DNA of 49,881 nucleotides from a virus: the IMG/VR virus record IMGVR_UViG_3300042691_013885, positions 1 through 49,881 of that record. One strand, given 5' to 3'. A model generated the notes under the pieces. That model was given only the letters and a program-made list of their open reading frames with translations, did not search any database and was not told the DNA's origin. Within the stretch, counting starts at the first letter, position 1. Each line of letters begins with the position of its first letter. Shown here one piece after another: positions 1 to 49,881 of the stretch. The translations under genes were made by a program, and so were the position numbers.

Positions 1-238
1 CGAAGACGTACTGGTAGATGTCGCACCCGTAGTTGGGGCGCATGACCCGCTCGCCGCGTCGGGTCTGGAGAATCTGCTCCAAGGACATCCGTACGAGAAT
101 GTCGTCGTACGCAGGCGCAGGGGTGGCGTCGTTACCCTTCTGAAAAGGGTAGGCCATACCTCGGTAGAACGCAGAGATCGCCATCCATACCTCGCGGTCT
201 GCGGTGGTACTGCATCCTAGACGTATTGACCAGTTCAC
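1..238 (-). CDS. Baseplate wedge protein, T4 gp25-like (partial, C-terminus outside window)
   Basis: Only the first 79 codons are present; the gene runs off the low end of the window. The start is a GTG whose last two bases and the following A form the stop of the upstream gene (GTGA overlap), which fixes the start despite the rare codon. Residues 60-79 carry the RRGERVMRPNYGCD signature of gp25/lysozyme-related wedge proteins, preceded by the usual short helix with the ILQT segment. In contractile tails this protein sits in the baseplate wedge next to the sheath initiation site; family members usually lack lysozyme activity. The position after spike and hub genes agrees with this. An ATG at 215 is out of frame and was rejected. 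Assignment is by motif and context. Confidence 0.85.
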   Translation of the reverse strand, partial: MNWSIRLGCSTTADREVWMAISAFYRGMAYPFQKGNDATPAPAYDDILVRMSLEQILQTRRGERVMRPNYGCDIYQYVF

Positions 239-723
239 ACCACCGGACTGATGAGGGGCGGTGCCGGTGGCGGTTGAGGGAATGTCACCAGCACCGTGCG
301 CGTGCAGACATCGAGCGCGGTAGCCACGGACAACGCGTGAACCTCTGCCGGATTGGGAACCACAAGCAGCGCGGAAAGCGTGGCGATGAGTGCCGGAACC
401 GCAATCGGCGGGGCTGCGATCCCCGGAAGCGGAGACGGTGAGAATGTCGCCCCTGCCCAGTACGCGGTGACCATCGCGCCGTACCCAGCAGCCACTACCG
501 GTGGAAGGCCGGGTAGCACGGAGAACGCGGCGCCGAGACTCAAGTCCATCGTCGCCACGGCAGGGCCGGGCGCTACCAGCGGCATCCCGAGCGCCAGTCC
601 TTGCCCGGCGTAGTCGCGGTACGCCGCCGCGATCTTCGACGCAGCCGTGAGCGCATCCGGCGGCTTGTCGGAGGTCGATAGTTTGTAGAGCGCGTCGTAG
701 AGGATGGCAGGGTTGAGCGGCAC
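235..723 (-). CDS. Hypothetical baseplate-associated protein
   Basis: Encodes 162 residues from a GTG that overlaps the TAG stop of the spike gene by one base (TAGTG). An upstream in-frame ATG inside the spike gene is a less likely start. The protein is rich in Ala, Pro, Val and Leu, with a helical N-terminal third (NPAILYDALYKLSTS) and several hydrophobic, glycine/proline-broken stretches in the middle (around residues 45-130), ending in a proline-rich tail. No catalytic motif or known family is recognised. Lying between a gp5-like spike and a gp25-like wedge gene suggests a baseplate or spike-associated structural role, but that is inference from position only. Confidence 0.6.
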   Translation of the reverse strand: MPLNPAILYDALYKLSTSDKPPDALTAASKIAAAYRDYAGQGLALGMPLVAPGPAVATMDLSLGAAFSVLPGLPPVVAAGYGAMVTAYWAGATFSPSPLPGIAAPPIAVPALIATLSALLVVPNPAEVHALSVATALDVCTRTVLVTFPQPPPAPPLISPVV

Positions 724-1598
724 TACTTCACCTTGACCGTGGTGGAGAGCAGTGCCGGCGTCGGCGGAGGAGTCGGTGGGCCTGAAGGACCGACGCCTGT
801 GGGGTGGATGTGCGAGGTCAGCCACGTCAGAAGGGACTGCCCGAGAACCGCCGGTTCCGTGAGGATGTCCCCGCCAAGGTTGACCGCCTGCGCCTTCACG
901 TCGAAGGACGAAGCGCCGTCGATGACGACCTTCGCGCCGGTCTTGATGGTGATGCCGTTCGAGTCGATGGTGATGGTGTTCGAGTTGTCCTTGTCCTCGA
1001 TGACGATCTTCTTGTTGGTCGTGTCGATCTGAACGGTTGAGCCGTTTTTCGCCGTCGTGAAGATGCTGCCATCAGGCATGAACTTCAGGCTCGCCTCGTC
1101 GCCATCGCGGGTGGCGCTGTCGGGATCGGTGGGCGCGCTTCCCGGCTTTCGCCAGACGAGGTCGATCTCCTCTTTGCCCGCTTCCTCGTTGAGGACAAAG
1201 GTGTGCCCCATCCGAGTCACAAAACCACGACGAGTCGGGACCGTATCGTCCCCGTCGGGATAGCCGAGTTCAGCCGGAACCTTCCCGACCGCCGAGTGCC
1301 CGCCGAAGTAGACCGGTGGGTTGTCGAGACGTCCTCGTGGGTACGCGATCCAAACAACGTCGCCCACTTCAGGGGGCCAGAACCACCCCCGATCTGCACC
1401 CGCCCCTGCGAAGGCAGGGTAGGCCCAGATGTCGGGGGTGTCCGTGTTGCCGACTTCCAGTGCGATGACCTTGATGCGCCCGCGCTTCTCCGGGTCGTTC
1501 ACCGCCGTCACGCGAGCACGGTACGTCCCGTAGAAGACATGGTGTGGCTCCAAACCATACCGCTGAAGCCACTGGTAGAAGGTCTCGAAAGAGGACAA
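723..1598 (-). CDS. Baseplate central spike protein, gp5/VgrG-like
   Basis: 291 residues. An OB-fold-type N-terminal domain (about residues 25-100, with YRARVTAVNDPEKRGRIKV, PEVGDVVWIAY and PVYFGG elements) is characteristic of gp5/VgrG/gpV spikes. It is followed by a run of short beta repeats (about 175-260: DGSIFTT, GSTVQIDT, NKKIVIEDK, NTITIDSNGITIKTG, KVVIDG) that would form the trimeric beta-helix needle, then a Pro-rich tip. No lysozyme domain is present, unlike T4 gp5. The only in-frame start near the end of the hub gene is TTG at 1598, 12 bases after the upstream stop, with GGGG upstream. The protein pierces the host envelope at contraction. Family assignment is from fold-pattern recognition. 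Confidence 0.85.
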   Translation of the reverse strand: MSSFETFYQWLQRYGLEPHHVFYGTYRARVTAVNDPEKRGRIKVIALEVGNTDTPDIWAYPAFAGAGADRGWFWPPEVGDVVWIAYPRGRLDNPPVYFGGHSAVGKVPAELGYPDGDDTVPTRRGFVTRMGHTFVLNEEAGKEEIDLVWRKPGSAPTDPDSATRDGDEASLKFMPDGSIFTTAKNGSTVQIDTTNKKIVIEDKDNSNTITIDSNGITIKTGAKVVIDGASSFDVKAQAVNLGGDILTEPAVLGQSLLTWLTSHIHPTGVGPSGPPTPPPTPALLSTTVKVK

Positions 1599-1610
1599 AC
1601 CGAACCCCGA

Positions 1611-3098
1611 CTAGAGAGGTGGAGGGAGAGGAACGAGCGGCGACGCGCGTGCGTTCACCTGTACCTGCTGACTAGCAGGAGTGTCGAGATTCGATCCTGC
1701 CGGAGCAGCGTCGAGCGCGTTGGTCGGACGAGGTGCGCCGAGCAGCGCTTCGGTCGCCGCAACCATCAGACGGCTATTCTGGATGAGCGTCAGCGACGAG
1801 GTGAACCCCGACGCCGACAAGTTGTGAGAGACGGCGAACAACGTGTAGTAGCCGTCGATGCGGGCGCTGACGTTGCGAACTTCGTAAAACTGCGCCGGCA
1901 CGGCATCAGGGATTCCGAGGGTCTCGATCTCCAGCTTGATCCCGATGGAGTTCGTGTTGGAGAGGCGATCAATCGTGAGGTCCAATGCTTTCTGGGCGTC
2001 TGAAACGGGCGTTCCGGCTCCGGGATCGAAGGTCACGCCGCTTTTCTCATTCGAGACGTCCTTCACGCCAACTTGGTTCTTCCCGTCGGCGCCAGACACC
2101 TGCGTCTGCGATCCGGGCTTCGACTCGACTTCAGGTTGCGCTTCAAGCGTGGCCGGGTCGATGCGCGGCGAACGCAAGAGCTTCGACCACGGGCCGAGGA
2201 AGATACCGCCTTGGTTGTCGACCGAAACGGAGAGGATCGGAAACACGCCCTTCGCTGCGATGGTGGGACCGAGAAGACCGTCGCCTTCCGGGAAGTCGAA
2301 CAAAGACAGGATTCCGATGGACTCCGACCTCGACGTGAAGTCCTGCGAGACGAGCACGACACTCGACAGTCCGGTGTTCGTGTTTGCAAGCATGACCCAG
2401 CACCCGACGGTGGTGGCGATCTCGAAGATGAGATGCAGATAGGACTTGCCCGAGTTGACGAGGTCGACCTCCTCGTCGAGCGCCTGTTTCGTCCCATCCG
2501 TCAGCTTGCAGATGTTGATGTCGAACTTTGCCATCTTCCCCTGCTCGGCAAGGGCGTCGACGAGGTCTGTGATGTGTTCGATCCGCTTCTTCTTCGGCCG
2601 CGTGGTCGTGTCGCCCGTCGCTGCAAGGTAGTAGCCGGCCGTTCCCTGCGCCTTGAGCGTGATGCTCACGTCGGTCCCGAATGACACTTCGGGCGGTTGT
2701 AGGATGCCTTGGAAGCGAGGAGAGCGAACGCGCCCATCCTGCCCAGTCGAGTAGCCAAACTCGACCTCGATGGCGCTGACCGCGTACTCCATGATCGTCG
2801 AGTCGATGATCTTTCGCGCCTCATCGAGAGGCGGTGTCAGTTGGATCTCGATCTCCGGCACACGTGACGTGTCGAGCTTGAGCGTCAACGAGGACAGATA
2901 CGCCAACGAACTGAGGGATAGGCTGCGCTCCTCCCCCGTAGCAGTGAGACCGGTCAGCTCGACTGGTTTGAGGCCGGTCGGGTCATCCTGCTCCCCGTGG
3001 GTCCACAGCGGATAACGCTTCTCGTCGCGCGTGCCGGGCTTCTGGACGATCCACGCCAAGAAGTACGGACTGCTGAAGTCGTAGCGCTGGAACGACAC
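1611..3098 (-). CDS. Baseplate hub protein, gp27/gpD-like
   Basis: 495 residues from a GTG start with a good Shine-Dalgarno (GAGGTGAGCC before GTG). Alternating beta-rich segments (PEIEIQLTPPLDEARK, AVSAIEVEFGYSTG, DVSITLKAQG) followed by a central helical region and a second beta-rich part agree with the hub family of phage late control protein D/T4 gp27, which forms the trimeric ring holding the spike. It lies directly upstream of the spike gene and downstream of a gp53/LysM-like gene, the common hub-spike order. Residues 320-370 are polar and probably a flexible loop; the C-terminus is Pro-rich. No enzymatic motif was seen. The exact family name is an inference from context and secondary-structure pattern. 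Confidence 0.75.
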   Translation of the reverse strand: MSFQRYDFSSPYFLAWIVQKPGTRDEKRYPLWTHGEQDDPTGLKPVELTGLTATGEERSLSLSSLAYLSSLTLKLDTSRVPEIEIQLTPPLDEARKIIDSTIMEYAVSAIEVEFGYSTGQDGRVRSPRFQGILQPPEVSFGTDVSITLKAQGTAGYYLAATGDTTTRPKKKRIEHITDLVDALAEQGKMAKFDINICKLTDGTKQALDEEVDLVNSGKSYLHLIFEIATTVGCWVMLANTNTGLSSVVLVSQDFTSRSESIGILSLFDFPEGDGLLGPTIAAKGVFPILSVSVDNQGGIFLGPWSKLLRSPRIDPATLEAQPEVESKPGSQTQVSGADGKNQVGVKDVSNEKSGVTFDPGAGTPVSDAQKALDLTIDRLSNTNSIGIKLEIETLGIPDAVPAQFYEVRNVSARIDGYYTLFAVSHNLSASGFTSSLTLIQNSRLMVAATEALLGAPRPTNALDAAPAGSNLDTPASQQVQVNARASPLVPLPPPL

Positions 3099-3106
3099 GG
3101 CTCACC

Positions 3107-3421
3107 TCAGTTTTTCGTAGAAGCGAACAGCGTGCTGTTGACGTAGGTCGGCGAGGGAATGCGGATGACCGCTCCGGGCTGGAGGTCGGTCGGCAAGATG
3201 TTCATGTTGTTGGCGACCGCGATGACCCACCAGAGGTTCGGGTCGCCGTAGTACCGGTTGGCGAGGTTGTCGATGCGATCCAGCACCTCGACCCGATAGT
3301 AGATGTCGGCGGGGCTGGTCGGAACCGACGGAAGGTTGTCTAGCTCCCAGAACTCGACACCGTTGACGGAGACGAGATCCTTGAACCGCAGACGGCTCTT
3401 GCGAGGGACTGAAACGGACAC
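3107..3421 (-). CDS. LysM-like / gp53-like baseplate wedge protein
   Basis: 104 residues, GTG start with a strong GGAGGAGGG ribosome site inside the end of the tape measure gene. The core (about residues 42-90) has the pattern YRVEVLDRIDNLANRYYGDPNLWWVIAVAN followed by PGAVIRIP, which is the LysM-type motif shared by T4 gp53, phage tail protein X and small baseplate adaptor proteins. In T4, gp53 joins neighbouring wedges around the hub; in P2-like phages gpX links hub to tube. Position between tape measure and hub genes supports a hub or tube adaptor. The two roles cannot be separated from sequence alone. Confidence 0.82.
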   Translation of the reverse strand: MSVSVPRKSRLRFKDLVSVNGVEFWELDNLPSVPTSPADIYYRVEVLDRIDNLANRYYGDPNLWWVIAVANNMNILPTDLQPGAVIRIPSPTYVNSTLFASTKN

Positions 3422-3424
3422 GGG

Positions 3425-6400
3425 TCACCCTCCTCCCGGTACGATAGCCGGCGTAAAGGTAGCGCCGACAAGAGGTCCACGCGCCGCCGCTGCGCGTCCG
3501 GCGGGCGCAGGCGCAGAAGACCCTATCGAGATACGGTCGCGGACTTCACGCATGACCGCCGTCTGCTCTCGGAACAACGCGAAGTAGGACTCGACCCACG
3601 CGGGGTTGTTGGTCGCCGCCGCGAGGTTGGACATCGCCTCCTCTTTCTTGCCCAGTGCGCTCGTCTTGGTGGCCGCAGCCCGAGCCTTCGGCGTAGGTGC
3701 CACCGGCGGAGCAGCAGCGGCAGCAGGGGCAGCAGCGGCAGCAGTCGGTACCGTCGTAGCAGCGGCAGCGGCAGCGGCAGCGGTTGCCGACGGTGCGGGG
3801 GCAGCGGGAGGCGGAACCGCCGAGGCCGCAGAAGCCTTCTTCGGTGTCTTCGCAGCAGAAGTGGCAGACGGAGCCAAGACCTGCTTCGTGTACGTCGGGA
3901 TTACCGAGTCAGGGGGGAGGGTAGTTGCAGACGGAGCAACGCCGGCCGCAGCAGCTTTCACAGCCGCTTCGGCTTTTGCCGCTGCTTCGGCTTTCTTCTT
4001 AGCCTCCTCGCGTTTCTTCAAAACATCAGCGGGAAGCGCCCATGCAGCAAACTGATCGATTTTCCCGTCGATCCAGTCGAAGAACGACGTGATCGACTTC
4101 CTGAAGGTGTCGAAGCCTTCTTTCACGAAAGTAATCATGTCTGACCCGAACGTCTTCAAGTTCGTGAACAGATTGACGAAAAAGTTCGCAAACCCGCCGA
4201 AAACAGTGGAGATTACCGAGCCGATGAAGTTCAGCCCTTTACCGATGAAGTCGAAAACCCCCGGCATCATGTTGTAGACGTAGGTAGCGATGCTTGAGAT
4301 GGCTCCCGAAACAGCGGAAGTGAATGTCCCTACCCACGAGAACAAGATGTCTCCTAACGTCGTGATGAGCTTCCAAGTGGTCCCTACCACACGTTCGACG
4401 ATCTGAACGATTGTGCCGATGGTCTGGGTCACAATCGTCACGCCGAGCTTGATGGCGTTTATCATCGCGTTGTAGACGGTGAGAACCACGTCGAAGACAG
4501 TCTTGATTTCAGAGGCTGCCGACGGAAACATCTTCATCAGCGCGTCGCGGACACCGACGATCAGACCGGTGACGAGGTTCTGGATCATCGTCAGCAACGC
4601 GTTCACCGCGTCACCAAACCCGTAGATGACCGTATCGAGATGCGTGATCAGCCAGCCCAGCCACTTCACGGGGAGCACGTACATCACGTAGAGAAGCCCG
4701 GCGCCGAGCATGGCCCCGGCCTTGCCGATGAACTTTCCGATCTCCAGCAGGGCATCGGAGAGCCAGTCGACCAGATCCTGCGTCTGGTTGGGGAACATGA
4801 TGAATCCGGCGGTGAGTCCTACGAGCGCAGCGATCAGCGCAACAATCGCACCGGTCGAGGAGAAAACGGCTGCGCCGATACTCTCGATGATCGGGAGGAT
4901 CGTCGACATCGACGGCAAGAACCCGCTGACAAAACTCAAGAGCGACCCGAGGCTGCTCGCAAGAGACAGCACGATACGAACTATGCCGCCGATGACGCCG
5001 CCGAGCGGACTCATGGCGGTCAGCAGACCGCCAAAAAGAATAGGAAGACTCGTGAGGAAAGAGTCGTTCAGCTTCTCGGAGAACGTCTTGTTTGGGTCTG
5101 CCCAGATGTCCGTGATGCCTTTCCACCACCCCTTGAAGTAGGCGACGAGCGTCTTCTTCGCAAAGTCGAACGCTTTACGGATCAGCTTTCCAACAGAACC
5201 GCCGATGATCTGCGCGTCGGTCGCCGTGTTTGCGTCGAGAGCGCCCGTCAGGCCAAGGGTGTAGCCCTTGGCGACGTCCTTCATAAAGGCTTTCGCGTTC
5301 AGGAATGCGTTCTTTAGCGCCGTGAGGATCTGGTTCGCAACCTTCGTCGAAGCGCTCTTGTCCATCGACTTCTGGAACGAACCGGTGAGGAGGCTCCGCA
5401 GCCCCTTCGCCAAGTACGTCACCGCCGTCTTTGCAGCGTTCGGCAGAGTCTTGGTCAGGAAGTTCAGTACGATCTTGCCGACTTCAGCCAGCGCCGCATC
5501 CGTGCTCTTTCCAGCAGCCTTCAACGAAATGAACTTCGCACCCAGCGCGGCTACGCCGGCCGTCAACAAGCCGAATGGGCTCGTGAGGTTGATGCCAGCC
5601 GCACGGAGCTTCGCCAGCGGCGAGAGCAGTGTTTCCGCTGTGGAACCGAGAGCCACCAGCGGACCCTGCATGTCCGTCGGGAACAACCCAGCGGCGCCGA
5701 ACTTCTGCACGTCAGCCATGCGGTTGACGAGAGCACCAAGCGGCCCGCCTTTCGCTGCGGTGTCTTTCAACAGTTTGGAGAAGTTGTTGAAGGACTCCTG
5801 TGTGGAGTTGAGGAACTCCTTGGTCGAAATCGTCGTCAGGCTTCGGAACCGCTGCATGAAGCCTTGCTGCTGACGCTCGAACATCTCCGCTGCCGTGAGG
5901 CCGGTGGAGAACCCTTCCTTGGCGACGTTGCCCGCAGCCTGACCCGCCGCCTTGACGAGATCGACGGTCTTCATCTTGAGGAGCGCTGCGCGACCCTCGG
6001 CGGACTGCATCATCTTGGCGATGTCTTCGCCGGCACCACCGAACGCTTTCCCCACATGAGCACGGAAGAACTCGATGGCAGCGAGACGTTGCGGCTCACT
6101 GAGCTTCTCGACTTCGGTTGTGAACTTGTCGAGGAACTCGGCCGGGTTTTCACCCATCGACCGGAACGCGGCTTCAACCCCTGTTCCCGCTTTCCCGAGT
6201 TGGGAGGTCAGCTCTGGAAGGGCGGTTGCGGCACCGGCAGCGAGGTCTTTGAACTGCTCCTTGTTCTCGGTGAGTCCCTTGGCGACAGCCATCGCCACTT
6301 CCATCGCCTTCTTGCCGTCCTGCTTGTACGTGTAGAACGCGTTGGCGACGCTGATGATGCCGTTGGCGTACGACTTCAGTTGCTCCGGCTTGTCGCCCAG

Positions 6401-7060
6401 TAGCTTGCGCTTGGAGAGTACGGACCCGATCTCGTCGATCTGGCCGAGAGAGTCCGTCAGTGTGTTGGAGTCCTGCCCGAACTTGATGAGGCTGTTCGTC
6501 AGCCCGGCCATGTCTTTCGCCGAGAGACCTGCGCTCTTGGCGATGTTCATCACCGAGTAGGAAAAGTCGTCGCCGGACTTCCCGGTCACTTCGGCAAACT
6601 TGGCAAGAGTCGATGCCGAATCGATCCCCATCTCTTTGAGGATGTCCGCTGCTTTCAGGTCTCCTGCCGCAGCCTCGAACCCGTAGAGCGCCTTTCCGGC
6701 CTGCTCGGCGCCGATGTTGAGGCCGTAGGCCATCGACGCTGCCTGCGACTTGAACTTCGCAAGGTCGGCGCCTGTCTTGCCGACCGATACGCCGAACTTC
6801 CGCAGGTCTTTGTCGTACCCGGTGAACGTGCTCTCCAACGACGACGTCAGCTCCATCCCGCCGACGCCGATGTTCTTGAGCTTGTCGGTCAGGTCATCGA
6901 GCTTGTCGAACGACAGCGCCGACAGCATCGTCTGGAAACGCTGAAGACTCAGCATCTCCTTGCCGAACGACTTGAACTCGCTCGTCAGGTCACTGAGCGC
7001 CCGCGAAAGCCCCGCGTCCTTTGCTCCGAAAGAGAAGCCTAGTCCGAAGTTGAGGGCCAT
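3425..7060 (-). CDS. Tape measure protein
   Basis: 1211 residues, the longest gene of the tail block and directly downstream of the frameshifted chaperone gene, the classical position. The N-terminal 500 residues are helical and charged (LTSEFKSFGKEMLSLQRF, TLAKFAEVTGKSGDDFSYS). A central part (about 670-860) has several long hydrophobic segments, e.g. LPILFGGLLTAMSPLGG and GAIVALIAALVGLTAG, typical of tape measures that insert in the host membrane. The C-terminal region (about 1030-1140) is alanine/proline-rich low complexity. Start ATG at 7060 has AGGAG upstream. The protein sets tail length and leaves the tail before DNA. No peptidase motif was recognised. Confidence 0.9.
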   Translation of the reverse strand: MALNFGLGFSFGAKDAGLSRALSDLTSEFKSFGKEMLSLQRFQTMLSALSFDKLDDLTDKLKNIGVGGMELTSSLESTFTGYDKDLRKFGVSVGKTGADLAKFKSQAASMAYGLNIGAEQAGKALYGFEAAAGDLKAADILKEMGIDSASTLAKFAEVTGKSGDDFSYSVMNIAKSAGLSAKDMAGLTNSLIKFGQDSNTLTDSLGQIDEIGSVLSKRKLLGDKPEQLKSYANGIISVANAFYTYKQDGKKAMEVAMAVAKGLTENKEQFKDLAAGAATALPELTSQLGKAGTGVEAAFRSMGENPAEFLDKFTTEVEKLSEPQRLAAIEFFRAHVGKAFGGAGEDIAKMMQSAEGRAALLKMKTVDLVKAAGQAAGNVAKEGFSTGLTAAEMFERQQQGFMQRFRSLTTISTKEFLNSTQESFNNFSKLLKDTAAKGGPLGALVNRMADVQKFGAAGLFPTDMQGPLVALGSTAETLLSPLAKLRAAGINLTSPFGLLTAGVAALGAKFISLKAAGKSTDAALAEVGKIVLNFLTKTLPNAAKTAVTYLAKGLRSLLTGSFQKSMDKSASTKVANQILTALKNAFLNAKAFMKDVAKGYTLGLTGALDANTATDAQIIGGSVGKLIRKAFDFAKKTLVAYFKGWWKGITDIWADPNKTFSEKLNDSFLTSLPILFGGLLTAMSPLGGVIGGIVRIVLSLASSLGSLLSFVSGFLPSMSTILPIIESIGAAVFSSTGAIVALIAALVGLTAGFIMFPNQTQDLVDWLSDALLEIGKFIGKAGAMLGAGLLYVMYVLPVKWLGWLITHLDTVIYGFGDAVNALLTMIQNLVTGLIVGVRDALMKMFPSAASEIKTVFDVVLTVYNAMINAIKLGVTIVTQTIGTIVQIVERVVGTTWKLITTLGDILFSWVGTFTSAVSGAISSIATYVYNMMPGVFDFIGKGLNFIGSVISTVFGGFANFFVNLFTNLKTFGSDMITFVKEGFDTFRKSITSFFDWIDGKIDQFAAWALPADVLKKREEAKKKAEAAAKAEAAVKAAAAGVAPSATTLPPDSVIPTYTKQVLAPSATSAAKTPKKASAASAVPPPAAPAPSATAAAAAAAATTVPTAAAAAPAAAAAPPVAPTPKARAAATKTSALGKKEEAMSNLAAATNNPAWVESYFALFREQTAVMREVRDRISIGSSAPAPAGRAAAARGPLVGATFTPAIVPGGG
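3640..4015 (-). repeat. Ala/Pro-rich low-complexity coding region in the tape measure gene
   Basis: The plus strand here is dominated by gcagcagcggcag-type runs that encode alanine stretches with interspersed Pro, Lys and Ser near the C-terminus of the tape measure. Alanine runs of up to nine are visible. The region is probably a flexible or helical linker and, being slippage-prone at DNA level, may vary in length between related phages. Confidence 0.7.
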
Positions 7061-7115
7061 CTCGACGTCTCCTACGGGGCGATGGGGCGCCGTTCAGCAG
7101 TACCACGCTACGGCA

Positions 7116-7316
7116 TCAGCGTCTCATGCGCGACCGACTGCTCGACGAGTCTTGGCGCATCTTCTCCTCTCGCTTCTGCTCTAGGTCGACTTTCTTCAGG
7201 ATCAGGCGGTGTCGACGGGTCAGGGGCATCTCCATGATGTCGGCGTAGGAGAGCCCCCAGACCTCCATCAGGTAGAAGATTTCGTCTTCAAGCCCCTCTG
7301 GACCCGATCCGGGAAG
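7116..7316 (-). CDS. -1 frameshift extension of the tail chaperone (66 codons)
   Basis: This ORF has no start of its own and lies in the -1 frame relative to the upstream 272-residue chaperone gene, entered at the T TTT TTC heptamer (7322-7316 on the minus strand). Re-reading the C at 7316 gives 66 codons ending TGA at 7118-7116, so the fusion would be 323 residues (257 + 66). The extension contains EDEIFYLMEVWGLSYADIMEM followed by a basic helix (LILKKVDLEQKREEK), resembling the short second hub-assembly chaperone of T4-like phages (gp51-like). The gpG/gpGT-type frameshift just before the tape measure gene is a conserved device for making two chaperone forms. The frame and heptamer are seen; frameshifting is inferred. 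Confidence 0.8.
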   Translation of the reverse strand, partial: LPGSGPEGLEDEIFYLMEVWGLSYADIMEMPLTRRHRLILKKVDLEQKREEKMRQDSSSSRSRMRR

Positions 7317-8086
7317 AAAAAACCCTGCTGCCCCAGATCAAGCTCGCGCTTGAAGTCGTGGCCGCACGCCGGGCAGGTCATGTCGAGCGAGGTGTCCACC
7401 CCGCCGTCCTTCTCCTCCAGCATCGCGCGGAGAGCCTGACGGTCACGCCACGACAGCGACTTGACGTCGAGCATGGTCGGAACCTTGCCGTCAAGCATCT
7501 CGGTTCGCGCGAGGAGCATGGCCGAGGGCTTCTCCTCGTCGGGAACCTTGGCGACCTTGTCCTCGTCAGCGCCGACGCCGAGGCGGAAGCGGACCTTCTT
7601 GCCCGACGGCAAGGTCTCGTCGAACACCCGGCGCATCGGGTCCGGGAGCTTCTTCACTTCGAGTTCCCCGAGGTCGAGGATGAAGTTGCTCTTGGCGCTA
7701 CACGCCGGGCACGTCTCCTCGACCGGAAACTCGTCACCGAGCGACGTCCGGCGCAAGGCGATGATGAGGAACACGCGGTCCCCGATGGGAAGCTGGCTGA
7801 CGATGGTCGGGAACGTGGTCTTGTCGGTAACGGTGCCGATGCGCTCCAAGCAGTTCGACACGATGGCGTTGATCTTCTTCTGTGGCGACAGCTTGTTCGA
7901 CGCCAGAAGGTCTTCTTCCCGGCCCGTCATCTCGCGGAGGTGAACCTCCGTGTGGAGCGTCCCCGTGTTGTCGATGAAGCCGCACGGAAGCTCGTACATC
8001 CCGTGCGTGGACTTCGGGGTCTCCAGTTGGTTCTGGATGACGACTTCCGCGAACGAGATCTTCTTGTTGTCAGCCTTCTCCGTCAT
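7268..8086 (-). CDS. Tail assembly / baseplate hub chaperone, gp26-like, zinc-binding
   Basis: 272 residues in the zero frame; ATG start with GGAGGACCGA upstream and a 4-bp overlap with the gene before it. Two CPAC motifs (C126/C129 and C238/C241) would bind one zinc and bracket a beta-rich segment, a pattern I associate with T4 gp26-type hub-assembly proteins. The N-terminal half is helical (LREMTGREEDLLASNKL, INAIVSNCLERIG). Located immediately upstream of the tape measure gene with a -1 frameshift site near its 3' end, it most likely keeps the tape measure soluble and helps hub assembly. It may be absent from the virion. Family assignment is moderate; the chaperone role is strongly supported by context. 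Confidence 0.78.
   Translation of the reverse strand: MTEKADNKKISFAEVVIQNQLETPKSTHGMYELPCGFIDNTGTLHTEVHLREMTGREEDLLASNKLSPQKKINAIVSNCLERIGTVTDKTTFPTIVSQLPIGDRVFLIIALRRTSLGDEFPVEETCPACSAKSNFILDLGELEVKKLPDPMRRVFDETLPSGKKVRFRLGVGADEDKVAKVPDEEKPSAMLLARTEMLDGKVPTMLDVKSLSWRDRQALRAMLEEKDGGVDTSLDMTCPACGHDFKRELDLGQQGFFFPDRVQRGLKTKSST
7316..7322 (-). promoter_or_regulatory. Slippery heptamer T TTT TTC for -1 frameshifting
   Basis: On the coding strand the codons GGT TTT TTC TTC (residues 255-258 of the chaperone) form the X XXY YYZ heptamer T TTT TTC. A -1 slip keeps pairing at both tRNAs and opens the 66-codon extension, while the zero frame continues only 15 more codons to the stop at 7268. I did not identify a clear stimulatory hairpin immediately downstream. 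Confidence 0.75.
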
Positions 8087-8682
8087 TCGGTCCTCCGAGC
8101 AGCGGCGTCGACCAGTGGCGACGCTTCAGCCTCATACATGCAGAACAGGGACTTGAGCGCCGACGTGACGGTCAAGCCCTGCCCGTCCACCAGTGTCTTG
8201 AAAGTCGAGTAGAGGTCAGCATCGACCCAGATGTTGAGCCGAACGTCCGAACCGTTGTCTTGGTACGAGGAGATGTCGTCGAACCGAGGCTGGTCCGCGA
8301 CGTACTTGCCCATCAGGAAGCGAACGAGAGCGCCCATGCTCGTCGCGTGACCCTCGTCCCGGCGTTCTTGGAGGCGTTTGTAGAGACGGTCGGAGACCCA
8401 GATGTTCACCAGCCGGCGCCCTTGGTCGCCTACGCGCTTCGGGGACACGCTGGAGGCCAGCTCGCACGCCCGGCACAGTAGCACCGAGTTGGAGAGGAGA
8501 AGTTTTCCGCCCGCTTGCTCGGGCACAATGAGCCGGGGGCTCACCTTGTGTTCGCTGCCGCAGTTCGCGCACTGGCCGCGCGCTTTTTCGTGGACAGCCT
8601 GCGCCCACGCGCGTCGATCAAGCTCGTCGTTCGACATCGAAAGACCTGCTGGGACCATACGGCCCGCGTCCGAGTAGAGCAC
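8083..8682 (-). CDS. Treble-clef (degenerate HNH) protein with two ribbon-helix-helix-like segments
   Basis: 199 residues. Residues 38-73 have CANC...N...CRAC spacing as in HNH nucleases, with the usual AGGK and N65 LLC parts, but the catalytic DH pair is replaced (VSPRLIVP), so nuclease activity is doubtful. Two similar segments follow: RRLVNIWVSDRLYKRL (from residue 89) and VRLNIWVDADLYSTFKTL (from 147). Each is a short beta strand plus two helices, like ribbon-helix-helix DNA-binding units. A sequence-specific DNA-binding role is therefore likely; a late-gene regulator is one option. The start is GTG 8682 (GAGG site) or ATG 8637, which also has an upstream AGG; the choice decides whether a GGACCATACGG copy is coding or leader. 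Confidence 0.65.
   Translation of the reverse strand: MLYSDAGRMVPAGLSMSNDELDRRAWAQAVHEKARGQCANCGSEHKVSPRLIVPEQAGGKLLLSNSVLLCRACELASSVSPKRVGDQGRRLVNIWVSDRLYKRLQERRDEGHATSMGALVRFLMGKYVADQPRFDDISSYQDNGSDVRLNIWVDADLYSTFKTLVDGQGLTVTSALKSLFCMYEAEASPLVDAAARRTE
8652..8662 (-). repeat. 11-bp motif copy 1 (GGACCATACGG on plus strand)
   Basis: Exact copy of the recurrent asymmetric motif, reading CCGTATGGTCC on the transcribed-direction strand. It lies at codons 8-11 of the HNH/RHH-like gene if translation starts at 8682, or 15 bases upstream of the alternative ATG at 8637. Confidence 0.75.
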
Positions 8683-8715
8683 CGTCCTACCTCACCGATG
8701 ACGTAAGGGATAGCC

Positions 8716-8742
8716 GCAAACGGCCCGCGATGGAAGCGGGCG
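8716..8742 (-). terminator. Weak terminator-like hairpin
   Basis: A GCCCGC / GCGGGC stem (arms 8723-8728 and 8736-8741) with a 7-base loop lies between the 81-residue gene and the HNH/RHH-like gene. On the minus strand it is followed only by CGTTTGC, so the T-tract is poor. It could be an mRNA processing or stabilising hairpin instead. Confidence 0.35.
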
Positions 8743-8765
8743 ACATCAGTGAGGCACGGGACGAG

Positions 8766-9011
8766 TCACTCCTCCGGGAGCCAGCCCATCATGCGGAGCG
8801 CGCGGCGGTACTCCGCGTCGTCGGCTCGGAGGTCAGCGGGGTGACCGCTCACGGCGCCGGTGCTCACGACCGGGGACGGGAAGGGGTTTCGCATCGGCTG
8901 GCCGAGGGGAACAGGGTAGGCGCCGACGTTCGCGGAGGTCGTCTGCTCTTGCTGGGCCTGACGACGACGAAGCAGTTCTTGAACGTCAACGGTTTGCCAG
9001 TGGTTCCGCAT
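8766..9011 (-). CDS. Small hypothetical tail protein
   Basis: 81 residues. The start ATG at 9011 is preceded by AGAGGAG six bases upstream and so is preferred over an in-frame ATG 18 bases earlier. The N-terminus (WQTVDVQELLRRRQAQQEQ) is a probable amphipathic helix, the middle is Pro/Ser-rich and disordered, and the end (ADDAEYRRALRMMGWLPEE) is another helix. No known family is recognised. It sits between the tube-like gene and the chaperone region of the tail operon; a small chaperone or minor tail component is possible but unsupported. Confidence 0.6.
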   Translation of the reverse strand: MRNHWQTVDVQELLRRRQAQQEQTTSANVGAYPVPLGQPMRNPFPSPVVSTGAVSGHPADLRADDAEYRRALRMMGWLPEE

Positions 9012-9021
9012 GGGTACTCCT

Positions 9022-9813
9022 CTATGCACCGAGGGAGATCTCCTCGATCAGTTCAGGTTGGATGTCCATCTCTTGAATCGAGATCTGCCCGGATGTGGCG
9101 TCGAAGTCGGAGCCGGACTTGTAGCGAGTCGGGATGCAGTTCTTGAGGAGGAAGGCTCGCGCAGGAACCTTGATGCCGATCTGCTTGGTCGCCACGAACC
9201 CACCGAACATCTGGAGAGACGCGAGTTGCAAGCCCGAGGCAACGCCCGTGGAGACGCCGAGTGCGGCGGTATCAGCACCCGCTACAAGCCCCGCCGCGAT
9301 GGACAGTCCGGCGGTACCCGCCGTCGCCAGCGCCGCCTGCGTCTGCGTGTTCTGCGCGTTGTCGATGGCTTGTGCCGAACCAACCTTCCCTACGGCCTGC
9401 ACCTTGGCGAACGGAAGGTTGCGAAAGAAGTGAACCAGCAGGAGCGACCGTCGATAGGTGAGTCCGGCAACCGGGAGAAGCCCGGTACCGGTGGTTCCCT
9501 GAATCGCCGTCTGGATCCAGTTCCAGAAGTCGGCCGAGTACCACGTCACACCGCGCGAAAGGGTGATCGAGCCTACGCTCGCGCTCTTGACGACCGTCTT
9601 CTTGAAGGGCCAGTTGCCCTCGTTGATGTCCTGTGTCTCGACCGTGATCTCCGGGGACGAGATCGCTGAAAACCCCGACAGCGGCGTGAACAGCGGCAGA
9701 GCGGGAGCCAGTTCGATAGGGGCCACGTCGAACAGCCAGAAGTTGTTGTCGCGTAGAGGATCGAGCGCAGCGGGTCGACCTCCGGTAAGGCCGAGAGTGA
9801 CTGGTCTCGCCAC
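9022..9813 (-). CDS. Second tail-tube-like protein (gp19-like paralogue)
   Basis: 263 residues from a GTG with GGAGG seven bases upstream. It shares with the upstream tube gene the ITL..GV......FWNW....I.G block (about residues 88-113 here) and a C-terminal block of the form P.R.K...D.DA.S..IS.QE.D, so the two are paralogues of the gp19-type tail tube family. Unlike the main tube protein it carries an inserted, weakly hydrophobic Ala/Gly-rich stretch (about residues 150-205) between those blocks. It may cap or initiate the tube, or form a specialised ring near the baseplate. The terminator between the two genes implies lower expression than the main tube protein. Confidence 0.8.
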   Translation of the reverse strand: MARPVTLGLTGGRPAALDPLRDNNFWLFDVAPIELAPALPLFTPLSGFSAISSPEITVETQDINEGNWPFKKTVVKSASVGSITLSRGVTWYSADFWNWIQTAIQGTTGTGLLPVAGLTYRRSLLLVHFFRNLPFAKVQAVGKVGSAQAIDNAQNTQTQAALATAGTAGLSIAAGLVAGADTAALGVSTGVASGLQLASLQMFGGFVATKQIGIKVPARAFLLKNCIPTRYKSGSDFDATSGQISIQEMDIQPELIEEISLGA

Positions 9814-9824
9814 GAAGAACCTCC

Positions 9825-9867
9825 AAAACAAAGCGCCGGGGATGAGTGTACCTCAAACCCCGACGCT
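9825..9867 (-). terminator. Intrinsic terminator after the tail tube gene
   Basis: On the minus strand a 10-bp stem (one G-T pair) with arms at 9858-9867 and 9832-9841 and a 16-base loop is followed by TTGTTTT (9831-9825). It sits right after the tail tube stop codon. Partial termination here would give high tube-protein mRNA and lower expression of downstream tail genes. Confidence 0.75.
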
Positions 9868-9884
9868 CAGTTTGCCGTTTCGGT

Positions 9885-10463
9885 TCAGACGCCCGGAACT
9901 TCCACCGCCGCATCTTCGACGTCGAAGTATTCGTACGCGACATCCAGCTCCTGAACGGAGATGTCCGAGGACGACGCGTCGAGGTCCGCCGCGACCTTGT
10001 GACGGATCGGGAACGCCTCGTACAGGATGTACGAGCGCGAAGCCTTGGCGTCACCGGCGGCGTTGTTCTCCCGCATCGACTTGGACGACGTCGTCGCCGT
10101 GGGTCGTGCGTTCGTCAGCACCGAGCGGTTGTAGTGCTTGATCGTCATCGTCGTGCGGTACTCGCCCGACCCTTCGATCACGACACGGAGCCAGTTCCAG
10201 AAGTTCGACGATGACGGGGCAACACCCTTCTGGAGGGTGATGTCCGAGACCGTCGTGTTTCCGGGGAACTTCATCGGGTAGTTGAACTGCCCTTCCCGGT
10301 ACTCGACGGCTTCCGTCGTCGCTTCCGGAGTCGTGCAGGACATGAACCCAGCCGGGACGTTCGCGCCGAACTTCTCCGGTGCCAGCCCAGCGCCCAGCGA
10401 CCCGTCCGTGGTGACGTGGAACCGCATCGAGTGGAGAAAATCACTTGCTGCTGCGCGAGCCAT
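9885..10463 (-). CDS. Tail tube protein (gp19-like)
   Basis: 192 residues. It begins ARAAASDFLHSMRFHVT and contains the tube-family block FPGNTTVSDITLQKGV...FWNWLRVVIEGSGEYR followed by MTIKHYNRS and the conserved C-terminal PIRHKVAADLDASSSDISVQELD. This matches gp19/P2 FII-type contractile-tail tube proteins, including length. The start ATG 10463 has a strong AAGGAGG site. It follows the sheath and a small structural gene and precedes a terminator, typical of an abundant virion protein. Confidence 0.88.
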   Translation of the reverse strand: MARAAASDFLHSMRFHVTTDGSLGAGLAPEKFGANVPAGFMSCTTPEATTEAVEYREGQFNYPMKFPGNTTVSDITLQKGVAPSSSNFWNWLRVVIEGSGEYRTTMTIKHYNRSVLTNARPTATTSSKSMRENNAAGDAKASRSYILYEAFPIRHKVAADLDASSSDISVQELDVAYEYFDVEDAAVEVPGV

Positions 10464-10502
10464 GCGGCCCTCCTTCAGTCAGTGGTGGTGCGCTGGACGT
10501 GC

Positions 10503-11126
10503 TCAGACTTCGCGGCGCGCGGTGATGACGACCTCGCCCACCACCGAGCGGTCACGGCGAATGAACAGTCCGACCGAGGCGCCGGGGGTCAGGACCACCG
10601 AGGCATTCGGGCCGCTCATGCGCGCCACACCGGTCGCGTCGGACGGAATCGTGGCGGCGAGAGTGCCACCGCCGGCAGCCGCCGAACGCACCGACAGGAC
10701 CGACGAGCCGGGACCGGCGGTGCCGATGAGGGCCATCGCATCGAGGATGCGAACCTTGTACGGCAGCGTGTTGACCGCGTAGATGGTCACGTCGTCGAGC
10801 GTACCCGACGCGCCACCCGAGGTCATCGCCTTGCGGAAGGTGACCAGCGGAGCGTCGACCGCCGTCGCGGCGACCGGGTTCAGAGCCACGGCGCCGACCG
10901 AAGCCGGGGCGACGACCGACGAGAGGTCAGCGGCCAGCTCGTCCGCCGAAAACTCAACCGACGACGTAAGAACGCCGTCAGCGACAGCGGCCTGAAGGCC
11001 GGCCATCGAGGAGATCTCGGCAGGCGAGCGAGTGACGACGACGGCTTCACCAGCCGGGACGGTCGCGTAGATGTCGTTGAGCCAGTAGTCGGAAGCCGAG
11101 ACGTTCGTGATCGTAAGGGAAGCCAT
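10503..11126 (-). CDS. Virion structural protein, beta-rich (function unknown)
   Basis: 207 residues. The ATG at 11126 has AAGGAGACTCAC upstream and is preferred to an in-frame start 48 bases earlier. The N-terminal 60 residues (SLTITNVSASDYWLNDIYATVPAGEAVVVTR) and the C-terminal 90 residues (ILDAMALIGTAGPGSSVLSVRSAAAGGG to VGLFIRRDRSVVGEVVITA) both look like beta-sandwich folds. The C-terminal part resembles the small decoration-type domains common in phage virions. Its place between sheath and tube genes, after a hairpin terminator, suggests an abundant virion protein such as a tail or head decoration. No exact family is recognised. Confidence 0.6.
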   Translation of the reverse strand: MASLTITNVSASDYWLNDIYATVPAGEAVVVTRSPAEISSMAGLQAAVADGVLTSSVEFSADELAADLSSVVAPASVGAVALNPVAATAVDAPLVTFRKAMTSGGASGTLDDVTIYAVNTLPYKVRILDAMALIGTAGPGSSVLSVRSAAAGGGTLAATIPSDATGVARMSGPNASVVLTPGASVGLFIRRDRSVVGEVVITARREV

Positions 11127-11164
11127 GTGAGTCTCCTTCGGGTGAGAGTACGCAGAACGGGGGG

Positions 11165-11193
11165 AAAAGGCCAACGGGACCGCATGGTCCCGT
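11165..11193 (-). terminator. Hairpin after the tail sheath gene, probable terminator
   Basis: A perfect 8-bp stem ACGGGACC/GGTCCCGT (arms 11174-11181 and 11186-11193) with a 4-base loop starts 13 bases downstream of the sheath stop codon and is followed on the minus strand by TGGCCTTTTCC. The T-tract is short and delayed, so termination would be partial. The stem contains a one-mismatch relative of the GGACCATACGG motif. Confidence 0.55.
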
Positions 11194-11205
11194 CAGCCGT
11201 CAAGT

Positions 11206-14073
11206 TCAGGAGTTGAGCGACTTCTGCTGGAAGCGGAGGCGGACGAACTCGGCGGGCTTGTTCGGGGCAACACCGATGTCGATGATGACCTGACCAGCCT
11301 CGATGGTCGCCGACGTGTTGTTCGACTCGTCGCAGACCACGAAGTACGCCTGCGAGGGGTTGAGACCCGCAAAGTACCCGTTGGAGAACAGGTTCCCGAG
11401 GAACGAGTCGAGCTGCGCCTTGATGCGCGCCCACAAGCCGGGGCCGTTGTTCTCGAACACGATCCACCACGTCGCGTTGAAGATCGACTTCTCCAAGAAC
11501 ATGAACAGCCGGCGAGCGTTGATGTAGCGCCAGTCGGGCACGTTCGAGATCGTCCGCACACCCCAGACCGCCAGACCCGTCTGCGTCGAGGCGATGAGCG
11601 GATTGATCTTGTTCGGGTACACGACGTCGCGGTCGGCCTGCGTCGGGTTGGTCTCCAAACCAACGAGGTACGCGAGGGCGCCGTCAACCGTACCGCCGGG
11701 GGACTTGCCGACGTTCCGGTTCGCGTCCGTGCGCGCGTACACGCCCGCGATGTGGCCGAGCGGCGGCACAAGCACCGGGCGGTTGTTCTGGAGCGGGTCG
11801 ATGACGCGCACCCACGGCCAGTAGAGCGCCGCGTAGTCCGAGCTGCGGTTGAGGTCGAACCGGTACCAGTCGACCGCCCGCTGCGCCGTGTAGCCCTGCG
11901 GAGTCGTGAGGATGATGAACCGGTCGCCGCCCGAAGGCAGCGAGGTCCGCATCGCCGCGTAGTCCAGCAGATCGCTCGTGACGATCAAGTTTCCGGCAAA
12001 GTCCGGCACCGCGATCTGGAGGATCTCCTCGACCTTGTTGAAGGCATAGAGACCCTCATTGTCAGCCGCGAGCGCAGTCATGTCGGTGAACTGCGAACGG
12101 CCCCAGTGCGTCGAGTCGAACGTGCCTTCCGTACCGACCTGATAGTCCTTGTCTGCATCGCCGAACGTCTCGACGTGGACGGCTTCCGCCGGCTTCGAGC
12201 CGTAGGACACCACGACGAGGGTTCCGCCCTTGATGAGATCCTTCGTCGTGAAGTTGATCGCACCAGTGGTGTAGTTGACCGTGTTGACGGCCGAGGCGAC
12301 GACCGAGCCAGACAGACCGCCAAAGCCGTCGTCCGTGATCGTCTGCGTCGCGCCCGATGTGTTGGTGTACGTGACCTTCACCGTGCGAGGCTGGATCGGC
12401 TTGTCGAGCAACGTGGCCGAGAACGCCTTGTTGCCGGCCAGTCCCGTACCACCGCCGAGCACCATCGAACGAAGCACGCTGTTCAGTTGGAGGGGTGCAA
12501 CATTCCCAGCGGGCTCCGAAACCGTGATGTATTCCGACAGCTCGTTGACGACGTCCGCGAAGTAGACGGGCGAGTCAGGGTTGTCGAAGACCATCTCCTC
12601 GTACTGCTCAACCACGACGAAGCTCGACGTGGACGTCTCGCGCAGGAGCACGAGCATGTCGAACCGCGAGAACGACGACGTTGCTGCGTCGAAGAAGTCT
12701 GGCGAGCCCGCGATCTGCACCTGAAGGTTGTTGCCCCACGCGCCGACGGAGATGGGGTCCAAGTTCCACGCGTTCTGCTTGTAGGACGCGAGGTACGGAA
12801 CGAACTCATCCGCGAAGTCGAAGGGGTCGATCTCGAAGTCACCCGTCGAGTAGTCGACGGCGCCGGGGCTGGCGACGTTGCCGGTCCAGAGACCGGCCTC
12901 CGACTCCGTCGTGGGAGCGACAGAGAAGATCGCTGCGGACACCGACTCCGCGAGGACGATCTTCACCGGCGCCGCAGAGTTGGGAACGAGACGGATCTGA
13001 TCTCCGTTCGCGGCGCCGTCGACCTCAACCGCCTTGACGAGGAGACCCTCAGCGCTGTTGATGGCTGCGATGGTGGCCGCGCGAACGGTCTCCACGGTGT
13101 CAGCCGCAGTGAACGGGATCGGGATACCCGTCGAGGCGCCGTTCTGATCGTACTCAAAGACGACCGCAGGCCCGTCGCCAGTCGTGATCTCGAACGAGTC
13201 GCCGTCAACCAGATCGGAACCGAGGGCGACCCGAATCGAACCGCAGCCGTCTTGAATGACCAACGTATCCGAGAGAGGCGTGAAGTCGACAGTGACGTTG
13301 GCGCCCGTGTCAGCCGCGACCGGAACGTAGGTGCCGTACAGCCGGATCGAAAACCGGCCCGACTTGTGATCGAACGTAGCGACCAGCCCGTCGACGGCGT
13401 CACCGACAGAGGTCTGCACGATGGACGACGTTCCCGCTGGAATCGGGATGGCAACCGCACCTACCACGTCCAACGTGAGGTTGACGGTGACGGTCCCGCG
13501 CGCCACGAGGTCGAACTCCGTCGAGATCTCGGCGAGGCCCGCCGGATCGATGCGACCCTCGTAGGAAGCGACACTCTCCTCCAGCGTAAGGTCGGCGCTG
13601 TCATCTCGCGTGCGCGCGACGCTGCCGGTGACCGGGCCACCAGCGGACGACGAGGACCGCAGTTTTACGGTGATGGAGCCCGGAACCAAGGGTCCGGCGC
13701 CGCCTGCGGTCTCGAAGGTGCCGACGATGGGGTCCGTGGTGCCGTCACCGACACCGACCTCGACGTTCGTGAGGGCCGACTGAATCTTGGCATTCGCCGC
13801 GACCGCATCCGACGGGGGAACGCGGACCACATAGGCCCGACGACCGCCGTTGGCGAAGAACGCCGCGAGGGAGAGCGGCATGAAGCTCTCCTTCACCAGC
13901 CCACCGAACGTGCGCGTGAACTGCTCGTAGGACTGAACGAGGACCGCTTCGTTGGCTGGACCGCGCGAAGCGTAGCCGATGATGCCGAGGTTCGACGTGG
14001 TGACGCCGGGAACGATCTGGGCGGCAGTCGGAACTTCTTCGACGAATACGCCGGGGGAGAGATAGTCAGCCAT
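11206..14073 (-). CDS. Tail sheath protein
   Basis: 955 residues. The N-terminus MADYLSPGVFVEEVP and the following VTTSNLGIIGYASRGP are hallmarks of phage sheath proteins, and the C-terminal third carries the conserved core (VPDWRYINARRLFMFLEKSI, TWWIVFENNGPGLWARIK, GLNPSQAYFVVCDESNN). Residues about 110-540 are expanded relative to T4 gp18 (659 residues) and hold beta-rich insertions, presumably exposed on the sheath surface; residues 550-628 resemble a domain also found in the capsid protein. The start ATG has AGGAG upstream. Sheath contraction drives the tube through the envelope. A long antisense open frame on the plus strand is a shadow. Confidence 0.93.
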   Translation of the reverse strand: MADYLSPGVFVEEVPTAAQIVPGVTTSNLGIIGYASRGPANEAVLVQSYEQFTRTFGGLVKESFMPLSLAAFFANGGRRAYVVRVPPSDAVAANAKIQSALTNVEVGVGDGTTDPIVGTFETAGGAGPLVPGSITVKLRSSSSAGGPVTGSVARTRDDSADLTLEESVASYEGRIDPAGLAEISTEFDLVARGTVTVNLTLDVVGAVAIPIPAGTSSIVQTSVGDAVDGLVATFDHKSGRFSIRLYGTYVPVAADTGANVTVDFTPLSDTLVIQDGCGSIRVALGSDLVDGDSFEITTGDGPAVVFEYDQNGASTGIPIPFTAADTVETVRAATIAAINSAEGLLVKAVEVDGAANGDQIRLVPNSAAPVKIVLAESVSAAIFSVAPTTESEAGLWTGNVASPGAVDYSTGDFEIDPFDFADEFVPYLASYKQNAWNLDPISVGAWGNNLQVQIAGSPDFFDAATSSFSRFDMLVLLRETSTSSFVVVEQYEEMVFDNPDSPVYFADVVNELSEYITVSEPAGNVAPLQLNSVLRSMVLGGGTGLAGNKAFSATLLDKPIQPRTVKVTYTNTSGATQTITDDGFGGLSGSVVASAVNTVNYTTGAINFTTKDLIKGGTLVVVSYGSKPAEAVHVETFGDADKDYQVGTEGTFDSTHWGRSQFTDMTALAADNEGLYAFNKVEEILQIAVPDFAGNLIVTSDLLDYAAMRTSLPSGGDRFIILTTPQGYTAQRAVDWYRFDLNRSSDYAALYWPWVRVIDPLQNNRPVLVPPLGHIAGVYARTDANRNVGKSPGGTVDGALAYLVGLETNPTQADRDVVYPNKINPLIASTQTGLAVWGVRTISNVPDWRYINARRLFMFLEKSIFNATWWIVFENNGPGLWARIKAQLDSFLGNLFSNGYFAGLNPSQAYFVVCDESNNTSATIEAGQVIIDIGVAPNKPAEFVRLRFQQKSLNS

Positions 14074-14105
14074 GTAGGACTCCTGAGTCTGGAATGGTCA
14101 GTGGG

Positions 14106-14486
14106 TCAGATCTTGGAGGTGGTCGCCGGGGCGGCAGGGTCCGTGGTCGTCTTCGGCGGCTCCGTCTTCGGAGCGTCAGCCTTCGGAACGTCCTTCAGGT
14201 CCACCTTGGACTTCGGAGCCGCCGGCTTGGCCGACGGTGCGGCCTTCTTCGGTGCCGGAGCCGGAGCAGCGCCCTTCGCCGGGCGGGGCTTGGAAGCCGT
14301 CGCAGGCTTCAGCGTGGAAGTGCTCGCACGGAAGATCAGGAGCCCCTGCTTGACCAGCGACTGAAGCGAAGCCGAGGTGCCGACCGCATCGTCGACCTCC
14401 GTCCACGCCTTCGAGGGGAACATCAGAACCGCACCATCGACGGTTGCGTTGAGAGGGCCACGGGTGGTGTTGAAAAACTTTGCCAT
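14106..14486 (-). CDS. Small structural protein with Ala/Pro/Lys-rich tail
   Basis: 126 residues. The ATG overlaps the upstream stop by one base (TGATG) and is preceded by GAGGAAG. The first 60 residues (AKFFNTTRGPLNATVDGAVLMFPSKAWTEV, SLQSLVKQGLLIFRA) form a compact domain with a pattern seen in small phage structural proteins next to sheath genes. The rest is a basic, low-complexity Ala/Pro/Lys tail that is probably disordered. No precise family is recognised. Its place between the putative tail terminator and sheath genes suggests a tail or neck component. Confidence 0.6.
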   Translation of the reverse strand: MAKFFNTTRGPLNATVDGAVLMFPSKAWTEVDDAVGTSASLQSLVKQGLLIFRASTSTLKPATASKPRPAKGAAPAPAPKKAAPSAKPAAPKSKVDLKDVPKADAPKTEPPKTTTDPAAPATTSKI

Positions 14487-15202
14487 CACTTCCTCGTCAA
14501 AGTCGTAGTGGCCGGCTGCGTCGCTGTCCGCGAAACGGTCGGGTTGGAGAGATCGTATTCTGCTTCGACTCGCACGGTCACCGCAAACTGAATGACCCGC
14601 TCGGAGATACCGAGGTTGTCATCGAGGTTGACGATGCCTTCGTTGAACGCTTCGTAGGACCGGTACTCGCCGGTGGAGTCAGGAACCCACACCTGTCCGT
14701 AGGTCGGCCAGATGCGAAGGACGTGATCGAGCATCAGGTTCGCCGCGCGACGACCAGAGCCACCGCGAAGCGAGTTGTAGATGTTGATCGTGTAGGTCAA
14801 GTCGTACGGCGTGGCCTGATCGCGCATCTCCATCCGATCAGGACGGACCTGCACGCCTGTCGCCGTCAAACCGGGAACGTAGAGCGCAGTCTTCGCCGGA
14901 GCCCGGTACTGCTGCAAACCGGGGTGCAAACGGTTCTGCGCGAGAGCGATGTCGTCGCGTGAAATGACGAACGCCGGGTACCGGAAGTTCGCGTAGAGGT
15001 CTTCCGGGAAGTTGAAGTGGACCGGGATGCCGGGGTCTCCCGACGGCGGCTCCACTCCTTCAATCGTGATGTAGTAGCGGTCGCCGATAACCCGCGCGCC
15101 CAGTGTCTCGACAACGCCTTGGTCAAAAGACCGTAGTTCGACGCTGCCGTTCGGTCGCGCCCCCATCGCCTGTTCTTGAAGAACGGTGGGGTCGGTTGTC
15201 AC
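14486..15202 (-). CDS. Putative tail terminator / neck-tail connector protein
   Basis: 238 residues, GTG start with GAGGGG upstream, directly after two tandem TAG codons that end the previous gene. The central region (YDLTYTINIYNSLRGGSGRRAANLMLDHVLR) and IQFAVTVRVEAEYDL near the C-terminus show the alternating strands of small ring-forming connector proteins. Coming just before the sheath gene in a contractile-tail operon, a gp15-type tail terminator is the most likely role: it caps the tail and receives the head. This is position-based inference; no diagnostic motif is visible. Confidence 0.5.
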   Translation of the reverse strand: MTTDPTVLQEQAMGARPNGSVELRSFDQGVVETLGARVIGDRYYITIEGVEPPSGDPGIPVHFNFPEDLYANFRYPAFVISRDDIALAQNRLHPGLQQYRAPAKTALYVPGLTATGVQVRPDRMEMRDQATPYDLTYTINIYNSLRGGSGRRAANLMLDHVLRIWPTYGQVWVPDSTGEYRSYEAFNEGIVNLDDNLGISERVIQFAVTVRVEAEYDLSNPTVSRTATQPATTTLTRK

Positions 15203-15208
15203 GAGCTA

Positions 15209-15622
15209 CTACCCCTCCTCTTCCTCGGTGCCTTCGATCATCGACTCTGCGATGCCGAGCACCATCTCACCGAAGCCCATCATCTTCGCGCGGCCAACCC
15301 ACTCAGCCGTGCCGGCGAGGTCTTCCTCGTCGGGGATGTACGGGAGCGTCCCGTCTTCGCCGAGCTGGTCAGCGATGTCGAACACCATGTCGACCGCGTC
15401 GTCCCCGTCGATCTCGAACTCGTCTTCGAGCGAGCCGGCGATGGACAGCATGTAGTCGATCAGCACGTCGTTGACGTCGGAGACGTTGTCAGCGCCGCCT
15501 TCACCGGCCTTGCCATGTTCGTGGTCGGTCTCGACGCTGGAGTCCGGTCCCCACGCCTCCTCATCTTGCTCCGCAAGGCGCTTTCGGATGCTCTGGAGCT
15601 TCTCAACGATGTCTGCACGCAT
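15209..15622 (-). CDS. Small acidic hypothetical protein
   Basis: 137 residues, strongly acidic (runs such as EEEE at the C-terminus and many Asp/Glu throughout), with predicted helices (MRADIVEKLQSIRKRLAEQ, VLIDYMLSIAGSLEDEF, FGEMVLGIAESMIEG). ATG start with CGGAGGACGTTCC upstream. No family is recognised. It is encoded among neck and connector genes. Acidic helical proteins of this size in phage structural operons are often assembly chaperones or DNA mimics, but neither is demonstrable here. Confidence 0.6.
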   Translation of the reverse strand: MRADIVEKLQSIRKRLAEQDEEAWGPDSSVETDHEHGKAGEGGADNVSDVNDVLIDYMLSIAGSLEDEFEIDGDDAVDMVFDIADQLGEDGTLPYIPDEEDLAGTAEWVGRAKMMGFGEMVLGIAESMIEGTEEEEG

Positions 15623-15659
15623 GGAACGTCCTCCGTACCGGATGTCTCTTGTAGCCTAC

Positions 15660-16454
15660 TCAACGAATCTTGTCTTGGAACTGGCCGAACGACTCGATGA
15701 CGGTAGCGGGAACGAACTCCTCCGACAAGGTTCGCCACTTCATCCAGCCGGTGTATTCCGGATCGAACAACGCCTTCCCGGTGCTGTCGTCGAGGAAAAG
15801 CTGCGCGACCCGCTGTTGAACCGAGACTAGGGCGGGACGCCAATGGGCGACGGCCCTGCTGCCACCGAGACCGTACTCCAACCGCAGGGCGGTGTAGGTC
15901 AGGTCCGGGACCGCCTCTGCGCCCACGACCGGCTCGATGCGAACGCCGGCCTTGTTGAGCGCCCCGGTCCACTCGCGACGCTTCTTCTGGATCTCCTGCC
16001 GAACCAGCTCTACCTCACGTTCAGAAACACGACGCTTCCGCATCTCGACGTTCTTCTCGGGAGGCTTGAACGGAAGGGTGTCGGCGGTCCACGGTTGGTA
16101 CTGGAGAAGGATCTTGACCTCGGGAGGAAGCCTTCGTCCGGTGTTGCGCTCACGGAAGTAGAGGATGTCCCTCGACGAGTCCGTTTTCTCGGAGCGAGCC
16201 TCCTCGACGGTGACGGCAAAGACCGGCTCTGTCGTCGGGAACTGCACGAGCTTGAGCGCGGACTTGTAGGTGTTGTAGGCGGGGCCAGACGGGATGGCTG
16301 AACGCACGTCGTCGAGCATCGTCTGTGCGGCCGTATGGGCGATGAACCGCTTCAGCAGATTCTGGCGCTCGACCAGATTCTTCCGCATCATCTTGAGGAC
16401 GGCGAGCGTGTTCTTGTCGGGCTTCGCCGTGGCGGTGATGCCTACCTTCGGCAT
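15660..16454 (-). CDS. Putative neck / head-tail joining protein
   Basis: 264 residues; ATG overlaps the upstream stop by one base (TGATG). It begins with a basic helical region (LKMMRKNLVERQNLLKRFIAHTAAQTMLDDVR) followed by PSGPAYNTYKSALKL, a layout resembling gp10-type (HK97) tail-completion proteins. A later basic coiled segment (MRKRRVSEREVELVRQEIQKKRREW) and a C-terminal mixed region follow. The family link is weak. Location within the connector genes supports a structural joining role. Confidence 0.5.
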   Translation of the reverse strand: MPKVGITATAKPDKNTLAVLKMMRKNLVERQNLLKRFIAHTAAQTMLDDVRSAIPSGPAYNTYKSALKLVQFPTTEPVFAVTVEEARSEKTDSSRDILYFRERNTGRRLPPEVKILLQYQPWTADTLPFKPPEKNVEMRKRRVSEREVELVRQEIQKKRREWTGALNKAGVRIEPVVGAEAVPDLTYTALRLEYGLGGSRAVAHWRPALVSVQQRVAQLFLDDSTGKALFDPEYTGWMKWRTLSEEFVPATVIESFGQFQDKIR

Positions 16455-16939
16455 CAGTCATCCCCGAGAAGGCCGCGTTCCCTATCGATCTTGGCAAACT
16501 CGGCTTCGGTTTCAGCGATGCGCTCCCAAACCGTAGGCTTTCTTCGAGGGAGAAGGTCTGCGAGCGATCTGGTCTGACCGTTCCCGATGTTGACCAGCGG
16601 GGACGTTCCCGGCGGACGAGTGAAGTCCACCGGAGTCATCGTGGGAAGCGACTGCTTGTGGCGCTCGCACACGCCGAACCGGCGCACTGAACCGGGCTTG
16701 GCGATGACCGCTGCCGGAGTGTCACCGCAGATGAAGCACCACTGATCGAAGGCCGACATCGGGCCTTCGTACTCGTGGAAGTCGTCCCCAATGAGGGGCG
16801 ATCCGCACGGCGTCTTGGCCGTGCATCGATCCCCCGGAAGTCCGCCGTCACGACCTTCCCAGTATTTCTGGCAGGTCGCGCATACCGTCGAAAGGCCGCT
16901 CTGGACAGCCAGAGCGATCTTCACATGGTTAAGGGGCAT
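16454..16939 (-). CDS. Cysteine-rich zinc-binding hypothetical protein
   Basis: 161 residues. Two probable zinc sites are visible: C20/C23 with C39/C45, and C68/C71 with C91 and H94 (CATC...C...C and CFIC...CERH). The C-terminal 60 residues are Pro-rich then helical (VWERIAETEAEFAKIDRERG). No known family is recognised. The gene is coupled to its downstream neighbour by a one-base overlap and lies among neck genes, where a zinc-stabilised connector or assembly factor is possible. Confidence 0.6.
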   Translation of the reverse strand: MPLNHVKIALAVQSGLSTVCATCQKYWEGRDGGLPGDRCTAKTPCGSPLIGDDFHEYEGPMSAFDQWCFICGDTPAAVIAKPGSVRRFGVCERHKQSLPTMTPVDFTRPPGTSPLVNIGNGQTRSLADLLPRRKPTVWERIAETEAEFAKIDRERGLLGDD

Positions 16940-16946
16940 CCGTACC

Positions 16947-17207
16947 TCAGACGCCCATCTTGGCGACCTTGAGCGCCTTGGCGGCGCGGGAAGCGGTGTA
17001 GTTCTTCATCGCCTTGATGAGAGCCGCCTTGTTCGTGGCGAGCTTCTTCAGCATGGCGATGAAGATCTCCTGATGACCCTCGTCGCCGGGGTCCATGCCC
17101 ACAGCGTCCATCGCAAGAACGAGCTGCGGAACGAGAACCTTCGGGTCGCCCGAAGCACCCTCGTCCATCTCCTCGATCAAAGAACGCATACGGTCGGTGA
17201 TGTTCAC
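16947..17207 (-). CDS. Small helical hypothetical protein
   Basis: 86 residues. The GTG at 17207 follows AAGGAG by six bases, which decides the start; the longer upstream frame runs through the previous gene and is a shadow. The protein is helical (RMRSLIEEMDEG, PQLVLAMDAVGMDPGDEGHQEIFIAMLKKLA) with a basic C-terminus (KNYTASRAAKALKVAKMGV). No family is recognised. It is part of the neck gene cluster. Confidence 0.6.
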   Translation of the reverse strand: MNITDRMRSLIEEMDEGASGDPKVLVPQLVLAMDAVGMDPGDEGHQEIFIAMLKKLATNKAALIKAMKNYTASRAAKALKVAKMGV

Positions 17208-17218
17208 GGTCGTCTCCT

Positions 17219-17833
17219 TCAGATGGACGTCACGAGCTTGCGCTCGGGAGTCTGTTGCGTCGTGCGCCGCAGCGCGCACTGGAACCCGATGAAGTGCGTG
17301 GTATCGAACACCACGCCGTCTTCCTTGGCGTCTATCACGGAAAAGTACAGGCCCGCATCCGGGATGGCGAACCCATCGACCGCAAACTGTTCGTTCCAGT
17401 AGGGGGCGTTCCAAACGCGGACGATGTCAGACTCGCCCGGCGGAGCGAGCATCCCGACGCGCTCAACTTCGGTCCTCGACAGGAACAGCGACGCATCGAA
17501 CGACGACGAGTATCCCTCCATGCCGGCCGATGGGGACTTGTCGGGGTAGGTGAAGAAGCCTTTGAGGCGGTACGGCCCCTCAAACGCACGCTTGACCGGC
17601 TCGTTGTAGAGCGGGTCGACGATGGACTTCTTCTGGTTCTGCGTCCAGTAGAGAACCTCGGTGCCGACGACGTTGATGTGCTCCTGCGAGACCGAGTCGA
17701 ACAACGCCTTCTCGGCGTCTCCCAAACCAAACGCTTCCCCCTCCTTCATCAGGGGCATGGGCGCGCACGGGGAGCAGGCGCCGGTCGGAAACGCCATGAG
17801 GTACGTCGACAGAGGCTTGCACTTCATACTCAT
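17219..17833 (-). CDS. Putative head completion / neck protein
   Basis: 204 residues. Start ATG 17833 has GAGGTG upstream and lies just after the previous gene's stop; the longer frame through that gene is rejected. The N-terminus has a short Cys pattern (C5, C20, C23). The middle (SIVDPLYNEPVKRAFEGPYRLKGFFTYPD) and the C-terminus (DAGLYFSVIDAKEDGVVFDTTHFIGFQ) are beta-rich, like small neck proteins of contractile-tailed phages (gp14-type by position after a gp13-like gene). A GGACCATACGG copy lies 11 bases upstream of the start codon. Confidence 0.5.
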   Translation of the reverse strand: MSMKCKPLSTYLMAFPTGACSPCAPMPLMKEGEAFGLGDAEKALFDSVSQEHINVVGTEVLYWTQNQKKSIVDPLYNEPVKRAFEGPYRLKGFFTYPDKSPSAGMEGYSSSFDASLFLSRTEVERVGMLAPPGESDIVRVWNAPYWNEQFAVDGFAIPDAGLYFSVIDAKEDGVVFDTTHFIGFQCALRRTTQQTPERKLVTSI

Positions 17834-17843
17834 AGGGCACCTC

Positions 17844-17854
17844 GGACCATACGG
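17844..17854 (-). repeat. 11-bp motif copy 2 (GGACCATACGG on plus strand)
   Basis: Exact copy, the only one clearly outside coding sequence. It lies between the gp13-like gene (stop at 17860) and the start codon at 17833, 11 bases from the ATG, immediately 5' of the ribosome-binding site. Confidence 0.8.
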
Positions 17855-17859
17855 ACCCG

Positions 17860-18636
17860 TCAGCCGGTGATGAACCCGATGGGCATGGCGCTGTCGCCAA
17901 TCTCCTCGTTCAGCACTTCCATCTCGGCGTCGGCCTCGCTCAAGAGCGTAGCTCCGTCGAGACCGGTCGAACCTTGCGCCGTCGGGTACTGGTCGTACTT
18001 CGAGCGAACGCGGCCGAGATCGCGCTTCGCGCACGCGACCGCGTACCGACGAACGAGGTCGAAGTCGCGCTGGTTGAGTTCAGTCAGGTTGAACGTGTTC
18101 GACGAGTAGTAGACGATGGCGCGCGGCGTCGTCGGGGAGAGCCTGCGGGGCAGGATGAACAGCGTGCGGTTTTCCTGCCGCCACTCGGGGTCGGCGCCGA
18201 TGATACGCCGGGCCATCTCCGTGTACTGGAGCACCTGCTGGTACGACGAGAGGTAGCCGCCAGTCTCGCCTGTGTTTCCAGCGCCGTAGTTTCCCCCGTA
18301 TCCGAACGGGACCATCATGTTCTCATTCGGCCAAGCCCATGCCCACGGCGAGGCGTAGGGGCTCATGTCGTAGTTCGAGAACGGGAAGATCACCTCAGTC
18401 ACGACGTCGACGTCTTCGGGGAGCTGGTACTCGGTGACGTCTGGTTGAAGCTGGAGGAAGTATTGGCGGATGTAGCCCTTCTTGGCGGCGAACCACCGAA
18501 GGGCCATCGCGATCACGTCCTTCAGATGCTCCTCGGTCAGTTCGACCTTGAGAAGCGGCGCACCCAGCCGTCGGAGGATCCACCGGGAGAGTTCGTCCTC
18601 GTCAATCTTGTTCGACGGGGAAACCCCACAGCTCAT
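17860..18636 (-). CDS. Neck protein / head-tail connector, gp13-like
   Basis: 258 residues; ATG with GGAGGGTCC upstream. The N-terminal helices (DELSRWILRRLGAPLLKVEL and LKDVIAMALRWFAAKKGY) followed by QYFLQLQPDVTEYQLPEDVDVVTEV are typical of gp13-type neck proteins of T4-like phages. So is the late segment TELNQRDFDLVRRYAVACAKRDLGRVRSKY. A central Gly/Tyr/Trp-rich loop (about residues 95-145) is expanded. These proteins sit between portal and tail completion proteins and close the DNA-filled head. Context among capsid and tail genes agrees. Confidence 0.75.
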   Translation of the reverse strand: MSCGVSPSNKIDEDELSRWILRRLGAPLLKVELTEEHLKDVIAMALRWFAAKKGYIRQYFLQLQPDVTEYQLPEDVDVVTEVIFPFSNYDMSPYASPWAWAWPNENMMVPFGYGGNYGAGNTGETGGYLSSYQQVLQYTEMARRIIGADPEWRQENRTLFILPRRLSPTTPRAIVYYSSNTFNLTELNQRDFDLVRRYAVACAKRDLGRVRSKYDQYPTAQGSTGLDGATLLSEADAEMEVLNEEIGDSAMPIGFITG

Positions 18637-18653
18637 GGACCCTCCAAAGCCGC

Positions 18654-19010
18654 CTACGGTTCAGGCGGCAGTTCCGGCGATGCGACGACCTTCTTCGGAC
18701 GTCCGCCCTTCCGCTTCACGGGGGCAGCGTCCGTTGAAGGCGCATCGGTTTCCAGCGTAGCAGGCTCCTCTGGGAGAGGCACCGTGTCACGCGATGCCGT
18801 GGCGAGCGCGTCCCTGAACGCGATTGCAGCGGCTGGAGCAGGTACCGACACGACTACCGGCTTCGGGTCCGGTACGCCGATCTCACGAAGCAGATGCGGC
18901 GCGTACTGCGCGTACTGGTCCCCTTCGAGGATGTCGATGTCATAGACGCGACCGTGGCCGGGAACGATCACGATCTGAACGTCGGGGTTCTTGCGAAAAC
19001 GACGTGGCAT
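18654..19010 (-). CDS. Small hypothetical protein with AT-hook-like C-terminal motif
   Basis: 118 residues. The ATG at 19010 starts two bases after the PAP2 gene stop; the longer open frame upstream is a shadow of that gene. The N-terminal half (PDVQIVIVPGHGRVYDIDILEGDQYAQYAPHLL) looks like a small folded unit. The rest is Pro/Ala/Glu-rich, with a basic KRKGGRPKK segment near residues 100-110 that contains the GRP core of AT-hooks. DNA contact is possible but one short motif is weak evidence. Confidence 0.6.
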   Translation of the reverse strand: MPRRFRKNPDVQIVIVPGHGRVYDIDILEGDQYAQYAPHLLREIGVPDPKPVVVSVPAPAAAIAFRDALATASRDTVPLPEEPATLETDAPSTDAAPVKRKGGRPKKVVASPELPPEP

Positions 19011-19014
19011 AGGG

Positions 19015-19689
19015 TCAGCCCTCAAACAACGGGTACAGCGCGTCCGCAAGGTACACACCGGCGAGGTGGTCGGACGGGAAGTGGAGCCCGGCACGGATGC
19101 GGTTCTGCCCGACTTCTTCAGCCAGCGCCTCCAAGCGCGGGCGAATGGTCGGGTAGCGGTCTCCGTAGAGACGCGCGAGGAACCGGGAAGCGAAGCTGTG
19201 CCCGGACGGGTAGGCCGGCGTCTGCGCGACCTCCGAGTCCAGCACGACGAGCGGAGTGCCGTAGTGGTCGGCAACCTGTTCTGGGCGCGGACGGTCGAAC
19301 TTGAGTTTGTAGAACTGGCAGATCGTAGCCAGCTCGCTCGTGAGCGCGTCGAGATCGGCGCGCTCTGCGTTGGAAAACTTCAGTCCCTCCTGCGCGCACG
19401 CGTCCGCGAGAAAGTCCGAGAAGAAGTCCTCGAAGTCCTCGTCCTGTTGAAAGATGCGCTGCTCCAGTTTCGGGGTGATGCCCTCCCCGGCCATCCGAAC
19501 CAACGCAAGTTCCATCCGCGTTTCGAGGCTGCTGTTGCTCGGCGGAGGCTTCAGGTCGAGGAGCTTCCAGTCGGCGCGAAAGCGGCGCACAGGCCGATCC
19601 GTGTACGCCCGCTCGGAGCCTCGGATGGGTCCGTAGCGAAGGTCGTCGAGCGAAGGCTTCTCGGCAGCGATTCTGGGTTTGCGAGGCAT
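19015..19689 (-). CDS. PAP2-family phosphatase (phosphatidic acid phosphatase / haloperoxidase fold)
   Basis: 224 residues with all three PAP2 signatures: K128-x6-R135-P136 (KLKFDRPRP), P161-S-G-H164 (YPSGHSFASR), and R197-x5-H203-x3-D207 (NRIRAGLHFPSD, with Asn where Ser is usual). H203 would be the nucleophile, H164 the acid and D207 its partner. No signal peptide or membrane helices are visible, so it is a soluble member such as class A acid phosphatases or vanadium haloperoxidases rather than a membrane lipid phosphatase. It overlaps the next upstream gene by one base within the neck block. Substrate unknown; nucleotide, phospholipid or sugar phosphates are all possible. Confidence 0.88.
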   Translation of the reverse strand: MPRKPRIAAEKPSLDDLRYGPIRGSERAYTDRPVRRFRADWKLLDLKPPPSNSSLETRMELALVRMAGEGITPKLEQRIFQQDEDFEDFFSDFLADACAQEGLKFSNAERADLDALTSELATICQFYKLKFDRPRPEQVADHYGTPLVVLDSEVAQTPAYPSGHSFASRFLARLYGDRYPTIRPRLEALAEEVGQNRIRAGLHFPSDHLAGVYLADALYPLFEG

Positions 19690-20123
19690 CAGACCTCCTC
19701 CCCCATGCTCTCGGCAAGGATCTCCAGTGCGGAGCGCAGGTCAGCGACCATCGCCTCCAAGGTCTCCACTCGGGCCAACGCTTCGCGGAGGACCATACGG
19801 GGCGACGGCGAGCGCTGGGCAGGCGCGGGGACCGCCTCCTCGACATCGTCGTCCGTAGGTTCGTCTTCCTCGGACGCGTCTTCCGGCGCGTCTTCCGCCT
19901 CGTCATCGTCCGGGTCATCCGCATCGCCGTCGAAGCCGGTGCGGAAGCCCTCGGTCAGCGCGGCGATGTCGGCATCGGCATCGGTGTCGGTGTCGGCTGG
20001 TGGGGGCTCCGGTTCCGGTTCAACGGGCGGGAGGATCGCGATCTTTGTGCGGCTCGGCAGAGGCTTGTTGTCCACAGCGCCAAGCTGCGAAAGCTCGGCG
20101 AGGACGTCAGTGATGCGGCTCAT
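19689..20123 (-). CDS. Acidic hypothetical protein with C-terminal coiled coil
   Basis: 144 residues. ATG with GGAGACCAGACTA upstream. The N-terminal 35 residues are basic-neutral and helical, residues about 38-100 are an acidic low-complexity stretch (Asp, Glu, Pro, Ala), and the last 40 residues (MVLREALARVETLEAMVADLRSALEILAESM) have a clear heptad pattern. It is the first gene after the capsid gene and its terminator. No family is recognised; a small head-associated or chaperone-like protein is possible. Confidence 0.6.
   Translation of the reverse strand: MSRITDVLAELSQLGAVDNKPLPSRTKIAILPPVEPEPEPPPADTDTDADADIAALTEGFRTGFDGDADDPDDDEAEDAPEDASEEDEPTDDDVEEAVPAPAQRSPSPRMVLREALARVETLEAMVADLRSALEILAESMGEEV
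19790..19800 (-). repeat. 11-bp motif copy 3 (GGACCATACGG on plus strand)
   Basis: Exact copy inside the acidic coiled-coil gene, read there as the codons for Arg-Met-Val. This frame differs from the copies in the capsid, Cas4-like and helicase genes. Confidence 0.75.
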
Positions 20124-20179
20124 TAGTCTGGTCTCCTGACAGGACTAGACCACGACAGCCGACAAAGAGAAACGGCAGG

Positions 20180-20212
20180 AAAACAAAGACCCCACGGGGT
20201 TACCGTGGGGTC
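20180..20212 (-). terminator. Strong intrinsic terminator after the major capsid gene
   Basis: A perfect 10-bp stem GACCCCACGG/CCGTGGGGTC (arms 20188-20197 and 20203-20212) with a 5-base loop is followed on the minus strand by TTTGTTTT (20187-20180). It begins 27 bases past the capsid stop codon. It is the clearest terminator in the window and would separate capsid mRNA from the neck and tail genes. Confidence 0.9.
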
Positions 20213-20238
20213 GATGTTGCGGAAGCCGCGAGCCTCGT

Positions 20239-21732
20239 TCAGAGGTTCGTCACACGCATCTGGCCGTAGTATTCCGGGCGAAGCAACTTCTTCGCGTAGC
20301 GGGTACGCATCGCCTTACGGAGCGAGAAGTCGTTCGGGTCGAGGAAGGTCTGCGTGACCTGAAGCGGAATGTACGGCGCCCAGACGTAGCCAGCGTCGAG
20401 GAAGCTGCCGCCCTTGAGGCCGATCAGCATCTGGTCGCGCTGGAAGAAGGGATCCTCGTACACCATCCACTTGTTCTGGAGGGTGCCGACCTTGTAGATG
20501 CCGAACTGACCCTGCGCCGTCAGAGGACGGGGCATGTCGGCCGGACCATACGGGCTCTCGGCGCCCGAGACGTAGGCGGCGCGGAAGTCGCCGTGCGTCG
20601 TGAGCTGGGCGAGCAGCGCCGACACGTCGGGCGACGTGACGATGAAGTTCGCGGGCGCGCGGAGGGTCTTCTTGTGGATCTGGTTCGACACGGTCGAGAT
20701 GACCGTGAGCATCGAACGCAGGTGGTCGAGTTCCGAGATGCCAGCCGGCGGCACGCGGTCGAACGAACCGGTGGTGCTGGTCGAGTTCTGGAACAGGTCG
20801 TCGATGATCTCGCGGTCGATCTCCAGCGCCATCTCCTGCGCGACGGCCGAGACGATCTCCGTCTCAGCGTCGATGCCGTGGAACGCGCGGAGGTCTTCAG
20901 CAGCCTCGCTCGACCACAGAGCCTTCAGGCGGCGGGGCTGGGCCTCGACCGGAGCCTTCTTCACGTCGAGCTTCATCGACGGGATCTTGGTGTTCAGTTC
21001 GCCGTCGTAGCTGTAGAACGCCTTGATCGGGTTGCCGTTCGCGGGAGCAACCGCAAACTTGAAGCCCGTGACCGCGCCGTTGGCGTAGTTGATCGTTCCG
21101 GCCGAAGCATCGCCCGAGAAGCCGCCACCACCGTTGTCCGTGGCCGTCTGCACGACAGCGCCGGTCGTCGCGTTCAGCTCCTTGACCTGCACCGAGTAGC
21201 CGGCCGAGGCGTTCAGCGGACGAACCGGGTTGAACGACAGGGTGACCGACAGAGCCGCGCCAGCGCCGCCGAAGGCTGCGCCGTCGCCGGTGGCGAGGAT
21301 CTCACCCTCGATCTTCTCCGAGGTGTAGTTGCGGTCGAAGTCACGCGGGAACACGGCGCCGCGCTGCGTCGGAGCCTTGTTCGTGTCGTAGATGTAGTCG
21401 AGGAAGAAGACCGCACCGACGCTCGCCGTCATCGGCTGCACCGACACGAGGTCGTGAGCGATGAGGTTCGGGAACACGCGACGCAGAACCGGGAAGATGA
21501 ACTTCGTGAACGAACCGACGTTCACGAGGCGCGTTTCCTCTTCGAGGCTCTGGAGGTGCTGCGACTCGTTCTCCATCAGCACGGCAGTCGTGCCGAGGAC
21601 GTAGCGGTCACGCTCCGTTCGGTCGGGCAGCCCTTCCAGCAAGTCCTTCCACTTGCGGACGAGAGCGCCGACGTAGGTCTTGTCGGCAATCGTCCGACGC
21701 GAGTCTTCAAGAACCAAGTTGCGTGCTTCCAT
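20239..21732 (-). CDS. Major capsid protein, gp23-like
   Basis: 497 residues from ATG 21732 (GAGGAGAGACAG upstream); the frame is open further upstream but without a better start. The block LIAHDLVSVQPMTASVGAVFFLDYIYD is the gp23-type HK97-fold signature, and later segments (AEDLRAFHGIDAETEIVSAVAQEMALEIDREIIDDLF, ANFIVTSPDVSALL) also fit. The N-terminal about 65 residues are charged and probably a delta domain removed by the adjacent protease, by analogy with T4. Residues about 159-245 form a glycine-rich beta insertion that resembles one in the sheath protein. A strong terminator follows. Confidence 0.93.
   Translation of the reverse strand: MEARNLVLEDSRRTIADKTYVGALVRKWKDLLEGLPDRTERDRYVLGTTAVLMENESQHLQSLEEETRLVNVGSFTKFIFPVLRRVFPNLIAHDLVSVQPMTASVGAVFFLDYIYDTNKAPTQRGAVFPRDFDRNYTSEKIEGEILATGDGAAFGGAGAALSVTLSFNPVRPLNASAGYSVQVKELNATTGAVVQTATDNGGGGFSGDASAGTINYANGAVTGFKFAVAPANGNPIKAFYSYDGELNTKIPSMKLDVKKAPVEAQPRRLKALWSSEAAEDLRAFHGIDAETEIVSAVAQEMALEIDREIIDDLFQNSTSTTGSFDRVPPAGISELDHLRSMLTVISTVSNQIHKKTLRAPANFIVTSPDVSALLAQLTTHGDFRAAYVSGAESPYGPADMPRPLTAQGQFGIYKVGTLQNKWMVYEDPFFQRDQMLIGLKGGSFLDAGYVWAPYIPLQVTQTFLDPNDFSLRKAMRTRYAKKLLRPEYYGQMRVTNL
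20543..20553 (-). repeat. 11-bp motif copy 4 (GGACCATACGG on plus strand)
   Basis: Exact copy inside the major capsid gene, where it is read as the Pro-Tyr-Gly-Pro codons (SPYGPAD). It is the third copy within 2.7 kb. Confidence 0.75.
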
Positions 21733-21751
21733 CTGTCTCTCCTCGTTCGTT

Positions 21752-21771
21752 GAGCGGCGAGCTGGCCGCTC
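21752..21771 (-). promoter_or_regulatory. Hairpin in the capsid gene leader
   Basis: A 7-bp stem GAGCGGC/GCCGCTC with a 6-base loop lies between the protease-scaffold stop (21797) and the capsid start (21732), just upstream of the GAGGAGAG ribosome site. No T-tract follows, so it is more likely an mRNA stabilising or processing element than a terminator. Confidence 0.4.
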
Positions 21772-21796
21772 TACATTGTTGAATCGTATCTGAAAC

Positions 21797-23371
21797 TCAG
21801 CGGATGATACCACTCAACCGCTTGAGCGCGTCCACCGACATTCCGAGCCCGAGATAGTTTTCACCGTCCGTCCGGCGAGCCCTCGGGGAAGCGCTCTCCG
21901 TGAGTTCCTCGGGAACGTGCTCGACTCCACCCCTCATGTTCGAGCGGATGCGAGCACGCACTTCCTGAAGGTCGTCCGAATCACGAACCGGCTCGCGGGC
22001 GCTCTCGATGAGCGTGTCGACGGCGGTACGGCTGGCGGGACGCGCCGACTCGACGAGCGAGCGGAGCTTTCCGGCCTTCGGATGGTTGGAGAGACGCTCC
22101 TCCGCGTACAGGCGGGTCGTCAGCTCCTTGTTTTCCTGCTGGGCCGCGAGAAGGGCTTCCTCCATCTCCTCGCGCTTGGCCTTCTCGGCCTCCATCATCT
22201 TTTCGAGCTTGCGGAGCTTCGCGTCGACGGCGTCCCGGACCTTCTGCTCGGCCTGCCGCGCTTCCGCGACTTCCTGCGCCTTGGAGTCGGCGAGAGCCTT
22301 CTTCTCGGCAGCCTTGGCGGCGAGTTCGGACTTCACCTCGGCAACGCGGGCCTTGAGGGAATCCGACGACTCGAACGCCTTGAGGTCGCCAACCAGCCTG
22401 CGAATCGAGTCCGCATCCGGGTCGTTGGAGACCATACGTTCCAGATAGAAGCGGTACCCGACTTCCTTCGCCATGCCGGCGAGGGTCGTGTTTTCTTCTT
22501 CGAGGGTCTTCAGGCGGAGGTCGCGTTCGGCAACCTGCTTCTGGAGGTCACGGATCTCCGCGTCCTTCCCGGCCACGACCTGCGCCGCGTCTTCGGGGAG
22601 CAGGTAGGGACGGAGGACGTTACGCAGCGCGTCCAGCACGGACTTCGCCTTGCCGATCTCCGGGTCGTCCATCAGTTCCTTGCGGACTTCATCGCGCAGG
22701 CTGGACCGCATGGTGGAGAGGTTGCCGAGGATCTCCTTGGCAAACTCCTCACGAAGGTCGCCGCTGGGCGCCTTCTTGCCGGCCTTCTCCTGCTCGATGC
22801 GGCGCGCGAACTCGATGGCCTTCTCCTGCTCGTCGTCGACGTCGAACTCGACGCCCTCGAACAGGCCACGGCTCTCGGACACCTGCGGGTAGGCATCGAC
22901 GTCGGCCGGATCGGCAACGAAGTCGAACGTCACCAGCTTGTAGTCCTCCTGCACGACGTCCTGACCGCTCTCGTTGGTCTTGACGCTGCCGAAGCCACGG
23001 CTGCTCACGCCCACCGGGACATTCGCCTTGAGGAGCGCGAGCAGATTCTTGCCCGCCTCCGTCGGCATGATCTCGGCCTCACCGACAACCAGACCGTCCT
23101 TGATGGAGAGGTCGGTGACGATGTGAGAGACGCGCGCCAGCTTGGTCTGACCGTCCGAAGGATGGTCGACCTCACCGAACACGCGCCGCTCTTTGAGAGC
23201 CTTGCCGAGACGCTTGATCTCTTTTTCCCAGACAGGCTTCGGATAGACGCGCTTGTTCTCCGTTGCGATGCCGCACTTGGCGAACTCGCCCCGCAGCTTC
23301 ACACGGTCGCCGTTGCTCTCCGCGAGGGAGAGACGAACGAAGGAGACATCACTCAGGAGAGGCTTGCTCAT
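21797..23371 (-). CDS. Prohead protease fused to scaffold (gp21-like plus coiled-coil core)
   Basis: 524 residues. The first about 170 residues match T4 gp21-type head maturation proteases: H70 in FGEVDHPSDGQ, the Ser in PVGVSSRGFG (S123/S124), and D150 in LVTFDFVADP. From about 175 on, the sequence is long, charged and coiled-coil (e.g. VAERDLRLKTLEEENTTLAG and EAEKAKREEMEEALLAAQQENKEL), typical of a scaffold core such as gp22. One polypeptide thus seems to carry both functions that T4 splits between genes 21 and 22. It lies just upstream of the capsid gene. It probably shapes the prohead and then cleaves the capsid and itself. Confidence 0.85.
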   Translation of the reverse strand: MSKPLLSDVSFVRLSLAESNGDRVKLRGEFAKCGIATENKRVYPKPVWEKEIKRLGKALKERRVFGEVDHPSDGQTKLARVSHIVTDLSIKDGLVVGEAEIMPTEAGKNLLALLKANVPVGVSSRGFGSVKTNESGQDVVQEDYKLVTFDFVADPADVDAYPQVSESRGLFEGVEFDVDDEQEKAIEFARRIEQEKAGKKAPSGDLREEFAKEILGNLSTMRSSLRDEVRKELMDDPEIGKAKSVLDALRNVLRPYLLPEDAAQVVAGKDAEIRDLQKQVAERDLRLKTLEEENTTLAGMAKEVGYRFYLERMVSNDPDADSIRRLVGDLKAFESSDSLKARVAEVKSELAAKAAEKKALADSKAQEVAEARQAEQKVRDAVDAKLRKLEKMMEAEKAKREEMEEALLAAQQENKELTTRLYAEERLSNHPKAGKLRSLVESARPASRTAVDTLIESAREPVRDSDDLQEVRARIRSNMRGGVEHVPEELTESASPRARRTDGENYLGLGMSVDALKRLSGIIR

Positions 23372-23372
23372 G

Positions 23373-23567
23373 TCAGTACCGCCGCCATCGGAAGTTGCTC
23401 TTGAAGGGGGTCCGAGCGATCACGCTCTTGTCCTTCTTCTTCACCTTCCGCGTTGTCCGTCGAAAGGGGTTGAGATCGCGCTTCTCGGCTCCGAACATCT
23501 CACGCCGGCCGCTGGAGTAGGCGGTGCGGCGGTGCCGCCACGCCTCCTCCCACGGGGACGTGATCAG
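23373..23567 (-). CDS. Small basic ORF: -1 frameshift extension or CTG-initiated gene
   Basis: This frame fills the gap between the acidic-tailed head protein and the protease but lacks an ATG, GTG or TTG near its 5' end. It is in the -1 frame of the upstream gene, whose last codons TCG GGA AAC GAC TGA contain the heptamer G GGA AAC (23576-23570). A slip there would add 65 residues, giving a 286-residue product. Alternatively CTG 23567 overlaps the stop as CTGA. The peptide is very basic (TSPWEEAWRHRRTAYSS, then NPFRRTTRKVKKKDKSV, ending NFRWRRY). Internal ATG 23498 would give 41 residues. It reads as real coding sequence; the mode of initiation is unresolved. Confidence 0.55.
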   Translation of the reverse strand: MITSPWEEAWRHRRTAYSSGRREMFGAEKRDLNPFRRTTRKVKKKDKSVIARTPFKSNFRWRRY

Positions 23568-24232
23568 TCGTTTCCCGACTCGTCCTCGTCCTCGCCATCC
23601 TCATCGTCCTCGTCGTCGGCATTCGCCTCGTAGAGGTCGACCGCGTCGAGAACCGTCTCCAGACCTTCGGCGAAGGCAGCGGCGATGTCCTCGTCCGACG
23701 ACTCCTCCAGCTTGCCTTCGCTCATCGCCGTGGCGATGTCCGCGAACGACTCCGCGATCTCGCCCAGCTCGCCCGCGACGGCAGCGAACATGCGCTCGTC
23801 CTCGGACTCGTAGATGTCCGCCTTCACCCACTCGGTGAAGATGCCGGCCAGCTTGTCCGCGATGATGGCCGCGTTGGCGAACGCCTTCAGAGCCTCCGTC
23901 GAATCGAACGCCTCCTGCCGGGTGCCCAGCCGAATCGCCTTCGCGGCAACCTTGGCAGCGCGGCGCTGACCCTTGGCGGTCATCAGGCGCTTCTTGGCCT
24001 TCTTCGCAGCCTTCTTGCCCGCTGCGCTACGGCGGTACTTCTTCGCCATCATGCGCTCGGCGGTCGACGTCTTCTGCTGGCGGACCTTCTTGCCACCACG
24101 GAGGGCGACACGAACACGACCAGCCTCATCGAGGCTGTCGCTCTCGGCCTGCGGGGCTTCCGTGGACTCCTTGATCAGACCGATCTTGCGGAAGTCTTCT
24201 TCGAGGGAAGTGATCACGACGGGGTTCTTCAT
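23564..24232 (-). CDS. Putative prohead core / internal head protein, basic middle and acidic tail
   Basis: 222 residues; ATG with AAGGAGACTGGAAA upstream. Residues about 45-105 are very basic (KKYRRSAAGKKAAKKAKKRL), residues 115-190 helical and acidic, and the last 20 almost all Asp/Glu. Such charge-segregated proteins between portal and protease genes correspond by position to prohead core proteins such as T4 gp67/gp68. A GGGAAAC heptamer just before the stop could give a -1 extension. No sequence family is recognised, so the role is positional inference. Confidence 0.65.
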   Translation of the reverse strand: MKNPVVITSLEEDFRKIGLIKESTEAPQAESDSLDEAGRVRVALRGGKKVRQQKTSTAERMMAKKYRRSAAGKKAAKKAKKRLMTAKGQRRAAKVAAKAIRLGTRQEAFDSTEALKAFANAAIIADKLAGIFTEWVKADIYESEDERMFAAVAGELGEIAESFADIATAMSEGKLEESSDEDIAAAFAEGLETVLDAVDLYEANADDEDDEDGEDEDESGND

Positions 24233-24250
24233 TTTCCAGTCTCCTTGGCG

Positions 24251-25228
24251 TCAGTTGAGACGCGCAGCCAGTTTCGCCGCGAAGGCACCTGCAACCTCGA
24301 ACGAGGCTACCTCAGAGGCGATAGAATCGAACACCTTGGCAATCCGGTCAACCTGACCGAACTCCGCTGTGGCCTCGACCACGAACTCCTTGACCTGCGA
24401 AACGTCCGCAAGGAGGTCGGTGACGAAGGACTCCAACGAAGTGATTGCCTCCTCCCCGCCTTCCTGAACGGCCTGTTCGCGGACCTCGCGGACAGTTTGC
24501 AGTGCGGCAGAGGCTTGAGACTCGACGGCAGCCAAACGACCGAGAAGATGCTCGACGTCGTCTTGAACCAGCGTCTTGTAGTGCGGAAGCTCGGACGGCT
24601 TGGTGGACCCGTCGTAGAGCTTGGTGAACTTCGGGGAAAGCGGGGCGGGAAGCGAGGCGCTCTCGACCAGCGCGGACACACGGTCTTTCCGGCTGTCGAT
24701 CAGCATCTTCCACGGTCGGTCGGCGCGGCTCTCCTGCATGGACTGGAGCAACTCCCCGTCCGAGATGACGTTTGCAGCGTCGACAAGTGGCGCAAGGGCA
24801 GCGACTTTCTCGTTGGCCTGCGCGGTGAGACCACGGATGAACAGGTCGGCCGCAGTCCGCGCTTCCTTCTGGACGTACCGGCGCACGTTCTTCTCGGTCA
24901 CGACCGTCACCGGAAGATGCTCGGTGCCGAGGAAGTAGATGGCGCCGGCAGCGCTGCTTTCGTAGCGGATGCGCGCAACACCGCCGTCGTCGCTCAAGAT
25001 GACGACGTTGTCGGGGAACACGCCGAGAACCTGCACGGAGCGACCGCCGAACAGGTTGTGTGACTCCTCGCGGAGCGCCGAAGCGACCTTCGCAGAGATG
25101 TCTTGGAAAGACCCGGCCAAGAGCCCAGCCAGCTCGGCCGCAGGGACGAAGGGTAACTGTTGATGGGTCATCAGGGCGTTCACGCTATCCAGAGCAGAAG
25201 TTAGCGTCAAGGAAACCGCCGAACTCAA
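24251..25228 (-). CDS. Hypothetical head-associated protein
   Basis: Up to 325 residues if translation starts at the TTG that overlaps the portal stop (TTGA); ATG 25171 (MTHQQLPF) is an alternative, and neither has a strong ribosome site. The N-terminal half has a small beta domain (GGRSVQVLGVFPDNVVILSDDGG, SSAAGAIYFLGTEHLPVTV); the C-terminal half is helical and coiled (LLGRLAAVESQASAALQTVREVREQ). No known family is recognised. It is encoded between portal and core proteins, so a head-assembly role is plausible. Confidence 0.6.
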   Translation of the reverse strand: MSSAVSLTLTSALDSVNALMTHQQLPFVPAAELAGLLAGSFQDISAKVASALREESHNLFGGRSVQVLGVFPDNVVILSDDGGVARIRYESSAAGAIYFLGTEHLPVTVVTEKNVRRYVQKEARTAADLFIRGLTAQANEKVAALAPLVDAANVISDGELLQSMQESRADRPWKMLIDSRKDRVSALVESASLPAPLSPKFTKLYDGSTKPSELPHYKTLVQDDVEHLLGRLAAVESQASAALQTVREVREQAVQEGGEEAITSLESFVTDLLADVSQVKEFVVEATAEFGQVDRIAKVFDSIASEVASFEVAGAFAAKLAARLN

Positions 25229-27075
25229 CGACGGAACCCGGTCGACCGGAGGTCACGAAGCAACCCGCCCAGTTCCCGCAGTCTCAACTCCATACCACGG
25301 TCGTTCTTCAGGAGCATGTTCAACTTTTCGGTGGCCCGCTGCTCTGCGGCGGTGTTTTTCCCCTCGAAAAGCTCACGGTCGGAGATGCCATTCCTCGTCG
25401 ACAAACCGCGTCGATGGGCGTCCATCCGACGCTGGTGGAGACGGCGCTCGACGAGGTTCATGTTCCGGGGGATGACCAGCCGGGAAGCCTCAGTCGGAGG
25501 TGGACCGAACTCGCCTTCTGGAGGGGTTTCCTCTGGGGGCGCCTCCTCCGGGGGTGCTTCACCGGGAACCCCGCCTTCCGGCATCGGCGGTTGAGCCGCA
25601 GCCATCGCGTCCCCTTGAGTCTTGGCATCAGCGATGGCCTCGCCGCGTCGCTGCTTCTGGATCTCTTTGATCTCGGTCTCGGACATGCCGAAGACGTTGG
25701 AGAGGATCCAGTGCAAGGAGACGAACTCCTTCATCCGGGCAGCGAGGTCGGCCTTGGCGGTGCGAACTTCCATCTGGGCAAGCTCGAAGATCGCCGATGG
25801 GACGGTCATGTTGATGTCGTACTCGACGGAGTACGGGTCGATGTTGAGTGCTGACAGGTGAACACGCACGATCTTCCGCAGACCGTTCTTCAACTCACGC
25901 TGGATGCGAAGAACCGTGCGAGCAAACCGGACGTCCTCCGACGAGAGAACTGCCCGCGCGACACCTTGCTCTTGCCCGAGATACGCCTTCGGAACCTTGA
26001 TGGCGGCGAACAGCTTGTCCCGGAAGTATTCGATGTCGTCCATCGCCTGCCACTGGGGCGCACCCAGCGTTTCGATGCGTGTGGAGTCGACGCCTTTGCG
26101 GCTCGGAACGAAGAAGTCCTCGTCCTGCGCGAGGGACTCAAACTTCAGGTTGAGCTTCCCGGTTCCGGGGTCAACGAACCGCTTCTTGCGGAAGTTCTGG
26201 CGAACGCGGTTGACGAACGCGAGGGCTTCCTGCGGAGGCAGGTCTCCGACGTCGACGTAGAACGCGAACCGCTCCGGTGCCCGCTGGAGGCGGTACACGA
26301 GGGCCGCGTCCTCCAAGAGCATGAGCCGCTTCCAGATCCAACGGGCGGCTTCGAGGCTGGAGTGCCCGTAGACCGACCGGCGTTCCTTACCGCGAAGCCG
26401 GAAGTGCGCGACTTCCCACGGCTCGAAAGCAGAGATGGGCGCTTGGGTGAGGTCGCCGGGGCCGTTGGAGGGGGACGGGCCGGAAAACTTTGCAGCGAGG
26501 ATGGACTGGTAGTCGTTCCCGGTGAAGTCGAACCGGCCCTTGAAGTCCTGTATGAACCCGAGGAGGTCACCCTTCGGGGTCTCCAGCCGACGTACCGTGG
26601 GGGCCGGCAGGTAGTTCAGACCGCGCACGCCATCTTCGTTGACGAGGATTTCCTCGAAGTCGTTGCCGTACTTGCAGAGCGTTCGGGCGACCTCCCAGAT
26701 CTCCTCGTCCATCCGAAGGGTACGGTTGAACAAGTCGTCGATGACCTGCTGGACAGTCTTGTCCGGCGACGTGACCCATACGGTCCTGTGCATCACCGAG
26801 TCTGGCTGCGTGGCGTCGTCAGCGAGGATGTCGAGGGCGGTCGCGATCTCGCCGTAGTCGTCCATCTCCTCGTAGTCGGCGTACCGAAGCAACAGGTCTT
26901 GATCGAGCCGAAGGTACTCCGACAGCGCGTCGTACCCGACACCGGTCAGGACGTCGATGGCGCTACCGTCGATGCGGTCAGACGTCGAACCCTTTGCGAT
27001 CTGGAGGTTCGCGCGGTCCTTGTCACGGGAGAAGGCGGCAGAGATCCGCTTGGCGACGTCACCTGCGAAACCCAT
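25225..27075 (-). CDS. Portal protein, gp20-like
   Basis: 616 residues; ATG overlaps the upstream stop by one base. Diagnostic features are the wing region YADYEEMDDYGEIATALDILADDATQPD, the DLFNRTLRMDEEIWEVARTLCKYGNDFEEI block, and the clip/stem parts (FVNRVRQNFRKKRFVDPGTGKL, GAPQWQAMDDIEYFRDKLFAAIKVPKAYLG), all as in T4 gp20-type portals. Length exceeds T4 gp20 (524) because of a C-terminal extension with a Pro/Glu-rich linker (about 510-545) and a basic helical end. It forms the dodecameric DNA gate and nucleates head assembly. Neighbours (terminase upstream, core and protease downstream) agree. Confidence 0.92.
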   Translation of the reverse strand: MGFAGDVAKRISAAFSRDKDRANLQIAKGSTSDRIDGSAIDVLTGVGYDALSEYLRLDQDLLLRYADYEEMDDYGEIATALDILADDATQPDSVMHRTVWVTSPDKTVQQVIDDLFNRTLRMDEEIWEVARTLCKYGNDFEEILVNEDGVRGLNYLPAPTVRRLETPKGDLLGFIQDFKGRFDFTGNDYQSILAAKFSGPSPSNGPGDLTQAPISAFEPWEVAHFRLRGKERRSVYGHSSLEAARWIWKRLMLLEDAALVYRLQRAPERFAFYVDVGDLPPQEALAFVNRVRQNFRKKRFVDPGTGKLNLKFESLAQDEDFFVPSRKGVDSTRIETLGAPQWQAMDDIEYFRDKLFAAIKVPKAYLGQEQGVARAVLSSEDVRFARTVLRIQRELKNGLRKIVRVHLSALNIDPYSVEYDINMTVPSAIFELAQMEVRTAKADLAARMKEFVSLHWILSNVFGMSETEIKEIQKQRRGEAIADAKTQGDAMAAAQPPMPEGGVPGEAPPEEAPPEETPPEGEFGPPPTEASRLVIPRNMNLVERRLHQRRMDAHRRGLSTRNGISDRELFEGKNTAAEQRATEKLNMLLKNDRGMELRLRELGGLLRDLRSTGFRR

Positions 27076-27413
27076 CAGCCCCGTCCCTTCAGCGTCGCTT
27101 GAAACGCCGTCAGAAACTCGGGAGGAGCTTCCGACAGAGCCTTTCCGATGCGCTTGGCGAGCGTCTCGGGAGCCGCAGTCATACGCCAGTAGTCCGCAGG
27201 GCGCATCCCTTGTTGCTCGATAGCCTCCGCGAAGCGTTCAGCGATGACGATGGCAACCTCGCCGATGATCGGTTTGACGTCGACTTCGGATGCGGTTTCA
27301 GCAACAGCCGTGGACTGGGCTTTCGTCGGCTGGATGAGGACGGTGGCCGTGTCCGCCGCCTCGACGGTCAAAGCTCGTAGCTCTCGACGGATGCGTTCAG
27401 CGCGGTCAGTCAT
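27075..27413 (-). CDS. Small hypothetical protein between terminase and portal
   Basis: 112 residues. ATG 27413 overlaps the terminase stop by four bases (ATGA), and its own stop overlaps the portal start (TGATG), so it is translationally coupled on both sides. The protein is helical (DRAERIRRELRALTVEAADTATVL; GEVAIVIAERFAEAIEQQ; ETLAKRIGKALSEAPPEF). No family is recognised; a packaging or portal-assembly helper is suggested by position only. Confidence 0.6.
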   Translation of the reverse strand: MTDRAERIRRELRALTVEAADTATVLIQPTKAQSTAVAETASEVDVKPIIGEVAIVIAERFAEAIEQQGMRPADYWRMTAAPETLAKRIGKALSEAPPEFLTAFQATLKGRG

Positions 27414-29482
27414 CGTCCCCACCCTGTCCCACTGCCACGGAAGAAGGGCAACGGCTCCCATCGTTCCAGATTGGTGTTTTCCGTCGCGCCGAGGCTTCCG
27501 GCGCCGACCGCTTGGTACTGCTCGGAGAGCCAAGTATCGCCTCCGGAGGCGGAGTGGCGCAAGATCGGGAGTGGCGTAGTCAACTGCTGCTGCGCGAGCG
27601 ACCAGCACACGCCGGCAAGAGCGTCGGCACAGTCCTTCGACCCGCGCACAGGGTGGTCGATCTTGCGGCGCCGGTAGTCCCGTTGAAGCTGCCGGAGTTC
27701 CGTGAGGAGGAGAGGATGCTCATACATGAACACCCGGTCCTCGTAGAGCGCGGTCTTGAGGTTTTCGTACGGCTCGGTGCTCGTGTCGACGGAGAGGATC
27801 TTCGCGTTGAAGCCCTTCTGGTTGAGCTGCTGCACCATGTCAGTCGACTGGAAGGAGTCCGTCGTGACCGATGTGATGACGTAGCCGTGCTGGGAGATCT
27901 CGTAGATGAGTCGGCGAACGTCGCCGAGGATGATCTCGTCTCCGGGCGGAGGCACCACGCGGAGCATGAGGTCGACGACGTAGATCGGTGCGCGCTCCAG
28001 ATGCTCGCCGTTCTCGCCGCGACGAACGACGTCCTTGAATCCGGCGACGTGGGCCATGCAGAAGCCCAGCGCGTCGTGTCTCAATCCGATGTCGATGTGG
28101 ATGTGACGCATCGCGTTGGGCGTGATGCGCGGGCGCAGTACGTTCGCGTACGTGCGCGCGAGTGTTTGCTCTTGCACGGGAGCGACGGCCTTCTCCCATA
28201 CGAACTGGCCGGGGCGTGAGGGGTCGTGCTCCAGCGACGAAAAGAAGTGCCGGTCGGGGCCGTACATCTTCTTGTCCTGCTCGACGGCGTCTTGGAGCTT
28301 CTCACGTCGTTGGATGAACGGGCTGATGCTGACGACGGAGCAGCCGGCGATGTCTTTGATCGACCCTTCGAGGTCACGCTCGAAGTCGTGGATGAAGTCC
28401 TCGGGGACGTCGATGATCAGCGTGCCCTCCGGCAGCGTCGGGCGGAGCTTTTCGGCTTCTCCGGGCTCCAAAATCTTCGACGGCGCGGTCTCGTTGCCGA
28501 CGAGAACTTGGAACTTCTCGGCCGAGTAGTAGTCCTCGGGCTTGACCTCCCACAGCGCGTAGTCCCGCACGAAGATCGTGGGGTCCATGCGGGCCTCTTT
28601 GAGGCGCCGGGAAACGAAGTCCTCGTGGGTCGTCTTCGAGGAGGCGATGAACAAAATGCCCGGAAGTTTTCCGGCCCGCTCGAAGCGGGACTTCATACGT
28701 CGCTTCAACGAGGAGTAGATGACGTCGGCGTGGTCGACGATCCCCGCATCGGCGTTCTTCCCGCGCTTCGGGAGGAAGTTACCTTCGTCCATGAAAGCGC
28801 TGATGACGTTGAGACCGAGGGCCGAGGTGTCGGTCGTCGCGCGAGGAGCCACCCATACCGAGTGCGGGAATCGGAGTTCCTTCTTGGTGGCTTGGAAGGG
28901 GAAGTGTTCTTGGAAGTACGGGCTGGCCGTGATCTTTGTCTTGATGTTCTCGAACACAACCTTCGTCGCCAGTTCCTCGTTCACCGAGAAGCAGGCGAGC
29001 GTGATGTTCGTGTCCTTGGCGAGGCCGAAGCTCTTGTGGGGGTCTTTGAGGCAGGAGATCTCGTAGAGCACACGGCAGATGCCGATGGAGCAGACGAATG
29101 ACTTGCCGATACCGATGGCCCCGGTCCAGATCGATTCGTTGTACCCACCCTCGAACAGTTCGATGAGGTCGTCGAGGTACTTCGGGTAGAGCGAGTCGCA
29201 GGTGTTGCCGAGGAAGTAGGGGTCTTTGATGAAGGTCTTGATGTCGACGGGTGGGCTCTTGTATTCGATGGACGTCAGGGCATCGAGCAGGCGCGGCGGT
29301 GCCTTCTTCGCCTGAAACTGCGTAGCGGCGGACCCGGTCTTCTTCTGATGAAACTCCGCGAGAACAACCCGCAGCGCCTCGCGTTCCTCCGAAGAGAGAG
29401 CTTCGAGGTCGTTCCGCAGCCCGGCATCGAGTTCCTCGACAGTGCGAACGCTGAACGTGCGGCCATTCTTCTCGACGAGCAT
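27410..29482 (-). CDS. Terminase large subunit (packaging ATPase and nuclease)
   Basis: 690 residues. The ATPase has Walker A G121-AIGIGKS (TGAIGIGKSF), an aromatic/Q-like region before it, and Walker B with the catalytic Glu in ISAFMDEGNF (231-236). The C-terminal RNase H-like nuclease shows HIDIGLRHDALGF (first Asp), a strand ending VTTDSFQST (second Asp) and a terminal KDCADALAG segment (third Asp). The N-terminal 80 residues are an extra helical part. ATG 29482 is three bases after the upstream stop. The enzyme cuts concatemers and pumps DNA through the portal encoded just downstream. Confidence 0.92.
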   Translation of the reverse strand: MLVEKNGRTFSVRTVEELDAGLRNDLEALSSEEREALRVVLAEFHQKKTGSAATQFQAKKAPPRLLDALTSIEYKSPPVDIKTFIKDPYFLGNTCDSLYPKYLDDLIELFEGGYNESIWTGAIGIGKSFVCSIGICRVLYEISCLKDPHKSFGLAKDTNITLACFSVNEELATKVVFENIKTKITASPYFQEHFPFQATKKELRFPHSVWVAPRATTDTSALGLNVISAFMDEGNFLPKRGKNADAGIVDHADVIYSSLKRRMKSRFERAGKLPGILFIASSKTTHEDFVSRRLKEARMDPTIFVRDYALWEVKPEDYYSAEKFQVLVGNETAPSKILEPGEAEKLRPTLPEGTLIIDVPEDFIHDFERDLEGSIKDIAGCSVVSISPFIQRREKLQDAVEQDKKMYGPDRHFFSSLEHDPSRPGQFVWEKAVAPVQEQTLARTYANVLRPRITPNAMRHIHIDIGLRHDALGFCMAHVAGFKDVVRRGENGEHLERAPIYVVDLMLRVVPPPGDEIILGDVRRLIYEISQHGYVITSVTTDSFQSTDMVQQLNQKGFNAKILSVDTSTEPYENLKTALYEDRVFMYEHPLLLTELRQLQRDYRRRKIDHPVRGSKDCADALAGVCWSLAQQQLTTPLPILRHSASGGDTWLSEQYQAVGAGSLGATENTNLERWEPLPFFRGSGTGWGR

Positions 29483-29484
29483 GT

Positions 29485-30240
29485 TCAGTTCCCCTTGTCA
29501 GGGTCCGGGAGTTCGGGGGTGACGTCGAGAACAGCGGCGTCGGCTACATCTTCGGGCAGCGGGGCGAGACGTTCAAGCTGCGAGACCAGTTCGGGATGCC
29601 GTTCGGAGCGGTCGGCAATCGACAGCAGCCGTTCGGCTAGACCAAGCACCTTCCGGCGCGACTCTCCGCTATCCAGCACCCGAGCGACGGCCGGGCTGTC
29701 CGCGTAGCGTTCGGCGACGTCCGCCATGAGGGTCGTCTCGACGTCCACCTTGCCAAGTTGGCGCTGGTGGATGCCGAGGTCCATCTTCAGTTGGGACGCG
29801 GACGAGAGGATCTCGCGAGCGGTTCGGATCTCCTGCGTCATCGTCGGCAGCAGCTTCTTGATGTTCTTCTCGGTCTGGAAGTCGATCTCGATACGCTGCA
29901 TCTGGATCTTGTAGAGCCGGTGCATCTCGTCGAGTTCGTCCAGCCCGTGCTTCACCTCTTCAACGGCGTTGGCGAAAACTTGGTTGAGCGGCCCGGCGCG
30001 CTGCGCGGCCGGGATCGACATCCGGTAGTCGTTGAGCAGGTTGACGAGCGATGGGATGGTCATGTTGGTCATCTCGTTGCGCTCGTTCTGCATCCACTCG
30101 GCCACGATGCGCGCAGAGACGCCGTCCTCGACCAGCCGCTTGTGCATGTCTTTGAAGCACTTGCATGATCGCAGGGAGGTGAAGTTGGTCGCCCGGCTGA
30201 CCGGGCGCACCCGACCGCCTTTTTTTGGAAGCGTCGTCAT
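29485..30240 (-). CDS. Hypothetical helical protein, possible small terminase
   Basis: 251 residues from ATG 30240; a GTG nine bases earlier is possible and neither has a strong ribosome site. The N-terminus is basic with a helix-turn-helix-like stretch (CFKDMHKRLVEDGVSARIVAEWMQNER) and the centre is long helical (EEVKHGLDELDEMHRLYKIQ; TEKNIKKLLPTMTQEIRTAREIL), as in oligomeric small terminases. It directly precedes the large terminase gene, the usual place for the DNA-recognition subunit. The assignment is tentative; no family motif is recognised. Confidence 0.5.
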   Translation of the reverse strand: MTTLPKKGGRVRPVSRATNFTSLRSCKCFKDMHKRLVEDGVSARIVAEWMQNERNEMTNMTIPSLVNLLNDYRMSIPAAQRAGPLNQVFANAVEEVKHGLDELDEMHRLYKIQMQRIEIDFQTEKNIKKLLPTMTQEIRTAREILSSASQLKMDLGIHQRQLGKVDVETTLMADVAERYADSPAVARVLDSGESRRKVLGLAERLLSIADRSERHPELVSQLERLAPLPEDVADAAVLDVTPELPDPDKGN

Positions 30241-30280
30241 TGTCAACACTCTAGCAGCGGTGGAGAGGTGGAGCCAACGC

Positions 30281-32128
30281 CTACTTCGCGGCCCATGAGC
30301 GTCCGCCGCCGACCTCTGCCTCGGTCGGGACGTGCTTCATCATTGGAGCCATTCCCTCGATCATGCACTCGTGCAGCAGCGCCTGCGTGGTCTTGGTGAG
30401 TTCGGGGTCGTCCCGGTGTTCGAGGATGATCTCGTCGTGAACCATGTGAACCATGCTGGCGTCGGCACCCTTGCCGAGCAGTGGAACGCGCCCGCCGTTG
30501 AGCTTCTTCAGACGGTCATAGACGAGCCGGATGGTGTTCTTGAGGCCGTCCGCGCCGGAGCCTTGAACCGGGCTGTTGAAGAACTCGTTGTGCGCCTTCT
30601 CGTCCTTGAGGATGCGGCGCCGGCCCCAGATCGTGCGGGTCTCGCGGTTGCGCTTGCCTGAGTCGAGGGCGAAGTTGTGCCACCCGGCGATGCCGCTGTA
30701 CGCCTCGAAGAACCGTCGCCGGAACGTCTTGGCCTGCGCCTCGGTGAGCGTCACGCCGTAGCTGCCCTTCGCGTAGAGCACCAGCTTCGCGGCCTGCATC
30801 CCGTAGATGAAGCCGAAGTTGACTGGCTTGGCCTGTTGGCGCTCTGGCTTGGTGATGTCCTTCTCGGACTTCCCGGTGACGAGCGACGCGGTCGCGTAGT
30901 GCGCGTCGCGGCCGTCTTGGAAAACCTTGATGAGCGTCTTGTCCCCGGAGATCTCGGCGACGAGCCGCATCTCGATGTTCGACCAGTCGCAGATCGCAAG
31001 CGAGCGTCCTTCCGGCGCACGAAAGCAGTCACGGAAGTCCTTCCCGCGAGGAACCTGTTGAAGGTTCGGCGAGCGGCACGCGTAGCGACCAGCGTCGGTG
31101 TACGGGTAGTACGAGCAGTGGATGCGGTGCGTGTCTGGGTGGAGGTGTTCGAGATAGTCCAGCCCGAAGCTCTTGATGGCCTGCGCGTAGCCTCGGTACT
31201 CGATGAACTCTCGGAGGACGGGGTACTTCTCTGCGACCATCGCCAAGGACATCTCCTTGGTGTCTTGGATGGGCACGATGGTCGTCAGCCCGGTCTCTGG
31301 GTCTTTGATCTTTTGCTTGATGCCGAGCTTCTGGAAGGAGCGCAGCACCTGATCGGGGCTGTCGATGTTGAAGCCGACTGCGCCGAAGCCGGGCAGAGCA
31401 ACCTGCGCCGACGGGTTCGGTAACTGCGCGAGAAGGCTCTCTCGCAGGCGGACCATATTGGCCCTGTCCGATTCCGTGCGCTTCTTCCACATCTCGACGT
31501 CGAGGCCGAAGCCGTTCAGCTCCATCACGGCTTCCGGGAGGATCGCTTGAAACTCCAGTTGAGCGATGCGCGTGAGCCCACCCGTCACGACCTTCGGTTT
31601 GAGCGCTTCGCGCAGACGGAGCAGCTTGTCGACGTCGTCAGCGGAGTAGTCGTACTGGCGTTGCGTGAGCGGTCCATCCCAGTCGGACGCTGCGAGGTCG
31701 TCGACCTCCGGCGCCTCCCCAAGTTCGCGCTTGTAGAGCGTCCACAAGTCGTGGTGCATCCCCGGAAGACCCGCGTACACGATGTTCGACGCGCGAAACG
31801 TGTCGAAGACGCGATTGAGTTCGAGGTCGTGGTGCCAGAGCAGCCACTTCTGGTCGAACTTGAGGTTCTGGCCGACGACGATGGCCTTGGTGCTGCGGAG
31901 CGCATCGACAACGGGGCCGAGAGTCCCGGTGCGGTAGAGGTCGATGACGTAGCGCCCCGCCCCGGTGTTGAGGGACATCAGCCGGATGCGCCCTGTCATC
32001 GGGTCGACGCTGCCGCCACCACCGATCTTCGCGGTTTCAAGGTCGAGCGCGATGGCGTCGGCCTGTGCAATCTCGCGGGCAATGCCAGCGAGCGGAGCCT
32101 CGTCGGTGACGAGCGTGTACGGGCGCAC
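30281..32128 (-). CDS. DNA polymerase, family A, with 3'-5' exonuclease
   Basis: 615 residues, GTG start with GGAGGACATA upstream. Exonuclease motifs: D29/E31 (ALDLETA), N88..D92 (VGQNLKFDQKW), Y161..D164 (YSADD). Polymerase motifs: A, D381 in CDWSNIEMRLVAE; B, R430...K434..N437-FG..Y442-G; C, H564-D565-E566 (MVHDEIILEH). All catalytic residues of Pol I-type replicases are present, while a 5'-3' exonuclease domain is absent, as in other phage family A polymerases. T4 uses a family B enzyme, so this phage combines a T4-like virion with a different replicase. The gene lies between the accessory block and packaging genes, apart from the other replication genes. Confidence 0.95.
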   Translation of the reverse strand: MRPYTLVTDEAPLAGIAREIAQADAIALDLETAKIGGGGSVDPMTGRIRLMSLNTGAGRYVIDLYRTGTLGPVVDALRSTKAIVVGQNLKFDQKWLLWHHDLELNRVFDTFRASNIVYAGLPGMHHDLWTLYKRELGEAPEVDDLAASDWDGPLTQRQYDYSADDVDKLLRLREALKPKVVTGGLTRIAQLEFQAILPEAVMELNGFGLDVEMWKKRTESDRANMVRLRESLLAQLPNPSAQVALPGFGAVGFNIDSPDQVLRSFQKLGIKQKIKDPETGLTTIVPIQDTKEMSLAMVAEKYPVLREFIEYRGYAQAIKSFGLDYLEHLHPDTHRIHCSYYPYTDAGRYACRSPNLQQVPRGKDFRDCFRAPEGRSLAICDWSNIEMRLVAEISGDKTLIKVFQDGRDAHYATASLVTGKSEKDITKPERQQAKPVNFGFIYGMQAAKLVLYAKGSYGVTLTEAQAKTFRRRFFEAYSGIAGWHNFALDSGKRNRETRTIWGRRRILKDEKAHNEFFNSPVQGSGADGLKNTIRLVYDRLKKLNGGRVPLLGKGADASMVHMVHDEIILEHRDDPELTKTTQALLHECMIEGMAPMMKHVPTEAEVGGGRSWAAK

Positions 32129-32185
32129 TATGTCCTCCCATGAAAGGGCACTGCGCGCTGTGTAACACGACTTCCAAAGCTGCGG

Positions 32186-32617
32186 TCACTCTGACTTTGC
32201 CGCTCGCGTCTTGTGGTTCTCGACCCAGCTTTCGTAGTCGTCGTCGATGTTGAGGTCTTTCAGGTACATGTAGAAATCCGCATCGGTTCCGGTTACGGCA
32301 TCGCGCACTTGGTCTGACGACAGCCCATAGTCTTCAGCGTGCTCTCGGACGTACTCGCGCGTGAGTGGGATGAACCGCAGGCGTACAAACGTGTCCACCG
32401 CAGATTCCTCCAGCGCTTCGATGACCCCGTCCTCCCGTTGGACGAGCTGGGTCAGGAGCATGGTCTTCACCGACCCATCTCCTTGTCGGAAAGGATCGGC
32501 CTCGGCCCAGAACCGCCATACGTCTTTTTCAGAGTTGTAGGCGCCGGTGACGAGGGGGATCGGAGGGAGACCGCCAACGAGGCGTTCTACACGATACACT
32601 TGGTCATAGCTAAACAT
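32186..32617 (-). CDS. Hypothetical protein
   Basis: 143 residues, starting two bases after the stop of the giant kinase-like gene; the ribosome site is weak, so it is probably coupled to that gene. The N-terminal half is beta-rich (YDQVYRVERLVGG, VWRFWAEADPFR), the rest is helical and acidic (SSDQVRDAVTGTDADFYMYLKDLNIDDDYESW). No family is recognised. GC content here is somewhat below the window average, as in the adjacent end of the giant gene. It may be an accessory or immunity partner, which is only inference from position. Confidence 0.6.
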   Translation of the reverse strand: MFSYDQVYRVERLVGGLPPIPLVTGAYNSEKDVWRFWAEADPFRQGDGSVKTMLLTQLVQREDGVIEALEESAVDTFVRLRFIPLTREYVREHAEDYGLSSDQVRDAVTGTDADFYMYLKDLNIDDDYESWVENHKTRAAKSE

Positions 32618-32619
32618 AA

Positions 32620-35600
32620 TCAGTATCCAGCCGGTTTTAGCTGCTTGGCGTGAAAGGTCGACATACTACCCTTCACAGTAACAAGCTCTTCAGGGGTCAT
32701 GCCGTTGAGCGTGGTCACACCTTTGGCTTTCAGGGCAGCGATCAACTTTGCCGCAAACGCGGCATCATCTACGCCTATTTTCAGCAGCTTACGCGAACTT
32801 ATACCTTTTCGGAACATTATCTCTAGGTGGTTAGGGATCCCATCGTCTATAACAGGGCGGAATGTCCATCCCTTCCCTTTGCTGTAATCTTCTTCAAAAC
32901 AGCACCCGTATCCGTCCACGACTTTTTTATTGTCGATCATAAAAGAGTCGAGCCGTTCGAGTTCAGAAGGATCGTAGATAAGAGTTACAGGTCCAGAGTA
33001 GCTCGGTGGCTGGTGGGAGCCGTCTTGCGTGGTCACGCGTGCAAAAAGGTACTCTCCACCGCCGGAGCTGAGATCGGCAGATGCGGACGTCCCTGACGGA
33101 GGAAGACCGATGAGGCTTCGCTGGATGATGCCAATGCTCCCTCCGAGAACCTGACTCACCAAAGCATCGGTATCGGCCCTGCACCCGACGGCAATGTGGC
33201 TGACGGGCGAGTTCTTCTTGATCCTCGCCAAGCGGCCGGGGAGCGCTGGAGCGGACTGTCCGAGAGCCGTCTGCTCAAGGCGAACACTGTCGACGTCCGC
33301 TTCCGTGAAGCCCTTTTTCTTCAGGTCCGCCATCAGTTTTCCAAACGTGCGGGCGTTCTTGTCCCCGGCTTTCTCTTGTTTCGAGATCGCGTCCGCTTCC
33401 TTCGGGAGGTACGACCAGTGCAACGCAGACGCTTTGAGCATCCGAACATCGTCGGCAGACGGAGTCTTCAGCAAGCGTTCCGCGAAGGACGGATCAACCG
33501 CAGCCATCGTTCGTGCGAACGCAGCGTGAACGGTCTCTCCGGGTTTCGGCTGTACGTCGGCGATGACGAGGCCGCGATAGGCCCGCTTGGAATCGTTGTC
33601 CGTCCCGATGTGTACGGTCGAGCCGTCGGCGTCTACTCGCCGGGCAGAGAATGTTCCTAGACTTCCTTGCGAGACGCCAGTCGGCGTCCACGCGTCGGTC
33701 TGCCCGTCGTACTTTACGACTGGGAACTCATACGACGACGACTTGCCCTTGGTCGCCAGACTGTTCCACACAGCTTCGCGGAGCTTGAAGCTGAAGCGAT
33801 AGGTCGGGCCTGCCGGTGTTGTCAGGCGTTGAACCTGAATCGACATGTGCTCGACGAGATCGCCATCAGTCATAAACCCCGCGCCGTACCCGATCTGCTT
33901 GTTGTCCGCGAGCGTGTGCAGGATGTCCGCGCCGATGTTCGCTGGGAGGTTACCGAGCTGTCCGCTCTCGGGGATTGATGAAAACTTGTCGGACGTCGTG
34001 GTCGGGACCGGCGCCGGGATGTCTACCAAGTTCGACTGCTGGGCCTTCGCCGCGTTCGCAGCATCCCACTGCGCTTTCGACACAAGCGCGATGGTGTAGC
34101 CGCCCTTCGCAAAGACGGGAGGATTCCCGAGGTCCGAGAACGCCTGCACCCCGTTTTTACTGAGGAACGTCTGGGCATCGGAAACGGAGAGGTTCTTCAG
34201 CTTCAGGAGAACCTTGTCCGAAGACGCGATCTCATTTCCATTGGCGTCCTTCGGCTTTTTCTCCTTGTGGATGTACGTCGACTTCCACTCGTCGAAGGTC
34301 TTCACATCCCACATCTTCCCGGCCGGTGGGTCGGGAAGTCCGGGCGGAGTCACCGGCTTCGTTACCGCGAGTGTTGGCGCAGGGGCGGTCACCATCTTCG
34401 GGTCGATGGCACCGACGGCCCCAACCTTCGCCGGAGACGCGAACTCCGCAAGATTGACACCCGTCGTCGACTTCTTCGGACCCACGAACGGGTTACCACC
34501 GGACGCAGGAGCCGGGGCCGCTACAGGCGTCGGGGCTGTCGCAACCGCAGGAGCAATCGTCGTCGCAACGGATGGGGCAGTGGACGGCGCAGCGGTGCTA
34601 CCGGTGGTGGAGGACCACCCACCTGCGAACGAGAACGTGCCGTTCACGTCCTTCTTGCGCTTGCGGTAGAGGTCGGTGACGAACGCCTCGAAGTCCTTGC
34701 GGATGTTCTTCTTCCGCTGGATCCCGGCCGAGATGAACTCCGCGACCTTCTTCGTGTCGTTGGCGAACGGCGCCGCGCTGGCGTAGGTGGACAGGAGCTT
34801 CGTGTAGTCAGCGTCGCTGATTGATTCAGCACGCTCGATAGCCCCCTTCATCACCGTCGGATCGAAGTCCATCGATCCGTCGGCAAACGCCCGCCAGAAC
34901 TTGTTGTAGTACGGCTCCGGCCCGACACCTTGGTTCGGCCAGTAGTCCGCCGACAGCTTGTCCCCGACGGTGCCGCTGGGCGTCTGGAAAAACTTGAAAC
35001 CCTGCTCCTTGTCGATGCCGACGATGGACCCGTCCGGCCGACGCAGCAGGTTGTCGCCGTGCGTGTCGTGCTGGGACGTCATCCAGTCGACGACGTGCTC
35101 CGACGCGATGTCGGCCTTCTCGGAGTCCTTGAGCTTCGACGGGCTGGTTCCGCCAATCACCGAGGCGTTGTCGATCCACGGCTGGTAGGTGGCCTCGTAC
35201 CCGCCCACCTTCACAGGCGTAGGCGCGATGGGAACGACTTTTCCGAGACGAACCAGATTGCCTACCTGCGCGGCGATCATCTGGGACGCCACGCGGAACG
35301 GCTGCGGCAGCCTCGGACCTGAACGCGTCACGGCCTGCTTGACGACGTACTTGTTCCCACTCGCATCGTTGTAGAAGTACGTCGACCCTGTCGACCCCGG
35401 TACCTTCGTATTCGTTGCGGACAACGACGCGAAGTCGGGGAGACTCGGAAGCGGCGGGATGGTCGCCGTCGAAACCGGAGCTGCGGTGGCGACGGGTGCG
35501 ACGGGTGTGGCTACTGCACCGACCACCTTCTTCTTCGGCTCGAACTCGAACGAGTCGGTCATGCCGATGTCACCTCGATACTGAAGCATCGAAGTGATGA

Positions 35601-37680
35601 ACCCCTCCAAGTCTTTGCGGAGGTTCTTCTTGCGCTTGAGGATCTCGTCCTTCAGCGACTTTTGCTCGCTCGGAGTCTGGGCGCGAGCCGCGATGTACGG
35701 CGCGAACGTAGCGAGCCAGTCATCGTCAGCGATGACCTCGATGTTCTTGATGGTCGGGAGCATCGCGCCGACGTTGAGGTTGAGCTTCTTCTTCTTCTTG
35801 AAGCCGTCGAAGATGGCCGCGTAGATTTGCGGCGTCGGGTTCGGCTTGTAGGACGGGTCGAGCGAGTCCTGTCCGATGAACTTGAGCGCTTGGTCTTTGT
35901 CGACGCCAACGATGAGCCCGTTCTTGGTCATCAGGAAGTTGGCGGCCTTCGTGTCGTGGCTCGCAAGCGCCCAGTCGAGCACGCGCTCGCGCATGAGGGC
36001 GTCCATCTGGGCTGAGGTCAGGTCAGACAGGTCGACCTTCGAGAGGTCGGTCTTCACGTCCGGGATCATCGGCTGAACAGTCCCGAACCCGATGGAGGGG
36101 ATGTTCCCGGCGACAACCGGGACGTGCCCGCCAACTCCGTACACCTTCGCCGCGATGTTGGAGTACGCCTGCGCTGCGTAGGCGGTGAGTTGGTCCGAGG
36201 GCTTGGCGAGGAACAGGTTCCCTTGCCCGTCGGAAGCGAAATACTTGTCGTGATAGCCGCCCAGCGCGCCCTTGGCGTTCGCAAAGTTTTTCAGGGATGC
36301 GAGGGGAGGGATCGGCGGAAGGTCGAGCCCGGAGCTGGGCGGAGCGCTCGGAACAGTCCCAACGGTCTGAACCGTCGGCGCGAGGGCGAAGGGGGGCGTG
36401 GGAGTCTTCGGAGGCGCATAGACCGAAGCAGGTGTTCCGGGCGGGAACACCTTGAACGGACCTGCGGCAGAGTTTGCCAAAGTCCCGTTCATCACCCACT
36501 TGTTCGTGTCGTTGATCGTCCACGACGTCCCGGTGGGCTTCTTCTTGTAGATGTCGCCGTTTGCTGCCACCAGCACCGTGCCGGTTGCGGCGTCCTTCAG
36601 CCAATCAGAAGTCGGGTTGTCGATAGTCGCTGGAAGCGGTGCAGGTGCTGCTACCGGCGCAGGAACGGGAGGCGCCGTGACAACCGGCGCTGGGGGCGGG
36701 GCAGGAGGCGGCGGCACCGGTGGAGGGGGCGCAGGTGCGGCAACCGGGGCGGGAGGCGGAGGAGCCGGCGGGGGCGGCGGGGGCGGCGGGGGCGGCGGGG
36801 GAGGAGCGACGACAGGTGCAGGCTTCGGCGCTGGGGGAAGCTGGCTGGCCGGCCCATTGAACTTCACCAGCGTCACGCTGGAGTCGTTCGGGTCGTCTTT
36901 GGCGGAGATGAGCTTGGCCTTCTTCGCAGCGTTGATGACCTTGAGTACGAGGTCGACGGCTTTGTCGGCCTCGTCCTCGGTCGAGTCATCGGTCAACATC
37001 TCCGCGATGGCGCCGTCGTCGGTTCCGGCCTTGTGAAGATTGAGCAGGACCGAAAACTCGGGCGACCCGGTTGCGTAGCCCAGCACCGATGCCGCGTTCT
37101 TGACGACCGGGTCGATCTTCGGAACGCCGGGGACATCGAACCCTGCGGCAGCGGCCTTCTCTTTCCAATCGGAACCGTACTGCTTCAGCAATACCGCTGT
37201 GATCTGCGGGTTCTTGAGCAGGGTGGCCTGCTTGGTCGGGTCATCGAACCCAATGGTTTTCAGATAGGCATCGAGAGGAACGCCACCACCGAGCGCTTTG
37301 TTGATTTCGGCCTTGGACATCGGCTGCGCGGGAGCGGGCTTGTCGTCATCGTCGGAGGCGCCGTCCTGCGACATCACGTCGGAGAGCTTCTTCGACGCGT
37401 CTTTGAGTTGGAGGTCCGACGGAGCCTTGTAGTGCTTCGGGATCGTCCCGATCACGAAGTTGTTGATGGGATCGCCGAGAGGAGGATCGACGAGGTCGTC
37501 CCAGTGCTTCCAGACGTTCGCGTGCTTGATGCGTGCCGGGACGAGCGGACCCGAAGGCAGATTGTCCTTGTGCTTGTACGCATAGACGTACGTCGGCGTA
37601 ACACGAAACGCTGACGCTTCTGCAAGCGCCAACGCCTCGGCAACGGTCACTGCCGGAGTGCTGTTCTTCGGGTTCGCCAT
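32620..37680 (-). CDS. Giant multidomain protein with two tandem kinase-like domains
   Basis: 1686 residues; ATG 37680 has GAGG seven bases upstream. Order: mixed N-terminal region (1-280), poly-Pro/Ala linker (about 285-350), small domain (355-420), kinase-like domain 1 (about 460-705), kinase-like domain 2 (about 747-1010), linker, a large mixed domain (about 1120-1430), and a C-terminal domain (about 1530-1650). Each kinase-like unit has a candidate beta3 Lys (K493; K781), a catalytic-loop D-x-[KH]-x-x-N (HDTKAANF 575-582; HDTHGDNL 871-878), a metal Asp (VGVDKDQ 591-597; VGIDKEQ 887-893) and the same ending RKKN[LI]RKD. The C-terminal GGGEYLFARV...LERLDS...GYG pattern resembles a domain at the end of phage head-morphogenesis proteins. 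Function unknown; an injected effector is possible. Confidence 0.75.
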   Translation of the reverse strand: MANPKNSTPAVTVAEALALAEASAFRVTPTYVYAYKHKDNLPSGPLVPARIKHANVWKHWDDLVDPPLGDPINNFVIGTIPKHYKAPSDLQLKDASKKLSDVMSQDGASDDDDKPAPAQPMSKAEINKALGGGVPLDAYLKTIGFDDPTKQATLLKNPQITAVLLKQYGSDWKEKAAAAGFDVPGVPKIDPVVKNAASVLGYATGSPEFSVLLNLHKAGTDDGAIAEMLTDDSTEDEADKAVDLVLKVINAAKKAKLISAKDDPNDSSVTLVKFNGPASQLPPAPKPAPVVAPPPPPPPPPPPPPAPPPPAPVAAPAPPPPVPPPPAPPPAPVVTAPPVPAPVAAPAPLPATIDNPTSDWLKDAATGTVLVAANGDIYKKKPTGTSWTINDTNKWVMNGTLANSAAGPFKVFPPGTPASVYAPPKTPTPPFALAPTVQTVGTVPSAPPSSGLDLPPIPPLASLKNFANAKGALGGYHDKYFASDGQGNLFLAKPSDQLTAYAAQAYSNIAAKVYGVGGHVPVVAGNIPSIGFGTVQPMIPDVKTDLSKVDLSDLTSAQMDALMRERVLDWALASHDTKAANFLMTKNGLIVGVDKDQALKFIGQDSLDPSYKPNPTPQIYAAIFDGFKKKKKLNLNVGAMLPTIKNIEVIADDDWLATFAPYIAARAQTPSEQKSLKDEILKRKKNLRKDLEGFITSMLQYRGDIGMTDSFEFEPKKKVVGAVATPVAPVATAAPVSTATIPPLPSLPDFASLSATNTKVPGSTGSTYFYNDASGNKYVVKQAVTRSGPRLPQPFRVASQMIAAQVGNLVRLGKVVPIAPTPVKVGGYEATYQPWIDNASVIGGTSPSKLKDSEKADIASEHVVDWMTSQHDTHGDNLLRRPDGSIVGIDKEQGFKFFQTPSGTVGDKLSADYWPNQGVGPEPYYNKFWRAFADGSMDFDPTVMKGAIERAESISDADYTKLLSTYASAAPFANDTKKVAEFISAGIQRKKNIRKDFEAFVTDLYRKRKKDVNGTFSFAGGWSSTTGSTAAPSTAPSVATTIAPAVATAPTPVAAPAPASGGNPFVGPKKSTTGVNLAEFASPAKVGAVGAIDPKMVTAPAPTLAVTKPVTPPGLPDPPAGKMWDVKTFDEWKSTYIHKEKKPKDANGNEIASSDKVLLKLKNLSVSDAQTFLSKNGVQAFSDLGNPPVFAKGGYTIALVSKAQWDAANAAKAQQSNLVDIPAPVPTTTSDKFSSIPESGQLGNLPANIGADILHTLADNKQIGYGAGFMTDGDLVEHMSIQVQRLTTPAGPTYRFSFKLREAVWNSLATKGKSSSYEFPVVKYDGQTDAWTPTGVSQGSLGTFSARRVDADGSTVHIGTDNDSKRAYRGLVIADVQPKPGETVHAAFARTMAAVDPSFAERLLKTPSADDVRMLKASALHWSYLPKEADAISKQEKAGDKNARTFGKLMADLKKKGFTEADVDSVRLEQTALGQSAPALPGRLARIKKNSPVSHIAVGCRADTDALVSQVLGGSIGIIQRSLIGLPPSGTSASADLSSGGGEYLFARVTTQDGSHQPPSYSGPVTLIYDPSELERLDSFMIDNKKVVDGYGCCFEEDYSKGKGWTFRPVIDDGIPNHLEIMFRKGISSRKLLKIGVDDAAFAAKLIAALKAKGVTTLNGMTPEELVTVKGSMSTFHAKQLKPAGY
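36631..36828 (-). repeat. Proline-rich low-complexity segment in the giant gene
   Basis: Encodes a run of Pro with Ala and Val (residues about 285-350), including a block of 13 consecutive prolines from ggcggggg-type DNA repeats near 36770-36800. It would act as a stiff linker between the N-terminal part and the kinase-like region. Such DNA is prone to length change. Confidence 0.8.
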
Positions 37681-37713
37681 CGGCGCCTCGCGGAGTCGGG
37701 GGACCGTGTGGTC

Positions 37714-38475
37714 TCAGAGGATTTCGAGGTCGCCGAGTTCGTCGTCGTCCTCGAACGCGAGCTTGATCTCGACGCCGCGAGCCTTGGCCTCGTACTTGGC
37801 CTTCTCCTGCGCGCGGGCGAGGAGTTCGACGACGCGACGGTTGATGCCGGCGACACGACCGAACAGGGGGTCAGCCGCGTTCTTGGCGTCAAAGCAGGCG
37901 TCGATGAGCGCCTTCTTCTGTGAGTCGTTCAGCTCGCCCTTTTCAAGACCGATGGTCTTGGCGGCGGCACGGAGGAGGTTCGACGCCTTCATGGCCTTGT
38001 TCAAGAAGTCGTTGACCGACGTCGTGAGGTTCTTCGCGGACCACACGATAGCGTCGGAAACTTCCTTGTCGCTCTGGGTCTTGATGTCGGTGCTGGCCGA
38101 CTTCTTCCCGGCCGACGGCTGCTTCGCGTACATGTCCCACGCGAGGGCAACCGCGTAGAACGCCTGACGAGCGGTGGCGAAGTCACCGTAGATGCCATCG
38201 ACGGCGTCCTTCATCTTCTTCGTGGCAGCCTCGACGTCATGCACAGCGCCCTTGGTGCCGGCCGAGAGCTGGTTGGCGTCCTTGGCAACCTTGTCAGCCG
38301 CCATCTCCAGCGACTCACCGGCCTTTGCGGCGTCGCGGAAGGCGTTTGCCGCCTTCAGGCAATCACCGGCAATGTCTTCGCTCGCCTTGGCGTCCTTGAC
38401 GCCCTTGGACTTGGCAGCGGCCTCGGCAAGCAGCGCGAGGCGGGTTCGGAGGGTCAGAGTGTTGAGACGGGGCAT
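37714..38475 (-). CDS. Hypothetical all-helical protein
   Basis: 253 residues, ATG with GGAGTACCC upstream. The sequence is almost entirely helical with Ala/Lys/Asp-rich heptad-like stretches (RTRLALLAEAAAKSKGVKD; MKDAVDGIYGDFATARQAFY; INRRVVELLARAQEKAKYEA). It has no signal peptide and ends in an acidic tail (FEDDDELGDLEIL). No family is recognised. It lies just upstream of the giant kinase-like gene with a 33-bp gap, so the two may be co-expressed and act together, e.g. as chaperone or partner, but this is speculative. Confidence 0.6.
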   Translation of the reverse strand: MPRLNTLTLRTRLALLAEAAAKSKGVKDAKASEDIAGDCLKAANAFRDAAKAGESLEMAADKVAKDANQLSAGTKGAVHDVEAATKKMKDAVDGIYGDFATARQAFYAVALAWDMYAKQPSAGKKSASTDIKTQSDKEVSDAIVWSAKNLTTSVNDFLNKAMKASNLLRAAAKTIGLEKGELNDSQKKALIDACFDAKNAADPLFGRVAGINRRVVELLARAQEKAKYEAKARGVEIKLAFEDDDELGDLEIL

Positions 38476-38531
38476 GGGTACTCCAGCGAGGGGATGCAGG
38501 ACAGTACCCCAGCCTCAGTCCCCCCTCAAGG

Positions 38532-39338
38532 TCAGCCAACAATCTGCTTGGCGTTCGACTTCGCCTTGTCAAGCTCTTTCAGGGCGGTCTTGCCTGCCTC
38601 CTCGATCAACGGGGCGAGGAAGTCGTTGATGTCGTCGTTGGTGTGTCGGCAGTACGCCAGCACCTTGTCGAGAGCCTTCTTGGTCTCGCGGTTCATCTGA
38701 ATGTAGACGTGCTCCTGCTTGCCGAACGTGAACACCATGAACGACATGTTCACGGTGTCACCGTGCTTGGCGAACAAGTGCTGGAGGATGTTCGACAGGT
38801 CTTCGACCGTCTTCGCCTCCTTGGCCTTCTCGTCGAACTCGTCCTGTAGGTTCTTCGGCAGCCCCTTCTTGAGGCCGCGCTTCACGTCGCCGACGAGCTT
38901 CTGGAACGCCTTGGTGTCCGTGTAGCCCATCAGTTGTTGCAGGGCTTCGGCGCCGTACTTCTGTGCCATCTCGCCGTACAGCTTGGCGAACTTGTCGGGG
39001 TCCAGTTTGCCCTTGAGGACGTTCAGGCGGACGGTGACGAACTTCTGGAGGTCTTCGTCCTGCCACTTGGCGTCGACGAGGACCGAGCACGGAAGCTCGT
39101 CCATCCCGATGACCTTGGCAGCCTGCCAGCGGTGTTCGCCGCCGATGATGCGGTAGGTACCGTCGTCGAGAGGGACGACCTCCAGAGGGTCGAGGAAGCC
39201 GACGTCTCGAATCTCGTCGACAAGGCGTTGGAACGTCACCTCGTCCTGCCCCTGCGGGTTCCACGCGTTCGGCGTGATGAGGTCAATCGGGATGTGCTTG
39301 AGGTCGACTTTTCCGGGCTTCGTGTTGGGTGCGTTCAT
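38532..39338 (-). CDS. ParB-like nuclease-domain protein
   Basis: 268 residues, ATG with AGGGATC upstream. Residues 12-110 carry the ParB/sulfiredoxin-type fold: IPIDLITPNAWNPQ, VDEIRDVGFLDPLEVVPL, YRIIGGEHRWQAAK (GEHRW 67-71) and PCSVLVDAKW. The rest is helical and charged, without the helix-turn-helix array of partition ParB, and no ParA is nearby. Phage proteins of this type include CTP-binding switches, nucleases and methyltransferase-associated factors. The location at the edge of the replication block is compatible with DNA processing. Specific function not assignable. Confidence 0.82.
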   Translation of the reverse strand: MNAPNTKPGKVDLKHIPIDLITPNAWNPQGQDEVTFQRLVDEIRDVGFLDPLEVVPLDDGTYRIIGGEHRWQAAKVIGMDELPCSVLVDAKWQDEDLQKFVTVRLNVLKGKLDPDKFAKLYGEMAQKYGAEALQQLMGYTDTKAFQKLVGDVKRGLKKGLPKNLQDEFDEKAKEAKTVEDLSNILQHLFAKHGDTVNMSFMVFTFGKQEHVYIQMNRETKKALDKVLAYCRHTNDDINDFLAPLIEEAGKTALKELDKAKSNAKQIVG

Positions 39339-39347
39339 GGGTGATCC

Positions 39348-39578
39348 CTACTGAATGACTTCGACAAGCGTTGCAGACTTCGACGCGAGCACTTTCAGCT
39401 CGTTCGTGAACTGCGCAAACAGTTGCATCCGCTCCACTTCGGGAGAGGCATCGAGTTCCGCGAGAAAGTCCTCGCTGGAGAAGCGTTCGTTCCAGCGCGC
39501 CACGATCTTCGACATCAGTGCGAGTTCGGCGGCGATGGTTTCGGCCGTGACCGGCCACGGGAGGGGAATCGAGTTCAT
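39348..39578 (-). CDS. Small hypothetical protein
   Basis: 76 residues; ATG overlaps the upstream stop by four bases (ATGA). Helical, acidic-neutral (AETIAAELALMSKIVARWNERF; VERMQLFAQFTNELKVLAS). No family is recognised. It is translationally coupled to the 353-residue gene before it and stands nine bases ahead of the ParB-like gene. Confidence 0.6.
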   Translation of the reverse strand: MNSIPLPWPVTAETIAAELALMSKIVARWNERFSSEDFLAELDASPEVERMQLFAQFTNELKVLASKSATLVEVIQ

Positions 39579-40636
39579 TCGTCCGTCTCGTTGGTAGAGG
39601 CGTTGTCCGTCTTTGCGGCTTTCGCCGCGTCTGCAAGCGCCCGGAGACCGTACACGACTTCATTGTTGTCGTCGATGACGACCATGCGAAGGCCGACGGA
39701 CTTCTCGATCTTGGCGAGAAACCGCAGCTTCTGATCAATGGTCGCGCCCGACCAGTCGGCGCCGGACAAGAAGTCGAGGCAGATGAGCGAGATGAGCGTT
39801 GACGGGGTCTTGTCCTGCGTGCCGGCCAGATCCTGTGCCCGTTTCAGGGCGAGGTTCACGGTCTCCGCCTGCGAAGACTCCAGTTGGAAGACCTTGTTGA
39901 CCCACTTCTTGTTGACGAAGTCGTCGGCCTTCTCAGCGTAGTCCCCCACCGGACGGGAGGTTGCCGGGGTCTGGGCGGGAAGGGACGAGACGAACCGTGG
40001 AGCAGGCGCATCCGGGGGGACGGGGGCGTTGAGGGCCGGAAACGGCTTCGGAGCAGGTGCCGACGAAAGTTCGTTGCTCTTGGCGACAGGGTCGGGCTGC
40101 GCGGCGAGGTCGGCTTGGATGCGCTTGGCTTCCTCGATCTGAACGGTGCGCTTGATGACCTCGACCAGCGTCGTGTAGTTCATCTTCTCGGCACGGTCGA
40201 TCCAGTCGACCATGTTGTCCTTCGTGAGGACGCGGACGAGTTCGCGGGCCTTCGACCAGCCGAGCCGGATGAAGCGCTTCTTGAGTTCGGGGTTCTTGCC
40301 GAGGCCGTCGAGTTCGACTTCGACCCGGTAGAAGATGCGGACGAGGCGCTGGGCCTTCTTGTAGTGGAGGGAGAGTTCCTTCTCGGCGTACTCCGAGATG
40401 GAGTTGTAGCCCCACTTCTCCAACAGGGAGCCCTTCTCCGGGTCTCCGTCCACCGGGGCGTCGTAGATGCGATAGAGGATCTCCCCGAGTTCGAGGTAGC
40501 CCGTCTCGACCTGCTCCGCGAGCACGCGCGCTCGATGGCGCATCCTGCCCGCCCACGCACGCGACCCTACGTCGGCATCTTGGACGTAGGCGGGGGTTTC
40601 ATCGCTACGGATCACGGTCAGCGGGGTCGACGACAT
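39575..40636 (-). CDS. Hypothetical DNA-metabolism-region protein
   Basis: 353 residues, ATG with AGGAG nine bases upstream; its first 32 bases overlap the SSB gene end. The N-terminal 180 residues are helical (HRARVLAEQVETGYLELGEIL; SISEYAEKELSLHYKKAQRLVRIF), reminiscent of phage and plasmid proteins with KorB/DUF3102-like helices. A Pro/Ala-rich linker (about 190-235) leads to a C-terminal domain (VNLALKRAQDLAGTQDKTPSTLISLICLDFL) that looks like a small folded unit. The role is unknown; the neighbours are SSB and ParB-like genes. Confidence 0.6.
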   Translation of the reverse strand: MSSTPLTVIRSDETPAYVQDADVGSRAWAGRMRHRARVLAEQVETGYLELGEILYRIYDAPVDGDPEKGSLLEKWGYNSISEYAEKELSLHYKKAQRLVRIFYRVEVELDGLGKNPELKKRFIRLGWSKARELVRVLTKDNMVDWIDRAEKMNYTTLVEVIKRTVQIEEAKRIQADLAAQPDPVAKSNELSSAPAPKPFPALNAPVPPDAPAPRFVSSLPAQTPATSRPVGDYAEKADDFVNKKWVNKVFQLESSQAETVNLALKRAQDLAGTQDKTPSTLISLICLDFLSGADWSGATIDQKLRFLAKIEKSVGLRMVVIDDNNEVVYGLRALADAAKAAKTDNASTNETDE

Positions 40637-40973
40637 CGGTAGGGGCTCCTTTAGATGGCGATACGGCTGCGGCCGGGTTCAGGAACAGTAGCTCCCACGC
40701 CCGGATTTCCGTCATCCGCCCGGCGGGCGAGTTCCGGTTCATCAGTTCGCCTTCGACGAGGACGTAACACCCTTTTTCTAGTTTTACGCGGCAGGCTGCA
40801 ACCAGTCCGTCCATGTAGACGTTGACCTTCGCGTAGGCGGTGACGGTTCCGCCAGAAGCGGCGCGGTCGGACGCGATGATAAAGGTGCAGACGTCCTGTC
40901 CTCGGTCGGTCGAGGCGAAGTCGATTTTTCCGGTGACGTTCCCCGAGAAGATCACCCGGTTGATGCCGCGCAT
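40605..40973 (-). CDS. Single-stranded DNA-binding protein, SSB-type OB fold
   Basis: 122 residues. Start ATG 40973 (MRGINRVIFSGNVTG) lies inside the end of the RuvC-like gene; the longer upstream frame is a shadow. INRVIFSGNVTGKIDF, CTFIIASDRA, TAYAKVNVYMDGLVAAC and GCYVLVEGELMNR match the strands of bacterial SSB OB folds. The acidic C-terminal tip of bacterial SSB (DDIPF-like) is missing; the protein ends DVVDPADRDP. It is the second ssDNA-binding protein of the window and sits with the resolvase and nucleases, suggesting a recombination or repair role. Confidence 0.85.
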   Translation of the reverse strand: MRGINRVIFSGNVTGKIDFASTDRGQDVCTFIIASDRAASGGTVTAYAKVNVYMDGLVAACRVKLEKGCYVLVEGELMNRNSPAGRMTEIRAWELLFLNPAAAVSPSKGAPTDVVDPADRDP

Positions 40974-41539
40974 GTAGCCATCCTGCGAGCGAGGAGGAAA
41001 ACCTCGCTGTCGCGGCAGGCTATCACCGCAGCCAGAGCGTCGTAGGGGTGTTCTTGCACAGAGGCCGGAATCTTCGCGCAAAGACCTGCGAGCCCGGTCA
41101 ACGTGGCGGGGAAGAACGCATCCAACGCAGCTTTGACCTCGTCCTTCGACGCGTCTTTCTTCCCGCAGACGGCCTTCTTGACCTCCTGCGGGGATGCTTG
41201 AGTGATGGCGATGCCGCGTTGTTGCGCGATGGCGGCGAGGACTCCCCAGCAGATCGCCATCTTGGCGGCAGCGGCCGAGTTGCGCGGGTAGCTCATTGTC
41301 TCGGCGCAGATGAGACTCGTAGGGTAGAGAGTCAGTAGGGTTTGGATCTCTTTTGCGATCTCTTTCGCGCGTTCGAGGTTGTCCTCGCTTGCGCGGACCT
41401 TTCGCTTCTCGTTGGCCTTCTGGGTACGGATAACACCCATGCGGACAGGGAAGTCGTTCTGGGGTTCGTTGCCAAGCGCCACGACGGCGTAGCCAACCGA
41501 GGCGAAGCCGGGGTCGATGCCGAGAATGTAGTGAGTCAT
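40952..41539 (-). CDS. Holliday junction resolvase, RuvC-like
   Basis: 195 residues; ATG overlaps the upstream stop by four bases. D9 in YILGIDPGFASVGYAV, E80 in LICAETMSYPRNS, the basic KKAVCGKKDASKDEVKAAL segment, and H164-x2-D167 in EHPYDALAAVIACRD form the RuvC catalytic set with the RNase H fold. The length equals that of bacterial RuvC. It would resolve four-way or branched DNA made during recombination-dependent replication and clear it for packaging. Neighbouring nucleases and SSB agree. Confidence 0.92.
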   Translation of the reverse strand: MTHYILGIDPGFASVGYAVVALGNEPQNDFPVRMGVIRTQKANEKRKVRASEDNLERAKEIAKEIQTLLTLYPTSLICAETMSYPRNSAAAAKMAICWGVLAAIAQQRGIAITQASPQEVKKAVCGKKDASKDEVKAALDAFFPATLTGLAGLCAKIPASVQEHPYDALAAVIACRDSEVFLLARRMATCAASTG

Positions 41540-41889
41540 CGTTTCCCTGTAGGAGAGCGAGCGAGTGTTCGTTCAACGAGGATGATCACGCCGAGGACGT
41601 CATCGGCCTCGCTGCACCGCGTTAGTTTTCCGTCCGCCATCTCGAACTTGCGGTCTGCCGTGGCCTGAATGCGCTCCACGGTGGACGTCACCGCCGGGCT
41701 GTTCGACTTCCCCCACTCGCTCTTGTGCAGGATGCAGAGCCCGCACAGGAAGATGGGCGTTGGTGTGACCTTGAGGATGGCCCATCGAGACTGGGGTTTG
41801 TCGCACAGGGAACAGTTGGCGCCCCAAAGTTTCTGGGGGAGCGGGTTGACGAACCGCAGCGATCCGAGGGGGTCGTTCCGCGTAGTCAT
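41536..41889 (-). CDS. Small CxxC zinc-finger hypothetical protein
   Basis: 117 residues. ATG 41889 overlaps the stop of the Cas4-like gene (ATGA), which fixes the start. Two CxxC pairs (C26/C29, CSLC; C49/C52, CGLC) would bind one zinc, with an extra H55. The C-terminal half is helical and polar. The arrangement resembles short phage zinc-ribbon proteins, but no family is recognised. It is coupled to nuclease genes on both sides. Confidence 0.6.
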   Translation of the reverse strand: MTTRNDPLGSLRFVNPLPQKLWGANCSLCDKPQSRWAILKVTPTPIFLCGLCILHKSEWGKSNSPAVTSTVERIQATADRKFEMADGKLTRCSEADDVLGVIILVERTLARSPTGKR

Positions 41890-42722
41890 TCCGAGAAGCA
41901 CGCCGCTGCGACCTGACAGGCTTTCGCGCGCGAGCAGCCGTTGTGCGCGCAGATGCGCGATGGCAGCGACTTCGTCTCCATGCCGGACCATACGGACCTG
42001 ACCAGATCGCGGACGAGGTTGATCGTCTCCTCGTCGCGCTCGATGTGGTGTTCGACGAGGCTGTTCAGCCCGGTCTCGGCCTTCTGCCAGTAGAGAATCT
42101 TCGCCCACTTGAACCCGGTGAACATCATGTAGACGTGGGCTTGGACGATGTGGCCGATCTGCGGCGCCTGCTTGATCTCGCGACCGCCTCGTTCACCGAT
42201 GCTCTTGATCTCCAAGATGCCCATGCCGGGAAGGCCGGGGATGACGAGAAAGCCGTCGCTGTGCCCCGTCAGGCGCAAGCCGTGGTCGACGAACTTGTGC
42301 TCCTTGTACGTGAAGGTCCGGCACTCGCAGTGGATGCAGATCTTCGGGCGAGGGCTCGACCAGTCCTCGACGCGAGCGCCCTCGATGTATTCCCCATAGA
42401 GCTTCCCACAACCGTCACAGCGCCACGTCCCGTAGAGGATGCCAGCCGGACCAAGCAGTTCGTTCTGCACGCCCCAGTGAAGGCTGGTTCCATGCAGGAA
42501 CGTGAGGTTCAGGCCGACGTCGACCTTGTCGTCCCGCACGATGCTCCGCAGGGTGCAGAGCACTTCTTCGCGGGCGCACAACGACGGGATGCTCGACGCC
42601 CGGATGTAGCCGGCGATGGGGTCAAGCGGCGACTTTTTCTCGTCCCGAACGTAGGTGTCTTGGATGACCCGCAGCAGCGAGCCGTGTCCGGTGTTGTCGC
42701 GCAGTACGCTGGCAAAGCTCAT
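41886..42722 (-). CDS. PD-(D/E)XK exonuclease, Cas4/RecB-like, with Fe-S-type cysteines
   Basis: 278 residues, ATG with CGGAGACCGT upstream. RecB-family motifs are visible: H82 in FLHGTSLHW, D156 in LTGHSDGFLVI, E171-x-K173 in GILEIKS, and Q194 in VQAHVYM. Cysteines C49 (with C56) and C258, C263, C269, C275 flank the domain as in Cas4/AddB-type enzymes that bind an iron-sulfur cluster. A second Cys group (C102, C105, C129, C132, C134) marks an inserted zinc finger. It probably acts as an exonuclease in recombination or end processing. No CRISPR array or other Cas gene is present, so it is not evidence of a CRISPR system. Confidence 0.85.
   Translation of the reverse strand: MSFASVLRDNTGHGSLLRVIQDTYVRDEKKSPLDPIAGYIRASSIPSLCAREEVLCTLRSIVRDDKVDVGLNLTFLHGTSLHWGVQNELLGPAGILYGTWRCDGCGKLYGEYIEGARVEDWSSPRPKICIHCECRTFTYKEHKFVDHGLRLTGHSDGFLVIPGLPGMGILEIKSIGERGGREIKQAPQIGHIVQAHVYMMFTGFKWAKILYWQKAETGLNSLVEHHIERDEETINLVRDLVRSVWSGMETKSLPSRICAHNGCSRAKACQVAAACFSE
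41985..41995 (-). repeat. 11-bp motif copy 5 (GGACCATACGG on plus strand)
   Basis: Exact copy inside the Cas4-like gene, read as the Ser-Val-Trp-Ser region (RSVWSG). On the plus strand GGACC stands on both sides of ATAC here, giving GGACCATACGGACC, as at 17844. Confidence 0.75.
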
Positions 42723-42739
42723 ACGGTCTCCGTAACAGG

Positions 42740-43198
42740 TCAGCCATCGCCTTTTGCGATCTTGCGAAGGCGCTCAAACACGTCGATAGGAAGGACGACG
42801 AGATCGATAGGCTTCGACGATGGGCTGGCCCTCTGCTCGAATGTGATGAACAGGGATGGTTCTTGGCCGGCGGCGCGAGCGCCCTCGCAGACCTTCAACC
42901 ACCACTCCTTCTTGATGGACATGGTCTCGGTCTCGGTGCGCTTGTGTTCAACCCAGAAGTCGCCGATAGAGAGGTCGCCGTTGAGGGTGATGGTTTCAGG
43001 CTTCTCCGAGAGTGAAGTTTGCGCGCGAAACGCCTTCGGCGACAGTCGCTTGGCACCGCTCTGCGGGAGGCGCTTCCCGCCGAACTTGGCGGCGAGCCGC
43101 TGCTCGTGTTTCTTCGACCTCTTGTAGCGGTCGTAGTTGGGGTCCATCCACTTCGGACGGACCTTCTTCTCCGGCTGGTCGTCGGCTTCGTCAGTCAT
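42740..43198 (-). CDS. Hjc-like / PD-(D/E)XK endonuclease
   Basis: 152 residues; ATG 43198 overlaps the previous gene by eight bases, the longer frame being a shadow. E32 in SKKHEQRLAAKFGG, the PQSGAK turn, D80 in GDLSIGDFWVEHK, and E84-x-K86 form the pattern of Holliday-junction-resolvase Hjc-type or related phage endonucleases. The following T.TETMSIKKEWWLKVCEGARAAGQEPSLFITF is equally typical. A structure-selective nuclease role is likely. Having both this and a RuvC-like enzyme is notable. Confidence 0.75.
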   Translation of the reverse strand: MTDEADDQPEKKVRPKWMDPNYDRYKRSKKHEQRLAAKFGGKRLPQSGAKRLSPKAFRAQTSLSEKPETITLNGDLSIGDFWVEHKRTETETMSIKKEWWLKVCEGARAAGQEPSLFITFEQRASPSSKPIDLVVLPIDVFERLRKIAKGDG

Positions 43199-43451
43199 CG
43201 ACGCGGTCCCACTCATGCTTGCAGTTGCGGCAGCGGCAGACGAACCGCGCCGGGAACGAGAGCCCGAGCGCTTCTTCGACGTCGAACTCGTCGAGGCCGC
43301 AGATCGGGCACTGCTCTGCATCGGGAGCAGCCGCAGTCGAGCCCTTCGACATCTCCTCGATCACGGCCTGCTGGATGTCGACCTTGTTGTCGCTTCCAGT
43401 GGGCAGGAGATCGGACGCACCGCCGAACAACACGGCGAGCGCGTCGTTCAG
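43191..43451 (-). CDS. Small zinc-ribbon protein (start codon uncertain, possibly CTG)
   Basis: About 86 residues if it begins at CTG 43451, which overlaps the recombinase stop as CTGA, matching the ATGA/GTGA/TTGA coupling used elsewhere. The first GTG (43433) would give 80 residues and has no ribosome site. The C-terminus has C48/C51 (CPIC) and C72, C74, C77 (FVCRCRNCKHEW), a zinc ribbon. The middle is helical (DIQQAVIEEMSKG). The zinc ribbon resembles small proteins adjacent to phage recombination genes. No further function can be read. Confidence 0.6.
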   Translation of the reverse strand: MNDALAVLFGGASDLLPTGSDNKVDIQQAVIEEMSKGSTAAAPDAEQCPICGLDEFDVEEALGLSFPARFVCRCRNCKHEWDRVDD

Positions 43452-44665
43452 GTCGGGCGAACCGCTCGAAGCAGAACGTCCGACACCATCCGCTTGAAGA
43501 TCGGGTCCGTCACCAGCCGCTTCTCGATCTCCGACTTCTTGCCGAACTGCTCCCCTAGACACTTCCACAACGTACCTCCGCCGCTGATCAAACCTTTGCG
43601 CTCCGCGTGCGCGAGGATGAAATCCTCGTCGTAAAAGTCCCCGAGAACCTTTGTCTCCGCATCCGTGAGCATCATGCGGAACTCGTAACTCACCTTCGCG
43701 GTACTTGCCTTGGATTTGTCGAGAGAGAACCCGAAATCGACGTAGAGCGGGCGCTCCCCCGCGTCGTCCATCTTGTACTTGCCGCCCTTCATGCGGACCT
43801 CCGTCCACGCCATGAATCCGGGGGCCAGTCCGCCGGGCGTCGTTTCTGGGTTGCCGAACATCACGCCCAGCTTCATGCGGATCTGGTTGGTGAAGAACAC
43901 CGTGGGTCGACGCCCGGTTTCGGTCATGGCCGCGTTCAGTGCCGCCGTGAACTTGCGAATGCCCTTGCCAAGGATGCGGGCCTGCGTGCCCATCATGTCC
44001 TTCTCGATGGCCTCCTCGATCTCCTTGGCGGGCGTCAAGAAGGCAAGCGAATCCAGCACGAGGATGTCGCACCGGCCAGAGCGCAACAGCGCCTCACCGA
44101 TGGACAACGACTGCTCCGCGTACTCCGGCGTCGAGATGAGAACCTTGTCGAGGTCGAAATGCCGGCTCGCCCACGGTGGATCGAGCGCACCCTCGACGTC
44201 AATGTACGCGCACACGGGTTCGCGCGGGGACTTGCAGTTGCAGCGGTCGAAGTATTCCCAGCAGTTCGCGCACATCTTCTGCGCCTCGCCGATGGTCTTG
44301 TAGAGCATCGTCGTCTTGCAGGAGGACTTGTGCCCGGTGAGGGTGTGGACACCGCCCTGCGCCCATCCCCCTTCGAGGGCATAGTCCAAGGGGAAAACTC
44401 CGGTCGGAATCCGCTTCACGGTGCGCGCTTTGACCTCCGCACCTTCAATCAGAGACTTCTTCCCGTAGGTTTTGAGAGTGCTTGCGATCAGCTCGCTCGA
44501 CAAAAGAGCACCGAGTTGACTCTTGGCGTCGTTCCCCTGCTTGATGCGGGAAGTGATCACGTCGGGAAGGGTGTCGTCGTCGACAGAAACAACACCGACC
44601 GCTGCATCGGCAGCGGTATCGGCGGCGGTGTCGGCATCAGCGGCGGGTTTCTTCTTGGAAGCCAT
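43448..44665 (-). CDS. RecA/UvsX-like recombinase
   Basis: 405 residues, ATG with GAGG upstream. ATPase: Walker A at 111-119 is GHKSSCKTT, with Cys where RecA has Gly; catalytic Glu E158 in YIDVEGALDPPWA; Walker B ILVLDS (201-206). DNA-binding loop 2 region: FFTNQIRMKLGVMFGNPETTPGG. An inserted cysteine cluster (C132, C135, C142, C144, C152) between Walker A and E158 is unusual and may bind zinc. The N-terminus is Ala/Asp-rich and probably disordered. It pairs homologous strands for recombination-dependent replication and repair. Neighbours are the UvsW-like helicase, SSB and resolvases. Confidence 0.92.
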   Translation of the reverse strand: MASKKKPAADADTAADTAADAAVGVVSVDDDTLPDVITSRIKQGNDAKSQLGALLSSELIASTLKTYGKKSLIEGAEVKARTVKRIPTGVFPLDYALEGGWAQGGVHTLTGHKSSCKTTMLYKTIGEAQKMCANCWEYFDRCNCKSPREPVCAYIDVEGALDPPWASRHFDLDKVLISTPEYAEQSLSIGEALLRSGRCDILVLDSLAFLTPAKEIEEAIEKDMMGTQARILGKGIRKFTAALNAAMTETGRRPTVFFTNQIRMKLGVMFGNPETTPGGLAPGFMAWTEVRMKGGKYKMDDAGERPLYVDFGFSLDKSKASTAKVSYEFRMMLTDAETKVLGDFYDEDFILAHAERKGLISGGGTLWKCLGEQFGKKSEIEKRLVTDPIFKRMVSDVLLRAVRPT

Positions 44666-44678
44666 GCTCTACCTCGGT

Positions 44679-45344
44679 TCAGAACGGGGTGTTGTTGCCC
44701 TTGGTGCCGCTCGCGATCTTGCGGACTTCCTTGACCTCCTGCTGCACGCGCTCCTCGGCCCACTTCCGGGCAAAAGCGAAGGCTTCGTCAGCCTCCTCGC
44801 GGTAGCAGGGAACCGACAGCTTCACGTCGATGCGGGCGCTCTCGTAGTTCCCGATGTTCAGCGTGAGTCCGTAGCCGATCTCGACCGAGGCCGGCGCCGT
44901 CACGAAGGTCCGAACCTCCAGCTTCTCGTCGCTGATTTCCGGCGCACCGATCTTGCCGAAGGTGCGGGTCACAACCGCCGTCGTCGCAAGAGTCGTAGCC
45001 GTCGTCGGCGCAGCGGCGGGCACAGGGACCGGCGCAGGGGCAGGAGCCGGCGCAGGGGCAGGAGCCGGCGCAGGGGCAGGAGCCGCGACAACCACCGTCT
45101 GCACGGGCTTGTACGAGGCACCCTTCGAGGGACCGGGACGACGCATCGCGTTCCCGTTCTTGCCGATGACCGGCTTGCCGTCCTTGAAGCGGTGCGTCTC
45201 CGGCGTCACGGTTTCCCCGTTGACCACAAACACGTCCTTCGACCCTTCTGAGGGCGCCGTGGTGACGGGCTCGGTAGCGACGATGTCGCTCGGCGGCGGA
45301 TCGAGCGTCGGGGTGGGTTGAGAGGGTTGTTCAGCGGCGTCCAT
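44679..45344 (-). CDS. Hypothetical protein with Ala-Pro linker, recombination block
   Basis: 221 residues, ATG with GAGGACGAC upstream. The N-terminal 80 residues are Pro/Thr-rich with a small basic region, followed by an (Ala-Pro)n linker (about 88-110) and a C-terminal domain of about 80 residues (SVEIGYGLTLNIGNYESARIDVKL, EEADEAFAFARKWAEERVQQEV). This C-terminal domain looks like a compact alpha-beta unit found in several phage genomes near SSB or recombination genes, from memory. Its function is not established. It lies directly upstream of the recombinase. Confidence 0.65.
   Translation of the reverse strand: MDAAEQPSQPTPTLDPPPSDIVATEPVTTAPSEGSKDVFVVNGETVTPETHRFKDGKPVIGKNGNAMRRPGPSKGASYKPVQTVVVAAPAPAPAPAPAPAPAPAPVPVPAAAPTTATTLATTAVVTRTFGKIGAPEISDEKLEVRTFVTAPASVEIGYGLTLNIGNYESARIDVKLSVPCYREEADEAFAFARKWAEERVQQEVKEVRKIASGTKGNNTPF
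45031..45084 (-). repeat. Three tandem 18-bp repeats (Ala-Pro linker)
   Basis: Three adjacent copies of ggcgcaggggcaggagcc on the plus strand, encoding Ala-Pro pairs in the 221-residue protein. The identity at DNA level, not only amino-acid level, points to recent tandem duplication. Confidence 0.9.
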
Positions 45345-45398
45345 GTCGTCCTCGTTTGTTGCGGTTGAAGATGAGGTAACAGGGGTTCAAGCCGTTTC

Positions 45399-46754
45399 TC
45401 ACTCCCACCCCTTCGACTTGTAGAACCGATCCCGATAGGTGGCGGTTTTGGCGCATGACGACACCTTGTCGTCGCGGACGTCGACGACGATGGGTTCTTT
45501 CTTTCCGTCGCACGGTCGCAAGATCCGACCGACCGCCTGCTCCACGTCCGAGAAGGGCGTCGTGAGGAAGATCGTGTCGAGCGCGGGGATGTCCAGCCCT
45601 TCCTCTGCGAACTGCCGGGTAGCGAAGATCACCTGCGCGTCCGCTGCCGTATCCAACTCCTCCTCCTTCATTCCGCCGACATAGAAGCCGGTCGATGGAA
45701 CAGGGGCTGTTTGGCGTACCGCCCACTCGCGCCGGAACATCGCGTCCAATGCGTCGAGGTGGTTGAGGCGTTCCGACAGGACGATGGGCTTACGGCCGGC
45801 GGCAACGGCGAGGATGAGCTGTTCGACGATGAACTTGTTTCGGGCGACGTTGCTGACCATGAACTTCAACAGGACGTTCTTCGAGACGACGTCTGGGTTG
45901 AGCGTCGGGGTCTGCACCAGCCGGAAGTCAGACCACACGCGCCGAATCTTCGGCACCATGCGTTGCTCCTGCGCGGAGTAGAGCAACGGACCGATGTGAT
46001 GGAAGAACACGTCCTCCGCACCATCCTTCCGACGGGGTGTCGCGCTCACTCCGAGTCGCCACCGTGCCTTGAACCGAGTAGGGACGGCCGACCACGTCTC
46101 AGCGCCAATGCGGTGAGTCTCGTCGGTGATGATGAGACCCGGCCACTCCCAGAAGTCCTTGCCGTAGTCGCGGTCGCCGACGAGGCTGTGGATCATGCCG
46201 ATGGCAACACCGTAGTCCCGGAACTCGCAGCGGTCTTGCTGCACGATGCCGACCTTGGTGCCGGGGAGGAACTGCTCGATGCGCTCCTTCCATTGGTTCA
46301 GCAGGAACTCCTTGTGGACGACGACAAGCGTCGGGACTCCCATCTCGGCCATCAGGGCACAGGACCATACGGTCTTGCCCCACCCTGTCACCGCCCGAAC
46401 GATGCCGCCGTAGGAGCCGCCACGAAACGTCTCGGACACCTTCTGCAAGGCGTCCTTCTGAGAGTCGCGCAACGTGCCAGTGAACAGCAGCGGCCCACCC
46501 CAGAGGTCTGCACGTCCGAGAGTCGTCTCGTCGACGATCTCGTGGTGGTCCTTCTTGTGCTCCATGAAGTAGGAACGGGGGATCCCAATGGCACCCTCAC
46601 GCTCTTGGTAGAGCCGAATCGGCTGTGGCGGACCACCGGGAAAGCCATCGAACTTCTTCGGGTGAATGGTGAGCGTCGCCTTCAACGCGCTCTGCTGCAT
46701 GTGGGTCAGCTCGGACGTCGGAATCCAAGCGTAGGTGTCCACCACGACCTTCAT
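45399..46754 (-). CDS. UvsW-like SF2 DNA helicase
   Basis: 451 residues; ATG 46754 overlaps the upstream stop by four bases (ATGA) and has AGGACGG before it, so the long upstream extension is rejected. Motif I AVTGWGKTVW (Walker A at 123-128), motif Ia LVVVHKEFLLNQW, motif II DETH (211-214), motif III SATPRR (237-242), and VI QAVGRILRP are present. These SF2 enzymes (T4 UvsW type) unwind branched DNA and R-loops and shift replication from origin to recombination mode. It precedes the recombinase genes. A GGACCATACGG copy lies within the Walker A coding sequence. Confidence 0.92.
   Translation of the reverse strand: MKVVVDTYAWIPTSELTHMQQSALKATLTIHPKKFDGFPGGPPQPIRLYQEREGAIGIPRSYFMEHKKDHHEIVDETTLGRADLWGGPLLFTGTLRDSQKDALQKVSETFRGGSYGGIVRAVTGWGKTVWSCALMAEMGVPTLVVVHKEFLLNQWKERIEQFLPGTKVGIVQQDRCEFRDYGVAIGMIHSLVGDRDYGKDFWEWPGLIITDETHRIGAETWSAVPTRFKARWRLGVSATPRRKDGAEDVFFHHIGPLLYSAQEQRMVPKIRRVWSDFRLVQTPTLNPDVVSKNVLLKFMVSNVARNKFIVEQLILAVAAGRKPIVLSERLNHLDALDAMFRREWAVRQTAPVPSTGFYVGGMKEEELDTAADAQVIFATRQFAEEGLDIPALDTIFLTTPFSDVEQAVGRILRPCDGKKEPIVVDVRDDKVSSCAKTATYRDRFYKSKGWE
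46362..46372 (-). repeat. 11-bp motif copy 6 (GGACCATACGG on plus strand)
   Basis: Exact copy overlapping the Walker A codons of the UvsW-like helicase (Lys-Thr-Val-Trp-Ser). It shows that the motif coexists with a conserved protein motif rather than arising from repeated protein sequence. Confidence 0.75.
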
Positions 46755-46984
46755 CGGGTCCGTCCTGAAAGAAAGTTGTTGAGCGCCTGAGACGGGAGGC
46801 GTCGAGTACGGAGTAACTCGATCTCGCCGCGAACCGTCGAGTACCAGTTTTCCGGCGGAACGTCGGAACGAACGCGCGCCTGCCAGCTCACGGGAACACG
46901 AACACACTCGCCGCCCGGAGCGATCTCGACGAAGACATCCATTCGTGACTGACCCACGAACAGACGAACCGAAAGTACGCGCAT
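46751..46984 (-). CDS. Small hypothetical protein upstream of the helicase
   Basis: 77 residues, ATG with GGGG seven bases upstream; its stop overlaps the helicase start. The first half is a beta-rich unit (RVLSVRLFVGQSRMDVFVEIAPGGECVRVPV), the second half helical and basic (SQALNNFLSGRTR). No family is recognised. Translational coupling suggests it is made together with the helicase. Confidence 0.6.
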   Translation of the reverse strand: MRVLSVRLFVGQSRMDVFVEIAPGGECVRVPVSWQARVRSDVPPENWYSTVRGEIELLRTRRLPSQALNNFLSGRTR

Positions 46985-46990
46985 CGAAAC

Positions 46991-47027
46991 CCCGCAAAGA
47001 CGAGCACCGGGAACGACGTCCCGGTGC
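46991..47027 (-). terminator. Hairpin after the ssDNA-binding protein gene, possible terminator
   Basis: A perfect 9-bp stem GCACCGGGA/TCCCGGTGC (arms 47004-47012 and 47019-47027) with a 6-base loop lies 24 bases past the SSB-like gene stop. It is followed on the minus strand by TCGTCTTTGC, a poor T-tract, so termination would be partial. Confidence 0.55.
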
Positions 47028-47050
47028 CCGCCGTCATGTAGCGGCTTCGG

Positions 47051-47863
47051 TCAGAACGGGATTTCCTCGTCTGCCGAGCCACCGCCACCGTTCCCACCGC
47101 CAAAGCCTGACTCCGCAGCCGAGAAGCCCGCGAGAAGCTCCTTGACCTCCTTCACGGTCTTGGGCTGGAAAAGGGCGTCGTAGCGGAAGGGCACCAGCTT
47201 GCGCGGAATCTTCCCGTCCATCCCCTTCGAGATGGCGAACACGCGCGAGAGTCGCGTAAAGAACGCAGCGTCGTCGTCGGCCTGCGTGAACAGGTCCGAC
47301 AGCTTCTTGCCCTTGTAGGTCGCGAGGTCGAACAGCTTCGTCATGTCGACGTCGCGCGTGAACTCGTAGTCGTCGCCGACCGCCGGGCTCTTGTCGGTTT
47401 CGCGGACGACCTTGTAGAGCCGGCCGACCAGCGACTTCCCGTCCTTCGCAAGCTCGTTCATCTTGCGTTCGAGCTTCTGCGACGTCTTGAACTTCGCAGG
47501 CAGGATCTTCAACTCGTACTGCCGGACGTTGCCCTTCTTGTCCGTCCACTTCGACGTATCGACGATGGTGAGCATCGACACGCGGTAGCGGCTGTCCTTG
47601 CCGAGAATGGTGCAGCAGGGCGGCTCGCCCTCCTCGGTCACCGGCGCAAGGCAGGTGATCGGGTTGCGCCACGAACCGTTGATGCGGGCGTTGTGCTCGT
47701 CAAACGTGAACGGGGCATCGTCCACAAACACGAAGTCGCGGGACTGACCCGCCGGAATCCACACGCGGTCTGGTCCCCACGACAGGAAGTCAGACTTCCC
47801 GCCGTCACCGCCGCCGCCGTTGCCCTTGTTGAACCCAGTCGAATACCAGCTCTTTTCAGCCAT
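47051..47863 (-). CDS. Phage single-stranded DNA-binding protein (acidic-tip type)
   Basis: 270 residues, ATG with GGAGG upstream. The central region (DFVFVDDAPFTFDEHN, GSWRNPITCL, RYRVSMLTIVDTSKW) is OB-fold-like and found in several phage SSBs. A helical middle and a Gly-rich linker (GFGGGNGGGG) end in ADEEIPF, the acidic tip by which SSBs recruit partners. Two adjacent Cys (CC, about residue 83) are odd. Position directly after the primase gene and before the helicase supports the replication-fork SSB role (T4 gp32 counterpart), although sequence similarity to gp32 is not evident by eye. Confidence 0.82.
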   Translation of the reverse strand: MAEKSWYSTGFNKGNGGGGDGGKSDFLSWGPDRVWIPAGQSRDFVFVDDAPFTFDEHNARINGSWRNPITCLAPVTEEGEPPCCTILGKDSRYRVSMLTIVDTSKWTDKKGNVRQYELKILPAKFKTSQKLERKMNELAKDGKSLVGRLYKVVRETDKSPAVGDDYEFTRDVDMTKLFDLATYKGKKLSDLFTQADDDAAFFTRLSRVFAISKGMDGKIPRKLVPFRYDALFQPKTVKEVKELLAGFSAAESGFGGGNGGGGSADEEIPF

Positions 47864-47964
47864 GTGTTGCCTCCGTCTTCCCGCCGGGAAGAACGCCGAT
47901 GTCCCTCAGTGAATCGTGAGTCGGGACGTCCTCACAACGAGGAGGTAACACGAGAACCGGCCGA
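47864..47964 (-). other. Intergenic leader between primase and SSB genes
   Basis: About 100 bp, one of the longest intergenic stretches in the window. It contains a 7-bp imperfect stem (arms 47914-47920 and 47931-47937, one G-T pair on the minus strand) and a short TCTTCCC/GGGAAGA inverted repeat just before the SSB ribosome site. No convincing promoter boxes or T-tract were seen. A promoter or translational operator for the abundant SSB would be expected here. Confidence 0.35.
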
Positions 47965-49017
47965 TCAAACCGGATCTGGCGGTCCAAGGATCGACTGGAG
48001 ATCGAGCGGTGATAGCTCATCTGGATCTCGGCCAAGGGGCATGGGGGCGATACGGACAGGCATCCGGGTCTGGATCAACCCGAGCATCGTCTGCGCGGCT
48101 TCGAGTCCGGGGGTGTCACCGTCCGGCAGGATGACAACCTGCGAGAAGAACCTCGTCAGCTTTTCGATCTGAATCCGACTGATGTGTGTCCCGAAGATGG
48201 CGACACCCTTGTAGCCGTGTTGCCAGAGGTGAATCGCATCGAAGAACCCTTCCACTACGACACCGGTGCCGGCACCGCCCTCTTGAAGGCGCTGCTCGCC
48301 GTACAGGTAGCGGTCACGCTGGAAGCCCGTGCTGTGGAGGAACTTCCGCTTGCTCTCGCCTTCGAGAGATCGGCCGGAGATACCGACGAGGCGCTGCCGA
48401 CAGTCACGCACCGGGATGGCGATGCGACGAGACATCGAGTGCCAACGGAAGCCCCAGACGTCGATGGACTGCTCGTCGAGACCGCGAGACTTCAGGTAGT
48501 CGTGGGCCTCGCCGTTCAGCGGCTCGAACATGTTCAGTTCGGCCTCGTCTAGCTGCGTTTCCGGCTGGTCGTAGCCCCAGCCGAGTGCCGCACGAGCGAC
48601 CTTGGCAGAGAGGCGGATGCCGCCGACGTCGATGTGCCCGGACGGGCGATAGTCTGCCCGGTCCAACGATGTGCGAAGCGACTCGATGGATGACGTCGCC
48701 TCGCGGTCCTTTGCGATGACCCACTGGTACAGGTCGTCGAACGCGGCCGTGTCACGGCTCTCCCGCTGCATCAGCGCACGCAGGCGCGTGAGCATGGAGG
48801 TCAGCGAGCCCTTGGAGTTGCAGGTGAAGCAGACGTAGTGGCTCTTGTCGGTATCAGCGATGTGAACGCCGAACGACGGACGAGCGTCCTCTCGGTTCTT
48901 GTGCAGGGTTGTGAAAGGAGCAAACGGGCAGGTGGCATTGACCCACCCGCTCATGTTGATTCGTATGCGCAGGCAGCCGACTTTCTCCAGTAGCTGCTCG
49001 ATGTCGTCGGCCCTCAT
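47965..49017 (-). CDS. DNA primase, DnaG/gp61-like (CHC2 zinc plus Toprim)
   Basis: 350 residues, ATG with AGGACCGGC upstream. Zinc-binding domain: C30, H39, C63, C66 (ATCPFAPF...H...YVCFTCNSKG). Toprim: E256 in VVVEGFFDAIHLW, IFGT, and D299/D301 in ILPDGDTPG. The C-terminus continues with the conserved VRIAPMPLGRDPDEL. It lacks a helicase domain; the DnaB-like helicase is encoded two genes upstream. It makes RNA primers for lagging-strand synthesis. Confidence 0.94.
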   Translation of the reverse strand: MRADDIEQLLEKVGCLRIRINMSGWVNATCPFAPFTTLHKNREDARPSFGVHIADTDKSHYVCFTCNSKGSLTSMLTRLRALMQRESRDTAAFDDLYQWVIAKDREATSSIESLRTSLDRADYRPSGHIDVGGIRLSAKVARAALGWGYDQPETQLDEAELNMFEPLNGEAHDYLKSRGLDEQSIDVWGFRWHSMSRRIAIPVRDCRQRLVGISGRSLEGESKRKFLHSTGFQRDRYLYGEQRLQEGGAGTGVVVEGFFDAIHLWQHGYKGVAIFGTHISRIQIEKLTRFFSQVVILPDGDTPGLEAAQTMLGLIQTRMPVRIAPMPLGRDPDELSPLDLQSILGPPDPV

Positions 49018-49031
49018 GCCGGTCCTGTAAC

Positions 49032-49448
49032 TCAGGTTTTGTCGATCACGCGTTTGTTGACCCGGTGACGGTCCTCGATCAGCAGGAGCTTGTAAAACTT
49101 GTCGAACCGCCGCGTCTTCGTCGCGGACATCGGCTCCTTCATGTGAACGCTCTCGCGGGATCTTCCGTAGGACGTCAACGTGATTCCTGCGCGGGAAGAC
49201 CGTTCGGAGATCATCCCGTACTTCTTGAGCTGCGCGAGCGCGATGTCCATAGCCGCGTTGAACTTGGTGGGATCGAAGCTGTCGCGGTTGGGCGACGAGC
49301 GAACCGGGATCTTGTTCTTGCTGTGTGCGGGCCGTGCGCGCGGGAGGTCACGTTCCGTGAAGATGGCGAGGACCATGTGCTTGAACAGCACCGGGTAGTT
49401 TGGAATCTCCGGGTACTCCTCGTCAGCGGGAGTGGACGGGTTCGCCAT
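49032..49448 (-). CDS. Hypothetical protein, winged-helix-like
   Basis: 138 residues, ATG with AGGAG that overlaps the helicase stop codon (TAGGAG). The middle (FKHMVLAIFTERDL, FNAAMDIALAQLKKYGMISE, GITLTSYGRS) has the helix-helix-wing pattern of a small winged helix. The ends are polar and basic. No family is recognised. Its place between helicase and primase is where helicase loaders or primosome adaptors are often found, but that is not shown by sequence. Confidence 0.55.
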   Translation of the reverse strand: MANPSTPADEEYPEIPNYPVLFKHMVLAIFTERDLPRARPAHSKNKIPVRSSPNRDSFDPTKFNAAMDIALAQLKKYGMISERSSRAGITLTSYGRSRESVHMKEPMSATKTRRFDKFYKLLLIEDRHRVNKRVIDKT

Positions 49449-49456
49449 GCGGACTC

Positions 49457-49881
49457 CTAGAACAGGTCGCCGATGATGTCAGACGGATCGTTCGGATCGC
49501 CAGACGGCACCGCTGACGGCATGGCGAGAGGCAGGTTGCCGGTGACGTTGGCGCGGGGAATCTCGCTGAAGTCCATGCGCTCGAAGTCCCAGTTGCACTC
49601 AATCTCCTCGCTCTCGCCCTCGCGGACCTTGAGCGGCTTGAACGCCATGCGTCGGTTCTTCTTCATCTCCTCGGTCTGGATGAGGCCGAAGATGAGGTCG
49701 GCGTTCCACCCGGCGACGTCGGTCATGGCGATAGAGTCTGCCTGCACCGTCTTGGCTTGGTTGACCTTCACCTCGCGGTTGAACTGCATGGTGGCGACGA
49801 CCGCAGCCTTCGAGCGTTTGGCGAGACGCTTCAGCTCGTCGAACACGTTCGAGGCCCGCTCTGTGCGGGTGATGCCGGGAA
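49457..49881 (-). CDS. Replicative DNA helicase, DnaB/gp41-like (partial, N-terminus outside window)
   Basis: The last 141 codons are present. The segment SNVFDELKRLAKRSKAAVVATMQFNREV followed by DVAGWNADLIFGLIQTEEMKKNRRMAFKPLKVREGE matches the C-terminal RecA-like core of DnaB-type hexameric helicases: the VV.TMQ strand with sensor-like Gln, then the arginine-finger region. The C-terminus is Pro/Asp-rich. Walker A lies beyond the window. Next to primase, SSB and a small adaptor-like gene it completes the primosome. Confidence 0.85.
   Translation of the reverse strand, partial: PGITRTERASNVFDELKRLAKRSKAAVVATMQFNREVKVNQAKTVQADSIAMTDVAGWNADLIFGLIQTEEMKKNRRMAFKPLKVREGESEEIECNWDFERMDFSEIPRANVTGNLPLAMPSAVPSGDPNDPSDIIGDLF

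Follow-up and report, generated by a model that had tools for sequence, protein, structure and literature searches.

Ribosomal frameshifting close to the end of a head gene has been described for gene 10 of phages T7 and T3 (10A/10B), for Lactobacillus phage A2 and for the capsid gene of a Listeria phage, where it places a C-terminal extension on a fraction of the copies (PMC5009743). The G/GT pair of lambda is made in a similar way: a small morphogenesis gene carries, close to its stop, a heptamer of the type X_XXY_YYZ and gives a short and an extended form (PMC5009743). The heptamer GGGAAAC is used as the g-t site of halovirus HCTV-1 (PMC5009743). The phage frameshifts known so far mostly concern tail chaperones and major capsid proteins. 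In T4, the head cluster contains genes 67 and 68 between those of gp20 and gp21. The product of gene 67 is acidic, and that of gene 68 ends in a basic C-terminus. Both are core proteins which are degraded by gp21 (PMC9958956). The structure of the core of T4-like proheads is still unresolved (PMC9958956).

The DNA analysed in this work, referred to as the window, comprises positions 1-49,881 (all 49,881 nt) of the IMG/VR virus record IMGVR_UViG_3300042691_013885. Like T4 genes 67 and 68, the gene of interest lies between a gp20-like portal gene and a gp21-like protease gene. Like the frameshift gene of lambda, it carries a heptamer near its stop, and an open -1 frame lies behind it.

Results

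Reading frames in the head gene cluster

The head genes of the window were found on the minus strand in the order portal, a 325-aa protein, the 222-aa core gene, the basic frame, prohead protease and major capsid protein (Table 1). The major capsid protein has a gene of its own (20239-21813) and is not the extended protein. An earlier note on this DNA had pointed to a GGGAAAC heptamer at the end of a head gene, and the heptamer is indeed present at 23576-23570 (-), in frame with the acidic 222-aa ORF (24232-23564). A single codon (GAC) separates it from the TGA stop, and not two codons as had been stated. Starting at 23600 the -1 frame is open; read from the CGA at 23570 after the slip, it gives 65 codons before the TGA at 23375-23373, just behind which the protease ATG is located (23371). 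The length of 65 codons given in the note holds for the part after the slip; the -1 frame itself is open for 75 codons. Its description as highly basic and without a usual start was borne out: the extension has a pI of 11.8 and a charge of about +15, and there is no ATG, GTG or TTG in its frame before the ATG at 23498. A CTG at 23567 overlaps the TGA of the core gene. The 222-aa protein has a pI of 4.75 and a charge of about -13, and the predicted fusion of 286 aa has a pI of 8.8.

Table 1 Features of the head gene cluster in the window
Feature	Position	Strand	Basis
Portal protein, gp20-like	25225..27075	-	PF07230 1.7e-68
325-aa protein, function not assigned, adjoins portal and core gene, kept in relatives	24251..25228	-	ORF and relatives
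Zero-frame gene, 222-aa acidic-tailed head-core protein, conserved N-terminal motif TSLEEDFRKIGLI, helical (predicted)	23564..24232	-	ORF
Slippery heptamer G_GGA_AAC, 10 nt before TGA	23570..23576	-	Conserved or substituted by other X_XXY_YYZ in relatives
-1 frame extension, 65 codons (RLITSPWEEAWRHRRTAYSSGRRE...FRWRRY) and TGA, new basic domain	23373..23570	-	Homologues in 145 loci
Predicted hairpin 3' of slippery site, main stem 23514-23550	23509..23555	-	Folding prediction
Prohead protease (Peptidase_S77, gp21-like), long C-terminal coiled, scaffold-like region	21797..23371	-	PF03420 1.7e-17, phrog_207 4e-45
Major capsid protein, gp23-like	20239..21813	-	PF07068 1.4e-73

The arrangement exceeds what chance would give: when the 93 minus-strand ORFs of at least 80 aa in the window were scanned, an in-frame heptamer near the end inside an open -1 frame was found in only two, the core gene and an ORF before the tape-measure candidate. 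The latter ORF (7268-8086, -) has a T4_baseplate domain (PF12322) and lies upstream of the 1211-aa tape-measure candidate. It contains GGGTTTTTTC near its end, with heptamers at about 7316-7325 and a 50-codon -1 extension, and is a possible tail-assembly-chaperone frameshift. The prohead protease and its long coiled region form one 524-aa ORF (21797-23371, -) and no separate gp22-like gene precedes the capsid gene; an apparent protease-scaffold fusion is therefore seen in the window, and also in relatives. The tail sheath protein (11206-14073, -) is long (955 aa), and the known sheath domains are confined to its final third.

The core protein and the basic domain

The N-terminal motif TTLEEDFxxIGL of the core protein is common to most relatives. 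An AlphaFold model (mean pLDDT 82, helices at 57-209) predicts a helical protein with an acidic disordered end, and fold comparison gave no significant match. A relation to gp68 was also considered and rejected, since the hhalign probability was 0.3% and the genomic position alone agreed. No sequence relation to tail assembly chaperones and no match to their families (Pfam, PHROG) was found for the core gene.

The basic domain has the invariant core RR..Y..GR.E..G and an aromatic and basic C-terminal end such as FRSNFRWRRY; its invariant residues, numbered from RRTAY, are R1, R2, Y5, G8, R9, E11, G14, R28 and W49. Modelled alone, the extension gave a low-confidence AlphaFold structure and is probably disordered. 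Neither the core protein nor the extension belongs to a family in Pfam, PHROG or PDB, and the basic domain had no match in phage records. It is absent from the cultured phages that are closest by their portal (Flavobacterium phage immuto, Microcystis phage Mel-JY01, Bacillus SP-15 and cyanophage Syn1) and from the huge phage LR756511. Bacterial genomes searched with the basic domain or the capsid protein yielded no relative.

Conservation of the -1 arrangement in relatives

Viral contigs were scanned for relatives, the queries being the portal, protease and basic ORF as well as a profile built from the basic domain. Both parts were present in 145 viral loci (some being the same contig twice), which comprised 86 distinct sequences and fell into 60 clusters defined at 80% identity of the basic domain. 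Relative to the core gene, the domain is in the -1 frame in 54 of the 60 clusters; among these 54, ATG is missing before the motif in 51, and all three of ATG, GTG and TTG are missing in 39. The domain is in frame 0 in four clusters (L021, L143, L152 and L168), where an ATG of its own follows the stop by 6-51 nt, and versions starting with GTG occur in L057 and L173. Two clusters place the domain in the +1 frame: L174, which has several ATGs, and L050 (11290-11372), which lacks a start codon and whose core gene contains CCC TTT C. The case of L050 is either a +1 frameshift or a sequencing error. A locus will usually have either a slippery site or a start codon, as expected if production of the domain is required; frameshifting would then be one of two routes to it. 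In L021 (5081-5320) and L024 (6176-6416) the core gene stops at a TAG, and the domain follows as a separate gene that shares the frame of the core gene and starts at its own ATG (MSNELQ...).

As an independent check, end-of-gene heptamers with an open -1 extension were scanned without the domain profile in four loci lacking a recognisable domain. Two of the four have the same -1 arrangement at the same place, both missed by the profile: CCCTTTT with a 74-codon extension that keeps YPSGR (L060), and GGGAAAC with a 66-codon extension (L078). Three weak matches (L007-L009) were discarded as chance, covering 22 residues. Over the short segment that precedes ATG 23498, substitution patterns and codon-position counts do not separate the frames in most pairs of close relatives.

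The slippery heptamer

Of the 54 -1 clusters, 40 have an in-frame X_XXY_YYZ heptamer among the last 18 codons of the core gene, compared with 7.7 expected when synonymous codons were resampled and the protein was kept fixed. By the same measure GGGAAAC occurs in 23/54 clusters (1.2 expected) and CCCTTTC in 7/54 (1.0 expected). The earlier note had made its proposal depend on conservation of the heptamer in relatives, and GGGAAAC is kept in these 23 clusters though synonymous codons could easily destroy it. Among the distinct -1 sequences, 44 of 79 have it, down to about 45% identity. Control gene ends from the same loci contained GGGAAAC in 0/383 cases and any such heptamer in 11/383 (last 18 codons), and the 166,602 codons of whole control genes held 8 occurrences of GGGAAAC in that frame. 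Of the Gly codons in the neighbouring gene, GGA accounts for only 14%. Within the last four codons GGGAAAC was present in 22 of the 54 core genes (Fisher p 1e-22 against control gene ends), and over 23 clusters the log10 P values for the choice of G-GGA-AAC given xGN summed to -35; because the clusters are kin by descent, these P values overstate independence. In E. coli, A_AAC is a weaker slippery sequence than A_AAG (PMC5009743), which counts against the frameshift reading.

The slippery sites GGGAAAC, CCCTTTC, AAAAAAA and GGGAAAA are swapped between clades. On the protease tree the type switches at least 10 times while the -1 arrangement stays, the count being approximate because the tree was built quickly and many of its forks are weak. 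About ten -1 clusters (L004, L030, L085, L120, L126, L127, L130, L140, L153 and L162) have neither a canonical heptamer near the stop nor an obvious start. The sequence (C)CCCTAYC or CCCTCAG lies within about 15 nt of the core-gene stop in L030, L033, L130, L131, L153 and L085, and is perhaps another slip site where a canonical heptamer is lacking.

Downstream RNA structure

Folding of the 60 nt beginning 4 nt past the heptamer was compared with that of shuffled sequence. The mean z was -2.1 for 35 clusters against -0.2 for 122 control stretches; the window itself gave -2.0, and the most extreme values were -6.4 (L010), -6.3 (L137) and -6.1 (L081). In the group of the window, a hairpin with a consensus of -28 kcal/mol is predicted in six close relatives, with only two pairs showing double changes. 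It starts about 14 nt past the heptamer, a longer spacer than the usual 5-9 nt. An alignment of the sister group contains four stem pairs with double compensatory changes, but several pairs are broken in the two rows that are most distant, and the covariation term is unfavourable. Since the covariation in the sister group is mixed, double changes in the window group are few and the spacer is long, the RNA structure is regarded as supportive and not decisive.

Discussion

How the basic domain is expressed

A programmed -1 ribosomal frameshift at the end of the core gene, giving a fraction of the protein a basic arm, is very probably the way in which the domain is made. It is strongly supported by the comparison of relatives, which shows the position, the frame, the slippery site, the codon choice, the RNA folding signal and the conservation of the extension at the protein level; slippage at a useful rate is inferred. 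Most ribosomes would stop at the TGA and yield the acidic 222-aa core protein. Some would slip back one base on G_GGA_AAC, aided by the 3' RNA hairpin, and read 65 further codons to give the 286-aa form with a strongly basic C-terminal arm. The frameshift rate would then fix the ratio of the two forms and the copy number of the long one.

It is possible, though rather unlikely, that the frameshift is real and serves merely as a low, coupled output of the basic domain, which the protease would cut free from a fusion with no function. Three clusters (L021, L152 and L168) express the same domain as its own gene, so a covalent fusion is not indispensable, and the degradation of core proteins by T4 gp21 (PMC9958956) also speaks for this reading. 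However, the fused arrangement is kept in 54 of the 60 clusters, and its slippery site has been renewed many times.

Much less probable is a separate basic gene reached by termination and reinitiation at the non-AUG codon CTG 23567, which the earlier note had offered as the alternative to frameshifting. This CTG overlaps the stop in the window and its close relatives, and versions with true start codons do exist elsewhere (ATG in L021, L143, L152 and L168; GTG in L057 and L173). Nevertheless, the CTG is not conserved: it occurs in only 19 of the 54 -1 clusters, where it arises automatically from a C before TGA, and L032, L036, L042 and L071 keep GGGAAAC without it, having another base before the stop or TAA/TAG as the stop. 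Reinitiation would also leave unexplained the codon choice at the slippery site and the replacement of GGGAAAC by CCCTTTC.

Independent initiation at ATG 23498 to give a 41-aa basic peptide, which the note had named as the finding that would speak against frameshifting, can be practically dismissed: although the ATG exists in the window, the codon is ATG in just 7 of the 60 clusters, being otherwise a variable hydrophobic one (most often CTG, usually Leu or Val), and the most conserved part of the domain (RRTAYSSGRRE; invariant RR..Y..GR.E) lies upstream of it, so that this comparison of sequences favours the frameshift.

A possible role in the prohead core

The position between portal and protease, together with the charge, suggests that the frameshifted protein is a prohead-core component. 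That the basic arm may provide two forms for head assembly, as had been proposed, is plausible. The long form would be a minor, sub-stoichiometric part of the core whose arm contacts the shell, the portal, the protease or DNA, and in our working model, the most likely one, this arm anchors the core to another head component. On a wider scale, it is likely that in this large lineage of uncultivated T4-like phages the ratio of core forms is set by a -1 shift that appends a new basic domain, that the slippery site has been repeatedly replaced (G_GGA_AAC, C_CCU_UUC, A_AAA_AAA and possibly C_CCU_AYC) and that, in some clades, the frameshift has given way to a separate gene.

If this is true, ratio control based on recoding sits in the prohead core of T4-like phages. 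The PRFect authors cite work suggesting that T4-like phages use means other than frameshifting for their tail chaperones (PMC10885494, reference 44), and a head-core frameshift in such phages would be the more notable for that cited suggestion. The analysis also defines a new protein domain; lacking a start codon, it escapes ordinary gene calling. The replacements of slippery sites and the exchanges between frameshift and separate gene form a natural series for the study of how recoding evolves.

Comparison with known systems

The mechanism is of a known kind, while the gene, the domain and the setting are absent from the libraries and papers searched; no report of a frameshift in a prohead-core gene was found in the non-subscription literature searched. 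In T4, gene 68 has its own ATG overlapping the stop of gene 67 and no frameshift is involved. The frameshifts of T7/T3 gene 10, A2 and Listeria phage affect the major capsid (or tail) protein, whereas here the prohead-core protein upstream of the protease would be extended, and the extension is basic, apparently disordered and unrelated to theirs. The G/GT frameshift of lambda produces a tail chaperone before the tape measure, whereas the frameshift proposed here lies in a head-core gene between portal and protease.
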